NCBI GenBank assembly: GCA_021292105.1
Contig: CM037867.1
Coordinates: forward strand, 13,406,928-13,470,927
Reading direction: 5' to 3'
Source of the DNA: Anadara kagoshimensis
Lineage: Eukaryota; Mollusca; Bivalvia; Arcoida; Arcidae
DNA length: 64,000 nucleotides
Shown: one piece after another, positions 1 through 64,000 of the stretch
How positions within the stretch are numbered: position 1 is the stretch's first letter
Layout: each line of letters begins with the position of its first letter
Position numbers and translations under genes: made by a program
The notes under the pieces: generated by a model
The model's database searches: none
What the model was told of the DNA's origin: nothing
The model's input: only the letters and a program-made list of their open reading frames with translations

Positions 1-224
1 TAAGATTTTTCTTAACTTAAATTTTGAAAAATTCAAAATCTTCATAATTTTGTAATTTTTCATGATATTCAGGAATTTAAGGTGTCTATTTTGAGATATT
101 GTCTAGATTAAAACATGTGCATTTAGTTTGGACAAAAATATTAATCAGTAGTTCCAAAAAGGGATTACCAAAATTTGCTAAACTTAAGTTAAGGAAAATT
201 TTAGCTAAGGAATGATTGTGAAAC

Positions 225-430
225 TGGAGCCAGAGGCATAATGTTTATCAACAATTTTGTGATGACGTCCGTAAAACTTTTGAGGGCCTTGATAAGTATA
301 GGCTAACAATATCTTTGCGTCAATATTTTATTTGTAAGCAGCTTGCATAGTTGTATAAAGTTCCTGTAGTAGGGACAAACTCTATCATATAGTATTAAAC
401 GGGAGACAAATACAACATAAGTAGAAGAAG
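225..430 (+). repeat. Family C dispersed element, 3' part
   Basis: This matches the 3' part of the family C copy at 57,995-58,600: the stretches around GTGATGACGTCCGTAAAAC, GAGGGCCTTGATAAG and TTGTAAGCAGCTTG recur there in the same order. The 5' part with the GGAGCACCCGG core is missing. Nothing else is recognised in 1-944. Confidence 0.75.
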
Positions 431-944
431 AGTATGTCTAATACCACGTTATGTAAGACGTAGATAGATACACCTTGGTCTCAATAACCCAACATAAATA
501 CACTGTGACGATATGTAAAACCTTCCTATAGTAAGTATGTGTAATAGATAAAGCTACAATTTATTTTCTTCTTCAAAAACAATATCATGGACCAAAAGCC
601 AGAAAAATGTTTCTAAATAAAGAAAAATATATTTTATTATCAGACATGTATTCTAATTAAAAATCACGCCATGGTATTTAAAATGAACTTAAAAACTCAT
701 AAAGACATGAAAATAATTGTAATTGCACAAACATGAACATAAATAGATATCATAAGACATAGATTTTTCAATTATGTCACACTAGTTCAGTATTAACTTG
801 TCACGGTGTATGGTTTTTTTCTACCAAATGCTAAAAACAGATTCTAAAGGTTTAAAATTTAATTTGTACTGCTTATACCCGTGTTAGAAATAACGCATAT
901 AAATGTACAAACTAAAACAGCCTGACGTCCTATAAACTTGTAAA

Positions 945-1105
945 TACAGTAGAGGGCTGTCGAAAAGTTTAACACTAAGGAAACGAAATAATTTCGAATT
1001 GGTAGCTCATCTCCGCATCTTTGTTAGTTATATATCTCGACAGCTTTCCGTCAACTGCTTTCTAACTTTTAAGCAGATTTAAACTTTCGACAGGTTTGTA
1101 CCGTA
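945..1105. mobile_element. Family A MITE
   Basis: The left end reads TACAG then CTGTCGAAAAGTTTAACAC. The right end, TTAAACTTTCGACAGG and then a GTA-ending terminus, is its reverse complement. The interior is not coding, which is typical of a non-autonomous terminal-inverted-repeat element. Diverged from the other copies. Confidence 0.75.
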
Positions 1106-2030
1106 CACTTGTATTATTTTGGAACTAATTTGGCATAAATTTTACTTTAAAAAAGCATTTAGTTATGTAACGCCCACATTCATTAATAGTGTGATAACAA
1201 AGCCATTAATAACAGTTTACTGGCGTGTTATTGATGTTGTGTTTTGTCTGGTGCCATTAGTCCCTTCGACCAAAAGGTAAAATGAAAACAGGAACCGACA
1301 TACAAGTCAAACGAGAAAAGGACAGATGATAGAAGCTTGACAATACAATCAAATATTATTATATTTGAATAATTTATAATACCTTCGGTACATGTATAAC
1401 GAAAATATTTAAAAAGCCCAAAAACACACAGTAGTAGAAAATCTGGAACATGTTGTGTAGTTAGTAAAGAAATGTAGTCTGCTCTTGTTTGAAAAAAATG
1501 GGAATGGTTGGGCTTACGGTGAATGCTAATTTTCTAATGGAGAAAACAAGCCATTTTCAAAAATTGTTTCCATGTTACTTTGAACTAGATCAAGGTAAAA
1601 TAAATTCGTAAAAAAGTCTGAATTTGGGGCTAATTAAAATCTGAAAAATCCTCAAAAACTAAGGTATACTCCCTCATGGAAAGTATTTTCTATCAATTTT
1701 GGTAAAATAAATGTTTGGTCCTTTTGATTTTTCAACCCTTTCATAAAATATTGGTTTCACAATTTCGGTCCAAGCATCCCGAATCGGCTGTCTAGTGCTG
1801 TACAATTAACACTGATATAATGAGTAATTAAAATAATGTCTCCATTGATTAGATAAAAATGCATTTATATCCACCATCCCCCCAAATAAAATATTGTTCT
1901 AAAATATGTGTCAAATGGTGCAAATCTGTATTTAACATTTTTAATTTTAAACAACGAATATTCGTAGTTTATTAATATTTGATATGATTTTCCTTATTTA
2001 TGAATTAAATGCCATTTAATGGCCTTTGCC
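1106..2030. repeat. Family F dispersed element (about 1,540-1,830) in non-coding DNA
   Basis: Around 1,650-1,830 the sequence shares CCTCAAAAACTAAGG, TTTTGGTAAAATA, GGTCCTTTTGATTTT and GTCTAGTGCTGTA with the copies near 11,340-11,500 and 38,925-39,130, in the same order. The rest of the interval is AT-rich with no recognised feature. Confidence 0.65.
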
Positions 2031-2197
2031 GTACAGACCTGTCGACAGGTAAACACTGAGCTGACAAAAAGTCACCAAAAGTTGGTAGCCGAGTGGCTGA
2101 GATGTGGATAACTAGTGGCCGAAATAGATAGCAGCTGCCTTTGATTCGACGCTTAATCGTTAGTTTAGTGTTAAATTTTCGACAGGTCTGTACTGTA
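2031..2197. mobile_element. Family A MITE
   Basis: The ends TACAGACCTGTCGACAGG and CGACAGGTCTGTACTGTA are imperfect inverted repeats extended by AACACTGAGC and TAGTTTAGTGTT. The 67-codon minus-strand reading frame crossing it is an artefact of the element. Confidence 0.85.
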
Positions 2198-4230
2198 GTC
2201 ATATACATAACACAGATACACTAAAAGACTGACTGTATTTTGATAAGCTCATAACTAAGCTGATGGATTGATTGTCTCCAATGGAAGATAATGTCAGACA
2301 ACCAGATGGAAATTTGGGAATTGAAATTGTCAAAAACATAAATCCTATTGCTTATTATTGATCATAAATAGAAATGATCTAAAGATTATACATATCACTA
2401 GGACAAGTTAGGATTAATTCAATAATGTCTGTTGGATAAATAGGTCGAATATCTGGCACATGCGTGGGTATTTAAAGTGCGGTATGTTCTCAAAAGGTCA
2501 TTAAGGTTTCTGGACAATTCCGGATAATGTAAGTTTGCTCAGTATTCAGAATTCTGTCAGTCCAAGATACTTCCAGTTGAAGTTAAATTGGAAAAAATGT
2601 TTCTCCCATGCCCACTATAAATGTGCTGGATATTTCCTTTTGAAGAAACAATGGAAGTTTTTTCGTTCTCGATTTACCACCACTATACCAAGTATATCTA
2701 AAATAAATGTTTTCATTTTAAAAGTTTTTATTCTGAAATATATGTTGTTATATCACAAGTATGCTATCTAGACTTGTTTTGAATGTACAATGTAATCCCT
2801 ACGTTTTGATTAGCTTCAATGATATGAACATTTGCTTTAACTTCCTAATAGTTGTAAGCCGCCAAGAAGAGTATGTGACCTGAAGATAGCCGAATTTAAA
2901 AAGTTTGATCAAGAAGGCGTTATGTGGGCGAACCCATAAAGAAAATCTTTAGGTTTAGTCTTCGAAAAATTGATGTTCAACGTGGTGTAAAAGTGTGATA
3001 AATTCCGATTGATCGTTTCAAACAATCACAGACAATCAGATATTGACTTAGGAATAAAACTATTCAGAAACAAATCCGATTGCTTATATTTGGACATAAA
3101 TAGAAATATCAGTGGGTCAAGTGATTTTCAAGTCAATATCTTAAAGTACATCGGTTTAATAGGACACATGACTGAAAAGTTAAAGGCCGCGTGGTAAATG
3201 AGTTGGCCATTTTCACAATATTGATGAAAAGTATTATGTCTGTGTTCAGGATTACCCTGGATATATTTGATTACACACTTGATAGATGTAGCTAGCTACA
3301 CTGTATGTGCTTACCCTTCCGGAGCACCCGGTCTCACTTGCCTAGAGGACGTTGAAGTGTTTCAAAGTTTTTATTTTGCTATGTTTGTTCTTGGTACATA
3401 CAGACACATGCAATCAGTTATAATTAGTAATATAATGTAAATATCAAAAAGCTTACTATACCGTGTATGATTGGACGTTCTACTACGGTTTCTCAATTGA
3501 TAGAGTGCTTGCTCTGTATATGGGAGCTTGAAGTTACATCACGACACCCCAGGGGGATCTGACTAAAACCTACAAATACGTAATTCTTTCGTCAAGCGTT
3601 CGTTTTTACGAGATGAGGGTCATGGGGTTCTTCGGAAAATACTTTGAAAACTGTTGTCCCGTGTCACGGCAGGCGTGGCACGTTAAGGAACCCTCGCTGT
3701 ACATTGCCATGGGCGCACAGCAAAGATCAAGATTTCTCCACCTATAGATGGCTACTTCTCGTTATAAGTGGAATATTCTTTACTGGTACTTTAAACCCTA
3801 TTCAACTAATCTGGTTTGTTTTGAGATGTTTATCTAATTGGTCACTTTGAAATATTTAGTTGTTATACATATCTATCGACTTGATGCTCGCAAATGAAAG
3901 GCATTGCCAAAAGATCAAAAAGTAATTTAGGAATGACATTGATAAGAAAGATAGATTCGATTGCTTATATATGTGGTCATAAATAGAATTGGATGTATTT
4001 AAAGAGAGTTATAAAATCCAGTCAGACAAGTGTGGGATAACCTAAATTGGGACAGAAAATTGACTTGTAGATCAGACGGCAAATTCGAGGCCACTAGTAT
4101 AGTATTAACATACAGTTAAGTATCACAAGTGTTTTTTTTTGTCGTGATGTCAGGAGTGGGCGAGGTTTGATCAACAACGAACACTATTGTTTTTAATTTT
4201 AGTACTCATAATTATTTTTCATATAAATCC
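2198..4230. repeat. Non-coding region with a motif repeated three times
   Basis: A block containing ATTGCTTAT followed by CATAAATAGAA occurs near 2,345, 3,080 and 3,960, each preceded by a run like ATCAGATATTGACTTAGG or a variant. The spacing of about 730 and 880 bp suggests an old large tandem or dispersed repeat. A family C fragment (minus) lies at about 3,285-3,415 and a family D SINE at about 3,481-3,805. No gene is recognised. Confidence 0.4.
3481..3805 (+). mobile_element. Family D tRNA-derived SINE, diverged
   Basis: It begins with a tRNA-like head (TGATAGAGTGCTTGCTCTG, box A region), continues with the body motifs CCGTGTCACGGCAGGCGTGG and ACATTGCCATGGGCGCA, and ends near GGAATATTCTTTACTGG. 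The same order is seen at 34,835-35,130 and, inverted, at 23,695-23,990. The B box is eroded. Confidence 0.7.
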
Positions 4231-5318
4231 AGGGAGCGTCTACAATCAAGAGTTAAAAAAGTTTGATTTAACATGTGTTTCATATCTCGCATATTGTTTT
4301 ATGTCTAATTTCAATTGTTTATTGTTCTTAGCTACACTATACCAAGTATAAATTACCTTATTTGATTGTTTGTTTCGATGTCGTGTTTTTGAATGTATGG
4401 TCAGCACAAAACACTTCTTATCAGCTGCAGAGGTCTCATTGACCGAATGTTCGAAAGTCAGTGGTTCAAAAAACCTCTCATCAGTTAGGTGTTTACCAGT
4501 TTTCAAAGTTTATACTTTGCATTTTGGATTATGATTTGGACATGGAGCTGCATGTCTGCTACTGATTTTAGTCCACTGGGATAGATCGGAAAGTGTGAAA
4601 AACTTCTTCAGTTCACTAAGCAGGAGTGGTTGGTTTTTATTTCCAACACTCCAGTTTCCTCTATCATTCATGAATGGACCGCCTCGATATAAGTGACACA
4701 ATCTTGACAAGGACGTTAAAAGCACTTCAGTTCTATTTACTGTAGCATATAATATATAGATATTTCTATATTCCAGTAAAAAAAATACTCTGGATGTAGA
4801 CATGTGACGTCTAACAAGAAATAAAAAACAATACTTTTTGTATCCAAGATTAAAAATCTCGAACCCAAACACGTAACATTAATATCCTTTATAAGCCGAA
4901 CAATCACGCAAACAGTTACTGAATTCAATTTACCGGTTGTAATAAATGTTCTCTATATTTGTTTATTTGTCTAAATAAAGGCGATTGATTGGTTGGTGTC
5001 TACAATTAAACCAGTAATGAAATCACGCGACATATCCGTATCGATTGGTGCCCTGTCTATAACATTGCTACAGAAATGAGCAGTGCGTATTGATTTCCTA
5101 TATTAATTTACGTTACCCTTGAGAGCGCTAGGATCATCGGGTACCTGTCAATTAGTCTGGGTTGATAAAACGCTTTAATCTTGATCAGTTCTGTTTATAC
5201 TTGTCATTGATGAATCACTGGTGAAGTAGATGTATATAGATGTGAATCATGTGATTTTCTATCTGATTTTTTTTATCATGAGATCATATTCCTATGACTT
5301 CGCTAGGATTTCGCTAAG
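4231..5318. other. Non-coding, no feature recognised
   Basis: AT-rich sequence with overlapping short frames on both strands that show no recognisable domain. A family C tail fragment (TTTGGATTATGATTTGGACATGG region) lies at about 4,500-4,545. Confidence 0.5.
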
Positions 5319-5640
5319 AGTTGAGTGGAGTAATGTTGTTTTACTCACGAGTAAAGATTCTTTTTCATGTCGGGGCATGCAGATACTTTCAACCACTCGG
5401 TCAGCCAGGTTCCGTACCATGTTATTTGCTACATGGAGTTTTTATCACAAGTTTAAATGGTGCAATAGATAGGATCGGCGTTTATACAAAGAGTAGAGTG
5501 GAGAAATGTTGCTTTATGTCCCAGCCAATATTCTTCAACTTATGTTGAAGCATACAGTTACTTTCAACCACTCTGTCAGCCAAGTCTCTTTCATCTCCTT
5601 TTTTAGCCGGATTTTTATCACACGTTTTAATATTCTTTGT
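5319..5640. repeat. Imperfect tandem duplication, about 175 bp
   Basis: The segment starting AGTGGAGTAATGTTG and running through ACTTTCAACCACTCGGTCAGCC to TTTTTATCACAAG recurs directly downstream as AGTGGAGAAATGTTG, ACTTTCAACCACTCTGTCAGCC and TTTTTATCACACG. Short reading frames across both copies are by-products. Confidence 0.7.
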
Positions 5641-7261
5641 AACAACTGATTTGACCAAGAACAAGATACTACACGGCACGACACCGCGCAACGACAGAAA
5701 CATACAAGGCCACATTGTGACCACTGATTATGAAACTCCATACTTAGTTTTGTGTTAAAGTAGTACTGGATGGCACCCAACAATCATCGTCCATCCCAAC
5801 ACAATCCTCTGTCTATATAGAGTCACAACAGTAATCAAGAATGAACACTTTGGCCGAATTTAACATACATGTATTTAAAACAATTCACAACAGTCTAGAA
5901 ATGCACGCATTATGGAAATCTGGTATTTATTACACATATGATATGCAAAATAAAACTCAGCTAAAGGGAATATGGAGATATGAAGGAAAAATGATGATTA
6001 ATTTTATAAAGCGCTCGTTAACAATTACGGGTTACACTGTCTCTAGTTGACTAGGTTCGAATCCCAATCAGACATATCATAGTCTAACGTCTGTCAGTTC
6101 ATTTGCCAATGATCTATGTTTGTTTTTAAGTTTACTTCAGTAATTGACTGACTTTAATTACGTGAAAGAAGGCTGGGCCGAGGCGTACAAAAACGTTGAT
6201 CAACTATTATGGCAGCAGTGGGTATCAATTTTACGAGCCAACAATTTTTTTACATAAGTCACCTAAAGGAAATGTGCTTTTGTGAAATTTTTCATGCAAA
6301 AAATCAAATATGCAGAAAAAAACACGACAAAAGGAAAGCGAAATCCCATTCTTATGCACCATTAACTATGCCAGAGAAAAACAATACTCATAAAGATGGA
6401 CAATAACAGTCTAGTTAAACACGAACTACAATTATCTTAGACAAAAAACAGCAAGAACAGACTTCGATCTTAGAGAGAATGGAAAACCGTGTGTAATTAC
6501 CGGTGTTCTGAAAACCTACTGGGAGTAGAAACAAAATTATTGGTATTTATAAGATCACATTATATCAAGTTCTTGATTACTGTCGGAGGAAAACATTGTA
6601 TTTGATGTTTAGATCACGTAATATCGGGTTATTCAAAACAGTAAATTTTAAATCAATAATACAATGTAATATCACTAATGAAGTGGAATGTTAAAATATA
6701 ATACAGTAAAAGACCATTTTCGGGTTCCGCGATCGGTACCATTTCGGTGATTTATAATCTACTTAAGTCACGCGTGTTGTTTTAGCCCAAGTCAAGACTG
6801 TTTCCCATATAATTAGGTGGTCAGTTCTGGAGATAATGAAGGATACCGGATTAACCTAAAAATACACACACGAAAAAACCCCACCAAAAACACACCGGCT
6901 TTCGGCTAACGAACTTGACTTGGATACACAATTAAATTATGATATTTATCATCTACTATATATAAATAGTGTTCTTGGAAAAAACATCAATCGTCGACAA
7001 ATTTTCTCACTCCAGTATATATCCCTAGTAAATTTCGAACCTAAGCTTTAAGAGGCGCTGTGATCTGTAACATTGAGCTGGTTTGGTAGTATTATCATAC
7101 CTGTATTGTACAATATTTTCTGCTGCGATGGTTCTTGCCTATAACAAGTTTTTTTTTCCAAATTTGATCATATTTCTTCTTCTTCTTCACTACTGTAGGA
7201 ACCACTCTGTTTGTGACAGTGAAATACTCTTCATATTTATAGAAAATCAATTAAATTTTAA
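5641..7261. other. Non-coding with SINE-like fragments
   Basis: A box-B-like GGTTCGAATCC lies at about 6,053-6,063, preceded by a degenerate tRNA-like stretch. About 6,790-6,920 is a family H fragment (AAGTCAAGACTGTTTCCCATAT, then GGCTTTCGGCTAACGAAC). A tRNA-like remnant with TTCGAACC lies near 7,035. No gene is recognised. Confidence 0.4.
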
Positions 7262-7600
7262 TAAATATTAATATTTTTCACTTACGTGTACCTAGTCGTA
7301 ACAGGAAATCTGTACGCGCATCCGCGATTAGCCTAGAATATATCTGCATAGGGTAAAACGTTGACGCTATGGGGATTTAACATGTTGAAAAAACCAGGCA
7401 AATGACGGATTCTGTTGCGCATATGACGTAAAACGTCACCAAGAACATCACTTCCGGTGTAAACTTCGCCATTTCGCCATGTAAAATCCCCAGAACGCCA
7501 ACAATTTCCTTTCTACAGACATACTTTAAGACAATCGCTGATGCGCATGCAGATTTCCTGTTACGACTAGATACAAGTAAGTGAAAAATATCAATATTTA
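7262..7600. mobile_element. Foldback MITE with 68-bp inverted ends
   Basis: The left arm 7,262-7,329 and the right arm 7,533-7,600 are inverted copies that differ at only a few positions; the shared core includes CTAGTCGTAACAGGAAATCT. An inner pair, GGGGATTTAACATG and CATGTAAAATCCCC, makes the element almost palindromic throughout. There is no coding capacity. No unambiguous target-site duplication is visible. Confidence 0.85.
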
Positions 7601-7674
7601 TTCAACTACAAGAAGTTGAAAACAACCTGAAGTAAACTATATTTCTCTTTTCTACACACGTTGCGAGTGACGCT

Positions 7675-7810
7675 AGCTAAACAGGAGGTGCTTACCCTTC
7701 TGGAGCATCCGGCCTCACTTCCCTGGTTGAAGTTCAAATGTTTAACCTAACTTGTCAGTTCCAAAGTTTTTACTTTGCTTCTGGTTTGTGATTCGGACAT
7801 GGATAAGTAT
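7675..7810 (-). repeat. Family C dispersed element
   Basis: Contains GAGGTGCTTACCCTTCTGG, GCATCCGGCCTCACTTCCC and TTGTGATTCGGACATGG, the reverse complement of the 57,995 copy. Confidence 0.8.
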
Positions 7811-8049
7811 GTTCGTTTTTTATTCTACTGTAAAAGTGCTGGGCTAATCATTTTACTGTCTTCTTTTTTATCTTAAACCGCTTATTTTTGTAACTAGATA
7901 AAACATAATTTTTTTTCAGGTCAAACAAGATTGTTATCTTCCTGTACACAAGCTATAATTATAATGGTGGAATCGATTTACTAATCTTTCCCGGAAGTAT
8001 ATATATGTAGGTTAATGCTAGACAACAAGTCATCTAATTATTAAAAGTG

Positions 8050-9950
8050 AGTCAGGCATCTCAGATTGAACCATGTTAAGCAAAAATCAGATACAAAAGG
8101 TAGGAGGGTGTGGCATCGAGCTTTTAGATACACGATGTCATCTGTTTGTTACGTCTGGCCAAAACTAAACGCTCATCAATTTCACATTAAGCAGCGCTTA
8201 TATATTATGGCACATAGTGGTTGTGAAATTAAAGGGGAGCCTGAGCAACTCCTGTGCATCGTTCAACATTCAATATAGTTACCGCCAGTAACTTGAAAAC
8301 GGCAATGGCTCCCGTGTCATAACCACACTGATTAGTTCCACACACACACACGCACACACACATGGGGGAGTAAATCTAGAATATTGATTACTTACTGACA
8401 ATAAAAACCATGTTAAACCATGTTGTGACATACATATCTAAATCAACTAAGTTAAGCCATAATCATTAAATCTTATTTCCACTGCACACAACTGGACATT
8501 TCTTCCATATTGTTGCCACATTGGTAAATGCTATTAAAATCTCAGTATTTGACACAGAAACAAATCTAGGTTTATTCATTAAAGCTATCAAAAAGCATTG
8601 TTTGTTATAAAAAAGACAGTCATCTCGAAATCAACGTTTGCCATTCGACAGAAACGGCATTTGCATTTTTGTTACACTGAATGAAGATTACTATCGTGTT
8701 GTTACATTTATCAGTACTTCTAGTATCAAACTTGCTATATTTCAATATTTGACACCGACGTCAATCTTGGATATTAAAGTAAGGAGAAGCATATGTTTAT
8801 ATTTAGTTCAACTTAAGCAAACATAATAAGACCTACTGCTGAAAACAGCAGTGCTCTCGTGATGCTAAAGCATTGAATTGTATATGTTTATAAAACTGAC
8901 ACAATTCAATGATTGGCACGGAAATAAATACGAATTATCTAAAGTAAACTAGATACATGTTCGTTATAAGAACCGTGTGCATCTCAGAATCGTCAAAGTT
9001 CAGCAAACATCTAGTTGTCACTACGTAGAAACGGCAATTGCTTCTGCAACTACTGTAACTATACTGATGCTTTTTGTTCGAACTAATAATTCCGATACAT
9101 TTAATGTATGACAAAGGTTAATCTATGTTATTTAAGTCAGCAAGAAACAGGTTTGTTATGTGTAAACTAGGCATATCGGAACCAACTAAGTTAAGCAAAT
9201 GGCATTATAATTATCTTTTTGCCAATGTGGAGATATAGAGATTGCTTCCATGACTAGTGCATTCAAAATTGAACACGTCACAATATTTGACATGGAAGTT
9301 AACTGGGAACTAACTAGAGACATGTTTGCTACAAATACGTCAGGCATATCAGAATCAACAAAGTTTAGCAAACATCATTATATCTAGTTGCCACTGCTTG
9401 GAAACGAAAATTGTCTTCGTGATGCTTTAAGATTGATAAGTGCGATAACCACTGAACACATTTCAAATATACCGTCTGGCTGGCACTGCCTAGAAACGAC
9501 AAATACACGATGTTACTAAAATCATTAGTGCTATCAAACTTGATTGGCATGGAATTAAATATGAGTTATCTAAAGTCAGGCATCTTGGAATCAACTAAGT
9601 TAAGCTAACAACATTATATCTAATTGCCAATGCTCAAAAACGACATTTTATCGTGCTACGATAGTTACCAAATTAATTAGTGCGATCAAAACTGAACACA
9701 TTTCAACATTTGACATGGAATAAACCCGGACAAGAGACAACAACATCATTATATCTAATTGACACTTCTCTGAAACGGAGATCGCTTCCGTGCTTTTAAT
9801 GATTTTGACTTCAATACTTGGTACGACACTAAATTTAGGTTAATTAAAGTCAACAAGAAGCATGTGTGCATTAAGTAATTTAATCATCTAAGCAAACATT
9901 AAAATGATCCCGAAGCTGATGTTATCTCATAGTAACGAATGAAGTTTTTT
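8050..9950. repeat. Degenerate satellite, period about 200 bp
   Basis: A phrase like CATATCAGAATCAACAAAG plus TTAGCAAACAT plus TATCTAGTTGCCACTGC plus GAAACG recurs near 8,050, 8,440, 8,985, 9,175, 9,350 and 9,590. It is followed each time by an AACACATTTCAA/TTTGACATGGAA segment. Intervals of about 175 to 240 bp show indel decay. A (CA)n tract sits at 8,341-8,362. The short frames inside are not genes. Confidence 0.7.
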
Positions 9951-10029
9951 AAAGACGATATACAACGCGTAATTATAACCACTTGGCATGGATTTGGAGG
10001 GGGTATATCAAAGGTATCTTTGTGTGACT

Positions 10030-10186
10030 TTGCCATGGAAAAGTAATAATATATGATCATGTGCTAATATTTTAATTTAAAAAAATAAAAAATACAATAT
10101 AGACGCTTGTTTGGTATACCTTTATGATGGAAAAATAATCATACATGACGGGTTCCAATGCTAAAATGAAAAAATAATAAAAATAA

Positions 10187-10233
<47 letters not shown>

Positions 10234-10359
10234 CAACTTAAGTGTCTGCTTGGCATACCTCTATCATGGAAATAATAATGCATGACAGTGTACCAATTAC
10301 CAATGCTAAAATTTAAACTTCCAATATATATAAATAAATAATCAAATAAATACATTTAT

Positions 10360-10403
<44 letters not shown>

Positions 10404-10520
10404 CAACTTATGTGTCTTCTTGGCATACCTCTCATAAAAATATAATCATGGATGACAGTGTACCAATTACCAATGCTAAAGTTAAAACTTCCAATAATAA
10501 TAAATAAATAAATAGTTTAT
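10030..10520. repeat. Tandem array of about 165-bp units with (AAAT)n tracts
   Basis: Three clear copies and one decayed copy share TTGGCATACCTCT, then ATGACAGTGTACCAATTACC, then AATGCTAAA, each followed by an (AAAT)n or (AATAA)n run (for example 10,185-10,231 and 10,357-10,402). Slippage in the tetranucleotide tracts probably drives the copy-number change. Confidence 0.8.
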
Positions 10521-10600
10521 AGGTAAACGAAAAATAATTAATAAGTAAACGAAACATAATTTATAGCAAAACGAAAAATAGTTTATAGCCAAACGAAAGT
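10514..10600. repeat. Short tandem repeat, about 22-27 bp unit
   Basis: Four imperfect copies of a unit resembling AATAGTTTATAGCCAAACGA directly follow the tetranucleotide array. Confidence 0.6.
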
Positions 10601-10624
10601 ATTGAATTACAAATTCCTAATTTT

Positions 10625-10885
10625 ATGTGTCCCTATGGAAATTACATCGAGAGCCTTTTAGCATGGCGTGACATTGATGCCGCATCTTCATGTGATAAAA
10701 TGATACCACTTGACTTTCTCTTTGACATTCTCATCAAGGAGACTAGGTTATTTATTTTAGAACCTGTTGTGCTTGGTCCCATTGATCATAGATTTTTAAA
10801 TGTGTCAGTTCCTTATTCGCAAACTTTATGGTTCCGGATAGTTCTTAGTGCGTGGATGACAGCAATTTTTAAAATAGGTGCATAA
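10625..10885 (+). other. Unrecognised 86-codon open reading frame
   Basis: The frame opens with MCPYGNYIESLL and is the longest uninterrupted frame in the first 11 kb. It shows no recognisable domain and no clear splice sites. It is probably chance or a decayed fragment, and is listed only because it lies outside the identified repeats. Confidence 0.15.
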
Positions 10886-10977
10886 AATAGCTAGAGCTAA
10901 ACGAACTAGCTGCAAAAAATTATCTTGAAGATAACATTGACCGACAAAATTTCATACTAGAATTTAGAATAACTACA

Positions 10978-11170
10978 TACAGTCGAACCTGTCTATAAAG
11001 GCCACCAACGGGAACCAGTAAATGTGGCCTTTATGGGCAGGCATATGGTCATTATATATAGGTATAAATGATCTGAATGAAGAACAATATTAATTGGGAT
11101 ACAATTCTACTGACCTTTATAAGCAGGTGGTTATTATATACAGGTGACCTTTAAGGCAGGTTAGACTGTA
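10978..11170 (-). mobile_element. Family B MITE (pogo/Tigger-like ends)
   Basis: Starts TACAGTCGAACCTGTC and ends GGTTAGACTGTA, with the subterminal mirror motifs TATAAAGGCCACC and GTGACCTTTAAGGCAGG. The CAGTNNAACC-type ends flanked by TA are reminiscent of pogo/Tigger elements of the Tc1/mariner superfamily. That assignment is inferred from the ends alone. Confidence 0.8.
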
Positions 11171-11334
11171 TACATTACAGATTTGCTAAACTTAACATTG
11201 CGCCAATGACTAGGAGTTCAAGCGTGACTGTGGAGTGGGCTGGTGGTCGAAAACCTGTCTATAGATAGGTAACATCTGTCTTTATGCTACGGGGTGCGAG
11301 ATGAGTCGATAATTCGGCATTAATTCGTTAGTTT

Positions 11335-11500
11335 ATTTTGGGTTTTTTTGAGCATCAACGTCATGGTAAAACATTTAGTTTCATAATTTTGGTCCAAGCA
11401 CTACTGATGAGGAATTGTATTCCGAAATGGCCGTCTAGTGCTGTAAAATTAAAACTGATATAATATGTAATTTATTGTAAACATTCGACAAGTCTGAACT
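11335..11500. repeat. Family F dispersed element
   Basis: Carries TGGTCCAAGCACTACTGATG, then GAATTGTATTCCGAAATGGC, then GTCTAGTGCTGTAAAATTAA. The near-identical 39,050-39,130 copy is in the same orientation and the 44,860 and 60,040 copies are inverted. Confidence 0.75.
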
Positions 11501-11812
11501 GTATAAATGTACATTTACAATTATTTTATGTCAGCTACTGAATGTGAATTTCGTCTCTTGTCAGTGGAAGCTCACTTTATTTGTGACCGATACAGCTACA
11601 TTAAAAAAATGTCAATCTAATTCGAATTTAGTCTCTTTTTAAATCCTCAATTTTGAACCGAGGATCACGCCAATTAACGGTATTATTTCTTTCTCTCTTT
11701 CAGATGGCTAGCGATAATCTGATTGGAAGACGGAGAACGTCACGCGATTGATCTGCATGAAATCGACCAAGAGAATTAACGGAAGTGAAAATACAGCCGA
11801 TGATCCTTCCTT

Positions 11813-11957
11813 ATGATGCACTTTCTGTGTGGCCGACAATCCTCAAACGACCAGAAATTGGCAATGAGTTGTCAAAAGCTGGTTCGTCGTGTTGGAAAAC
11901 GTGGTAAAGGAAAGGGACAATTTCAAAGTCCCTGTGGTGTTGCTGTGACTAAATCAG
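11813..11957 (+). CDS. NHL gene, first readable coding exon
   Basis: In-frame stop TGA at 11,801-11,803, then ATGATG at 11,813-11,818. The encoded segment passes through LCGRQSSND to a GKRGKGKGQF stretch typical of the linker entering an NHL propeller, and ends in phase 1 at the GT of 11,958. The start choice is uncertain (11,813, 11,816 or 11,864). Confidence 0.5.
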
Positions 11958-12017
11958 GTAATTGGTGACTCACAAAATTGTTAACCCAAAGAGTATTAAG
12001 TAATGTGCATTTAGCAT

Positions 12018-12196
12018 TACAGTCCAACCTGCCTTAAAGGACACCTCCATATCGGAGGGCCACCTGCTTATGAAGTAGAATTGTATCTCAATTTTCTTTA
12101 TTCATATTATTTGAACCTGTATATAAAGACCACCTGCCCATAAAGACCACTTTTAACGGTTCCCTTTGGTGGCCTTAATAGACAGGTTTGACTGTA
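12018..12196 (+). mobile_element. Family B MITE
   Basis: The ends TACAGTCCAACCTGCC and GACAGGTTTGACTGTA are inverted repeats. The interior CCACCTGCCCATAAAGACC matches the 60,301 copy nearly base for base. Confidence 0.85.
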
Positions 12197-12599
12197 TTTA
12201 AGTTTTTTATATGTTCGCATCATCATACTGACACATACAAGGTTTATATATATAGACATTGTTATTATAAGAAGAAAGTCTTTGTTAATTCTTATATATA
12301 TATTAACAGTACAGGTCTGTCGAAGTAACGAATTATTGTAGGATCGGCAGCTGATCTCAGACCGTCTTCACAGCTTTTTGTTAACTACTATCTATCTAGG
12401 CAGGTTGTCGGTTATCTATATCTCGACCATGAACAGTCAAGCTTTGTCTTCTCATCTTTTTATCGTGTCTTCATTGTTTTTTACCTCTGTATCATAGAAC
12501 GTTTTAGAATGTACACGTGGTTTACTTTTTCATACATTTTACGTAACTGCATTATCAAACTTAATTAATTGGAGTCAGGCATTGAAACCTTTTAGTGCA

Positions 12600-12814
12600 T
12601 AAAACAAGCCTGTCGAAAGATTAACACTGAGTTAACGAAAATTGATCGAAGCTCGACTGCCGGTTGACCGAAATATTGATAGCGATTGTTCAAACTATAA
12701 GTAACAACCGACAAAACTGTCGACACATATATAGCTAATGACTTTTCGAGATGGGTTGCCAATTTGGCACTTAGTGGTTAGCTTAGTGTAAACTTTCAAC
12801 AGGTCTGTACTGTA
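12600..12814. mobile_element. Family A MITE
   Basis: Ends GCCTGTCGAAAGATTAACAC and AACTTTCAACAGGTCTGTAC, then TGTA. Longer than the 945 and 2,031 copies and similar in layout to the 13,025 copy. Confidence 0.8.
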
Positions 12815-13024
12815 ATTGTAAGAACTGCAGCACCCAGATCTGTTCGATTTCCAATTAGCTTTTTAAATATAAATACCACACAGCTATCGATCAATTGAAA
12901 TAGACAGAGAAGGCGGGTTAAAATAGGAAAGCATAAACTATTTATTAAAAAACGAACCTGTACAAAAACAGATATAAACATGGAGTAACAAAAATCAATG
13001 TTGTTACAATAGAAAGAAGTATAG

Positions 13025-13241
13025 TACAGACATGTTGAAAATTTAACACTGAAATCACAAACAGGGTAAAAACCTAACTGGCGAGAGGCCGAGATATGGA
13101 TAGAAAATAACAGAAAAAGCTGCAGATATTTTGATAACAGCTGTTAAAAGCATAGCTTATGGGGACCAAAAATAGTTGTCGATTGTCGATTCGGCACTAA
13201 TTTGTGAGCACAATGTTAAAAATCGACAGGTCCGTAATGTA
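13025..13241. mobile_element. Family A MITE
   Basis: Ends TACAGACATGTTGAAAATTT and AATCGACAGGTCCGTAATGT plus a final A are inverted repeats. Carries the GGCCGAGATATGGATAG interior block shared with the 2,031 and 16,996 copies. Confidence 0.8.
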
Positions 13242-13289
13242 TGTCATAGGGCAACTCAAAGACTTATATCTTAAAACCTGATACTTGTT

Positions 13290-13352
13290 AGATGGGGAGA
13301 CTGTTAAATTGGGAGACTGTGTTTAATGTGGAGACTGTGCTAGTTGGGGAGA
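13290..13352. repeat. Short GGGGAGACTGT tandem
   Basis: Four imperfect copies of GGGGAGACTGT separated by 6-9 bp of AT-rich spacer. Confidence 0.6.
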
Positions 13353-14423
13353 CTGTTTTCTTTCTTCGAATGACTTTTATTACAGCTACCTGTGTAATGT
13401 AAAACATATAGTTGAATTTGTATGCAAAAACTTAAGCCGATTATAGAGGCAATTTAAATCTCTAATCGGAAATAAATTCTGTAACTAGACGATGACTGCA
13501 AATTCAGCATTCTGTCTTGCGTCATTGCATGGTTTTTATAGAGTTTTTATCATTTATTACATTATAAAAACATAAAATTTTTGCTTTAATTATGTAGTAA
13601 AGACACTGCAAAAGAACAGTAAAACGTTAAATTCTACCATTTCAGCGATATTTTGACGTTGTAAAGTGACAATTTATTATTGAGAGAGGCTAATAAAGAC
13701 AAAACATAGAAAATATGGATTTTTGACCTTCAAAATAATGCGACACTAAGCGAAGTGGCATTCTTATCAAACGATGTTATACGTATACTGTACCGTGGTC
13801 ATTAATCGCACCAGCGATGTCATATTTCTTACTTTTAGACAAGTGGGGTGTGGAGCAATGTTATATTTACACCCTGTCGAGATTATTTCACTTCGAGATT
13901 ATTTGACTTATACCGGGGCGTAAGTGCAGAAAAAAAGTAATCGACCTTCGACAACCGAACAAACCCTTTAAAAGATTTATAGGCCCAATTAGGATTAAAT
14001 TTGAACAGTCTTAAGGATGAAAATAAAATAAACTTAAATTTACTATGGGAGTTGTTGGTGTTGGCATTGGTCCACACAATCTCCACATATTCTGAGTAAC
14101 AGAATCATACAAAACATGAATTTAAATGGCGATCATGTCACACAGACGCTGGGGCAAATGCAAATTATTTTATTGCTATAATAGTAATAACAAAACTTGC
14201 ACAGGTTTCAGTGATTCAGCACCTACGATTAAAACCATTTGCAGTTTTTAGCACCCACCTAAAAGTTAATCATGACCTATGAGGCCGTGAGAGCCCCTGT
14301 GCTTTTGACAATCAAAGCCTCAGTTGTGGATATAGAAATAATCGAATCATTTATAACAACCCTATGGAGGCATTATTTTGATTTTAAGTATATGTTAAAA
14401 TTATTAATTATTTTAAATTTCAG

Positions 14424-15222
14424 GAGACATTGTTGTAGCTGATACGGAAAATCACAGGATAGAAATTTTCTCCAAAGATGGCTTCTTCAAATCAAATTTG
14501 GTTCTAAGGGATACAAAGTTGACCAATTAAATTACCCGATGTGCGTTTCGGTTACAAAAGACGACCACGTGGCAGTCACGGACAGTGTCAATTCCTGCGT
14601 CAAAGTGTTCACATTAGAAGGCCAACTTATTCAGGTTTTAGGATGTAGTGAAGTTTTTGATATCCCGTATGGATTAGGATTAAGTAGTGATAATTTCTTT
14701 GTTGTTACTGATATTTGTAAACACCGTATCGCTGTTTTAAATCCCGACGGTTCAACCGATCACGTGTTTGGCGAATACGGAAGTCAACCAAACGAGTTTG
14801 ACCATCCTTATTTTGTCACCGTTACTAGTGAAAAACAAATTGTTGTGACGGATTCCGGAAATAATTGTGTTAAAATGTTCACTTTCCAAGGGAAATTATT
14901 AAAAATGTTTTCCCAAAATGAATTTAAATTAGGTTCTGATGTTTACGTGTCATTACAAGGACTTTGTACGGATACGGATGGAAATATATTAATAATATGC
15001 AATAATTCTGTATATATTTTGACTAAAAACGGTAGATTATGGGAAATATTAACGCCAAAAGATGGAACTACCAGTCCAAAATGTCTGACTTACGTCACTT
15101 CCGGTCATTTAGTACTGACTCAGTACGATTTAGATGCTAGACACGAGGTTTGTCTGTTCAAGTATAACAAGGAAGATTATAAATCGCTCAATTCTACGCA
15201 ATTCTATGCAATTAATATATGA
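14424..15222 (+). CDS. NHL gene, propeller exon
   Basis: This exon codes for most of a six-bladed NHL propeller. Blade-defining phrases in order are DIVVADTENHRIEIF, HVAVTDSVNSCVKVF, FFVVTDICKHRIAVL, QIVVTDSGNNCVKMF, NILIICNNSVYIL and a last diverged blade ending EVCLFKY. The first phrase is in one frame and the other five lie in the frame open from ATG 14,539 to the stop, so the one-base disruption falls between blades one and two. Apart from that the exon is intact over 227 codons, so either the lesion is recent or it is an assembly error. Confidence 0.75.
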
Positions 15223-16995
15223 TATTTTATGTATGCAATATTTTATGCTTGTTTTGTAAAGAAAATCATGTTATGTATCGCCTCATTTATTCCTTGCTCT
15301 TGATCATTTAACTCGCCTGCCTTTTCTCGTTAGAAACGCAAAATTTCGCCAGTGTACCATGTGATACCCGATGACGTTTGTGTGAACCATTATTTCCATT
15401 GGATGTGGACGTCGCCAGCTAAAGGCGAAGGTGCAGGAATTTTGTGCGCTGGCTAATGGTTCTTTATCGTACCAAGCCCACCGTGACACGGGACCTCGTT
15501 AATTTTAAGTTCCCATCCGAAAGAACCGTGACTTTCATTTCGTAATGCCGAGTGCTTGGCGAAAGAACAGTCACTTTACAAGTCTTGGGTCAGAGCCAGT
15601 AAGGCTTCGAACCCACGATCTACCACTTACGGAGCGGCATTAGTCCGGGAATTTTCTACACAAATATTTTCAAAAAACATTCCACACAAACGTTAAGGGT
15701 ATTGGTCACATTTTAATATTTTCATCTTCACACCTTTCTCATCATACTTTTACATATAACCTCAAAAGCAATCAATTTTTAATTAAAAACGAAATAAAAG
15801 CCTATCACTATTACACAAAGTTGTGTTATTGTAATGTTATGTGTAATTGTCTCTAGGGAAAAAACGAGGTTTAGGAGTACAAATTGCCGAACTTTTAAGG
15901 ATAAGCCTTAATGAATTACAAGGACACAAAACTTACTTAAATTGCACTAGACGGATGTTTGGGAATACAATTGCTAATCAGTAGTGCTTGGGCCAAAAAA
16001 AATGAAACCAAAACGCGTAAAGAAGCCCCTGATTATTAATTGATTTCTGCAAGTGTAACCAAATATGAATCAAAATTTTTTTTTGCGCTTCTGACACATT
16101 TTTGGTTATTTTCACAAATTTGCAAAATTGTTACACCTATATTTTGTGCAAGTGTTATGCATCTGAATGACTAAATTGGTACCAATGTTTAATTGATTTC
16201 TAACAAATTTAGTCACCTTAGTCTGTTAAATCTGAGCGAACATAACACGCCGACGAATATTGATCTAGTTGTTTGACCATAATATCGCCGACGATTGCAT
16301 ACCCTCGTTTTAGAAGAGATATGCATGAACATTTAAGCCTTTGATTCATTGCTACTATAATGTGAAATCTTTTATTTTTCATGGTGTTCAATTTCCGTGT
16401 TCCTAAGAAAAAAATCGGGGTGATAAACTCATTGCCTGTGGTTTACCGTTTATGGTAACATTGCAATGTCTAGTATTTCGTTGATAGCTAAATTTGTGAC
16501 TCAGAGTGTCCACTTGACCGAATTATTTCTGTCGTCAACGGCCCTTTTTGTTGATGATGTGGGGCCGTGGGACGACAAGAACTGTCCCTATACCAAAATG
16601 CAGAAATTCGTCGCCTCCGGTTGTCAGCAAATAAATGGCGGCATAGTGTTTAACTAATCTGCTGTTATTGAAAGTTAATGTTTTCTTTAAACTTATGTTA
16701 TATTTTTTTCTTAATTCGCCGTCTGACACTTGTACGAGCTCGTTTTAACAGGACACAGACAATTCGTCTTACTATGCCTGCCATTTTTTTTTAAATCAGG
16801 GCCATTGATGACAGAAATAATTCGGTCTAAGTGTCTACGAAAGCAATGGAAAATTTGGGCACCTGTAAAATCAATGGTTTTGCATTATATCATTTGCTCA
16901 TACCGTCATGTTTCGCTTACTTCGATAATATAAATCTGGCAAAAGTCAATTATCTACATGTAGTTTTAAAAGAATAGTACTTTAAAAGCGTGTTA
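15223..16995. other. Non-coding; SINE fragment and family F fragment
   Basis: About 15,405-15,640 is a family D SINE in minus orientation (AAGGCGAAGGTGCAGGAATT, then CCGTGACACGGGACCTCGTT, then CTTCGAACCCACGA). About 15,975-16,015 holds a family F fragment (CAGTAGTGCTTGGGCCAAA). No gene is recognised. Confidence 0.55.
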
Positions 16996-17130
16996 TACAG
17001 TAAATACCTGTCGGAAGTTTAACACTTAGCTAACAAAAACAGTAGTCTAAGCTCGGCTACCGAGTGCCAAAATATATGGATAGCTAGTGATAAAAATTTG
17101 TCAAGAGACAGATGACAGCTGCCATAAACC

Positions 17131-17513
17131 GTGAGGGCGCGGTGGCCTAATGGATAAGACGTCAGTCTTCAAATCCAGGGTCTCCCACCGCTGTGAGTTC
17201 GAGTCCCGCTCGGACCACATGTGGGAAAGTGAATTTTCCTTACCGTTGGCCTTTACTGATTCACCTGGTATCAGTATAATGGACTGGGGGAGTGGTACGC
17301 TTGTCTGTGACGTACTGACTCTGTGAGCTAGCACGGTAAAGTCGCCCTGAGTGCGCGCTAGTACAAGGCAGACCATACAACACACTCGCACTTCACATGC
17401 ATGCACAAAATTGTTCATAGATTAATCCATAGAGATTAATTAAATAGTTCTCGTCGCGAATAGCTGAAAAATTGCTGATGCAACGTTAAGCAACATTCAA
17501 CCAACCAACCAAC
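17131..17513 (+). mobile_element. tRNA-derived SINE with 15-bp target-site duplication
   Basis: The head is tRNA-like: box A TGGCCTAATGGATAAGAC and box B GAGTTCGAGTCCC. The tail ends in (CCAA)n. The flanks 17,116-17,130 and 17,514-17,528 are the identical 15-mer CAGCTGCCATAAACC, the target-site duplication of LINE-driven insertion. The 105-codon minus-strand frame here is spurious. Confidence 0.9.
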
Positions 17514-17594
17514 CAGCTGCCATAAACCTGTGGAAATCTATCTAATGAGGGGCCGTGATAAACGGTACTAATTTGCAATTGCTAAATTGATATC

Positions 17595-18176
17595 TAAAGC
17601 TATGGTCACAACCCGCCGTGCGTGTTTATTGTTCGTACGTTTTCTGCGGACGCCACGGGCACCACGTTTTTCTGAAAACGTGAGTAGGGAGTGGCAAGCG
17701 CAGGGAGGACGTACGCCGTGGGCGGCGGCTTTCAGCATACGTTGCGCACGTGGTAAGTGAGTTGTGCGTGCGTGTATCGTGCTTATCACGTACAATCTCC
17801 GTGCGATTGCCACGTTGTCGTACGGAGGCCGTACGTACACATGCAGCTGACGCACGCTTTCCTTACTCACTCGTACGTTGTAAGTGCGTGCAAGTACAAT
17901 GAACGTGACTCACGGCGTCAGTGCGTTGTGGGGTCGTTGGCTGTGCAGGGCACGCACGTCACACGTACTGCCGTGAATCTGTAATGCGAACGCAGCTTGC
18001 ACGCAGAGAAAGTTCTGCATGCACTAAAAGTGCTACGTCGTGTCTGCGTTCTCCTGCGTATTCACCAAAACGCACGGAGGCCGTACTTGCCACGTACGGA
18101 TCGCCAAATTTCCCCCACGTTTTTACACGTAGACAGCACGCACTTGCACGTACGGCGGGTTGTGACCAAGGCTTTA
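17595..18176. mobile_element. CpG-rich inverted-repeat element
   Basis: The left end (ATGGTCACAACCCGCCGTGC) and right end (GTACGGCGGGTTGTGACCAA) are inverted copies about 30 bp long. The interior is rich in CG and CACG/CGTG words, in sharp contrast to the AT-rich surroundings. Several 75-100 codon frames run through it on both strands only because it has few stops. Confidence 0.75.
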
Positions 18177-18206
18177 ATGTTAAACTTTCGACAGCTCTGT
18201 ACTGTA

Positions 18207-18650
18207 TGTGTTAACTTAGTCTTACATTTTTAGTACGCATGCACTGTAATATTCTACAACTGGCAAGAATTATCTTGAACAGAATCCTATAGCTATCCTA
18301 AGTTTTGCAAAAAAAAAAGCACAGACATAATTCCGTATATGTGCAAAATCACAATCAAAACAATTTTTTTTCAAAACGCCTTTCTTGTGAAACGTACCAA
18401 ATAACCATCTTCATTGGTATGTTTAAAATATGTTTAAATAGTTCACAATATTTTACATTCCTTTTCCTAAATTAACTATATACATGTATACCAATGTTAT
18501 GAGGTTAGCTTTAGATTTATTTCATCTGATGCGCATTTTAAAATCATAAATTTTCTTATGTTTTGAATATTGGTTAAATAAAAAAACGAAAGCTAATATT
18601 GTTCGCTTGTTTTTGGTTATTTTTCCAGGAAAAGACAATTTTCATTCATT
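18207..18650. other. Nothing recognised
   Basis: AT-rich, non-coding, no repeat match found by eye. Confidence 0.5.
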
Positions 18651-18654
18651 TATT

Positions 18655-19010
18655 ATTTATATTTAAACCAAAAACAAACATACCGATCCATGTCCAAACC
18701 AAAATCCAAAAGCGTAGAAAATAAACTTTGAAGCCTGCAAATTAGGTTAAATACGTCTCTTCTCTAAGGAAGTGAGGCGGAGAGCTGGAAGGGTAAGAAC
18801 CTTCTGTTTAGCTAGCTACACCCGCCAGGACGTCAAATATATCCACGGTAATTTTAGATACAGAGGCATCATGGTTGTGATGACGGTCAAAAAACTATAA
18901 TATATACATGAACTTTCATAACTTTCAAACATACTAATCCGTGTCCAAATTGCAATGCTAAAGCATAATAAAAACTTTAAAACTGACAAATAATTAAGTT
19001 GAACACGTTA
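18655..19010 (+). repeat. Family C element followed by a second partial copy
   Basis: The first copy runs from ACCGATCCATGTCCAAACC through AGGAAGTGAGGCGGAGAGC to TGATGACGGTCAAAAAACT. A second 5' fragment begins near 18,935 (CATACTAATCCGTGTCCAAA). Confidence 0.75.
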
Positions 19011-19044
19011 ACTTCCAATGTTTTCTAGATTAAGAGATCAGGTG

Positions 19045-20045
19045 CTATGTTTTTTATTCATTAAAAACAGTTACTGACTAGATGCATATTTTCAATCAAA
19101 GTTATTTGGTTTTCATAATTAGCTTTCTTACTGATCCATCAAACATAGTGGTTTATTAGATAACATCTCCAATTAAATGGGTGATGACGCACTATTTGCT
19201 TTGCATTACCAGCTATATTCTGGGTCATCAAAAACAATGACTGACTAGATGAAAATATTCATTCAAACAGGAGATGGTGCACTATTTGTTTTACATGATT
19301 AGCTATGTTTCTGATTCATCAGGCATCGTGAATAATTTTTAAAACATCTCCAATTAAACCGGATATGGTAAGCCATTTGTTAACATAATTCATCATTATA
19401 GTTCCTGGATAGATGAACATCTCCAATCAAACTGTAGATGGTAAGTTATTTGGTTTACATAATAACATGAAGCTATTTATTCTAATTCATCAAACGAATT
19501 TCTTACTAGATGAACATCTCCAATCAAACTGGTGATGGTTAACTAGGGAATTACAGCCATTTAAGATGTGGGGGTCCCAGAGATGCGTGTAAAAAGAAAG
19601 GAGTGTACAGACATAAATTCCAAGGGCCAATGTTTCCATAATTACAAAAATGGCTTGAATTCTTTATAGTGTTCTATAATTTATATGTTTTGTATCAGCC
19701 AAAAGAACTGGCTTCTTTGGCTGACACAATGTTATTATATATGTTAATAATCATGTTCAATCATATGCTCACACTGACGATGGTTGATGTATAATTTCCA
19801 TGCGTCCAAGTGGGTTTTACATACCAAATTTTAGAGAGTCCAAAGGGAAAATATGTGCCTATAGGACGCACAAATGCGCGTCCGCTAAAGCTAAAACCCT
19901 TTGCACTATTTGGTTTGCATAACCAGCTATGCTTTGGACCAGCAAAGACAGTGACTGACTGGATAAACATTTCCAATAAAACAGAAGTTGATAAGCTATT
20001 TTGTTTACATAATTAGCTATGTTTTTGATCATCAAACATAGCGAC
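19045..20045. repeat. Degenerate satellite, period about 110-120 bp
   Basis: Units share TAGATGAACATCTCCAATCA, an AACTGGTGATGG-like phrase, TTTACATAATTAGCTATG and TGATTCATCAAACATAG. Copies are recognisable from 19,075 to 19,545 and again at about 19,900-20,045, with unrelated sequence between them. Short reading frames within are not genes. Confidence 0.65.
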
Positions 20046-20091
20046 ATTATTTCGTTAGCCTAATTTAAACTTTCGACAGGCTTATATCGTA
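20045..20091. mobile_element. Family A MITE, one end only
   Basis: TTAGCCTAATTTAAACTTTC followed by GACAGGC matches a family A right end; no left end is recognisable. Confidence 0.5.
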
Positions 20092-20164
20092 TTTCTGAAA
20101 CTTAGTGTTTATATTCCGCCGCAGTTGTAAGTTGAAAAAACTCTCAAGGTAAATTAGTTTGGAC

Positions 20165-20560
20165 ATGTTTTACGGGATTCATATATCGACATGGTCAGAT
20201 CAGGAATAATTGAGAAAAGGCATGGTCCCTAAGCAAGCGAATTTCCCCATGCAAAGATCTTGTCAGGCAATATTCAAAACTTGACACTAAGAGACATTCT
20301 GCACCAGATTACTGTCTATATAAGGGGAGCAAACTCTTGTAACTAAACAGTTATAATAAAGCTGATGATGTGATGTGTGCTCAGTGATGTACACTGTGTC
20401 CTGTCGTGGTATTCCAACATCTTTGGACTTTGGACTGCGGATCCCAGAACTGTATTCAGCCCTGTTGTCTGTGTATGTGTCTGAGAGTATGTGTGTGTGT
20501 GTAGTGCCAGGATCTGACTTGTTTACAACAACCTGGAGATGACCAACAGAATAACGTCAT
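20165..20560 (+). mobile_element. Possible solo LTR
   Basis: CTATATAAGGGGAGCAAAC at about 20,317 looks like a strong TATA box, with AATAAA about 35 bp downstream and a GT-rich stretch after it, the U3-R-U5 order of an LTR. No paired copy, clear TG/CA borders or target duplication could be fixed. It could also be an orphan promoter. Confidence 0.25.
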
Positions 20561-21623
20561 ATTTATCCTGTTTTGTTTATTGCCAATGTTTACAGGATTT
20601 GACAATGAGATGCCATTTTATGAAACGTTATTACTAACTAATTATTACTACGTTCACATTAGTACATTTATTAAAATTTTACCAAATCTTAAGTGGCTGA
20701 ATGTAAGAATATATTTCATAACACTTTTCAAAACAGTATACTGCTGTACAAAGCATAATAACATTTAATTATATGTCCAATCATAATCAGCAAAAAACTT
20801 AATGATTTGTTGACAAACGATTTATCAGATTAATTAGAACACTGCAATGTTATCTTTTCAGACTACCTAATAACAAATAGCAATGTCATAACAGCTACAA
20901 TAAAAGCAATGCTTCAAGATTTATTAAAGACACAAGGGACACAACTCGTGAAGTTTTCCTGTAAATTTTTCTTCTTCGACAATGATTCACTGTATTGTAT
21001 CCGCAACGGCAACTTCGGTGTCGTTTCCGCTATCAAATTGCCATAGCTTCAAACTTTGAATGAGAGTAATGCTGTTTTTATATAGTAAAGGTTTGTGGAG
21101 ACAATATATGCTGTCGAATACTTGACTTCGGGGTATAAAAGAATATAAATTAAGACAGTTGAATCCCTGAATAATTTACGGCTTTCAATCGAAAGCGAAA
21201 AGTGCGCGTAAACTTTGTGATTCTTTGAAATAAAATTTAATGTGTAGCTATCAGACAGAAGTGAATTTGAGAAATAGTGTTTTACTCCGCAGCGAAGTTT
21301 CATTTTTCTATTAAGGCGGTGATTTCTTGGGAAAACGGAGTACACTGAGAAAGCCACAAGCATTCCACGAGCGAACTTGCAAACTTTATCACGCTAGGAT
21401 CTTTTGGATATTTTTGAGTGGAATTTCAACTTGTACATTAAGCGCTTTCTTAAGACGACTAAGCCCACATAAGCAGACATAGCGGTAAAAGGGAAGTAAC
21501 TCATGTACATCGCTGACGTCTAAGTACAGTAAACAAACATGGCGACAACGTACGCAAGTCATACAAAATACGAAATGGAAGTTAAAACATCCAACTGTTT
21601 ACGCTTTGAAGGGTGACAAAAAC
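20561..21623. other. Nothing recognised
   Basis: Non-coding sequence with short frames on both strands and no motif support. Confidence 0.5.
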
Positions 21624-21734
21624 GTTATACATGGCTTTGGCAGGTTACACGCCCCATGTACCCCGTCGGCTCAGGGTACGTAAATCTTTGACGGGGTACA
21701 TGGGGCCGTGTAACCTGCCAAAGCCCTGCATAAC
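21624..21734. repeat. Long palindrome (foldback), about 44-bp arms
   Basis: The arm 21,624-21,667 is the inverted copy of 21,690-21,734 with a one-base indel and a few mismatches, separated by 22 bp. The core is GCTTTGGCAGGTTACAC and CATGTACCCCGTC. The plus-strand 69-codon frame across it is incidental. Confidence 0.85.
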
Positions 21735-22564
21735 TTATATCACACCTGCAGTGAAAGTCTTGATAATATCCCGACCATTTATGTTTATTATTGATTGTGA
21801 ACAGGTATTGGGTTTAGTTTAGACCCTGTGTAATGTAGGCCATACTGTAATTTTTTTCTTGTATCTTTTAAGGCTGGTAGGTCTGAAGATAGGGTTTACT
21901 GATCACAGTGCCCAGCAACACCTAAGATTAAATCCCACTCAAATATAGTGTGGAAAAGAAGGTAGGTGTATTCTTTGAGTATTTTTATTTCCTTCGCCAT
22001 TCTAGAACACGAGTCGGACGGTAGCAAAGGTGAAAATTCCTGGCTAATGGTTTCTCGATATATGTGCATTCTTTTTTTTTTGGACTGAGAAGTTTCATTC
22101 CATTAATAAATCAATCTTTTGCTTTCGATCAGCTGGTAAGTCGTCATTATTTAAGATGGGAACAAAAACAATATGTTACTTTAATAAACCAACTTATCGA
22201 AGAGGGAATACAAGGTAAGATAAACATATGTATTATATGGCCATAACTGTGACTGTATAACTCCGATTTTAATAAGAAGTGCCTTACACTTGTTTTTGAA
22301 TGCAGTAGACATCCCACTTTTGTTAAACAAGCGTTTCGAAAATATGCACTTGTCAAAGTTTAAATTATGCACTTTTTAACCTTGCATAAAATACATCCGT
22401 AATAAAATTCGTGATACATGCACAAGTTAATGATAAGGACATGGATTTTGTTATACAAATGTCGTTTATCAATTTATTAATTTCATAGAGCATGATTTTC
22501 TATTAAAGGGACACAACTCTCAACATTCAAAGGAACAAAACGCGTTGTTATTTAAAATGCATTG
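21735..22564. other. Nothing recognised
   Basis: Non-coding; overlapping short frames on both strands, no domain. Confidence 0.5.
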
Positions 22565-22680
22565 AGTAAAGTTGTTTAACGTCCTAGTCAAGAATGTTTC
22601 ACTTATATTGAGACGTCCACAGCTATATGCGAAGGTGTAGAATTTTTCTCTGTGCGTTGCGCTGATTGCTTTTTACCACA
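22565..22680 (-). mobile_element. Family D SINE, 3' fragment
   Basis: GTTTAACGTCCTAGTCAAG, then CTTATATTGAGACGTCCAC, then GTGCGTTGCGCTGATTGC match the 3' half of the family D copies, inverted. Confidence 0.75.
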
Positions 22681-22790
22681 GTATATAGTTTTATCGCTTC
22701 GCTTCGGTCCACGTATCATCTTTGGGCTGACTACCCGGTCCATAAACTGCCATATGACCCCGAGCTCCCTGAAATCTTTGTCCAGTATAA
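22681..22790 (-). repeat. Family J repeat
   Basis: The reverse complement shares GGTCATATGGCAGTTTATGG, ACCGGGTAG and a GAAGCGAAGC-like phrase with 33,425-33,545. Only two copies were seen. Confidence 0.6.
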
Positions 22791-22805
22791 TCTATTTAAA
22801 ATATA

Positions 22806-23018
22806 TACTGTAAACGTATTTATTTTTGCGATGTATTAATTTTCGCTTATTTCGCGGTCGTTTGTTTTGCGCGAAAATTAATACCGAACGAAAATTATAT
22901 TATGCCTATTGTGTTATAATGCATATTTTAAAAAACGCGAAAATTTAACAACGCGGATATGTCTAAATTTCCTATACCGCGAAAATAAATACACACGAAA
23001 TTAAATACGTTTATGGTA
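22806..23018. mobile_element. Family E MITE
   Basis: Starts TACTGTAAACGTATTTATTT and ends with the inverted counterpart (TTAAATACGTTTATGGTA), with internal GCGAAAATTAATACCGA and AACGCGAAAATTTAAC. Three copies exist in the window. Confidence 0.85.
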
Positions 23019-23089
23019 TGTTTTTTACTGTGTATGGATCACACATGCGTGCCGCGAGAGACTATCGATACATTGATTAGTAAAGTAAT

Positions 23090-23520
23090 AATCAAAACAA
23101 AACTAACCCATGTCCGAATCACAATGCAGAAGCAAATTTTAAACTTCGAAACAGACAAATTAAGTTAAACACGTGAACTTCCACCAGAGAAGTGAGGCCG
23201 GGTGCTCCGGAATGATAAGCACCTCTTGTCTAGCTAGCCACCTCCGCCACGTTTAATCAAAATTGAAAGTGAAAAGAAACATGAATCTATGGGACTCCAA
23301 ATATATCTAGAGGAATCATGGACATAGAGACATTATACTTATCAACAATATTGTGATGACGACCATAAAACTTTTTGAGCCTAGGCTCGCAATATCGCTT
23401 GGTTAACAATTTATTTGTAAGCAGCTTACTTCGTTGTACAAGTTTCCCGTTGTGGGAACAAGCTCGATCACATCGTATTAATTGTCAAACAAACACTATA
23501 AGTAGGAGAAGCAAAAAATA
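23090..23520 (+). repeat. Family C element, nearly full length
   Basis: Runs from CCCATGTCCGAATCACAATG through GAAGTGAGGCCGGGTGCTCC and TTGTGATGACGACCATAAAA to ACACTATAAGTAGGAGAAGC. Confidence 0.85.
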
Positions 23521-23694
23521 CGGAATGTTACTCAGTTCATCATGTTAATCATTATGTATTATCCATTTGAAATATTTATATTGTGTTTTCTCTAATGTGT
23601 ATGGATCACACAATCGATTCATTGTTTAGTATAGTGTAATTATGTTCGTATTTATGAACAACTAGTTGTAAAATAAGTGAGGGGCTCTCCAATA

Positions 23695-23990
23695 GAGTTG
23701 AGATGAGTTATGGTGTTCAACTTCCCAGTCAAGTATCACTTATATCGAGACGTCGCCAGCTATGGGAGAATGTGCAGAAATTTTGCCTGGGCATTGCGCT
23801 GATGGCATTATACAGCAGGGTTCTTTATCGTGCCACGCCTACCGTGACTTTTATTTCGTAATGACGAGTGCTTGGCGAAAGAATAGTCACTACCCACTTA
23901 CAAGACTTGCGTCAGACCCGTCCGGGGTTCGAACCCACAACCTTCCACTAACGGAACAAGCACTCTACAAACTGAGCTACCGCAGTGGTT
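23695..23990 (-). mobile_element. Family D tRNA-derived SINE
   Basis: On the minus strand it begins with ACTGCGGTAGCTCAGTTTGT (box A), then a box B GGGTTCGAACCC, and runs to the 3' end ACGTCTCGATATAAGTG. This is the clearest tRNA-like head of the family. The 76-codon plus-strand frame is spurious. Confidence 0.85.
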
Positions 23991-24234
23991 GACTCTCTAA
24001 TAGGACGAATAATTCTAAAACCACCTCCTTTAGCATTTACTCCAGTCCTGCGTCCAAAGTTGCAATGACCTGTTCTTATTCGTGTATGGTTTGTCTTTCC
24101 TTGAATTGTCTTGTTTGATTGTTTCTATCATTAACTTTTATTGTTTTGTGTTTTTGTTTGCGTTCGTTGTTGACAAGTAAATGTTTTTTTCAGTAACAAA
24201 CAAAATCCCACCTTTAATATATAGAATTTTGTTG

Positions 24235-24760
24235 AAGCACATAGCCCAGTTTTTGAGGCGTCGGACTCCAGATCCATGGGTACGAATCCCGACGGGTACA
24301 TGTTGTAAACGTAAGTACATTGTACTCCATTTTACATTGCTGTATCAGGATAATGGGTCTATAGAGCAGGAAATGTTTTTGCTGCACTGGCACTTTAAAT
24401 TAACAATCCACAACCTCCCTCGAGTGTCCGTTAGCACAAAACACGTATACGCATAACCAATCAATGGTATCACATCGGAGAAGTTTTAGGTGTGAGAAAG
24501 AAGATTAAAATACGCTGGTACAAGTCTAAGTTAGGTTGGTTGTTGTATAATAGTGCATCAACTATTTGTCAGCCATTCGCGACAATTTTATTGTTCTATA
24601 AGAATTATTCTAGAACAAGCCAATGTATTCGTGAGATATGCGAATGCATGAAGGGCGTCTTTAAGGTGCTAGCACAAACAGTCAGTACGCCACAGACAAT
24701 TAAACCACTTCCTTTAGTCACATTGCACTGACACCGGGTGAACCAATTGATATTCTGCCC
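24235..24760 (+). mobile_element. tRNA-derived SINE relatives
   Basis: 24,240-24,310 resembles a tRNA: TAGCCCAGTTTTTGAGGCG (box A) and GGGTACGAATCCC (box B). About 24,645-24,745 contains, inverted, a GTGCTAGCACAAACAGTCAG-type segment similar to the body of the 17,131 SINE. It probably represents two fragments in opposite orientation. Confidence 0.5.
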
Positions 24761-24894
24761 TCTCAACACCGAACGTATTACGGGGAAGCAGTATCTTAAA
24801 TTTTAAAGTATACACAAAAGTCAATAATACACAATATTTACATTTGTGATGTGTTATAATATGAAATTCTGTTTGAAACTAAATTTAGTTATAC

Positions 24895-25450
24895 GTTTAT
24901 AATTGCATTTGCTTAAATGACGTCACTTCTTTCTTGCTTGTGGCAATACGCGTGACGTATCTAGTAGATTGGCTGTACCAACGATCGTAAATGCATCTCG
25001 TACACTACAGTGTTAAATATATTCTAGGATTTAAACCAAATTAAAATTTTCAAAAAATGAGAAGTACAAATATAATCAATGAAATTTCTAGAAATGCTGT
25101 TTATAGTGTTACAACTCCCATTGCCGTTCAACTCGGCATTACGAGATAAAAGTCACGGTTCTTTCGAATGGGAACTGAAAATAAACGAGGTCCCGTGTCA
25201 CGGTCAGCTTGGCACGATAAAGAACCCTGCTGTGTAATGCCATAGGCAAAATTTCTGCACCTTCGCCTATAGCTGGCGACGTCTCGATATAAATGAAATA
25301 TTCTTGACTGCGACATTAAACACCATTACTCAACTCAACTCCCTTTGCCGTGTAAATCAAACTGATGATAACGCGCTAGCTATATCCAGTTTGTCTTAAA
25401 CACACAAATGGAAGTTATAGCACTATCAAAACCATTTCGAGTCAATTCAG
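24895..25450 (+). repeat. Family G dispersed repeat, split by a SINE
   Basis: ACGCGTGACGTAT, then AATGCATCTCGTACACTACA, then TTTTCAAAAAATG, then TTACAACTCCCATTGCC match 46,465-46,745 in order. The repeat resumes after the SINE at 25,336 with AGCGCGC/ACGCGCTAGC-type sequence and GGAAGTTATAGCACTAT. Confidence 0.7.
25128..25335 (+). mobile_element. Family D SINE, 5'-truncated, 16-bp target duplication
   Basis: The element starts inside the body (CTCGGCATTACGAGATAAAA), lacking the tRNA head, and ends ACACCATTACTCAACTC. The flanks 25,112-25,127 (CAACTCCCATTGCCGT) and 25,336-25,351 (CAACTCCCTTTGCCGT) differ at one base. 5' truncation with a target duplication is the signature of LINE-type reverse transcription. 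Confidence 0.85.
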
Positions 25451-25654
25451 TGGTTAAAGATTGTGGCATAAATATATTTTACATCATTTATACTTTATAT
25501 TGTTGTTATTGTTTCATCATTACATGTTCTTTGTTGCTGTAACTATCGGCACATCTAACCAATTATCTATAATAATTTACACTCACGGTTTTCCTGAAAA
25601 TTCAAGTTCTCAACTGGGATGATTTTAGTATAGGAAGTTGTGGTGAAATAAACA

Positions 25655-25760
25655 ACAAACATACTAATCCATGTCCATACAACAATCCAGAAGCAAAGCA
25701 AAAACTTTGGAACTGACAAGTTAGGTCGGAACGTGAACTTTCACCAGGTAAGTGAGGCCG
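25655..25760 (+). repeat. Family C element, 5' fragment
   Basis: ACTAATCCATGTCCATACAA, then GCAAAGCAAAAACTTTGG, then AGTGAGGCCGG, after which the match stops. Confidence 0.75.
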
Positions 25761-26079
25761 GTTTAATATGTTTAATAAGTGACGGCCTTATCTGTATTAT
25801 AATATGTATCCATATTTTATTAGTCACTCAAAGAGCAGTGTGGTCTAAATATTTACAAAATACAATCAATATGATAAAAAAGACCGGCCTTTTAATGATC
25901 TTCTTTCCCCAATACTCGGATCACGATGAACATTGTGATCAAGTCTGCTATGTTTCATTTATTGGAATAATTGACTATCACGTATTTTATCAAATTAAGA
26001 ATAAACTGACATAAAAGAAAGGGGTTGACGAGATTTGTTTGTTTGGGTTTATGTTGCTCAGTTTATTTCAATCGCTTCT

Positions 26080-26345
26080 AATTATAATTGTAAACGTCCT
26101 CTGTAGCAGCCACAAATATCAAACTCTTTCGAACTCCACATAAGAGTTTTTAGCGTGTACTGATGAGACACGGGACCTCGGTTTTGAGTCTCAACCGAAA
26201 GACTACTGAGTAAGCTTTTACAGCCATAGTAGGCGCAAAAGATGAAAATCATCTCGGAAGATCTTCGTGTCCCGAGTGAGGTTCGAACCCACAACCCTTG
26301 AATTCGAAAGCCAATGACAGTACCACTAGGCCATGTCCACACATA
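26080..26345 (-). mobile_element. tRNA-derived SINE, second family
   Basis: The minus strand begins TGGACATGGCCTAGTGGTAC (box A) with box B GGGTTCGAACCTC, followed by a body unlike family D except for GAGGTCCCGTGTCTCAT. Reading frames over it are spurious. Confidence 0.7.
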
Positions 26346-27279
26346 GGTTTCTTATTCAGACCTGATGCCTCTGAGTGTCTTCTTAGCCACCATGACAACA
26401 GAAGCCATTTTGATAAATTTGAAATCCCGAAATTTCGTCCACAACAATTTTCCGCTTTTTTCACGCACAATGACTTCCCAATCTTAATGATACTTTACAG
26501 GATTGTTACCCACCATGAGTGGATATGTTTTTTCAAATAGTTATCGTTGCTTTGGAAACCGTTAATGTAAAAATCAATTTTACTGTCTTATTTTTCACAT
26601 ACAATAATGTTCTGACTTATATTTACGATACATCACAGCAGTCACCAACAATGAGAAAGTCTGCATTCGGGTTTTTACATGTTCAAATAATTATTCTCAT
26701 TTTTAGAAATTTCACATTGTTTAGGAGAAATGTCTTTAGTTTAATGATTATTAATTAAGCGAGTGATATTATAAGTTCTGTTAATTATCTCAAAGCTAGA
26801 GAACCCTGGTGACAGCTGACGTATAATTATCTCTAGGATTCAATTTATTCTCTTAATAGAAAATGCATGACCCAATTACTGTTGCAGGATTTTATTGCAT
26901 TTTGATCATTGCATTACCTCATTCACACAAGGATTATTGTACAACCTATTGGGTTTAAGGTATATAGGTTCAGAACAAGGGTGATGTGGATAACCCGAGT
27001 AACCAAATAGGAAACTAATTCAGATGCTCTTAAATCTACGCTTCTACCTTTCTCCCAACCAATACTCAATTGCTGATTTATCCACTCTTTAACGATGGAG
27101 GAAGATTCAGTTGCTGGTTTCACGTTTGAGTGGAAATAGTGGCACAGGCATGTAACTGTTTAACAGTCATCTCTACTATAGGCTTGTCTCAAGTTTAGCA
27201 GTACGCTAACGAATTTGTGCATTATCGAAAGCTTATCTCGGCCCACATTTCAAGATAAACAACCACCAAAATTTGAAAA
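26346..27279. other. Nothing recognised except a possible family A remnant
   Basis: About 27,174-27,270 carries GGCTTGTCTCAAGTTTAGC and GCTAACGAA, a weak match to a family A left half. Otherwise AT-rich and non-coding. Confidence 0.35.
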
Positions 27280-27480
27280 AGGTAGTGACTGTTCTTTCAC
27301 GAGGTTCTTTGGAATTTCGAATAGACCTTAAAAATCGATATCCCGTGTCATTACAGGCGTGGCACATTAAATAGTCCTTCGTGCACATTGCCCTGAGCGC
27401 ACTTCAAAAGTAAACAATTCTGCCACTACACATATAGCTGGTTAGGTCTGAATATAATTGGAATATTCTTGAGGTGATAC
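27280..27480 (+). mobile_element. Family D SINE, diverged, headless
   Basis: GTAGTGACTGTTCTTTCACG, then TCCCGTGTCATTACAGGCGT, then ATTGCCCTGAGCGCAC, then TTGGAATATTCTTGAGG follow the family order. Confidence 0.7.
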
Positions 27481-27763
27481 AATCAATTAATCTAGATCAA
27501 CAACTTGTCTAGCCATTAAAACTAGCTCGTACTCGAGCTCAACGCACCATTTTATAAAGTTATGTTCATCGACTAAGTACATTAAACCATCGATTCACAA
27601 ACTGCACTGTCAGAGTTTTTTGTTTTAAAGGAGTTCTGCGATAAATCGAAGGTACTTTATGAAGAAAAAGACATTGGGACTTCATAACACTGTTTGCAAT
27701 AAGTTGACAAAGATAATATGGATATTAAAGTGACGATTTACTGTTAATGATGTTATCATGCTT

Positions 27764-27769
27764 TTTAAT
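27764..27769 (-). terminator. Possible poly(A) signal of the SLC45-type gene
   Basis: ATTAAA on the minus strand about 150 bp past the stop codon. A variant hexamer in AT-rich DNA, so weak. Confidence 0.25.
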
Positions 27770-27920
27770 TCGTTCAGACAAGGGGTGGTTGGTTACTAGG
27801 TCAAGTTTCACCACAAGTCTAACTGCTGTAGACATTACAGCTTCGCAGAAACTTCATCACAAGTGCTCCGCAGAAATTTCCCTCCAGCAAGAGATGAAGA
27901 GTTATCGAATTGAAGTTTCA

Positions 27921-28175
27921 TTACAAGTCCAGGTAAACAACTTGGGTAGCCATTAAAGCTCCACAGAAACTAAGGAAAGCCGCTGCCACTACAACTGCCA
28001 CCGTGCTTCCGACAAGTCCTATAACGGAACCTACAAATGCTGAGAGAATAAACTGTGCCAAGAACACCATACTACTAACTAAAGCCACATCAGTACCAAG
28101 ACCCCGGATCTGCTTAGAGGGGTCGGAAACTGGGAACTCGTTTAGGTGATCTTCTTGTGGTGATGGCGGTGCAAA
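27921..28175 (-). CDS. SLC45-type gene, last coding exon
   Basis: Acceptor TTTTTTCAG, then FAPPSPQEDHLNEF, then two helices (VALVSSMVFLAQFILSAFVG and GLVGSTVAVVVAAAFLSFCG), ending VVYLDL and a stop at 27,921-27,923. RGLGTDVALVSS before the helix and GSVIG after it resemble the family's final helices. Confidence 0.9.
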   Translation of the reverse strand, partial: FAPPSPQEDHLNEFPVSDPSKQIRGLGTDVALVSSMVFLAQFILSAFVGSVIGLVGSTVAVVVAAAFLSFCGALMATQVVYLDL

Positions 28176-31100
28176 CTGAAAAAATAACGCATAAATATAC
28201 AGAGTAAATAAATCAAACACAAACATACAGGTCCATGTTCAAATCACATTAACTAAAAAGCAAAGTAATTTTTTGAAAACTGGTATACCAAGCAAAACGC
28301 TTGAACTTCCATAAGGGAAGTCTGGCCGGATGTGAAGAAAGGGTAAGCAGATCCTATTTTACAAGCTACAACCGCCACGTGTGAAATCAAGATTGAGAAT
28401 GAATTCAAAGGAACAATGGGACATCAAATATAAAAGTTTCCTGTTTGTGGTATGATGCAAAGAGGTATTGCGGTTGTTGTGATTTTATCCTACATAGACT
28501 GTTTTTTATAAAAAATAACACAATTTTGAACCTACGTTCTTAATAAAGTCGAGTTTTTTGTGAAAAGCGTATTTAGATATTGGAGATCAAATTGAGTTTA
28601 AGATTTTACTCGGATTGAGAACAATGTGTAAGTGGGACCAGAATTAAAGTTAAAATGCATTCCAAATACCTCAACATCTCTTGTTTATCTAATTGATGAC
28701 TACGAAATTTTAACCAAATAAAGTATATTCAATTTGAAACGACTATATGACCCCTGGACAGAATGGTAGAGGTATATGTAACTTTAATAGACTTTAATAT
28801 AGGTTTCTAGCCATATCAGCAAAAAATCATTAGCATCAAAGCATTGGTGTTGCCAATGAAATATTACAAAATATACATCTTGCATTACCTGTCCATTTGT
28901 ATGATAATTTGCAACCAATAGGTATGGCATAGTGAACAATGTAGCATACATAATCCCAGCAGTTGGAGAGAGTACAATGATAGCTATACGGTCCCTTGTT
29001 ACAGCCAGTATTATCATACCAACAGTGTACACCAACTGGCTGCAAATGTATACACGCTTAGCTTCTGAAAATAGAAAAAAAACAACATCAAATTTTGATT
29101 AATATCTTTATAAGTGTACAGTAAATTATTATTAAACCTGTTTTAATTTTTCAGCACTTGACGGTCGTCTCGGAATAAAGCACTTGACGGTCGTCTCGGA
29201 ATAAAGCACTTGACGGTCGTCTCGGAATAAAGCACTTGACGGTCGTCTCGGAATAAAGCACTTGACGGTCGTCTGGGAATAAAGCACTTGACGATCGTCT
29301 GGGAATAAAGCACTTGACGGTCGTCTGGGAATAAAGCACTTGACGGTCGTCTCGGAGTAAAGCACTTGACGGTCGTCTCGGAATAAAGCACTTGACGGTC
29401 GTCTCGGAATAAAGCACTTGACGGTCGTCTCGGAATAAAGCACTTGACGGTCGTCTCGGAGTAAAGCACTTGACGGTCGTCTCGGAATAAAGCACTTGAC
29501 GGTCGTCTCGGAATAAAGCACTTGACGGTCGTCTCGGAATAAAGCACTTGACGATCGTCTCGGAGTAAAGCACTTGACGGTCGTCTCGGAATAAAGCACT
29601 TGACGGTCGTCTCGGAATAAAGCACTTGACGGTCGTCTCGGAGTAAAGCACTTGACGGTCGTCTCGGAGTAAAGCACTTGACGGTCGTCTCGGAATAAAG
29701 CACTTGACGGTCGTCTCGGAATAAAGCACTTGACGGTCGTCTCGGAGTAAAGCACTTGACGGTCGTCTCGGAATAAAGCACTTGACGGTCGTCTCGGAAT
29801 AAATCACTTGACGGTCGTCTCGGAATAAAGCACTTGACGGTCGTCTCGGAATAAAATTGTTCATATCAGTAATGCTCAGACTGAAATTGTGAAAATCCAA
29901 ATATTTTTTAAGATGTCAAAAGAAAATTGGATTTATCAAAAAGTATTCATCTAAGAAACAGAAATAAAGTTTAAAACCTCATTTTAATGTTTTTTTATTA
30001 GTTTGACACTTCTCTTTTTGCCATAGATTTTTTAAAGTTCAAAAATTCATTTATTATATGTTTTTCTTTAAAAGCACTCCCTAATTTAGTGTCATTTTCT
30101 TTATAACACCAACACGTGACTAAACAAATGATGGCAATAAAATTGAGGTTTTGGTTTCAGTTTAACGTATCAATTATAAGAATATGTCAAAACTTGTAAT
30201 GTTTATTTATATGTTGTATCACGTTATTATTGTTTTGCTGAATTGCATTTTAATTAGCAATACAGTAAAACGTGTCTATTAAGGCCATCCAAGGGAACTA
30301 ATTAACGTGGCCTTTATGGGCAGGTGACCCGTATATACAGGTTAAAAAAGCATGAATAAAGAGCAAAGAGGATAAATTTTTACCGGCCATTATAAGCAGG
30401 TTGCCCTTATATAGAGGTGACCTTTAAAGCAGGTTTTTCTGAACATTTTACATGTGTGATGTTGTTAGGAAATACAAGTATGTAGAAACCAGTTCTGATT
30501 AATATTATACCTCAAATGCTAAGATTCTACGGATTAAAATTTCATAATTCTATGTTTTCTCGTAAAAACGACATCATTTGGAAAATGGGACATTTTCCCT
30601 AAACTAAGAGCATTGGGAAACTAGTCACCACCCGTGTAAAATCAACAGAATAAGAGTTATGATAAATTAAATCGGAATTTTGCTTCGCCGCAGAAAATAA
30701 AATATCGTCATTTCCCATATACCCCAGCAAAATGCTAATATTAATACTATTTTTCCCTTGTACTTCTCGTGGTTGAAAAAAAGATCACGTGACAAAATAT
30801 AAGATATATAAGGTATGCTACATGTTCATGATCTAATTTTGTAAATTTCGATAAGTTCCGGCACCTCTCTGTCGTGTCTATTAATTACACCTACAGTAGC
30901 CTAATGCTAATGAAAAGACAGTTTGCATATGTGGACACTGGTTGTATCAATTAATGCTAATCGACGTTGCTAACGCAACGGCGTCAAATTTTTCAGTGTA
31001 CAGTCCAGTCTGTCTTAAAGAGGTCTTTAACCTCTATATAGGGCCATCTGCTTAAGGTCAGTAGAATTGTACCCGATTGTTCTTTATTCATTTTATTTGA

Positions 31101-34100
31101 ACCTGTATATAAAAGCTACCTGCCCATAAAGGCGCCTTTTACCGGTTCCCTTGGGCGGCCTTTGTAGACAGTTTGACTGTATATTTTGAATTCATTGGTA
31201 ATATAATTGACTGTATTTGAACAATTTTTATTTATTTGGTAAAAATAATAAAGCAATTGTAGCATGTTAATTTCGGTCGATCCATGATCGATGTTATCTG
31301 CCTTGTGTATTGTACTCGGTAGATATTGTTGTTCTTTGTCGGGCGATAATTTTTTATTATTAGAACATGTAATTGTTTCGTCTAAATTGATACCAATGAT
31401 GCACAGGCAAAAGCCGATGCCACCAAATATATATAAAATAAAAATATTCCATATCAGTGAATCCTATAAAATCTATCTTTAAGATTGTATTATTGTTATA
31501 TCGGCTTTAACCAAGCATTGAGTAAAATCAATTTTTCCTATATAAATTGTATAATTTTATTTATACAGAGAACACACGATTTCCTTACAGATTGCAGCTG
31601 AAGAGAAATTGGTTATAAATCGTTTCTTTTCGATTTCCTATTGTTGTGACATTACAGCAAATAAAAGTTTAATTACAGAAATCATGTTGTAAATGCATCC
31701 GTTATCACATAGCAGACATCAATTATTTATTTACTTCTATTTATTTCTAGACATGATATAATCAAACCACACTGACCTGTCAGCTTGACCTTTCAAAAGA
31801 ACGTTCATATACGGTGGTCCATCCAGTGTTAAAATTTACATTTAATACACAAACAATGAGTGTCTCCATGATATAGACTTTAGAGACCTGTGTTTCCTAT
31901 ACGTAAACAAACTGTCCATAATAAATACTTTAATTAAAGGTCAAGTTGACAGGTTAATGTTGGTTGCCTATATATGGCAGTAAGTATCGATATTGGGATA
32001 TTGTCGTTTTTAATGTTACGACAGATTTAGTGCCCTTGATGTGTGTACGTAGGCTTCAAACGTATTATCTTAGATCAAACAAATATTGACTTTAATTTTG
32101 ATTAATTTTAGAATAGTTCTATATAAATGCGTCATAGCCGATTCTGGACTTTAAACATTTTTCTTAGTTCTGTAGCTCCATGTTTCTTTTAATCAATTAG
32201 TTAAATTACATACGTGGCAGATGTAGCTAGCTAAACAGGAGGTGCTTACCCTTCCGAAGCACCCGCTCTCATTTTCCTGATGGAAGTTCAAGTGTTTATC
32301 CTAAGTTGTCAGTTTCAAAGATTTTACATTGCTCCTGGATTGTGATTTGGATATGGGTTACTATGTTTGTTTCTAAGATCAAACAAATATTGGAACAACA
32401 GTAACAGCAATTTTGATTTTTGAAATCCTTTTAAACCTGCGTTATCCATGAGCCTGGATTCTCCGAGAGAAAGATAGACTTCAAACATAGTTTCTAAGAC
32501 CAAACAAATACTGAAACAGTTACAGCAATTCCTTATAATCCCGCAGCATCAATGCGGATCCAGGATTCATTTAAACAAGATAGACTTTAAAAATATTTTG
32601 TAAGATCAAACAAATATTGAAACAATAATTAAAGAAAAGAAATTTGGATTTTAAAGTCTTTATACATTGTAAATCTGCGTCATCGCTTTTCACAAATTCC
32701 TTGAAAGAAAGAACGACATCAAACGTCTCTTCTTAGATCAAACAAAACCCTAAACAATAATAACAGAAATTTGGAATTTTAATTGCTTATAAACTCGCAT
32801 CATGCTCGATCAAATATTCTTGGAAAAAAGATAGGCTTCAAACGTATCTTCTTTGATCAAACAAATATAATAAACTTGCGTCATCACTAATCTCGGATTC
32901 TAAGAAAGGAAGATAAACTATCGAAATGCTGGGGGAAATGGCAACAATTAATTTCTATTAATGAGTGGTTAAAGTGTATTTTACACGCAAAAATATCTAT
33001 TTCTGTCTAGTTAATGACACAATTAACTTTAATTATGCTTGGATTAAAACCAGATAAAGAAACAGATCATTGACGATACAACAATTAACCTTGATATTTA
33101 TTTGTTTACAAGTTCCATTAATAGGACTGTAAATGATAAAAACACAATTTAAATAACAAAACAAAAACAAACAAGGTTATAAAACACACATACTTAGTGT
33201 TTTAAATTAAATGATAAACAAGAGTTTATAACACAATTTCCGAGAGCTAAAATTGTCTTAATTTTTTATAATGACGATAAAGATGCTATATTGTGTTAAT
33301 CTTAAATTATTTTGAAAAACTTACATGTGTATTTCAGAACGAATTTTAATGTTAGTCAATAGTTTGATCTAATACAATTTTTTCTTAATACTGAATAAAA
33401 TATTTTACAAATACATTTTGTATTAAAGAGGTGCCAGGGTCATATGGCATTCTATAGACCGGGTAGGCATCCCAAAAATGGTATACGAGTCGAAACGAAG
33501 CTGAGGTCCATATAGCAGTCTTTGGTCTATATAAGTCTTGGGTTCAGTGGACCGAGATGCTATCGATATGTGGCTAACGAGGAGGCAAGATCAGTTGGTA
33601 CTGGTTCGTTAGCATATGGTTAATCTTTTGAGAGGTATGTGCTATATTTTAGGTTTAGTAAATAATATAATTATTATTGTTGTTAGATAATGCCAAAATA
33701 ATTATCTCATTTTGATATCTTGCAGTTTCAAAAGAATAAAAAGTACATTACAGCTTAAAACTGACTTAAAGAAGCAGTGTCGAATCTGCAGCGCATCTCG
33801 TCTTATAACGGCTCCTCTTTACCAATAGTTAGACACCATTCCCGAGCTGATAAGACTCGGTGTAAATAAATAAATCTTGATAAAGGTGTAAGACAACTTC
33901 ACTTCATCTACGTTCTGACCAAATGTTGTTGGATAACTTTTTTAATTCATGTTTAAACCAGAAGTTGCCTTCTCTGAAATTCCGAATTCCTCAACTATCC
34001 AAGAGCTGCTAGCTATGATGACAACAAATCTTTACTGGGATGTAAGACGACTCCAATTCGTCTACATGTAATAAGATTGTTCAATCTGATGTTGAAATTG

Positions 34101-36872
34101 TTTGGATAACGAATTATTGAATGAATTCATGTCCAAATGATGCTTTAAGTGTCTATGAAAAGAACAACCGATATATTTGATTTTCTGATATAATCAGCGT
34201 GACCTTCATCAACAATTCAATATTACTGTTCTGGATGATTGACAGTTCCATGCTCTTACTGTGTCTGATCACTGCGGGTTTTCACAATAATTATAGTTCC
34301 CGTAAGAAAATACATTACAAATAATTCATTCATCATTTTTATAGAATACTTGTGCAGTACTTTTAGGAAAAATATTTTGTGCTTATAGTTATACGAAATG
34401 TATGGAACCCCTTTAGTACTACAGGCCCATACATTTTGAAATCGAGTTTTGAGGGCGGGACTTCGAAATCGTGCGAGAACAGGACTTTGAAATCGAGCGC
34501 AGTTTTGTAATTTGAGCGCAGAACTTTGAAATCGAAAGTACAGTTTTGAAACGGAACACAGGACTTTGCAATCGAGTGCAACGTTTTGAAATTGGTTGCA
34601 CGACCTAACTCACTAAGGGTTTTCACAAGTTATAATAGCCGTAATACATTACACATTATCACCAACGTCCATTCAACCATTTGTATAGAAAAAAAGTGCA
34701 ATTAAACTTTTTGTCGTGTTATTTATAGTATTGAAAAAGTACAGAACCCCTTTAGTACCATAGATGTTAATGGATCCTTGAGATAGTATTCAATTAGTGT
34801 CGCTAAAGATTTTTGAAAAACAATTAACGATACAACTATCACACCAGTAGCTTAGTTCGTACAGTATCCCTCTGTAGGGTGTTGGGTTCGAACACCGGTC
34901 GGGTTTGACCAAGACTTTAAAACAGACAGCCCTAGTGACTGTTCTTTCGCAAAGCACTTGCGGTTTAGAAATGAAAGGCACGAGGTTCTTCAGAACGGAT
35001 ATGCTAAAGAACTTTCCTTGTACATTGCCTTAAGAACACAACAAAGGTAACATTCTCTATTTATGGTGACTTCTCGATATTATCGAGTTTTTTTGACTGG
35101 GGCGTAAACATCTACTAACCAACCCAACCATTAAGAAAATATTAAAAAACATTTCTTTTATACTTACTGAATTTCTCGACGAGTGGTTCTATACATAGCG
35201 AATAAATAGCACAGGACAATGAATACAAAGACATTCCGAATGCTCCCATTCGTACTCCATCGTCGTAAAGAATGTGTTTTTCACTTCCGATGGGAGCTTT
35301 TGGATCTCCTCCATACACTGCCTGACCAACAAAATCCGTAAAATAGAGTGAATAACACACTAGGGACATCCAGCAAAATAAGTTCGTTATACAGAGGATT
35401 AGTAAAGATCTTGGCATTCTGATTATAGACATTAAATATGTTTTAAGTTCAACTTGTGTTAACACTGAGATGGAGGCTTGCTTAGCTAAACTATGACGCT
35501 TTGCCCGTTCCCTGACTGTTGATTGGTTAACGTGGTTATCACACTCGCTTTTTGTCGTGTTTTCGACATCGTTTTGCATTTTGATAACATTTATAGTCTC
35601 GTTGGTATTTTCTATGAAATTATTTTCCAAATCGTATCCTAGTTTCTTTTTCTCTAAATGTTCTAAATTTGCCACCCCATTTCTGTCACCGTTTCCATAA
35701 TCACATTGGAATTTTGTAACTTTCCCATAACTGTCTATACCTGTGTATGGGGAAGTTGTGGAAGACAGGGATTCGTGCATATTCTCTATTGTGCCATATC
35801 CGCTAGATGGCGCTGATGATTGCTCTTTAATGTCTTCTGCTTCGTCGTCACTTTCCTCATTTACAAACTTTTTATATTTCTTTTTTCCTTTCTTTTTCTT
35901 TCCCTTTTGCAGCAATTCGTTTGTTATGCCAGCCTCTTGTAGAGGAACCTCTTTAAAGCTTGTTATTGTCAGCGCAACAAAGAAGACAAACACAATTAAA
36001 ACAACGGTGAAGACGAGTCTTATATGACCTCCAAAAGCCTTCCCAAATCCCGTGTTATTCCAATCTATCCCGCCCATCAAGTAACCGACACTTCCGCCTA
36101 ACCCCGCCATTACTGTAAAGGAAGTAAGTCCCGCAGAGTGATCTTCAGGGGATATGACGTCAAGTAAATAGGCCCGGCATGGCGACTGTGCTGCGTCACA
36201 ACTCACGTCCAAAAGAGCTACTCCAAATATGGTTAATATTATTCCAGCAATGTGGTTGCCAGGTAACCGTATTGAGAATAAGGTATAACCATCTGTTTCG
36301 ATCTCTTGAACAATATCAGAAATGTTCTTTGTGACATTAAATAAGGTCGAATTTATTAATTCTACTATTGAGGTATCATTAAATAACTCAGAATTGTTAC
36401 TGAACACTGCGACAGGACCCTTGTCTCCAAATAACACTCCCAGCGCTTCTCCATTCGGAACCAGAAGCAGGCCAAGGATTATTCCGAATGACAGTAAAAC
36501 TATAAACGGTCTTCGTCTACCAAATTTAAGACTACACCTATCGCTCAACGAACCAAGAAAAGGTACCAGGAAAAAGCCTATTAAGGGACTAGCACACCAT
36601 ACTAATGTCATTAAACTAACTGGTACCCCTAATTTAAGTAATATTGGACTAACGAAAGCTGTCTCGGCAGCATAGCAAAGTTCGATCCCACAGACAGCTG
36701 CGCTGATCCGTACTAACTGTAACCGAGTTTTCCTCTTGGCAATATATGCATATTCCGTTCCTTGTTTTACTAATGTATTAATTCCATCACCAAGCGTCTG
36801 TACGTACGGTTGTGCGTGCTCGCTGACTTTCTTCAATGCTTGGATTGATGACGTCAAAAGTCCAATTGACAT
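27921..36872 (-). CDS. SLC45-family MFS sugar/proton transporter, three coding exons
   Basis: Coding exons 36,872-35,168, 29,064-28,889 and 28,175-27,921 join in phases 1 and 0 to 2,136 nt (711 codons plus stop). A 5' UTR part to 36,887 follows an acceptor AATTTCAG, so an upstream non-coding exon exists but was not found. Residues 55-80 (CGIELCYAAETAFVSPILLK) and DRCSLKFGRRRPF (about 111-123) are hallmarks of the SLC45 family (MATP and proton-associated sugar transporters). AAQSPCRAYLLD in TM5 and GIMYATLFTMPYLLV in exon 2 agree. An extracellular loop at about 155-190 has several N-glycosylation sites (NNS, NDT, NST, NVT, NIS). A lysine-rich cytoplasmic loop of about 150 residues separates the two six-helix halves. 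Length fits SLC45A1/A4 (about 750-770) better than A2 (530). Predicted role: proton-coupled sugar transport across a membrane; the substrate is inferred from the family. Confidence 0.93.
28215..28450 (+). repeat. Family C element in SLC45-type intron 2
   Basis: ACATACAGGTCCATGTTCAA, then GAAGTCTGGCCGGATG, then ACAAGCTACAACCGCCACG follow the family order, diverged. The rest of intron 2 (28,176-28,888) shows nothing else. Confidence 0.7.
28889..29064 (-). CDS. SLC45-type gene, second coding exon
   Basis: 176 bp, acceptor ATTTTCAG, donor CAG/GTAATG. Encodes AKRVYICSQLVYTVGMIIL and the helix GIMYATLFTMPYLLVANYH. The phase-1 junction with exon 1 creates KAKRVYI, the conserved post-loop motif of the family. 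Confidence 0.9.
29153..29854. repeat. Minisatellite, 27 copies of 26 bp
   Basis: Unit AGCACTTGACGGTCGTCTCG plus GAATAA, exactly 702 bp. Few variants: GGAGTAA in copies 8, 12, 16, 19, 20 and 23, CTGGGAATAA in 5-7, and GATCG in 6 and 16. The array lies in intron 1 of the SLC45-type gene. Since 26 is not a multiple of 3 and no frame of the minus strand meets a stop, three overlapping frames of more than 200 codons arise by chance. Confidence 0.97.
30261..30445 (-). mobile_element. Family B MITE
   Basis: TACAGTAAAACGTGTCTATT at one end and GGTGACCTTTAAAGCAGG near the other, with GTGGCCTTTATGGGCAGG inside. The right terminus is decayed. Confidence 0.8.
30999..31181 (+). mobile_element. Family B MITE
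   Basis: TACAGTCCAGTCTGTC to GACAGTTTGACTGTA, with CTACCTGCCCATAAAGGC inside. Inverted relative to the copy 550 bp upstream. Confidence 0.8.
31778..31965. mobile_element. Family L MITE
   Basis: CACTGACCTGTCAGCTTGAC at the left and its inverted counterpart AAGGTCAAGTTGACAGGTTA at the right, then ATGTTGGTTGCCTATAT. The same ends occur at 53,436-53,650. Confidence 0.7.
32047..32910. repeat. Degenerate satellite, period about 115 bp
   Basis: Units share AGACTTCAAACGT, TTCTTAGATCAAACAAATATT, AACAATAATAACAGAAATTT and TGCGTCATC. Six to seven copies are recognisable. A family C element (32,210-32,365) sits inside and separates the first unit from the rest. Confidence 0.7.
32210..32365 (-). repeat. 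Family C element inserted in satellite
   Basis: GGCAGATGTAGCTAGCTAAA, then AGGTGCTTACCCTTCCGAAG, then TTGTGATTTGGATATGG match the family, inverted. Confidence 0.8.
33425..33545 (+). repeat. Family J repeat
   Basis: GGTCATATGGCATTCTATAG, then ACCGGGTAGGCATCCCAAA, then CGAAACGAAGC; second copy of the repeat seen inverted at 22,681. Confidence 0.6.
33835..34145. repeat. Imperfect tandem duplication, about 175 bp
   Basis: Both halves contain AAATCTT, then GTAAGACAACTTCACTTC or GTAAGACGACTCCAATTC, then TCTAC, then TTGTTTGGATAAC (TTGTTGGATAAC), then ATTCATGT. Confidence 0.6.
34268..34767. repeat. Duplication of about 340 bp enclosing a short tandem array
   Basis: GGGTTTTCACAA, ATTATAGTTCCCGTAA, ATACATTACA, and CGGAACCCCTTTAGTAC-like blocks at 34,268-34,433 recur at 34,608-34,767. 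Between them, 34,436-34,605 is a degenerate array of a unit near 30 bp resembling GGACTTTGAAATCGAGCGCA. Minus-strand frames across it are repeat artefacts. Confidence 0.65.
34835..35130 (+). mobile_element. Family D tRNA-derived SINE
   Basis: TAGCTTAGTTCGTACAGT (box A), TGGGTTCGAACACC (box B), GTGACTGTTCTTTCGC, ending TTTGACTGGGGCGTAAACAT. It lies only about 40 bp inside the SLC45-type intron from the exon 1 donor. Confidence 0.85.
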
Positions 36873-36887
36873 GATGTAAATATTGTC
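35168..36887 (-). CDS. SLC45-type gene, first coding exon
   Basis: Holds 15 bp of 5' UTR, the start codon (36,872-36,870) and the first 568 codons, about nine helices. The donor reads A/GTAAGTA at 35,168/35,167. Three short frames on the opposite strand are shadows. The loop coding for KKKKGKKKYKKF lies at about 35,870-35,910. Confidence 0.93.
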
Positions 36888-37778
36888 CTGAAATTAAAAG
36901 TAAACTATTAAAAATAATATCATTTGATATTAGATTTTCTAAGATTAGTTTAGATCAAGTGGAAAAGTATCACTTTTCACTTTTTTAGTGTGTCCTTTTT
37001 ACGCTGACTTGCGGGTAGAGTATCTTAAGAGATACTACTGATCGATGCTAACGCAACTGTACGGCGTTTCTAGTCTGTTTGAAATTCATTCGCAGGCTAG
37101 GTACATTTCTGTAAAAAGCTACTAAATGAAGAAATACTGTAGACGTATTTATTTTCGCGGTAAACTTATTTTCGCTTATTTTGCGCGAAAACTAATACCA
37201 AGCGAATATTATGTAATGCTTATTGTGTTATCGTGTATATAACAAAAAACGCGAAAATTTAATGATGCGAATATGTCTAACTTTTCTTAACCGCGAAAAT
37301 TAAAACACGCGAAACTAAATACGTTTACAGTAACAGATAGTGTTATCACAGTCCATCCAATAATTTGAAAATAATTGACTAGACCAATACAGTCTTCTTC
37401 CTATATTATAATAACAATTATTATTGTTGTTGTTGTGATGATAACAAAAACAAACATGCAATCTTAATATTCATTTTAAAATCCTATGAGAGTATGCTTA
37501 TTGAATAAAATTAATTGAAATGAATCTACCTGATTTATATGCACCTGTCATCTTTTTGACCTGATTACAAAATTTCAAAATAACCTGTTATAAATATTGA
37601 CCAACTCTATGATTAAAGACCATCTGTCAATGTGTTTTAATTACTGTTAGCTTGATGCTTCAACTAAAACAAACCAGTTTAAAAAGACCATCTGTAAGAC
37701 AAGGTCATTTAGGATTATGTTTCAACAAAATTATTTTTTATGTAAAGACTATGTGCCTCTTTTTTTAAAACCAATTTT
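36888..37778. other. Upstream region of the SLC45-type gene with a family E MITE
   Basis: The gene's 5' UTR intron starts at 36,888. A family E MITE occupies 37,135-37,332. No upstream exon or core promoter could be identified in the remainder. Confidence 0.6.
37135..37332. mobile_element. Family E MITE
   Basis: TACTGTAGACGTATTTATTT at the left and AACTAAATACGTTTACAGTA at the right are inverted copies. Interior GCGCGAAAACTAATACC and AACGCGAAAATTTAATG match the 22,806 copy. Confidence 0.88.
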
Positions 37779-38813
37779 GAACCAATAATGATGACCAACT
37801 TATTTCTTGGAGTTCGTGGGTAGTCATTTTTATACAGTTCCCACTATGAACCAATAATGATGACCAACTTATTTCTTGGAGTTCGTGGGTAGTCATTTTT
37901 ATACAGTTCCCACTATGAACCAATAATGATGACCAACTTATTTCTTGGAGTTCGTGGGTAGTCATTTTTATACAGTTCCCACTATGAACCAATAATGATG
38001 ACCAACTTATTTCTTGGAGTTCGTGGGTAGACATTTTTATACAGTTCCCACTATGAACCAATAATGATGACCAACGTATTTCTTGGAGCTCGTGGGTAGT
38101 CATTTCTATACAGTTCCCACTATGAACCAATAATGATGACCAACTTATTTCTTGGAGTTCGTGGGTAGTCATTTTTATACAGTTCCCACTATGAACCAAT
38201 AATGATGACCAACTTATTTCTTGGAGTTCGTGGGTAGTCATTTTTATACAGTTCCCACTATGAACCAATAATGATGACCAACTTATATCTTGGAGCTCGT
38301 GGGTAGTCATTTTTATACAGTTCCCACTATGAACCAATAATGATGACCAACTTATTTCTTGGAGCTCGTGGGTAGTCATTTTTATACAGTTCCCACTATG
38401 AACCAATAATGATGACCAACTTATTTCTTGGAGTTCGTGGGTAGTCATTTTTATACAGTTCCCACTATGAACCAATAATGATGACCAACTTATTTCTTGG
38501 AGTTCGTGGGTAGTCATTTTTATACAGTTCCCACTATGAACCAATAATGATGACCAACTTATTTCTTGGAGTTCGTGGGTAGTCATTTTTATACAGTTCC
38601 CACTATGAACCAATAATGATGACCAACTTATTTCTTGGAGCTCGTGGGTAGTCATTTTTATACAGTTCCCACTATGAACCAATAATGATGACCAACTTAT
38701 TTCTTGGAGCTCGTGGGTAGTCATTTTTATACAGTTCCCACTATGAACCAATAATGATGACCAACTTATTTCTTGGAGCTCGTGGGTAGTCATTTTTATA
38801 CAGTTCCCTCTAT
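37779..38813. repeat. Satellite, 15 copies of 69 bp
   Basis: Unit begins GAACCAATAATGATGACCAA and ends ACAGTTCCCACTAT. Copies are nearly identical. The main variant, GAGTTCG versus GAGCTCG, occurs in both forms across the array; copies 4, 5 and 8 carry single private changes. Because 69 = 3 x 23, the minus strand stays open for 359 codons (23-residue unit SGNCIKMTTHELQEISWSS plus LLVH). It has no signal peptide and no recognised domain; coding is unlikely but not excluded. It lies 0.9 kb upstream of the transporter's first coding exon. Confidence 0.95.
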
Positions 38814-38924
38814 GTATACTACTAATTTCATAATTTTCAAACAATTAATTGTTGTTATTTATCTTTTAAATTATGCTCACAACCCTGAATAATTGTTGAA
38901 TGGTTACTTTAATTATCCTATTAC

Positions 38925-39130
38925 ATTTAGTAAATTCCTCAAAAACTAAGGTTTTTGCAAAGTTTTATTTCCTTGGCTAAATTTGGTAAAATATGTTTTG
39001 GTCCTTTTATCTTCAAAATCTTGAAAATAATTTTGTTTTCATAATTTTGGTCCTAGCACTACTGGTGGAATCGTATTCTGAAAAGGTCGTCTAGTGCTGT
39101 AAAATTAAAACTGGTATAATATGTAATTTA
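38925..39130. repeat. Family F dispersed element
   Basis: CTCAAAAACTAAGG, then TTTTGGTCCTAGCACTACTG, then TCTAGTGCTGTAAAATTAA; nearly the same as 11,335-11,500. Confidence 0.75.
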
Positions 39131-39399
39131 TGTCTTTTCACTCTCACATAGTTTTCCTCATTCAAATCATGTTAAAAGGATACGATGAAAACTTTCATGT
39201 GGTTGTTTAAGTCAACAGACAAGAACTTGTTTCAGTTATATATATGTTGAAAACTTAAATTAAAAGTTGAAAAATACAATGAGCTAAATCGGAAACCGTG
39301 ATCTAAAAACTGTTTTATTGGCCTAAACTAAAGAAATAATTAAATTAGAAGGCGGAAATTTGCACCTGAAAAACATGTACTTAACAACAATAGTGACAT

Positions 39400-39715
39400 G
39401 AGGAATGGTGTTTAACGTCCCAGTCAAGAATATCACTTATATCGAGACGTCGCCAGCTATAGGGAAAGGTGCAGAAATTTTGTGCGTTACGCTAATGGCA
39501 TTAAACAGCATGGTTGTTCATAGTACCACGCCTACCGTGACACGCTTTCTCGTTTATTTTAAGTTCCCATCCGAAAGAACCGTGGCTTTCTTTTTGTAAT
39601 ACCGAGTAATGGCGAATGAATAGTCACTGCCCATGAACTTTTGGGTCAAATCTTGTCGGTGTTCGAACCCACACCTCCCACTTACGGACCAAGCACTACC
39701 AACTGTGCTACAGTT
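39400..39715 (-). mobile_element. Family D tRNA-derived SINE
   Basis: Minus-strand head (CAACTGTGCTACAG on plus, box A), GTTCGAACCCACACC (box B on plus), body ACCGTGACACGC, 3' end GTTTAACGTCCCAGTCAAG. Nearly full length. Confidence 0.85.
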
Positions 39716-41216
39716 GTCTTTCGAAGAACCAAGAACAAGAGCTAATAATGCAAATGAAACACACAGCTAAAAATGACAAGAAAAGACAAACGGATATTAA
39801 GACGTAAATGATGGTGTATTTATAGCACTAGATCGCCCGTTTTTTAAATGTTAATGATGTCGGACACTACTACGGGGGCAGAATATGGAGTAGGCAATGG
39901 AATCAGACGTCCAAATTTGAGCATTTACAATTAAAAAAATATAAACACTTGGACGCCAAGTTAAAATCCATAGGACTGTATTTTGTAATTTAACAGCGAT
40001 ATAAATGTTATTTAGAGGAAATAGCAAAATTTTATTATAGCTTGAAAAATAATTTTTATTTTAAAAAAATATGACAATTCAAATTCTCTTGAAAGCTTTG
40101 TAATAATATTTTATTTACTAAAATTGGTTTAGTTTTAGTGAATGTTAATAATTACTTTAATTTCCGTGTTTTGGTTAAAAACTTAAAAAATCAAAAGGAG
40201 TTGGTTGATAAGCGATAAGCGGCCAACAAATCATAACTATTAAGTAAGCATTCGTTTTTTTGTTGTTGAAAGTGTAATTAAAATAAGGAAGTTTCATCGT
40301 TATGACCGCTTGTCTGCTTCAGATTTCAAAAACATACATCAAAACTTTTTAGTTCTAATTATTTAAGCTATAGTTTGGATTGTGCTACGTTTCCTTATTT
40401 TAGTTGCATGATTCCAACAAAAGGCAAATTACGTTTCACTAAAGGATATGCACCTCTAGGCCTTGGGAAAGAATAGCGTGTGATTGTTGATTTGAAAAGC
40501 GGATGAAAACCAATCATTCTGAAAATAATGCGCACTCACTTTATTGCCAAATGAATATAACTGCATATGCACCGCAATCTTTTTTCTTTACAAACTTTAC
40601 TCATAATATCCCTTTGGTTTTTTTACAAAAGAAAATAAAGAAGAAATAATAACAATTATAATGATAATAAGTAAAGAAATAAATAAGTACGTAAATAAAT
40701 GTAATATTTGAATAAAAATATTAATTGAAAATACAGACCTTTTTAAATTGTTTCCTTACAATAAATCAATTTATGGCAGTGTTTGAAATCCACATTAACT
40801 TGTAATTTTAAACACATTAGACAGCTTCAATATTGAAGCCTTCGGCCTGCACGATGTAAATAGCTAATAACAACATCGGTCCAATCCCAATCCATTCTAA
40901 ATAGCTAACATGAACAACCCAATCCAACTCGTAAATCTGTACAATTGTTCCTATTTTTACTCTGTTGATTGCGATAATAACCCTAACGTGTACAAAGTGA
41001 CAATATAATTCAATATTCCCCTGCCTTTTTCTTAATCCAGAGGCATTTGTCAATCATTAGGGGTTAACAACAGGGAACGTATCGTAATGCTAAGAATAAC
41101 TCGTTTCTTTTGATACTACTCATGAAAAATTCAATAACGCTAAATAACACGATCGTAAGTGTTCTGGTTAATGAGAGTTCTTGTGATATTTTTTTTAACT
41201 ATCCTGATCGATTGAT
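39716..41216. other. Nothing recognised
   Basis: AT-rich, non-coding; low-complexity ATAA runs at about 40,660-40,705. Confidence 0.5.
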
Positions 41217-41370
41217 TGATTAAATGAGGTTTTACGTCTCAGAAAAAAAATATACCACTTTTATCAAAACGTCACCAGCTAAAGGTGAGCTGGCAGACAT
41301 TTTGATTGCTTTCAGACACACAACCTCCCACGTGAGTTAGCGCTACCGATTGAGCTATTGCAGTGGTAAA
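41217..41370 (-). mobile_element. Family D SINE, internally deleted
   Basis: The 3' part (ACGTCACCAGCTAAAGG on plus) is joined directly to the head (CTACCGATTGAGCTATTGCA on plus, box A). The middle of the body is missing. Confidence 0.7.
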
Positions 41371-41654
41371 CGGTCATGAAGGCACAGCTGAAATTCTATG
41401 GTATGACATCTTTACAGCAAAGACTTGTTATAATGACCTTTTATATATTCGCCATCTTGCTTATCAACACACTAATTTGAATAGCGGAAAACCATTTTTT
41501 CATTATTATAATTTTTCACCTGATTACAAGACTTCTCGATGTATCACCAAAACCACTTTATTAATTTGGCTATTTACTTTTCGTAATTTACATAGTGTAT
41601 TAATTGTCTATCTTTAAGGAACTATAATGCTACTATTATCTGGAGTAGAGTGGG

Positions 41655-41835
41655 GAAGAGTATTGGTGTTTTACGCCGCAGTCAAGAATCATGCACTTAT
41701 ATTGAGGCAGTCAGTTCTGGAATATAGTTAGAAATTGGAATGCTGGAGAAGAGCATCGACCTTCGGCAAGCGAACGAACAACTTCTCACATAAGGATGTG
41801 CCCCGAGCAAAATTCTTAACTAGGCGGTAAGTTTT
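41655..41835. repeat. Family H repeat
   Basis: TTTTACGCCGCAGTCAAGAA, then TTATATTGAGGCAGTCAGTT, then CGACCTTCGGCAAGCGAACG. Related fragments lie at 6,790-6,920 and 43,245-43,375. Confidence 0.55.
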
Positions 41836-41847
41836 TGTGATCAATAA

Positions 41848-41964
41848 GCGCTGTCATGTGCTGCTTTTGAATTTCTATTCATATTATACATTCAAAATCA
41901 GCACATGTCAAGTATATGCATTATTTTAATATAAATCAAAATCAGTACATGACAGCGCTTTAGA
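41848..41964. repeat. Foldback with nested inverted repeats
   Basis: AAGCGCTGTCATGTGCTG at the left pairs with CAGTACATGACAGCGCTT at the right; inside, TTCAAAATCAGCACATG repeats the right arm again. Not coding. Confidence 0.7.
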
Positions 41965-43244
41965 CATCTCAGCCACCAAGTCTACCTTTAAGGGGTAGGG
42001 TGTAATGTTGGTATTCTACATATGCATCTCGGTCAAGACCTTTAACTTATAGCAAAACGATCAGTTAAAAGAAGGTGAAAGAAAGCGTAGTGCAAGGTGA
42101 AAACAACTATTGAACCTCGTCAAATGAACTTTCATTGACGGATATATCCAATCGAGATTCGAATCAACACTTTAAAAAGCGCCCTGCTCTGTAAACCGGT
42201 GCCATAAATCACTGCGCAACCGATGCCTTAACTACCTTTTGAGATTTTTTGTTCCCTCGTATTTCAGATAAGGGCCTTTTTTATTCATTTTTTTGCAAAG
42301 AAAACAATGAATTCAAAATTTCTATTATTCTATCGTTGGTGGGGCTTTTGGTGACCCAGTGGTCTTACACCGGGGTATGGATAACGGTGCCTCCCACAAC
42401 CAACCCCAGTTTCCAATTTCTTGCTTTTAAAATGTTTTCTTCTAATTATACTATAGTATATTTCTTTAATTATTTATTTAAGTTACTTCTTCTTGTTTTT
42501 TTTTTAAATTGAATTCAAGCCCCGTATACATTATATGTTTCTTATTGCAATAATATAAACATGGTTAATGTATACGAAATTGTACATGTCCATACACTGG
42601 CAAAAATACTGTGATAGTGCCGATAAAAATTAAAATGGCGAAATTCCTGTCGATTCCGATTTGAGACCTTGCGGAAACACGGATATAGCACTCAAAATAA
42701 TAAATAAGATATTAACGAATATCTAAATTCTAAAGTTCCCTATATAATTCGTAAGATCTATCTACAAATTTCGAAACTGTCCTTTAATGAGCCTCTCAAA
42801 ATAATTGGCGGAAATTTATTCGAATAACGTAGAGGAATGATTTTACTCTCTGTCAAAAGGAATGATACTTCATCTCCTAATCAGTGTATAACAATGCCAG
42901 GTCTTAAATCTATTAAATAGAGAATCATTTATCCTTCGTATCAAAACATCCTCCATCACAGAGAGGGATATGATTTATAATACACGGAGGAGTGACAACG
43001 AGGGAATAATTTTATATAATTCAATATTGACCGAGGGCGATAGTCGACATCAATACCCCATTAATGAAAATTGATAACTTATGGTCACGATATTATAGAA
43101 ACGGAAGAGAATTTAAACAGATAACAAATACTGTATGTAAAGCATTGTAGAGATAACGATGTATATATATTGAAAACCAATTTTAAGGAAACGAGGGAAA
43201 AATACTTATTCTATATCCTTTTTCCAAGAAATACTGAGTTGAAT
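41965..43244. other. Nothing recognised beyond a tRNA-like remnant
   Basis: A box-B-like GATTCGAATC lies near 42,154 within a degenerate SINE-like tail. The 87-codon plus frame at 42,249 is hydrophobic but unrecognised. Confidence 0.4.
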
Positions 43245-43375
43245 TAACGTTAAGTAACAATTTTTTTAGCTCCAGTCAAGATTCTTTCAATAATATGGAG
43301 GCGGTCAATTTAGGGATGGTGGGGAACCCGGAGAAAACCAACTATCTTCGGCAAGCAAACTGAAAAGAAAACTTT
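43245..43375. repeat. Family H repeat
   Basis: CTCCAGTCAAGATTCTTTCA, then GGAGGCGGTCAATTTAGG, then CTTCGGCAAGCAAACTG. Confidence 0.55.
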
Positions 43376-43384
43376 CTCAAAATA

Positions 43385-43735
43385 CAACGAAGTAGGCTGC
43401 TTGCAAATAAATTGATGACTCCGAAATATTGCAAGCCTAGGCTTATCAAGGCCCTCAAAAAGTTTTATGGCCGTCATCACAGTAATATTGATACGTTTGA
43501 TGTCTCTGTGTCCAGCATTGCCCTAAATATTTGACGTCTTATAGTTCCATTTTCCTCTCACACAATTTTGATTACACATGTGGGTGGTTTAGCTAGCTAA
43601 ACAAGAGGTGATTACCCTTCCGGGGCACTCGGCCTCACTTCCCTGGTGGAAGTTCACGTGTCTATCCTGCCTTGTCAGTTCCAAAGTTTTAACTTTGCTT
43701 CTTGATCGTGATTCGGACATGGATAAGTATGTTTT
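43385..43735 (-). repeat. Family C element, nearly full length
   Basis: CGAAGTAGGCTGCTTGCAAA, then GGCCCTCAAAAAGTTTTATG, then GCACTCGGCCTCACTTCCCT, then GATTCGGACATGGATAAGTA; the reverse complement of the 57,995 copy. Confidence 0.85.
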
Positions 43736-43740
43736 TGAGA

Positions 43741-43815
43741 TAAACGAATCGGATTCGAAACCAGGCGGTGAGAGGTTCTGTGATCCGTAAACGACTGTTA
43801 GACCACTTGGCTACC
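43741..43815 (-). repeat. tRNA-like pseudogene or SINE head
   Basis: On the minus strand, GGTAGCCAAGTGGTCTAAC (box A) and GGTTTCGAATCC (box B) sit about 45 bp apart. No CCA-side acceptor pairing is convincing, so this is a SINE head or decayed tRNA copy rather than a tRNA gene. Confidence 0.55.
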
Positions 43816-44092
43816 GAAGATCTCTTTTCGAAGAAAGCATATAGCTTCTGATTAGTAGGAAAAACCTTTTTTAGAGTTGTTTCTATGACTAGGATTTTTA
43901 GGATCTCTTACAACTACTCAACTGGACATTTACTCGATCCAATGCGCGTCAACAATCGGAGGTTGAATCAGTCGAGCTCCTTATTGATCATGTGTTTGAC
44001 TTTTCTGATTGTTTGACCGTTTCTATCATTTGCTTGTAAGATACCATGCTCTTGCTTCTGTTGAATGTGGGAAAGTTTGTGTTTACGTTAGT

Positions 44093-44288
44093 TACTGTAA
44101 AGTATTTAATTTCGGGTGTTTTTATTTTCACATATCCGCGTAGCTTAATTTTCGCATTTTTTTAAAATATGCACTATAAAACAATAAGCATAGTATAAAT
44201 TTCGCTCGATATTGATTTTCGCGCAAAAACATACGAAGGCAAAATAAACGAAAATGAGTATATCGCGAAAATAAATACGTCTACTGTA
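44093..44288. mobile_element. Family E MITE
   Basis: TACTGTAAAGTATTTAATTT and AAAATAAATACGTCTACTGTA-type ends, inverted in the interior relative to the other two copies. Confidence 0.8.
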
Positions 44289-44859
44289 TTCTTTCTTCAA
44301 TTTTGAGTTTCTCCGAAAACAAATCCGGGACAAAAGTGACTAATAGACAAGTTTTTCTATTGTTTTGAATCAGTGCACATCTGGTACAACTGTCATATAG
44401 TTTTTGAATGTATTGCATACTAAACTTTAAAAAGTATATGACACAACCAATGGTACCAAAACAGGTGTTTCTTATTGGTACTAATTTGTATTTACTTATT
44501 TCTTAATCTGGTGATTTGTTGTTTGTTTTCATTCCTGTGCGTTCGATTACGTTATGTTTAAGAGGAAATTTCGTAAAAAAAACAAAAGTCTGCGTGTTGC
44601 TTGAACTTATTCTAGGCATTGTCATTTGTCTGCGGTTGTCTTGGATTGCATTAATGGCTACTTTTAGAGTAACGAGGAGACAGACATATAACAGGCTAGC
44701 AAGGCAAATCAGTAACTTACAAACTACAACCACTAAACCAAACATTTTAGTACGACCTTTCTAACGTGCGGTCGACATGATGCTACTTTAGTGAATTTTG
44801 TTTGTTAAATTAAAAACATATTTCTGTTATTTATTGCATATTACACAATTTTTAATTTT
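44289..44859. other. Nothing recognised
   Basis: Two 80-codon frames overlap on opposite strands at 44,503-44,764; neither shows a domain and they cannot both be real. Confidence 0.5.
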
Positions 44860-45200
44860 ACAGCACCAGGCGGCCGTTTCGGACTACAATTCCTCGTCAG
44901 TACGAAGTGCTTCGACCAAAATAACCAATAATTTTTCACAAAGATGTTAAAAAGATACCCTTAGTTTTTGAGGAATTTTATATTTTAATTAGCAGAAAAT
45001 TCAGACAATAGTATATTTCTGACAACAATACACAATTATTGTTTACCGAGTATGTAATATCCTGGGGAAACATCCACCAGCAGATTTAAATTACATACTA
45101 TACCAGTGTTAATTTTACAGCACTAGACGTCTGTTTCAGAATAAAATCTTTATCAGTAGTGTCTGTACCAAACTTGTGACAATTCACATAATGCATCGTA
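44860..45200. repeat. Two family F copies
   Basis: TTACAGCACCAGGCGGCCGT at 44,872 and TTACAGCACTAGACGTCTG at 45,115 begin two copies in the same orientation. Each is followed by an AATTCCT/AATCTTTATCAGT-type segment. Confidence 0.75.
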
Positions 45201-45391
45201 CTTTTACACTCGAATATAATAATTTTACAGTCAACTGAAACAAAAACAGGATTACATTTGGTTTAAATTAAAAATCAGAACATAACATTTTAACTCAAAA
45301 GGGGGAGATTTTTTCTTCTTTGATTGGAAACAGTTTACCCCTAGTTTTATGAATCTTTGTTTTCCTGGTATACTATAGGAATAAAATAAAT

Positions 45392-45531
45392 TTTTCATTT
45401 TGTTAATGAAGTATAAAAGAATTTAACATTTTGCACACTGAATAATTCGCGTAGCGAATTATTTTACTACGCGAATTATTTTACGTGTGCAAATTGTCCA
45501 ATTCTTTCATACTTCCATAACAAAATGAAAA
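45392..45531. repeat. Long foldback, about 62-bp arms
   Basis: The arm 45,392-45,453 pairs with 45,468-45,531 at roughly 80-85 percent identity; the tip is an AATAATTCGCGTAGCGAATT palindrome. Non-coding. Confidence 0.8.
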
Positions 45532-46464
45532 AAAAAGTCATTTCATTTCTTATAATTCAATATTTAGAAATTAGCAAGTAAAAAATAGCAACGCTATGGC
45601 GTAGGAATTCAAATGCCTCTGTACGTCATCCATACTGTAATGCCTTTGTTGAGAGCCAATCCATTCATGCAAACGTAACAGAAAATCTTACCAATCAAGA
45701 TGCTTTTAACAAATGTAAATTGAATTAAGTTTGAATGGCAACAATCAAGATGTTTGTCCATTTCTTTTTTCAGTGTTGGAAAATCTTAAATGTGTATTCT
45801 GTGACTGTTGGGGTGACAGTTTCGAAAAGAAGTTTGATATTGATGAGCATGACAACGGCTAATCCAAGCAAGAACACAACATAATATTACTGATAACACT
45901 TGGTAGTAACAAACATAATTCATGAATACAACATGATACAAGTAACTGATAAACAAACAAAACATAAAATACAAAGAAAACATGTTGAAACACTGATTAT
46001 AAAATTATCTATTTTGGTGGGCACTGGATTCAACGCTAATTTGTAACACTGTAACCAGTAACCTCTCGCTCCCCGTTATGGGAATTCGGTATAAATATGA
46101 ATGGCTAAAAATAGTACTAACAAAGATGTTTGTTTATTGCTTGTGATATTCAGTGCCTTTTTTCGTTTGTTTATTTTGTTTTTTAAATCTTAAATGTATT
46201 TTATGACTTGTTTTAATGTACAATAGCAGAAGGTCTATACACTGTTAGGTTTGACAATTAAAATAATCTCATTTCATTGAAAGTCATAATGAAGCCACAC
46301 ATAATTATTCACTATTTTAATCCTAATATGCTTGTGTAATTTTACTTAAAATTACAGCTTAAGTACTTCCGCATTTTATAAAATATGTCATTGATTTATA
46401 TTTTATGTTAAAGACCAAATTTAATAGTTGGACTATAATTAGCACTGCTAAAGTGACTCTTAGG
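45532..46464. other. Nothing recognised
   Basis: AT-rich, non-coding. Confidence 0.5.
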
Positions 46465-46745
46465 CCTTTACGCGTGACGTCATAGATGGGCTGTTCCAGC
46501 GTTTGGAAATGCATGTCGTACAGGGCAGTGTTTAAAGTTATCTCAGAATGAAGGAATCAAAAATAAATTTTCAAAAAATGCAAAATATAAATAACCATTG
46601 CACTGTGTTGAAATGTTGTCTATATTGTTATAACTTCCATTGCAATGCTAGCGCGCTTTTTCCGTTTGCTTTGTACCGCAAGGGAAGTAATAGCACTATA
46701 TAAACGTCATTTCTAGACACTTCAGAGGTTAAATAAACACCTAAA
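46465..46745 (+). repeat. Family G dispersed repeat
   Basis: ACGCGTGACGTCATAG, then AATGCATGTCGTACAGG, then TTTTCAAAAAATG, then AGCGCGCTTTTTCCG, with GGAAGTAATAGCACTAT; second copy of 24,895-25,450. A fragment recurs at about 47,180-47,260. Confidence 0.7.
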
Positions 46746-46884
46746 ATGAATGCAGTGAATCGTTTGAGGCATTAAATATTGTCACTTGGATATTACATTT
46801 AAAATTTAACATTTGAAGCCATGCATGTAGGTACAATCAGTGTCTATGTTTTTTGTAGTAGACTTGTGTAATGTAATAAAAAAC

Positions 46885-47125
46885 AAACATACTAATCCAT
46901 TTCAGAATCACAATCCAGAAGCAAAGTAAAAATTTTGGAACTGACAAGTCAGGTTAGACACGTAAACTTCCACCCGGGAAGCGAGACCGAGAGCTCGGAA
47001 AGGGTAAGCACCTCCTGTTTAGCCAGCTAAATCCGCCACGTGTGTAATTAAATTGAGTGAAAGAAACATGGAACTATGGGACGTCAAATATATCAAGGGC
47101 AATCCTGGACACAGAGAACTAAATA
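46885..47125 (+). repeat. Family C element
   Basis: ACATACTAATCCATTTCAGA, then GGGAAGCGAGACCGAGAGC, then TCAAGGGCAATCCTGGACAC. The 3' portion beyond this is lost. Confidence 0.8.
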
Positions 47126-47260
47126 CGGGTTAATACTTCCGCATGTTTACTAAATCAACAGTAACAACAATAAAATATGTCATTTAACCATTGAACTGTC
47201 TAGCAATGTCGTTAATAGCGTTATAACTTCCATTGCCTTGCCAAGCAAACTACTGTATTT

Positions 47261-48054
47261 CCATAAATGGAGTGTACATGGTTATAAAAAATTATTATTT
47301 ATTTCAATTAAAAACGTTTCCATTAAAGTAAATGGAATTGAATATAAAATGCACTGATCTAAAATAATATTATATTTTCAAATGAAAACAGTTTTTCAGT
47401 TTTCCTGTGCATAGATAAATTCGGGGAAAATTTTGGATATTTGATCAAGTTTATATACCAATTGGGCCTCATTCAATGTTACACCAGGGTATTGTTGTTC
47501 GGGTTTTTTTCAAGTGTGATCATCAAAGATATTCGAATTACATCACATTTAAAGTTATCCCGAGTAAAAAAGTACAGATTCAGAAGGGATAATATTGACA
47601 TAGTTATATTTGTTGTTTTGTTAAAAATTGCTCTATGTACAGAGATAAATTACTTTTGGATAAATGAAAAATATTTTTTCCTATTAGGTCAGTAGATTTT
47701 GAAACAAGTTTTGACAATTTTTTGTGAATTTGTTTGAAAGCACGACTTTATTCTTGCATTTTTCATGTGTACTCAATTTGTGTATATACAGTTTATAACG
47801 TACGGGCGCTTTTACTAATTTTCTAAACAAATCAATGGTTATGTATAAATGTCGCTTTGTATAAATACATAGGGTGTGACAAAGGAAATTTTGACTAAAA
47901 CATATGCTTGGCAACAGACAATGTGTACACGTACACAAAAAAAAGACAATGATAAAAAAAACTAACCAAACAGAAGAATGCAAAGAAGAGACAAACACAT
48001 GTGGCCACTGATGATAAAATTCTGGACTATAGACGGGTACAAGTACAAATGTCC
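47261..48054. other. Nothing recognised
   Basis: AT-rich; overlapping 84- and 104-codon frames on opposite strands lack any recognisable domain. Confidence 0.45.
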
Positions 48055-48125
48055 AGAGGTGTGGGATTGTATTCCGAAACGGCCGTCTGGTGCTGTAAAA
48101 TTAAGACTGGTATAATATGTGATTG
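48055..48125. repeat. Family F fragment
   Basis: GGATTGTATTCCGAAACGG, then CGTCTGGTGCTGTAAAATT. Confidence 0.7.
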
Positions 48126-48369
48126 AACAACCGAAATAATCTTTTTTGTACATACAAAATTCAAAAATGAGAATGCAAAGATGCAAACACATTATTACAA
48201 TTTGTGTATATGAGGGATTTCATTCATGGATGGATAATGCAAGCTACTATCACAGATTATCATATACTTAGTATGGTATTTCCCTTGATACTCACAATTT
48301 GGACCTGCACAATATCACAGGTCAATCAGGCGATACAGGCCAAAATTTCCTAATGAAGGAAGAGACTGT

Positions 48370-48395
48370 TTGTATCGGCCCTAGAGCCGATACAA
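48370..48395. repeat. Hairpin with TATCGGCCC upstream of the recombinase
   Basis: TTGTATCGGC at 48,370-48,379 is the perfect inverse of 48,386-48,395, loop 6 bp; GTATCGG occurs again directly downstream at about 48,399. The motif recurs in the 50,749-50,884 palindrome on the other side of the recombinase gene. Confidence 0.7.
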
Positions 48396-48662
48396 GCTGT
48401 ATCGGACCGGCGTTCACATTTTCCCGTACTTTTTCTCAAATTGGTAACCACTATTCATATTTAACCTAGGTATAAATCATGATTCATTCAAAATAAACAC
48501 AAAATGGGATTACTGTTTTTAAAAAATAAAAAAATACTATGATTTAATTAATTTAAATGGATTAAATTATCCAAAAAGGAGAAAATAAAAAAGTCCGCCA
48601 AAATGTCACACATTCTGTGTCATGCACTTGCATTCTAAAACAGTTTATTCTTCAAAATCAAA

Positions 48663-49209
48663 ATGGAGGAGTCACCTGGAGAAAGAATGTTAAATTCATT
48701 GTCAAATAGAATTTTAAAATTGGATGGCATTATTGAACGCCAAAGACATGGGCCAAGTGGTGACGTAGCTTTAAATATTCCGGACGACACACAGGACTTT
48801 ATAAATGGGATGAAAAATGAAAACACATCAAGAAAAACTGATGGCAACGTAAAAAAACTAAAAAAATGGCTAGAAACGAAAGGGGAACACAGAGACGTTT
48901 TTGAAATCCCAGCACCAGATTTAAATATATACTTGGCTCGATTTTTTATGACGATTAAACAGGATAATGGACAGGAATATGAGCCGGACACGCTCCGCTC
49001 ATTTCAAGGTTCATTTCAGCGATTTTTGCGCGATCATCATTATCCTATTGACATCATCAAGGACAAAGAATTCAGTCATAGTCGGGAAGTTTTGAGTTCG
49101 AAACAAAAGCAACTGAAGAAAATGGGATACGGGAATAAGAGAAGGAAATCACAGCCAATATCGGAGACGGATTTTGAAGTTATGATGGGCAAACAAGTCC
49201 TTGGTTTGG
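48663..49209 (+). CDS. Recombinase exon 1
   Basis: Codes for residues 1-182, the N-terminal DNA-binding-like part. ATG in AAAATGGAGG context. The donor G/GTAAGT at 49,210 is a perfect consensus. The minus-strand 118-codon frame is a shadow. Confidence 0.85.
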
Positions 49210-49771
49210 GTAAGTTTCTTCGTTCTTCTCAACCGTCCATTTGTATTTATCTTCTTGACCCTTTCTTGAACTACCTTCAAGTAAACAGAGCACCCGCTGG
49301 CGCACCTTTCAATAATGTAACCCACCAAAACGTTGCCTGTTTTGGTAAAACATAACCGGAGCACTTTTTGAACTCGCATGAGAATAAGTTAAATATCACC
49401 AAGTAACTGTTATTTTTAACAAGATTTATAAGCAAAGGTATCTTAAATCAGAGATGTATAAAACCCTGGTTTTATACATCTCTGCTTAAATGTAGTAATA
49501 TGATTAATTTGAGTTTTTTTCTAAACTTTTTTAGCAAACCCAGAAGCCCTCTTGAACACAATATATTTGAATAACTCCATGCATTTTGGTCTAAGGGGAC
49601 GACAGGAGCATATAAACATGTATTGGGGAGACGTTGAACAGAAAACCAACTCTAGTGGATGCAGATATTTGGAATTCAACGAAAGAGAAACCAAAACTAG
49701 AAATGGATGCAATGGTGAAACACGACCATTTCCACCAAAGATGTTTGAAAAGAAAGGTAAGAAAACTTATT

Positions 49772-49802
<31 letters not shown>

Positions 49803-50092
49803 TTTAATAAATAAATAAATAAATAATGAACCTAATAATTATATAGTTATATATGTTTTTTTCAACAGATGATCCCAACTGTCCTGTTAAAGCGTTTGAA
49901 GAGTACAAGAAACGTAGACCTGAGAGAATGAATGTCCCAGACGCAAGATTTTATTTACAAATAAACCGTAACAGAAAAGATAATGATCCAGTGTGGTATA
50001 AGTGTCAGCCATTAGGAAAGAATTACATTGGAGGAATGGTCAAAACCATGGCAGAAAAAGGTAAAATAAAAGATAAATTATCTGTTTTAAAT

Positions 50093-50136
<44 letters not shown>

Positions 50137-50651
50137 TTCATCTTTATCACTTATCCCATATTTCATTTTCAGCTCAGATTACAGATAAAAGGCTTACCAA
50201 CCACAGTGGCAGAAAGACAACCGTGACAAGATTACTTGACCAAGGATTCCAGGCAGCTGAAGTGATGTCTTTGACAGGACATAAAAATGTGCAAAGCATA
50301 AACAATTACAATACTGTTTCAGAAGCTAAACAACGGAAAATGTCTGAAACTTTAACTCTAGCCCCTCCAAGAAATGAAGCTTCAGCAACCACTAGTAACA
50401 CTGATCTAGATTTAACAAATAGCACTATAGTCGATTATGGTTATAATGATTCAGATTTAAACAATATCATAAATGAATGGAATACTGAACCTACAGACAC
50501 AAACCAAATAAGTGAACCCTCAGTAATTGACCTGCCTATCACTATAAATCAACAAGGAATTGCTGTTTCTCGCAAAACCTTGCCCTCACTTAATTTATTT
50601 ACAGGAGCTACTATAAATGGCAATATTTCTATCAATTTTAACAGCAAATAA
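48663..50651 (+). CDS. Crypton-type tyrosine recombinase, four exons
   Basis: Exons 48,663-49,209, 49,535-49,756, 49,869-50,060 and 50,173-50,651, all joined in phase 1 with canonical GT/AG borders, make 1,440 nt (479 codons plus stop). The order is N-terminal region with a basic patch GYGNKRRKSQ (about 155-164), then the catalytic domain. First arginine in FGLRGRQEH (R203), HSGR box H331-x-x-R334, histidine in TGHKNV (H357) and nucleophile tyrosine in INNYN (Y366). This is the complete R...HxxR...H...Y set of tyrosine recombinases. The layout fits Crypton transposases and their animal descendants (the domain related to KCTD1/ZMYM/QRICH1), which cut and join DNA through a covalent 3'-phosphotyrosine. 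It could be an active transposase, a recent relic or a domesticated host gene; the intact set and introns do not decide. Poly(A) signal follows at 50,665. The C-terminal 100 residues are Asn/Thr-rich and probably disordered. Confidence 0.85.
49449..49484. repeat. Perfect hairpin in recombinase intron 1
   Basis: CAGAGATGTATAAAACC (49,449-49,465) is the perfect inverse of 49,468-49,484, separated by 2 bp. Confidence 0.85.
49535..49756 (+). CDS. Recombinase exon 2
   Basis: Acceptor CTTTTTTAG, donor AAAG/GTAAG. Residues 183-256 with the first catalytic arginine. Confidence 0.85.
49869..50060 (+). CDS. Recombinase exon 3
   Basis: Acceptor TTTTTTCAACAG, donor AAAAG/GTAAAA. Residues 257-320 (DDPNCPVKAFEEYKKRRP). 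Flanking introns hold (AAAT)n at about 49,776-49,825 and (AAT)n at about 50,099-50,133. Confidence 0.85.
50173..50651 (+). CDS. Recombinase exon 4
   Basis: Acceptor CATTTTCAG. Residues 321-479, with NHSGRK, TGHKNV and NNYN; stop TAA. Confidence 0.88.
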
Positions 50652-50664
50652 TCTTATAATTGCA

Positions 50665-50670
50665 AATAAA
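50665..50670 (+). terminator. Poly(A) signal of the recombinase
   Basis: AATAAA 14 bp after the stop codon, followed by a GT-rich GTTGTGCAGT stretch. Confidence 0.6.
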
Positions 50671-50748
50671 GTTGTGCAGTATAATTTTAAATTTGTCTGA
50701 ATAGCAGAAAGAAACCTGAGCTTACTGTTTAAGTATATGATAAATAGT

Positions 50749-50884
50749 TTATTACATGGTTGTTTTGATATCGGCCCTGGTATCATGCCCAAGGGTGGTA
50801 TCGTCCCTCGCCCTACGGGCTCGGGCCGATACTACCACCCTTGGGCATGATACCAGGGCCGATATCAAAACAACCATGTAATAA
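50749..50884. repeat. Near-perfect palindrome downstream of the recombinase
   Basis: The 52-bp arms 50,749-50,800 and 50,833-50,884 are identical inverted copies. The 32-bp centre is also imperfectly palindromic (TCGTCCCTCGCCC and CGGGCTCGGGCCGA). It carries ATATCGGCCC near both ends of the stem. The same peptide beginning MGMIPGPISKQPCN is read from both strands, confirming the symmetry. Confidence 0.95.
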
Positions 50885-52640
50885 TCTATATTTACAGCAC
50901 GGAATACTGTTAACGGACGCTAGTTCATTACACGTCATTGTAGACATTGGACGTGATATAGACAGCCTTGCAATGTTTAAAACCTTTACCAATACAGGGA
51001 TGGTAATTATCCTCTTTATGATTTGATTTTTAGTCTTAAAAGTAATTTATGCAGTATATAAATCACCTGGATTGAGCACTTTAAACATTAACAGATTAAC
51101 GAAAATCGTTTTTTTTTTTTTTGGGGGGGGCATATATTCCCGCTTGCTTACTTTACCACGAATTACACGGCGTCAAACATCTTACTGTTTTTTTATTTAT
51201 CGTATTTTTAATTGCATTAATTTCTTTTGACACTACGGGAACTAGGGCAAATCCCTTATTATTTTCAACGCTGCATTCCAATCTGATGACGTCATTATTG
51301 CGAATCGGAAGAAATTCTCGAAGAAATTCGAGAAACCATTTGTCAGACATATGGCTAATAGAGAAGCTTGTATCAGGACAAGAATGAACAAAGTAACAAC
51401 TAAAATACATATTAATTTTAAGACAATGTGCTGCTTGTCCCATAGTAAGGAACATCAGCACGCTTGCACTGTCCTCGATGACGTTGCATCAAATTACGAG
51501 ATTATTGACCTATTTACACTTTAACAATTTATCGAAAAATAATGTCAGTCGGCGACAAAAAGTTCATACAAAGAGTGATAATTAGATTGCAAAATATAGG
51601 ATACACTTCATTAAAATTTCATCAATCATTTTAATTGAAATATCCTGACACTTTTGCAAAAACGGGGTTTCTTTGGTGATTTGGTGGCTAAGTTTTACAA
51701 AACGAGCGTTTACGGGTCACAGCGAGTCTAACCGCCTTCCTTGTAATACCACTCAGGAAGGTCTGTGTGTAACATGAATTGTCAGATTGCTTGTGGAGGT
51801 TCGGTAGTTTTCTTCGGATACTTCAGTTCCCCCCATCATCAGAAACCTGGCCAACTTACATAAATGAAAAATATAAACTGGTGGTTCAAACACTGTTACT
51901 CCACTTTCCTTTTTCAAACTAAGTTTAGCTATTCATAAAGGTATGATATATGCCTTACCTGGCTATAACAGTTCTATACTGGATGGACCAAATTGATGTA
52001 ATCCATTATTGAAAGCTGATAATGTTGATTCTATGTACGCGCCTGACTGAATCTGATGCCTTTATACAGGTTGATATAAATATGCTATATATTTCTTTTT
52101 AAGTACTAAGAACAATGAAATCGCGTCATAAATACTACCAAAAGGAGCAGTAATAACTAATCGATCAATCATCAAATGAACCAGGCAAAAGTAATCGATA
52201 AATCTCTATACTAGACACATAAAAGCTAACAGTATCATCAATTATAGGCACTGATTTTCAATTAAGAAGAAAATAGTTCGGACGTGAAGGAGTGAGTAGT
52301 GAAATAAGAGGTGTTGGGTGAATTATTTAATCAACGCCAGTATAGAGATGATCAGATTTATTTCCTGGTATCAAATTTACTACTGGGACTACTTTATCAA
52401 TGTAAAGTGTCGCCATCTGACGGTCAAGAGGTATCAACATGATACTTCATCAACAATATTGACGGTTAGAAGTGTCAATTTAGACCAATGCAAATATCGA
52501 TAATTGATTGTATTAATCACTAGTCGGGATAAAACACGCCCACAGTTTCACTCATGATTTAATCAGATGACACCTGAAACTGATGACATGTGACATAAAA
52601 AGACATCCCGTTGTGTTTTCCAGTGAATATTCATGGGCCA
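50885..52640. other. Nothing recognised
   Basis: A T12-G8 homopolymer junction lies near 51,110-51,128. 51,121-51,461 has frames on both strands without a domain. No repeat family identified by eye. Confidence 0.45.
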
Positions 52641-52647
52641 AAAACAG

Positions 52648-52808
52648 AACAGATCTTTCGAAAGTTTTACACTGCCTACGAAAAAGAGAAGAATCTTTGT
52701 TGCCGAGTGACAGACATAATTATATATGGCTATTGGTCGGAAATCTGCCGAGAGAAAGATAACGGCTGTTGAAAAGCTGTCGATATAAGGTAACGACGGG
52801 TCTGTAAT
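52648..52808. mobile_element. Family A MITE, diverged
   Basis: GATCTTTCGAAAGTTTTACA at the left, GACGGGTCTGTAATG at the right, with TTGCCGAGTGACAGACAT inside. Confidence 0.65.
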
Positions 52809-53174
52809 GAATGTGTACTTAATTCAATAAATTTGCTTACTCTAACAGCATTTAAAATAGATTAGTTAACCTTGTCATTCTTCATTTGAGCTAGTTTATC
52901 TTGTTTTGTTTTTTTTTTAATGTCAAATCAATGTTTTATGTCACATGCGACCGATGAGTGGAGTAATTGTGTTTTAAGTCGTTTTCAATTGGAATAGTTA
53001 TATCAAGGTAATGGCGAAAAAATCCGGTATGTTCGAAAAAAAAACGTGGAACAAAGACCATCGAACATAGAATCGGCTCTATAAGCATTGAATCGGAACC
53101 TGGGCGGCAAGACGAACTGCCAATATTAATTAGCCGACTATTTAGACCATCACTGTCGACGGGATATTTTGATA
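52809..53174. other. Nothing recognised
   Basis: AT-rich, non-coding; an unsupported 81-codon minus frame. Confidence 0.45.
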
Positions 53175-53650
53175 TAGACAAACAACATCGACCTATCCGC
53201 TAAACATTTGAATTAAATAGCCACTATAGACGAGTTAAAGTAGGAAATAGGTATCAAGCGTGTAAATATGATGTGGAATACTAATCATGGGCAATGTGTA
53301 AATGCATGCGAATCCTAACGCTACCAATTTATTGGGTGTACCCTCCTGTATGCATATTCCTAATGAAAGGACAAACAGTGTTTGCCTATAACACTTAAGT
53401 CATCTAATCCAATAATAAGTTGGTATAGTTTAAGAACATTGACCTGTCCGTTTGATCTTTCATTAGGAATATTCATATGGGATGTCTCACTCAATACATT
53501 GGTAGTGTTAAGATTCGCCGTTAGTACATATAAAACATTGCCCATGATTAGTTATCACACCATATTTAGACGCGTGATCCCTATTCTTAAATTAACTCGT
53601 CTCTAATTAATATTTAAATCAAAGATCAAGCGGACAGGTCAGTGTTGTTT
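53175..53650. mobile_element. Two family L MITEs in inverted orientation
   Basis: The copy at 53,175-53,395 reads forward and the copy at 53,436-53,650 is its inverse. CATGGGCAATG, ATTCCTAATGAAAG and GACGAGTTAA occur in both. The terminal motif GACCTGTCCG is shared with 31,778. The arms pair over roughly 150-190 bp, so the locus is a large foldback. Confidence 0.8.
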
Positions 53651-54524
53651 GCCTATATCTGTTCTCATTTTCCTTTGCATCGGTTACGTGTGTATCAGTT
53701 GTTTGCTACTACAACGAAGCCACGTTATTAGAAATTGGAATATAACAAGACAATTGCACCATTTCAAATTTGTTAACTTGTATTATGTTACGACACCGTT
53801 AATATTTATGTCAATTTAACCTCTGTATTTCATCCTTTTAGATGCGCTTGATTTCCAATGCAAAGTTTCATGCATCAAGGTAAATCGACGAGCTCAATTT
53901 TTTATGTGTTTATGTTGTGACATAAATCACAATCACCAAACTTTATCTAGTAACTAACACACGTACTTGAATTACTAAATCACAAATACTTTAATACTAC
54001 ACGTAAAGTTGTGCATACCAAGTACAGGGAATTACTGATTATGGATAACATTCTCCCGTAGATTTCATCTAGTATTTCCTAAAAAGTTCATGTTTTTGAT
54101 TTGTTTAACATTATGTCTTTTTCTAAAAGCAAATTGTATCCTATATAGGCTTTAAGACTACAAAAATTGAATGTTTTGTTATTCAATTTTGCCTGATAAA
54201 TGTAAAATCTAGTTATTAATATCATGAAATTTAAAAGTTTATATTTTTAAATAATCTTCGGAATTCCAAATAAAGCAACTTAGGATCCATTTCAAACGGT
54301 TCACTTATATTGATATTGACGAAACCTTCGAGACAATTCAAATGATCGACTAGTAATCCACACTCACAAAAAAGATGAAAAATAGTTTTGGGAGCTCAGT
54401 GTTTATACGACATTGCATAACAACGATAAATCAAAAGATTTAAAAGAAACATACGCATGATGCAAATTGAAACCTTCAGCATTCAAGGTACCTTGGTTTC
54501 AATATATGATTGTCCCCTTAGCAA
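53651..54524. other. Nothing recognised
   Basis: AT-rich, non-coding. Confidence 0.5.
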
Positions 54525-54800
54525 GCATTTACTTATCAAGACCTTAAATGTTTCATGTCCTTCATTTCAATATTGCTGATTACTATGTCTCTGTTTCCAA
54601 AATTATCCTTGATATATTTGACGCCCCATAGTTCCATGTTCGTTTCACTCTCAATTTGATTACACACATGGTAGGTGTAGCTAGCTTAAATGGGTGCTTA
54701 CCATTTCGTTACACCCGGTCTCACTTCTAGAAGTTCACATTTTTCTTTATTTGCAAGTTTCAAAGTTTTACCTTTACTATGGAAGTGTGATTTGGATATT
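54525..54800 (-). repeat. Family C element, diverged
   Basis: CAAGCATTTACTTATCAAGA, then TTGATATATTTGACGCCCCA, then GTAGGTGTAGCTAGCTTAAA, then TTTGGATATTAGTTATA. Confidence 0.75.
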
Positions 54801-54814
54801 AGTTATATCTAGGG

Positions 54815-55120
54815 TATACGGTTCTTCTTGATGATGTCTTGATATAAGTGAAATACGCGTATTTAGATAGGATACGCGACTCTTCTATTTGGTGTTGCCT
54901 TGATACAAGTAAAATACTCGTGACTAGGCCATACAAATATTCTAGTTTGTGAAATCCTGATATAAGTGAAATAATCTTGATTGCGATCTAAAATTGTTGA
55001 TCTATCGCTAGCCTATTAGTGAAATATTATTGACTGGCATGTGAAATACTTTTGACTTGGATATAAAACGTTTTAAGTTGGTGATGTCTTGATATAAGTA
55101 AACTATGATTTACTTGAGAT
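54815..55120. repeat. Degenerate tandem repeat, about 65 bp
   Basis: Copies of GATGTCTTGATATAAGTGAA with AAATACTCGTGACTAGG-like spacers at about 54,830, 54,893, 54,955 and 55,085. Confidence 0.6.
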
Positions 55121-55184
55121 TTAAACTCATAATGATCTACTAAAACAAATCTGAGTTGGAGGGAAACAGTTCTTATAGCATGTT

Positions 55185-55280
55185 TAACCCAAATTAATAT
55201 TATAGAACCAAAACAGTATCATTTAAGAAATGCTCAACCCAAATTCATATTATAGAACCAAAGTAGTATCATTTAGGAAA
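55185..55280. repeat. Two direct copies of about 57 bp
   Basis: AACCCAAATTAATATTATAG, then ACCAAAACAGTATCATTTAA, recur as AACCCAAATTCATATTATAG and ACCAAAGTAGTATCATTTAG. Confidence 0.75.
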
Positions 55281-56287
55281 TAGGATCTTACTTTTGTCGC
55301 ACCATGAGGCTTTGAAGAGGATGCGAATGACGGAAATTTTATAAAATAACCTCATTGTAGAACAAAAATAAAATTCTATCTCTTATATTTACAATCTTTC
55401 AAAGACACGAAAAACTTGAGAAAGTCTGGTCAGGATGTCAAACTACTTGTTCATCTACTACAAGCCATTTGTCTTGCAACAGCTTTGTAGGACGTGAGGC
55501 TCTGCGTTCTCAATCTCCTTCTACATGGCAGACGTTAAGCCCTGCCCAAATCTAATGACACTTCAAAACAAAGTCGTGTTTGTGCCTCAAAGTCAGTAAA
55601 GTCGCGTGAGGATTACGGGGCTATTTTGAATATATGTTCATATAAGGAAAATAGTAATATTGTGATTATTTTATGATAAATAAAAACTTCAGTATAGAGA
55701 ATTTTTCCATTACAGATGAATTTAAAGGATTATATACGTTTAACTTCAAGTATGTAAGTTAATACAAAAACATTTAAAAATAAAATCATTTATTGAATAA
55801 TAATAATAATTAATATTGATTATAGATATAAATTCTTTTGAAATGTCAAAAATATTTTTCTTCCATCTTCCTATGTTTGAGATAGAGATTTCCGCTTGAA
55901 TACACGATGGTACAAATTTCTATCTTCACCTCCACGTGCCTATCTTTACCTCCACATGCGGCTTTCAGTGACGTCACAATCAAAGGACAATTGAATGACA
56001 TCATATCGTGGAGACATGGCGTCATCTTGCGCAAAAATGACACACGAGTCTGCAAAATTTAGAAATTTTCACTACATTTCAAATGTTTATTTTGGGAGGT
56101 TAGAATCAATGGCTTTGTTTTCTAGTTTATACATTTTGTATAAACCAAAATCAGGTACATTCTGTCCGATGGTCATATTTATTTTATGTAAAACGTTAAA
56201 TAACAAAGTTATATTTAAAACAATGGCGTCGATGTCGACGTGACTGATACTTCAAACAAAAAATTGTCATTAAAATGGAAGAAAAAG
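55281..56287. other. Nothing recognised
   Basis: Non-coding; overlapping frames at 55,846-56,243 on opposite strands have no domain. Confidence 0.45.
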
Positions 56288-56441
56288 AATCAATCATGAG
56301 TTTATCCATGTAGGATAGGGAAATCGTACCCTCGGGGTTGAATATTTCTGTCAGAGACCAGACAAGCCTCGTCTCCGACTGAAATATTCAACCTCTCGGG
56401 TGAGATTTCCCTATCCCACATGGATACTCATTATAGATTCT
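56288..56441. repeat. Long palindrome, about 70-bp arms
   Basis: The arm 56,288-56,358 pairs with 56,371-56,441 at about 85 percent. Core blocks GGATAGGGAAATC, GGTTGAATATTTC and AGAGAC occur inverted on the other side, loop about 12 bp. Confidence 0.85.
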
Positions 56442-57163
56442 ATTAATCTACCAATTGCACGATATATGAATCAAAGAAGATTTACATCGAGTTGAAAAAT
56501 GTACAGGCGTTTTTGGCCTTTTTCTAAAACAATGCTAAAAATAAATCAATCGTATGACCGCTAAACTAACGAGAGGTCAACTGCACGACAACTTGTTAGC
56601 TGCTCAACTGTAGGTGTCCAAGCTTCTCTGTCAAGGGTCCGAATCAGCTGTTGAACAGTTAACAACATAGAACTGTCAAGTTGCCGAGAAAGAAACATCC
56701 ATGCAATCATTAGATATCCATCGCAGACACCCAACATGTAGCCGAGATTTTCGTTAGTTTCGTTGTACATTTTGTGCTATTTATACTTATTTTAATACTT
56801 GTCTACAGTATAGATTCCAAATATTGTGAACATTTGCATGTGTTCGTGTTTTTGTATTAACATTTTATTTTGTTATTTCTCTTAGTTCTTTAGAATACCA
56901 TGCTGTTTATCAAATTTCACACTGGATTAAAGAATAAATTTTATCTAGAGCGTATATATGTCGCAATTTAATATTATTAAAATTTAATTTAAGTTCTGGT
57001 TTTATTCTAACATCCACACTTTCAGTACTACCAGTACTTTGATTTCATTTAGAATCGACCGTAATCTGTGTAGATATCTTTAATTCGAATGGAAAAGAGA
57101 ATTGTTGTATGGATACACGATGTTCTATATCAACAATTTATAATGCTATTTACATGACAATGG
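56442..57163. other. Nothing recognised
   Basis: A 69-codon minus frame (56,561-56,770) has no recognisable domain. Confidence 0.45.
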
Positions 57164-57184
57164 TTTATTATTATAAACTTTATT
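57164..57184 (-). terminator. Possible poly(A) signals of the lectin gene
   Basis: AATAAA occurs twice on the minus strand (57,164-57,169 and 57,179-57,184), about 185-200 bp past the lectin stop codon. Confidence 0.4.
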
Positions 57185-57367
57185 TCCACAAATATTGCAA
57201 ATAAAAGTGATCATTCTTGTAAATATATACAAAATTCTTTTTTTTCGAAATATTTTCTCTATCTTTACATATGAATTAATAAAAGTAATAGCAAAAACAT
57301 ATAATCAACTACTTAGAATTTATCTGATTTATAAGCAATGTTTCTAAAAAATAAGTTTTTGCAAATC

Positions 57368-57618
57368 TTAATAAAACGATTTTTCACAAATAAATTCTAT
57401 TTTATGAATAGTGCAACTAATATCATGTAAATAGTATGGACGTTTTCTCATCCATATAATTCCTATTGCTCCACATTTCTCGTCTCTTCCATAGGTTATT
57501 TTATCAGGTTGGTCCTCATCCCATACGTAGCTCTCTATCTCTTTTCCATTGATCCAAAGAAACTTTCGTAGTAAAGGGATATATCTTACACCAACTGAAA
57601 CCGCATCTTTGTCGTTTT
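57368..57618 (-). CDS. Lectin exon 4: second half of the lectin domain
   Basis: Acceptor ATATTTCAG. Residues 172-254 with LWINGKEI, QPD, KCGAIGI, HDISC and FICEK; stop TAA at 57,368-57,370. Confidence 0.9.
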
Positions 57619-60600
57619 CTGAAATATAAGTCATAACAAGAGACCATTGATTATAAAAAACCTCTAATCTTAATAGAATTTACCATGATTATGAAAAAGT
57701 ACCTTATGTGTATTAAAGGTACGATTCGAATAAATGACTTTATATGGCCAACATACAATTAAATTAAGATCTGCTTTAAACACTTTTTCAAAAATATCGC
57801 AATTATATCGGCTATATTTATAATTGATAAAATATCTTGGAAGGTTGAGTAAACTTTTTTTTATACAAAATTTCAATATTATTACTGAACTCTCTTGAAA
57901 CAGCTGTTATGGTGGTAGACTATGTACATCTATGTCATTTTACGGTCACTTTTATTATGATATTGTCAATATGCTGTTGCATCTTGTATCCTAATCAAAA
58001 ACAAACATACTAATTTATATCCGAATCACAATCCAGAAGCAAAGTAAAAACTTTGGAACTGACAAGTTAGGTAATACACGTAAACTTCCACCAGGGAAGT
58101 GAGGCCGGGTGCTCCGAAAGGGTAAGCACTTCCTGTTTAGCTAGCTACACCTGCCACGTGTGTAATCAAAATTGTGTGAAAGGAACATGGAACTATGAGA
58201 CATCAAATATATCAAGGGCAATCCTGGACACAGAGACATCAAACTTATCAACAATAATGTGATGACAACCATAAAACTTTTTGAGGGTGATGGTAAGCCT
58301 AAGCTTGCAATATTACCTGAGTCAACAATTTATTTTGCAAGCAGCCTACTTCGTTGTACAAAGTCCCTGTAGTGGGAAAAAGCTCTACCATAGCGTATTA
58401 TTTGGGAAACAAATACACCATAAGCAGGAGAAGCAGGAATATTGCTGCATAAAAAAGGAAAATTGACAATAGAAAAATTGAAGCCATCACGTTTGTCATA
58501 AAGTTTAAAATGTAGCCTTTCGTGTGCGTCATAACATAGAAACATCCGTTCACGTTTCTTACAGTTTCTGTATAGTTAATTCATCATTTTCTGTAATAAT
58601 AAAAAACAAGTTTGTTGCAAGAATTGAAAGCATGATAAGCTTTTATGCCGAAACACAAGTTCAAATATGTGTTAAGTAAATAAACATTGTAATTTGCTTT
58701 CTTTTTAAAAAAGTTTGAAATACTTGTCAAATTGTGGTATTTTTGGTTTTTCGTGAAGAAAGTTCTGGTACTTTCTCAAAATTGCAAAGCTAGGGGCTGG
58801 ATACCAAACTTATACCAATGGGGAGATGTTTACACAGAAAGTAACTAGTAACTCAAAATAGAAAATTTTATCGACACTATGGGTACGATTTTAAGAAGGA
58901 AACTTTATTAACAATCTGTAAAGTTCATAATTTCACTCACATTTTGAATTGTGAGGTACAAATAAATGAAATCAATACAAACTGCATTCGAATTGCAGCT
59001 TAAATTTGAAATTACCTGAACTTAAGATCTTTTCAATACGATCAAACTTCTTACGATTATCTAAAATTAGGAGTCTGCCACCCTGATCTCTGCAGAAATT
59101 GTTTGCCAATTTCCAAGTAACTTTGGAGTGGTATATCTTATAACAAATGTCTGCATATTCGTCGTACACGTAACCCACACTAATGCATTGATTTAAAGCT
59201 TTCTCTAAAAGAAAGAGAAATAAAAGGTTATGAATACCAGATCTAGAACAAGTTACAAATCATGTTCAACTTTCTGGACATAATTTTAAATCTTTATTTT
59301 GTCCGTCATGATCATCAAGAAGTCTTGAATTTAAGTCTTTTGCACCACATTTAACTAGCCATCATTTATCAATGCATTATAAAAGATAAAAATCATGAAA
59401 GAGGAAAATTATGAAAATCACAAAATAATAAAATTCTATCGATATAAATATTAATCTGTCCGCAGTGTTCAAATCACAATCCAAAAAGTGGAAGTGAAAT
59501 TATCTCCTGTTAATCTATCTAAAGCGTTTGGGTTTTGGACAACAGCCGAGATGTTATTTTCTGATGATATCTACGGCTTCATTTCCCTGGTGGAAGTTCA
59601 CGAATTTTACCTTACTTGTCAGTTTCAAAGTTTTTTACTTTGTTTCTGGATTGTGATTTGGACATGGGTTAGTAAGTTTGTTTTTGGATTTTACTAGCAA
59701 AAAAGCGGTTTTTCGTTTCCATTTCGATCCCGCATTCGGGCTAAACTTGTAATTTTGATCGCTCGGGGATAAGTGATTCCTTTAAAGTAAATAGCGCGTC
59801 AAAATGCTGCTGGAATATCGGAAAAAGTAATATATACTATTTGGAATTCCATCTGCATTGACTATATCACTGCAATATTCAAAAACGTAAAAATCAATTT
59901 TAATTAAATAAGTACTGTTGTGATTTCACTTCTGTTTGCATACCTTGCAGAGAGTATGATAAAGTCATTGAAAAATATATTAATTTGTCCAATACCGCTG
60001 ATATTTTCTACGTATAATTACCAATCAGGTTTAATTTTGCACCACTTGACAGTCATTTCGGAATAAAGTTCCTCACATGCAGTGCTCTGACCAAATTTGT
60101 AGAAATCGAAATAAGATTTTAAATAAAGAAAATTAAAAAAGACCAAAAGTTATTTAAACAAATTAACCTAAGGTAGTACTTCGAACGATTAAACATAGAT
60201 TTGTTTTAAATGTTATATTATTCAAATATATAAAAAGTGTAATGAAAAACAAAAAGTCTAGTTAATAACAGTTAGTAATTGCCTTAACGCTTTTTTTAAA
60301 TACAGTCCAATCTGCCTTAAAGGCCACCTCTATATAAAGGTCACCTGCTTATAAAGGCCAGTAGAATTTTATCCCTATTGTTCTTTATTCATATTATTCG
60401 AACCGTATATAAAGGCCACCTGCCCATAAAGACCACTTATACTCATTCCCTTGGGTGGCCTTTATAGACAGGTTTGACTGTATTAACTTAAAAGGTTAGA
60501 GGAAACCTTCAAACCCTTGCTATAAAATGGACGTTAGTATACGATCCATTTGTTGTAGCCAACTACATGCACTATTTAAATCACAACATGAATAATTATC

Positions 60601-62754
60601 TATATAGTGTGTATTGTTAGCTGCGGTCCCTTTCTGAAGAAGAGCTGCCGATTTGTTTTTTTTTAATTATAAAACATCCCTCAGTTTTAGTAATGATGTT
60701 TCTGTATCCACAATTACTTTGAATATATTTGACTTTGCATACTTCAATGTTTCGCATTCTCAATTTTGGTTACACAAATGGCGAGTGTATCTAGCTTACT
60801 AAGAGGTTCTTACTCTTCTTAACCACGCGGCCTCACGTCCCTGGTAGAACTTCACTTGTGTAGTTAAAAGTTTGCATTTGAACACGGAACGTCTCGATAT
60901 AAGTGAAATATTCTTGACTGAGACGTTAAACACCATTACTCAACTCATTTGAACATAGACTGGTATGTTTGTTTTTATTTTAAACATAGCTAAACTTGCA
61001 TTTATATAATTTGTTTTACTTACAAAGTAAGGGTTCATGATTTCTTTGTAAATACATAATTATATTTATGCACTTACCCCGCAAAACATTTTCGACCTCT
61101 TGTTTCAAGAATGATGAGTTTAGCTCTATAAATTGCAAAAAGATAAAAATAAATAAAATCATTTTTTCTAACCATGAAGTTTAATTGTAACAAAAAGGAC
61201 AGATATTTCTGATTTCAAAAAAATGAAGACATTGTCTAACATGCGCTAGAGGGTAGACGATTTCTTTATAAATATATAATATTATTTATACACTTAACCC
61301 GCAAAACATTTTTGACCTCTTGTTTCAATATTGATGAGTTTAGCTCTACAAATTACAAAAAAGCAAAAACAATAATTAAAATAATTTTTTCTGACCATGA
61401 AGTTTAATTGCAACACGTACCATTTTCTTTTCAAACGACAAAATTTCTGATTTCCAAAATAATGAAGAAATTATATAAAAAACGGTCTAAAATGAGGAGA
61501 TAATAACCCAGTTATTTAAAAGATTGTTATTCTTCGTATAAATTTAGTGAAATTAAGGAAAATAATTTAAAAAATATATATTTTATAACAAATCCCTTTA
61601 TATTATAAATCGCGGAGTTTCCGTATAAATTTAAGACTTCGTGATTTCAAATATATCCAGGATTTGTTTCGATACAGAAACATAATGCTTTAGAATATTG
61701 TGGTGACCTTTGACCTTTTTGAGGTCCTTAAACATAGTGTCTCGATATCTTCGAGTCAACAAGTTATTTATAAGTAGTTTTTTTTAATTTTAAGTTCCTG
61801 CTCTAGCATAGCGCATTAACTGTGAAACGAATACACTATAAGCAAAATAACTATATTGAAGATTTGAAATGGAAAGTCGAAAATTCAAAAAAAAATTGTC
61901 ATCACGTTTGTCAAATAGCTTGGAATGTAAAATGAGATTTCGACAAAAACTGTTTCTGTATATTTGATCACCTTATAAACCGATGTTTCCTTTTTCATTA
62001 TAAATAAACATATCATTTGGTACAATGGTCAATCATAATGCGCATAAAACATAAAGATGTGGAATTCAATTTTGACTTAAATTTCATTTCAAAATACTTC
62101 TATTAAATCACAATCACAAAAATTAAGTAAAATTTTGAAAACCGGCAAACTAAGTGTGCCGGGTTAACAGCTCTCTACCTATATGTCGAACAAAAATGAG
62201 ACGGTATGCACATCTGTTCTTGTACATATGTGTTGAATCTAAATTGAGAATGAAAGGAGCAAGGAGCTAGCTATGATACTTTAGATATATTATCTACTTA
62301 CTATAGTATCCTAATTGCTTTCTTTTTAAAATATTTGAATGCCAATAAAAACAAATAGGTGTATGTAAATAAAGTCAATTCTAAATGTAAATATTTCTTG
62401 GTAACTGATCATTACAGTTTATAACAGTTTTAATTTCACAGCACTAACTTGATGATTTTTAGCTTGGCGATACTTACCTATGTTCTCCATATCTTCATTG
62501 AAGCTGTTCCCTTTCATTTGCAACTGTTTGATTTGATGGTACATTACTGCTGACAAAGACACAAATACAATGCACACAGCACACAAAATAACTGTAATTA
62601 TGATGTTGACCTTCCATAATACTGCAACTTTATCTGACCGATTTTGCGGTTGTTGGTAATTCTGTTTGCTGGAAGTCTCGATTTTATTCGTATTGGATGT
62701 GGTAAGAGTGGTATAATGATCTTCCTCATTTATATGCGTGATTAACTCGGACAT
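57368..62754 (-). CDS. Type II transmembrane C-type lectin, four exons
   Basis: Exons 62,754-62,478, 61,125-61,078, 59,204-59,016 and 57,618-57,368, all joined in phase 1 with GT/AG borders, give 765 nt (254 codons plus stop). Residues 1-48 are a cytoplasmic tail with an acidic tyrosine motif EEDHYTTL (10-17). Residues 49-71 form one membrane helix. 75-108 is a short stalk, partly from the 48-bp exon 2. 115-249 is a long-form C-type lectin domain with six cysteines (C115, C129, C146, C220, C240, C249), a WKLANNFC motif and GGRLLIL. The sugar-binding site has QPD (208-210), the galactose-type motif, but the usual WND is LHD (235-237), so calcium binding is uncertain. There is no signal peptide, as expected for a type II protein. 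Likely a surface receptor on immune-type or epithelial cells; the ligand is unknown. Confidence 0.92.
57995..58600 (+). repeat. Family C element, most complete copy
   Basis: From AACAAACATACTAATTTATA through GGGAAGTGAGGCCGGGTGCT, GTGATGACAACCATAAAACT, TACTTCGTTGTACAAAGTCC and CACCATAAGCAGGAGAAGCA to the tail CATCACGTTTGTCATAAAG. It lies in lectin intron 3. No terminal inverted repeat, poly(A) tail or coding region; the class is undetermined. Confidence 0.85.
59016..59204 (-). CDS. Lectin exon 3: first half of the lectin domain
   Basis: 189 bp, acceptor TCTTTTAG, donor TCAG/GTAATT. Residues 109-171 with C115, C129, C146 and GGRLLIL. Confidence 0.9.
60301..60482 (+). mobile_element. Family B MITE, best-preserved copy
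   Basis: TACAGTCCAATCTGCC to GACAGGTTTGACTGTA, with AAAGGCCACCTCTATATAAA at one side and GGTGGCCTTTATAGACAGG at the other. Confidence 0.88.
60885..60950 (+). mobile_element. Family D SINE 3' end inside a family C element
   Basis: ACGTCTCGATATAAGTGAAA, then CTTGACTGAGACGTTAAACA, then CCATTACTCAACTCA is the 3' end only, sitting within a minus-strand family C copy (60,685-60,985). Severe 5' truncation. Confidence 0.8.
61078..61125 (-). CDS. Lectin exon 2: stalk
   Basis: 48 bp, acceptor TTTATAG, donor CGGG/GTAAGTG. Encodes ELNSSFLKQEVENVLR, a heptad-like stretch suited to a helical neck, with one potential N-glycosylation site (NSS). Present as a duplicate at 61,298-61,345. Confidence 0.8.
61298..61345 (-). 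pseudogene. Duplicated stalk exon with a dead splice donor
   Basis: This 48-bp copy of lectin exon 2 would encode ELNSSILKQEVKNVLR. It and its flanks are a tandem duplicate of 61,040-61,230. The acceptor TTTGTAG is intact, but the donor GTAAGTG of the other copy is TTAAGTG here. Using the GT one base earlier would shift the frame, so the exon is probably skipped. Confidence 0.75.
61645..62290 (+). repeat. Two diverged family C pieces in lectin intron 1
   Basis: About 61,645-61,945 is a 3' part (CTCCAGGATTTGTTTCGA-like, then GAAACGAATACACTATAAGC, then CATCACGTTTGTCAAATAGC). About 62,090-62,290 is a weak 5' part (AAATCACAATCACAAAAATT, then AAAACCGGCAAACTAAG). Confidence 0.6.
62478..62754 (-). 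CDS. Lectin exon 1: cytoplasmic tail, membrane helix, stalk start
   Basis: ATG at 62,754-62,752. The tail is rich in Thr, Asn and Gln, with the YTTL motif at residues 14-17. The helix is VNIIITVILCAVCIVFVSLS. Donor ATAG/GTAAGT. Confidence 0.9.
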
Positions 62755-64000
62755 TGTTAGTTAAACATATAACCGTCCATTCAATATTTTTAAAAATGCA
62801 AGAAATAATGCACGCATTACTTTGTAGTTGGCGATTGTAAAATATGCGTAGGTTTGCATTTTGTAAAGTCTCCTCCGCTTTTAATGCTAATTAGTTGTTC
62901 CTCTTAAATATGATTGGCTATAACAAAACCGCATTTTCAAGTTTAATTATTTCAAGAAATCGGCGATCTACTTAAACGCTCTTAAATAAAGTCTTTTTTG
63001 AACAACGTAGTGATTGTTTATTTTAATTTCAGTTAATTTCAGTTTCTCTTTAGCCCTTAATATTACTGTCCAATCAAGAATGAATGATATTTTCTTCCTA
63101 TTGTCCATTTAAGAAAATAGAGCATTGCTTCAAACTTATTTCAAAACCAGACATTCCTTTATGACTGTTTTTTTAAGAATAAACCATAGGAATTCTAACA
63201 TTTTACCAGGGTAGTAATGTATAATTTCTATGTTTTTGGTATTAAAATACAAACATATCGTTCCATTAAGAATTTAAAAATTCAGGCAAATCCAAAAAAT
63301 TGCTTTCCATTTCATGCAAGACGAATGTAGGTAGTGGCTTCCGTTTCGGAACATTGTGACTCGCATGCATGATAAAAGGTGGCGTGTTAAAATAATTTGC
63401 CTTTTCTTTTATTTTTGAATTTAGATATGGACATTTACTTTATTTTTATTATGCGCTGTGATCCCGATTATGAGTGACTTACTTGTAATTGACGTATCGC
63501 CGACCACGCTCAAAATGTTACGTCATATGACCGGATGCTTGATTTATACGCAAAAAGAATGAAAACTCGGCCTAAATAGCGCCATTTAATGACGTCACTG
63601 ACACTAGTACGTCATTCGTTGCCGTGACGCTGCTTTAGTACCGTGATGGCGGCAAGTGTCGGAACATTGTGGGCGTGGTCAGCGATACGTCAATTCATGT
63701 TTATAATCATTAGTCTTTATACATGTAATATATAAACGCGCGTGTGTGTATGTGTGTCACATTATACTCTATTTGCGTTTGCTTATATCACTGTTTACCG
63801 TTAATAATTATTATTAAAAGTTAACCTTTTTCTTTTTAATTTTTTAAGAAACAAAGAAGGAGACAATTTTAATTAAAAATTTTATTGCCTCCAATGTGAA
63901 TGGAACCTCTGGATGCCATCAAATACCAGTCCAGTGGTTGTATTTATTACTATACCTGTCTTCGTTAATTACCACTAAACGATCTTTTCGGAATAAAATC
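62755..64000. other. Upstream of the lectin gene; nothing recognised
   Basis: No clear TATA box within 100 bp of the lectin start. Several TGACGTCA-like words (for example GACGTCACTGAC near 63,592 and CGTCATATGACC near 63,524) cluster at 63,480-63,620 but may be chance. A GTGTGT tract is at about 63,743. Confidence 0.4.

Follow-up and report, generated by a model that had tools for sequence, protein, structure and literature searches.

A putative type II C-type lectin receptor with a hemITAM-like tail motif in the bivalve Anadara kagoshimensis

The minus strand of the window (the whole 64-kb stretch of Anadara kagoshimensis DNA analysed here) carries a three-exon gene whose product is predicted to be a single-pass type II C-type lectin receptor. 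In the reading proposed here, clustering of this receptor would be followed by phosphorylation of Tyr14 in its short cytoplasmic tail and by recruitment of Syk, and to this reading as a whole we assign a probability of about 0.5. The features on which it is based are collected in Table 1. Their central element is the tail motif EEDHYTTL, in which a run of three acidic residues precedes a YxxL sequence, and which is joined in the gene model, through one predicted membrane segment and a stalk, to what on its Pfam match is a C-type lectin-like domain (CTLD), the only one in the protein.

Table 1. Features of the lectin receptor gene and of its predicted product
Feature	Position	Strand	Basis or content
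Exon 1	62478..62754	-	Residues 1-92 and first base of codon 93; ORF list, splice contexts
Tri-acidic YxxL (hemITAM-like) motif EEDHYTTL, residues 10-17, Tyr14	62704..62727	-	Sequence
Predicted membrane segment, about residues 49-71	62542..62610	-	Hydropathy; ends set by eye
Second stalk-exon copy, probably decayed	61298..61345	-	Donor region GGGTTAAGT compared with GGGGTAAGT
Candidate stalk exon, 48 nt, phase 1-1, encoding ELNSSFLKQEVENVLR with an N-S-S sequon	61078..61125	-	Exon scan, splice contexts
Exon 2	59016..59204	-	First half of CTLD (C99, C113, C130)
Exon 3	57368..57618	-	Second half of CTLD (QPD 192-194, E202, C204, LHD 219-221, C224, C233); stop codon
AATAAA, likely poly(A) signal	57179..57184	-	About 185 nt past the stop codon; read by eye

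Gene structure, topology and lectin domain

Joining of the three exons gives a 238-residue protein that ends in a stop codon. All exon junctions are in phase 1 with GT-AG borders, and the exon 1 donor, ATAG/GTAAGT, matches the consensus. Exon 1, which ends at this donor, contains the cytoplasmic tail (residues 1-48), the membrane segment and the beginning of the stalk; the corresponding minus-strand open reading frame, 62754..62419, begins MSELITHINEEDHYTTL, and a longer reading from the same start gives MSELITHINEEDHYTTLTTSNTNK. An in-frame TAA is the third codon upstream of the ATG, and the next in-frame methionine is residue 71, past most of the membrane segment, so that M1 is the only in-frame ATG of exon 1 that yields both tail and anchor. 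Over its initial 150 nt exon 1 contains no YAG before the one at 62671, downstream of EEDHYTTL, which makes a splice acceptor inside exon 1 and upstream of the motif unlikely. From the upstream TAA, Met71 and the position of this YAG it follows that an anchored protein starting in exon 1 includes the motif.

Kyte-Doolittle hydropathy reaches its 19-residue maximum of 2.95 in the span beginning at residue 51, the top-scoring spans begin at residues 49-53, and spans scoring above 1.2 begin only at residues 40-60, which indicates one hydrophobic segment. The location of this single segment N-terminal to a disulphide-patterned CTLD suggests a type II orientation, the charges on its two flanks being about equal by hand count and not deciding the matter. 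The sequence-only reading had proposed a type II membrane lectin with its motif near the N-terminus, and hydropathy bears out that layout; the motif itself occupies residues 10-17 exactly as it had been placed, residue 10 starting at 62727 and residue 17 ending at 62704.

Pfam PF00059 (Lectin_C) matches residues 120-235 across exons 2 and 3 (E-value 7.9e-10; score 39.9 bits, the cut-off being 22.6), and six other Pfam rows for the protein fall under their cut-offs. There are six extracellular cysteines (99, 113, 130, 204, 224 and 233), together with the Ca2+/sugar-site motifs QPD at 192-194, E202 and H220-D221; of the galactose-type signature QPD plus WND, QPD is kept and WND is replaced by LHD. 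As judged from these residues the CTLD partly keeps a Ca2+/galactose-type site (QPD...E...HD), and a Ca2+-dependent, galactose-type ligand is plausible because the six cysteines, QPD, E202 and LHD are present. In a table of PMC12842671 two mussel lectins with QPD/FLD, M6 and M7, have asialofetuin entered against them and a 'Yes' in the column that seems to refer to Ca2+.

Intron 1 contains a tandem duplication of about 220 nt, at 61030-61415, within which the 48-nt candidate stalk exon occurs twice, once with a consensus donor and once with a changed one. The duplicated units, 61030-61152 and 61250-61372, are 85% identical over 123 nt at a spacing of 220, and for the stalk-exon copies the exon scan gave 89% identity over 100 nt. 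Under loose rules that scan listed 14 candidate segments, including pieces of exons 1 and 2. We picked 61125-61078 among them because of its splice sites and frame and because it resembles the end of exon 1; for this reason the stalk exon is a candidate only. It is flanked by the acceptor TTTATAG and the donor GGGGTAAGT, and its inclusion would stay in frame, giving a 254-residue form with a longer stalk in which N-S-S at residue 95 is the only extracellular N-glycosylation sequon. This segment is possibly a cassette (optional) exon. Dectin-1 has long and short isoforms, which a facultative stalk exon would resemble. In the second copy the remaining GT would not, on a hand reading, join in frame. 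By hand count the two 48-nt copies differ at three bases in two codons, and since both of these codons change the amino acid, no purifying selection is visible in the copies. The stalk has no cysteine, so a dimer disulphide-linked through it is not expected; CLEC-2 is likewise described as a non-disulphide dimer (PMC3819593).

A tblastn comparison of the 238-residue protein with the 64-kb window revealed no second lectin gene, the gene's own three exons being all that fell below E 1 among the matches listed. A motif scan of the window, judged by eye, gave no clear further CTLD exon, though a strongly divergent one could escape such a scan, and scans of viral and prokaryote contigs confirmed no relatives, as expected for an animal gene. 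Elsewhere in the window, 48663-50651 (+) holds two open reading frames, one with a QRICH1-type domain (E 6.7e-8) and the other with a weak phage integrase C-terminal match (E 0.0068, below the curated cut-off); we take this region to be, perhaps, a tyrosine-recombinase (Crypton-like) element. A 576-residue frame at 35142-36872 (-) matches the Major Facilitator Superfamily (E 3.1e-12) and is perhaps an SLC45-like sugar transporter, and a 227-residue frame at 14539-15222 (+) has NHL repeats (E 2.8e-15) and is possibly part of a TRIM/NHL-type gene. Two very uniform tandem arrays, at 29153-29855 (27 x 26 nt, 97% matches) and 37778-38814 (15 x 69 nt, 98%), each leave one or more reading frames open; Pfam matches in the 69-nt array are likely spurious, no single stretch passing. 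At the window edge, 63880-64000 (-), an open stretch is followed by a stop codon and AATAAA, and by eye might be the terminal exon of the gene next door.

The tail motif and its possible uses

The short tail presents, in EEDHYTTL, three acidic residues directly ahead of xYxxL, and as the hemITAM is described in the relevant parts of two reviews (PMC3819593, PMC11624271), namely as a tri-acidic run with YxxL, the predicted tail fits the description. It departs from the strict consensus DGYxxL, since the tail reads DHYTTL, with D at -2 and His, not Gly, at -1. The hemITAM receptors themselves match DGYxxL variably (PMC3819593), and His at -1 therefore lowers, but does not exclude, membership of the class. 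A full ITAM was rejected because the tail has only two tyrosines, at 14 and 33, the second of which reads YQQP. This second sequence (residues 33-36; 62647-62658, minus strand) is a YxxP form, a type favoured by Crk-type SH2 domains. The L, V, I or S of an ITIM stands two residues before the tyrosine. That position before Tyr14 is D, which is outside the residue set given in PMC3819593, and an ITIM was also rejected. A literature search found no paper for the literal motif strings.

The sequence-only reading had conceded that so short a motif could arise by chance. When the 48-residue tail was shuffled 500,000 times, with Met1 fixed, YxxL appeared in 12% and YxxPhi in 30%, [DE]{2}x{1,2}Yxx[LI] in 0.65%, and the strict form [DE]{3}xYxxL in 0.017% (1.7e-4), frequencies that are not clean p-values because the pattern was fixed after the sequence was seen. 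Under an average protein composition the expectation for the strict pattern is 2.1e-4. The 119,836 residues obtained by translating the window in six frames contain 507 matches to YxxL and a single strict match, EEDHYTTL itself. The rarity lies in the acidic triplet and not in YxxL: in this tail a tri-acidic YxxL is improbable by chance, while YxxL or YxxPhi alone is not.

In favour of the Syk reading are a motif that is both exact and rare, a constrained M1 and a confirmed CTLD, and reports in reviews of Syk-coupled hemITAM lectins in oyster make such signalling plausible for this lectin; by analogy, the Syk reading of the tail appears reasonable. In the mechanism proposed, the CTLD would bind a glycan on microbes or on self, probably in a Ca2+-dependent and galactose-type manner, and clustering by the ligand would draw together the tails of neighbouring chains. 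A Src-family or Syk-type kinase would phosphorylate Tyr14, and a pair of half-motifs modified in this way would span the tandem SH2 domains of Syk in this animal; Syk would then drive ERK/NF-kB output and uptake, as in the reviews on oyster CgCLec-HTM. In CLEC-2 the phosphorylated half-motifs of paired tails are described as engaging the two SH2 domains of Syk, and the tri-acidic run is reported to be crucial for Syk signalling (PMC3819593); a single Syk-like gene is said to exist in invertebrates (PMC10253181). Against the Syk reading stand His at -1 and the placing of the tyrosine at 14, not 7. Arg at -1 in NKp80 lowers phosphorylation and, with Glu at -2, lowers Syk recruitment too (PMC3819593). 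Among the receptors of the same review Dectin-1 is the only one with Tyr away from position 7. It also counts against the Syk reading that a YxxL can be read as an endocytic signal and often turns up by chance, and so does the stalk without a cysteine. On the favourable side, that review describes hemITAMs as lying at a consistent distance from the membrane, and Tyr14 is about 35 residues from the predicted membrane segment.

The alternative that survives best, though itself unlikely, is that the lectin is endocytic or adhesive and uses YTTL mainly for clathrin/AP-2 sorting, as a YxxPhi signal; its output would be uptake and not Syk signalling. YTTL fits the YxxPhi consensus, of which the asialoglycoprotein receptor tail is an example among sorting tails, and a QPD-type site that is partly retained points to a lectin of the classical sugar-binding kind. 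The tail motif of tetherin is reported to serve both sorting and hemITAM functions (PMC4161388), and CLEC9A to signal via Syk yet divert cargo rather than activate NF-kB (PMC11624271). A YxxPhi signal, however, requires no acidic triplet, and it is the tri-acidic run that is the rare part of the motif (1.7e-4, against 0.30 for YxxPhi). Endocytic use of YTTL is equally simple, and can coexist with Syk signalling.

It is less probable again that the lectin is a real receptor in which EEDHYTTL has no role, the motif having arisen by chance in a disordered tail rich in Thr, Asn and Gln. The motif is short and was chosen after the sequence had been read, and the expanded lectin repertoires described for bivalve genomes (PMC10140915) offer many tails in which one might fit. 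Against this, the strict pattern occurs just once among the 119,836 six-frame residues, and it does so within the N-terminal tail of a membrane lectin, close to where vertebrate receptors have it.

ATG-initiated open reading frames of at least 92 codons are expected by chance 0.12 times per 8 kb of strand (first-order Markov simulation, 3,000 runs), so the length of the exon 1 frame alone is no proof of coding, and the coding case is judged to rest on how frames, splice sites, anchor and CTLD fit together. This chance expectation, and the apparent decay of one stalk-exon copy, are the points in favour of a wrong gene model, in which exon 1 is not spliced to the CTLD exons, or of a decayed locus, but either is very improbable given that three of three exons are open, with phase 1 GT-AG junctions and a consensus GTAAGT donor on exon 1, and that all six CTLD cysteines are retained with AATAAA downstream.

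Comparison with other hemITAM receptors

Syk-coupled hemITAM lectins have already been reported in molluscs, in oyster, according to reviews, and the Anadara gene looks like another one; with the oyster lectins in print, the surprise is limited. The primary reports on oyster CgCLec-HTM and CgCLec-TM1 reportedly appeared in J Immunol, in 2019 (doi 10.4049/jimmunol.1900238) and 2021 (doi 10.4049/jimmunol.2100007) respectively. CgCLec-HTM is described as binding LPS and bacteria and as signalling via its hemITAM, Syk, ERK and Rel (PMC13027682, PMC12842671). Like it, the Anadara protein would be a membrane C-type lectin with a single CTLD and a hemITAM in the cytoplasmic tail. However, CgCLec-HTM is listed with QPS/WHD, as against QPD/LHD in the Anadara lectin, and its membrane segment is placed C-terminally, whereas that of the Anadara lectin is N-terminal and predicted type II (PMC12842671); binding and Syk data are reported for the oyster protein. 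For CgCLec-TM1 a hemITAM, Syk association and ERK-GSK3beta-IL-17 activation are described in PMC13027682, and the passage on it in PMC9316650 gives ERK-GSK3beta-IL-17 without mention of a hemITAM; it too is a membrane C-type lectin.

A type II layout is already known in bivalves, because CfLec-2 and CgCLEC-TM2 are described, like the Anadara lectin, with a single CTLD and an N-terminal membrane segment (PMC12842671). CgCLEC-TM2 is reported there to have a role in haemocytes and an effect on IL-17, but has EFG/FVN entered where the Anadara lectin has QPD/LHD, and in that review's account of the two proteins a hemITAM goes unmentioned, whereas the Anadara tail has the hemITAM-like motif. The combination of a type II layout with an N-terminal hemITAM was not found in the parts of the reviews that were covered, and it is possible that it distinguishes the Anadara lectin from CgCLec-HTM. 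Botryllus FcoR and Hydractinia Alr are also invertebrate receptors with hemITAM/ITIM-type tail motifs, although the FcoR are described as type I immunoglobulin-superfamily allorecognition receptors and not as lectins (PMC12065747).

The predicted protein resembles Dectin-1, CLEC-2, DNGR-1 and NKp80/NKp65 in its type II topology, short tail, acidic YxxL near the N-terminus and single CTLD. Its CTLD is encoded by two exons, and the exon layout of vertebrate lectins differs from that of the Anadara gene. Among the best 60 of 90 matches to solved structures, the closest are Ly75, PLA2R and the mannose receptors (1.3e-10 to 5e-7, several domains summed), followed by a single mannose-receptor CTLD (6e-6), aggrecan (6.2e-5) and CD69 (2.7e-4), with CLEC-2 at 0.0018 and NKp80 (KLRF1) at 0.0058; neither Dectin-1/CLEC7A nor DNGR-1/CLEC9A has a row by name among these 60. 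The single-domain matches, at about 19-29 bits, discriminate weakly and differ too little for a firm placement of the domain. The Dectin-1 cluster is described as consisting of group V CTLDs without typical Ca2+/sugar motifs (PMC11624271), whereas the Anadara CTLD keeps QPD, E202 and D221, and in sequence it stands no nearer to group V than to other CTLDs. Common descent with the vertebrate hemITAM lectins, which the sequence-only reading had offered beside convergence, gains no support from the structure matches, the Ca2+-site motif or the exon layout, and was rejected.

The lectin may function like Dectin-1 or CLEC-2; nothing places it in that family. It is tempting to suggest, if only tentatively and with the odds against it, that the full layout of Dectin-1 and CLEC-2 was gained independently here, as a type II protein with an N-terminal tri-acidic hemITAM, an optional glycosylated stalk exon and a CTLD in which much of a Ca2+/galactose-type site is kept. 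If that is true, a classical sugar-binding lectin would signal via Syk within one chain. If the tail does recruit Syk, then the type II hemITAM lectin layout would have arisen outside the vertebrates, perhaps more than once, and this animal would sense glycans with a single chain whose stalk is possibly switchable.
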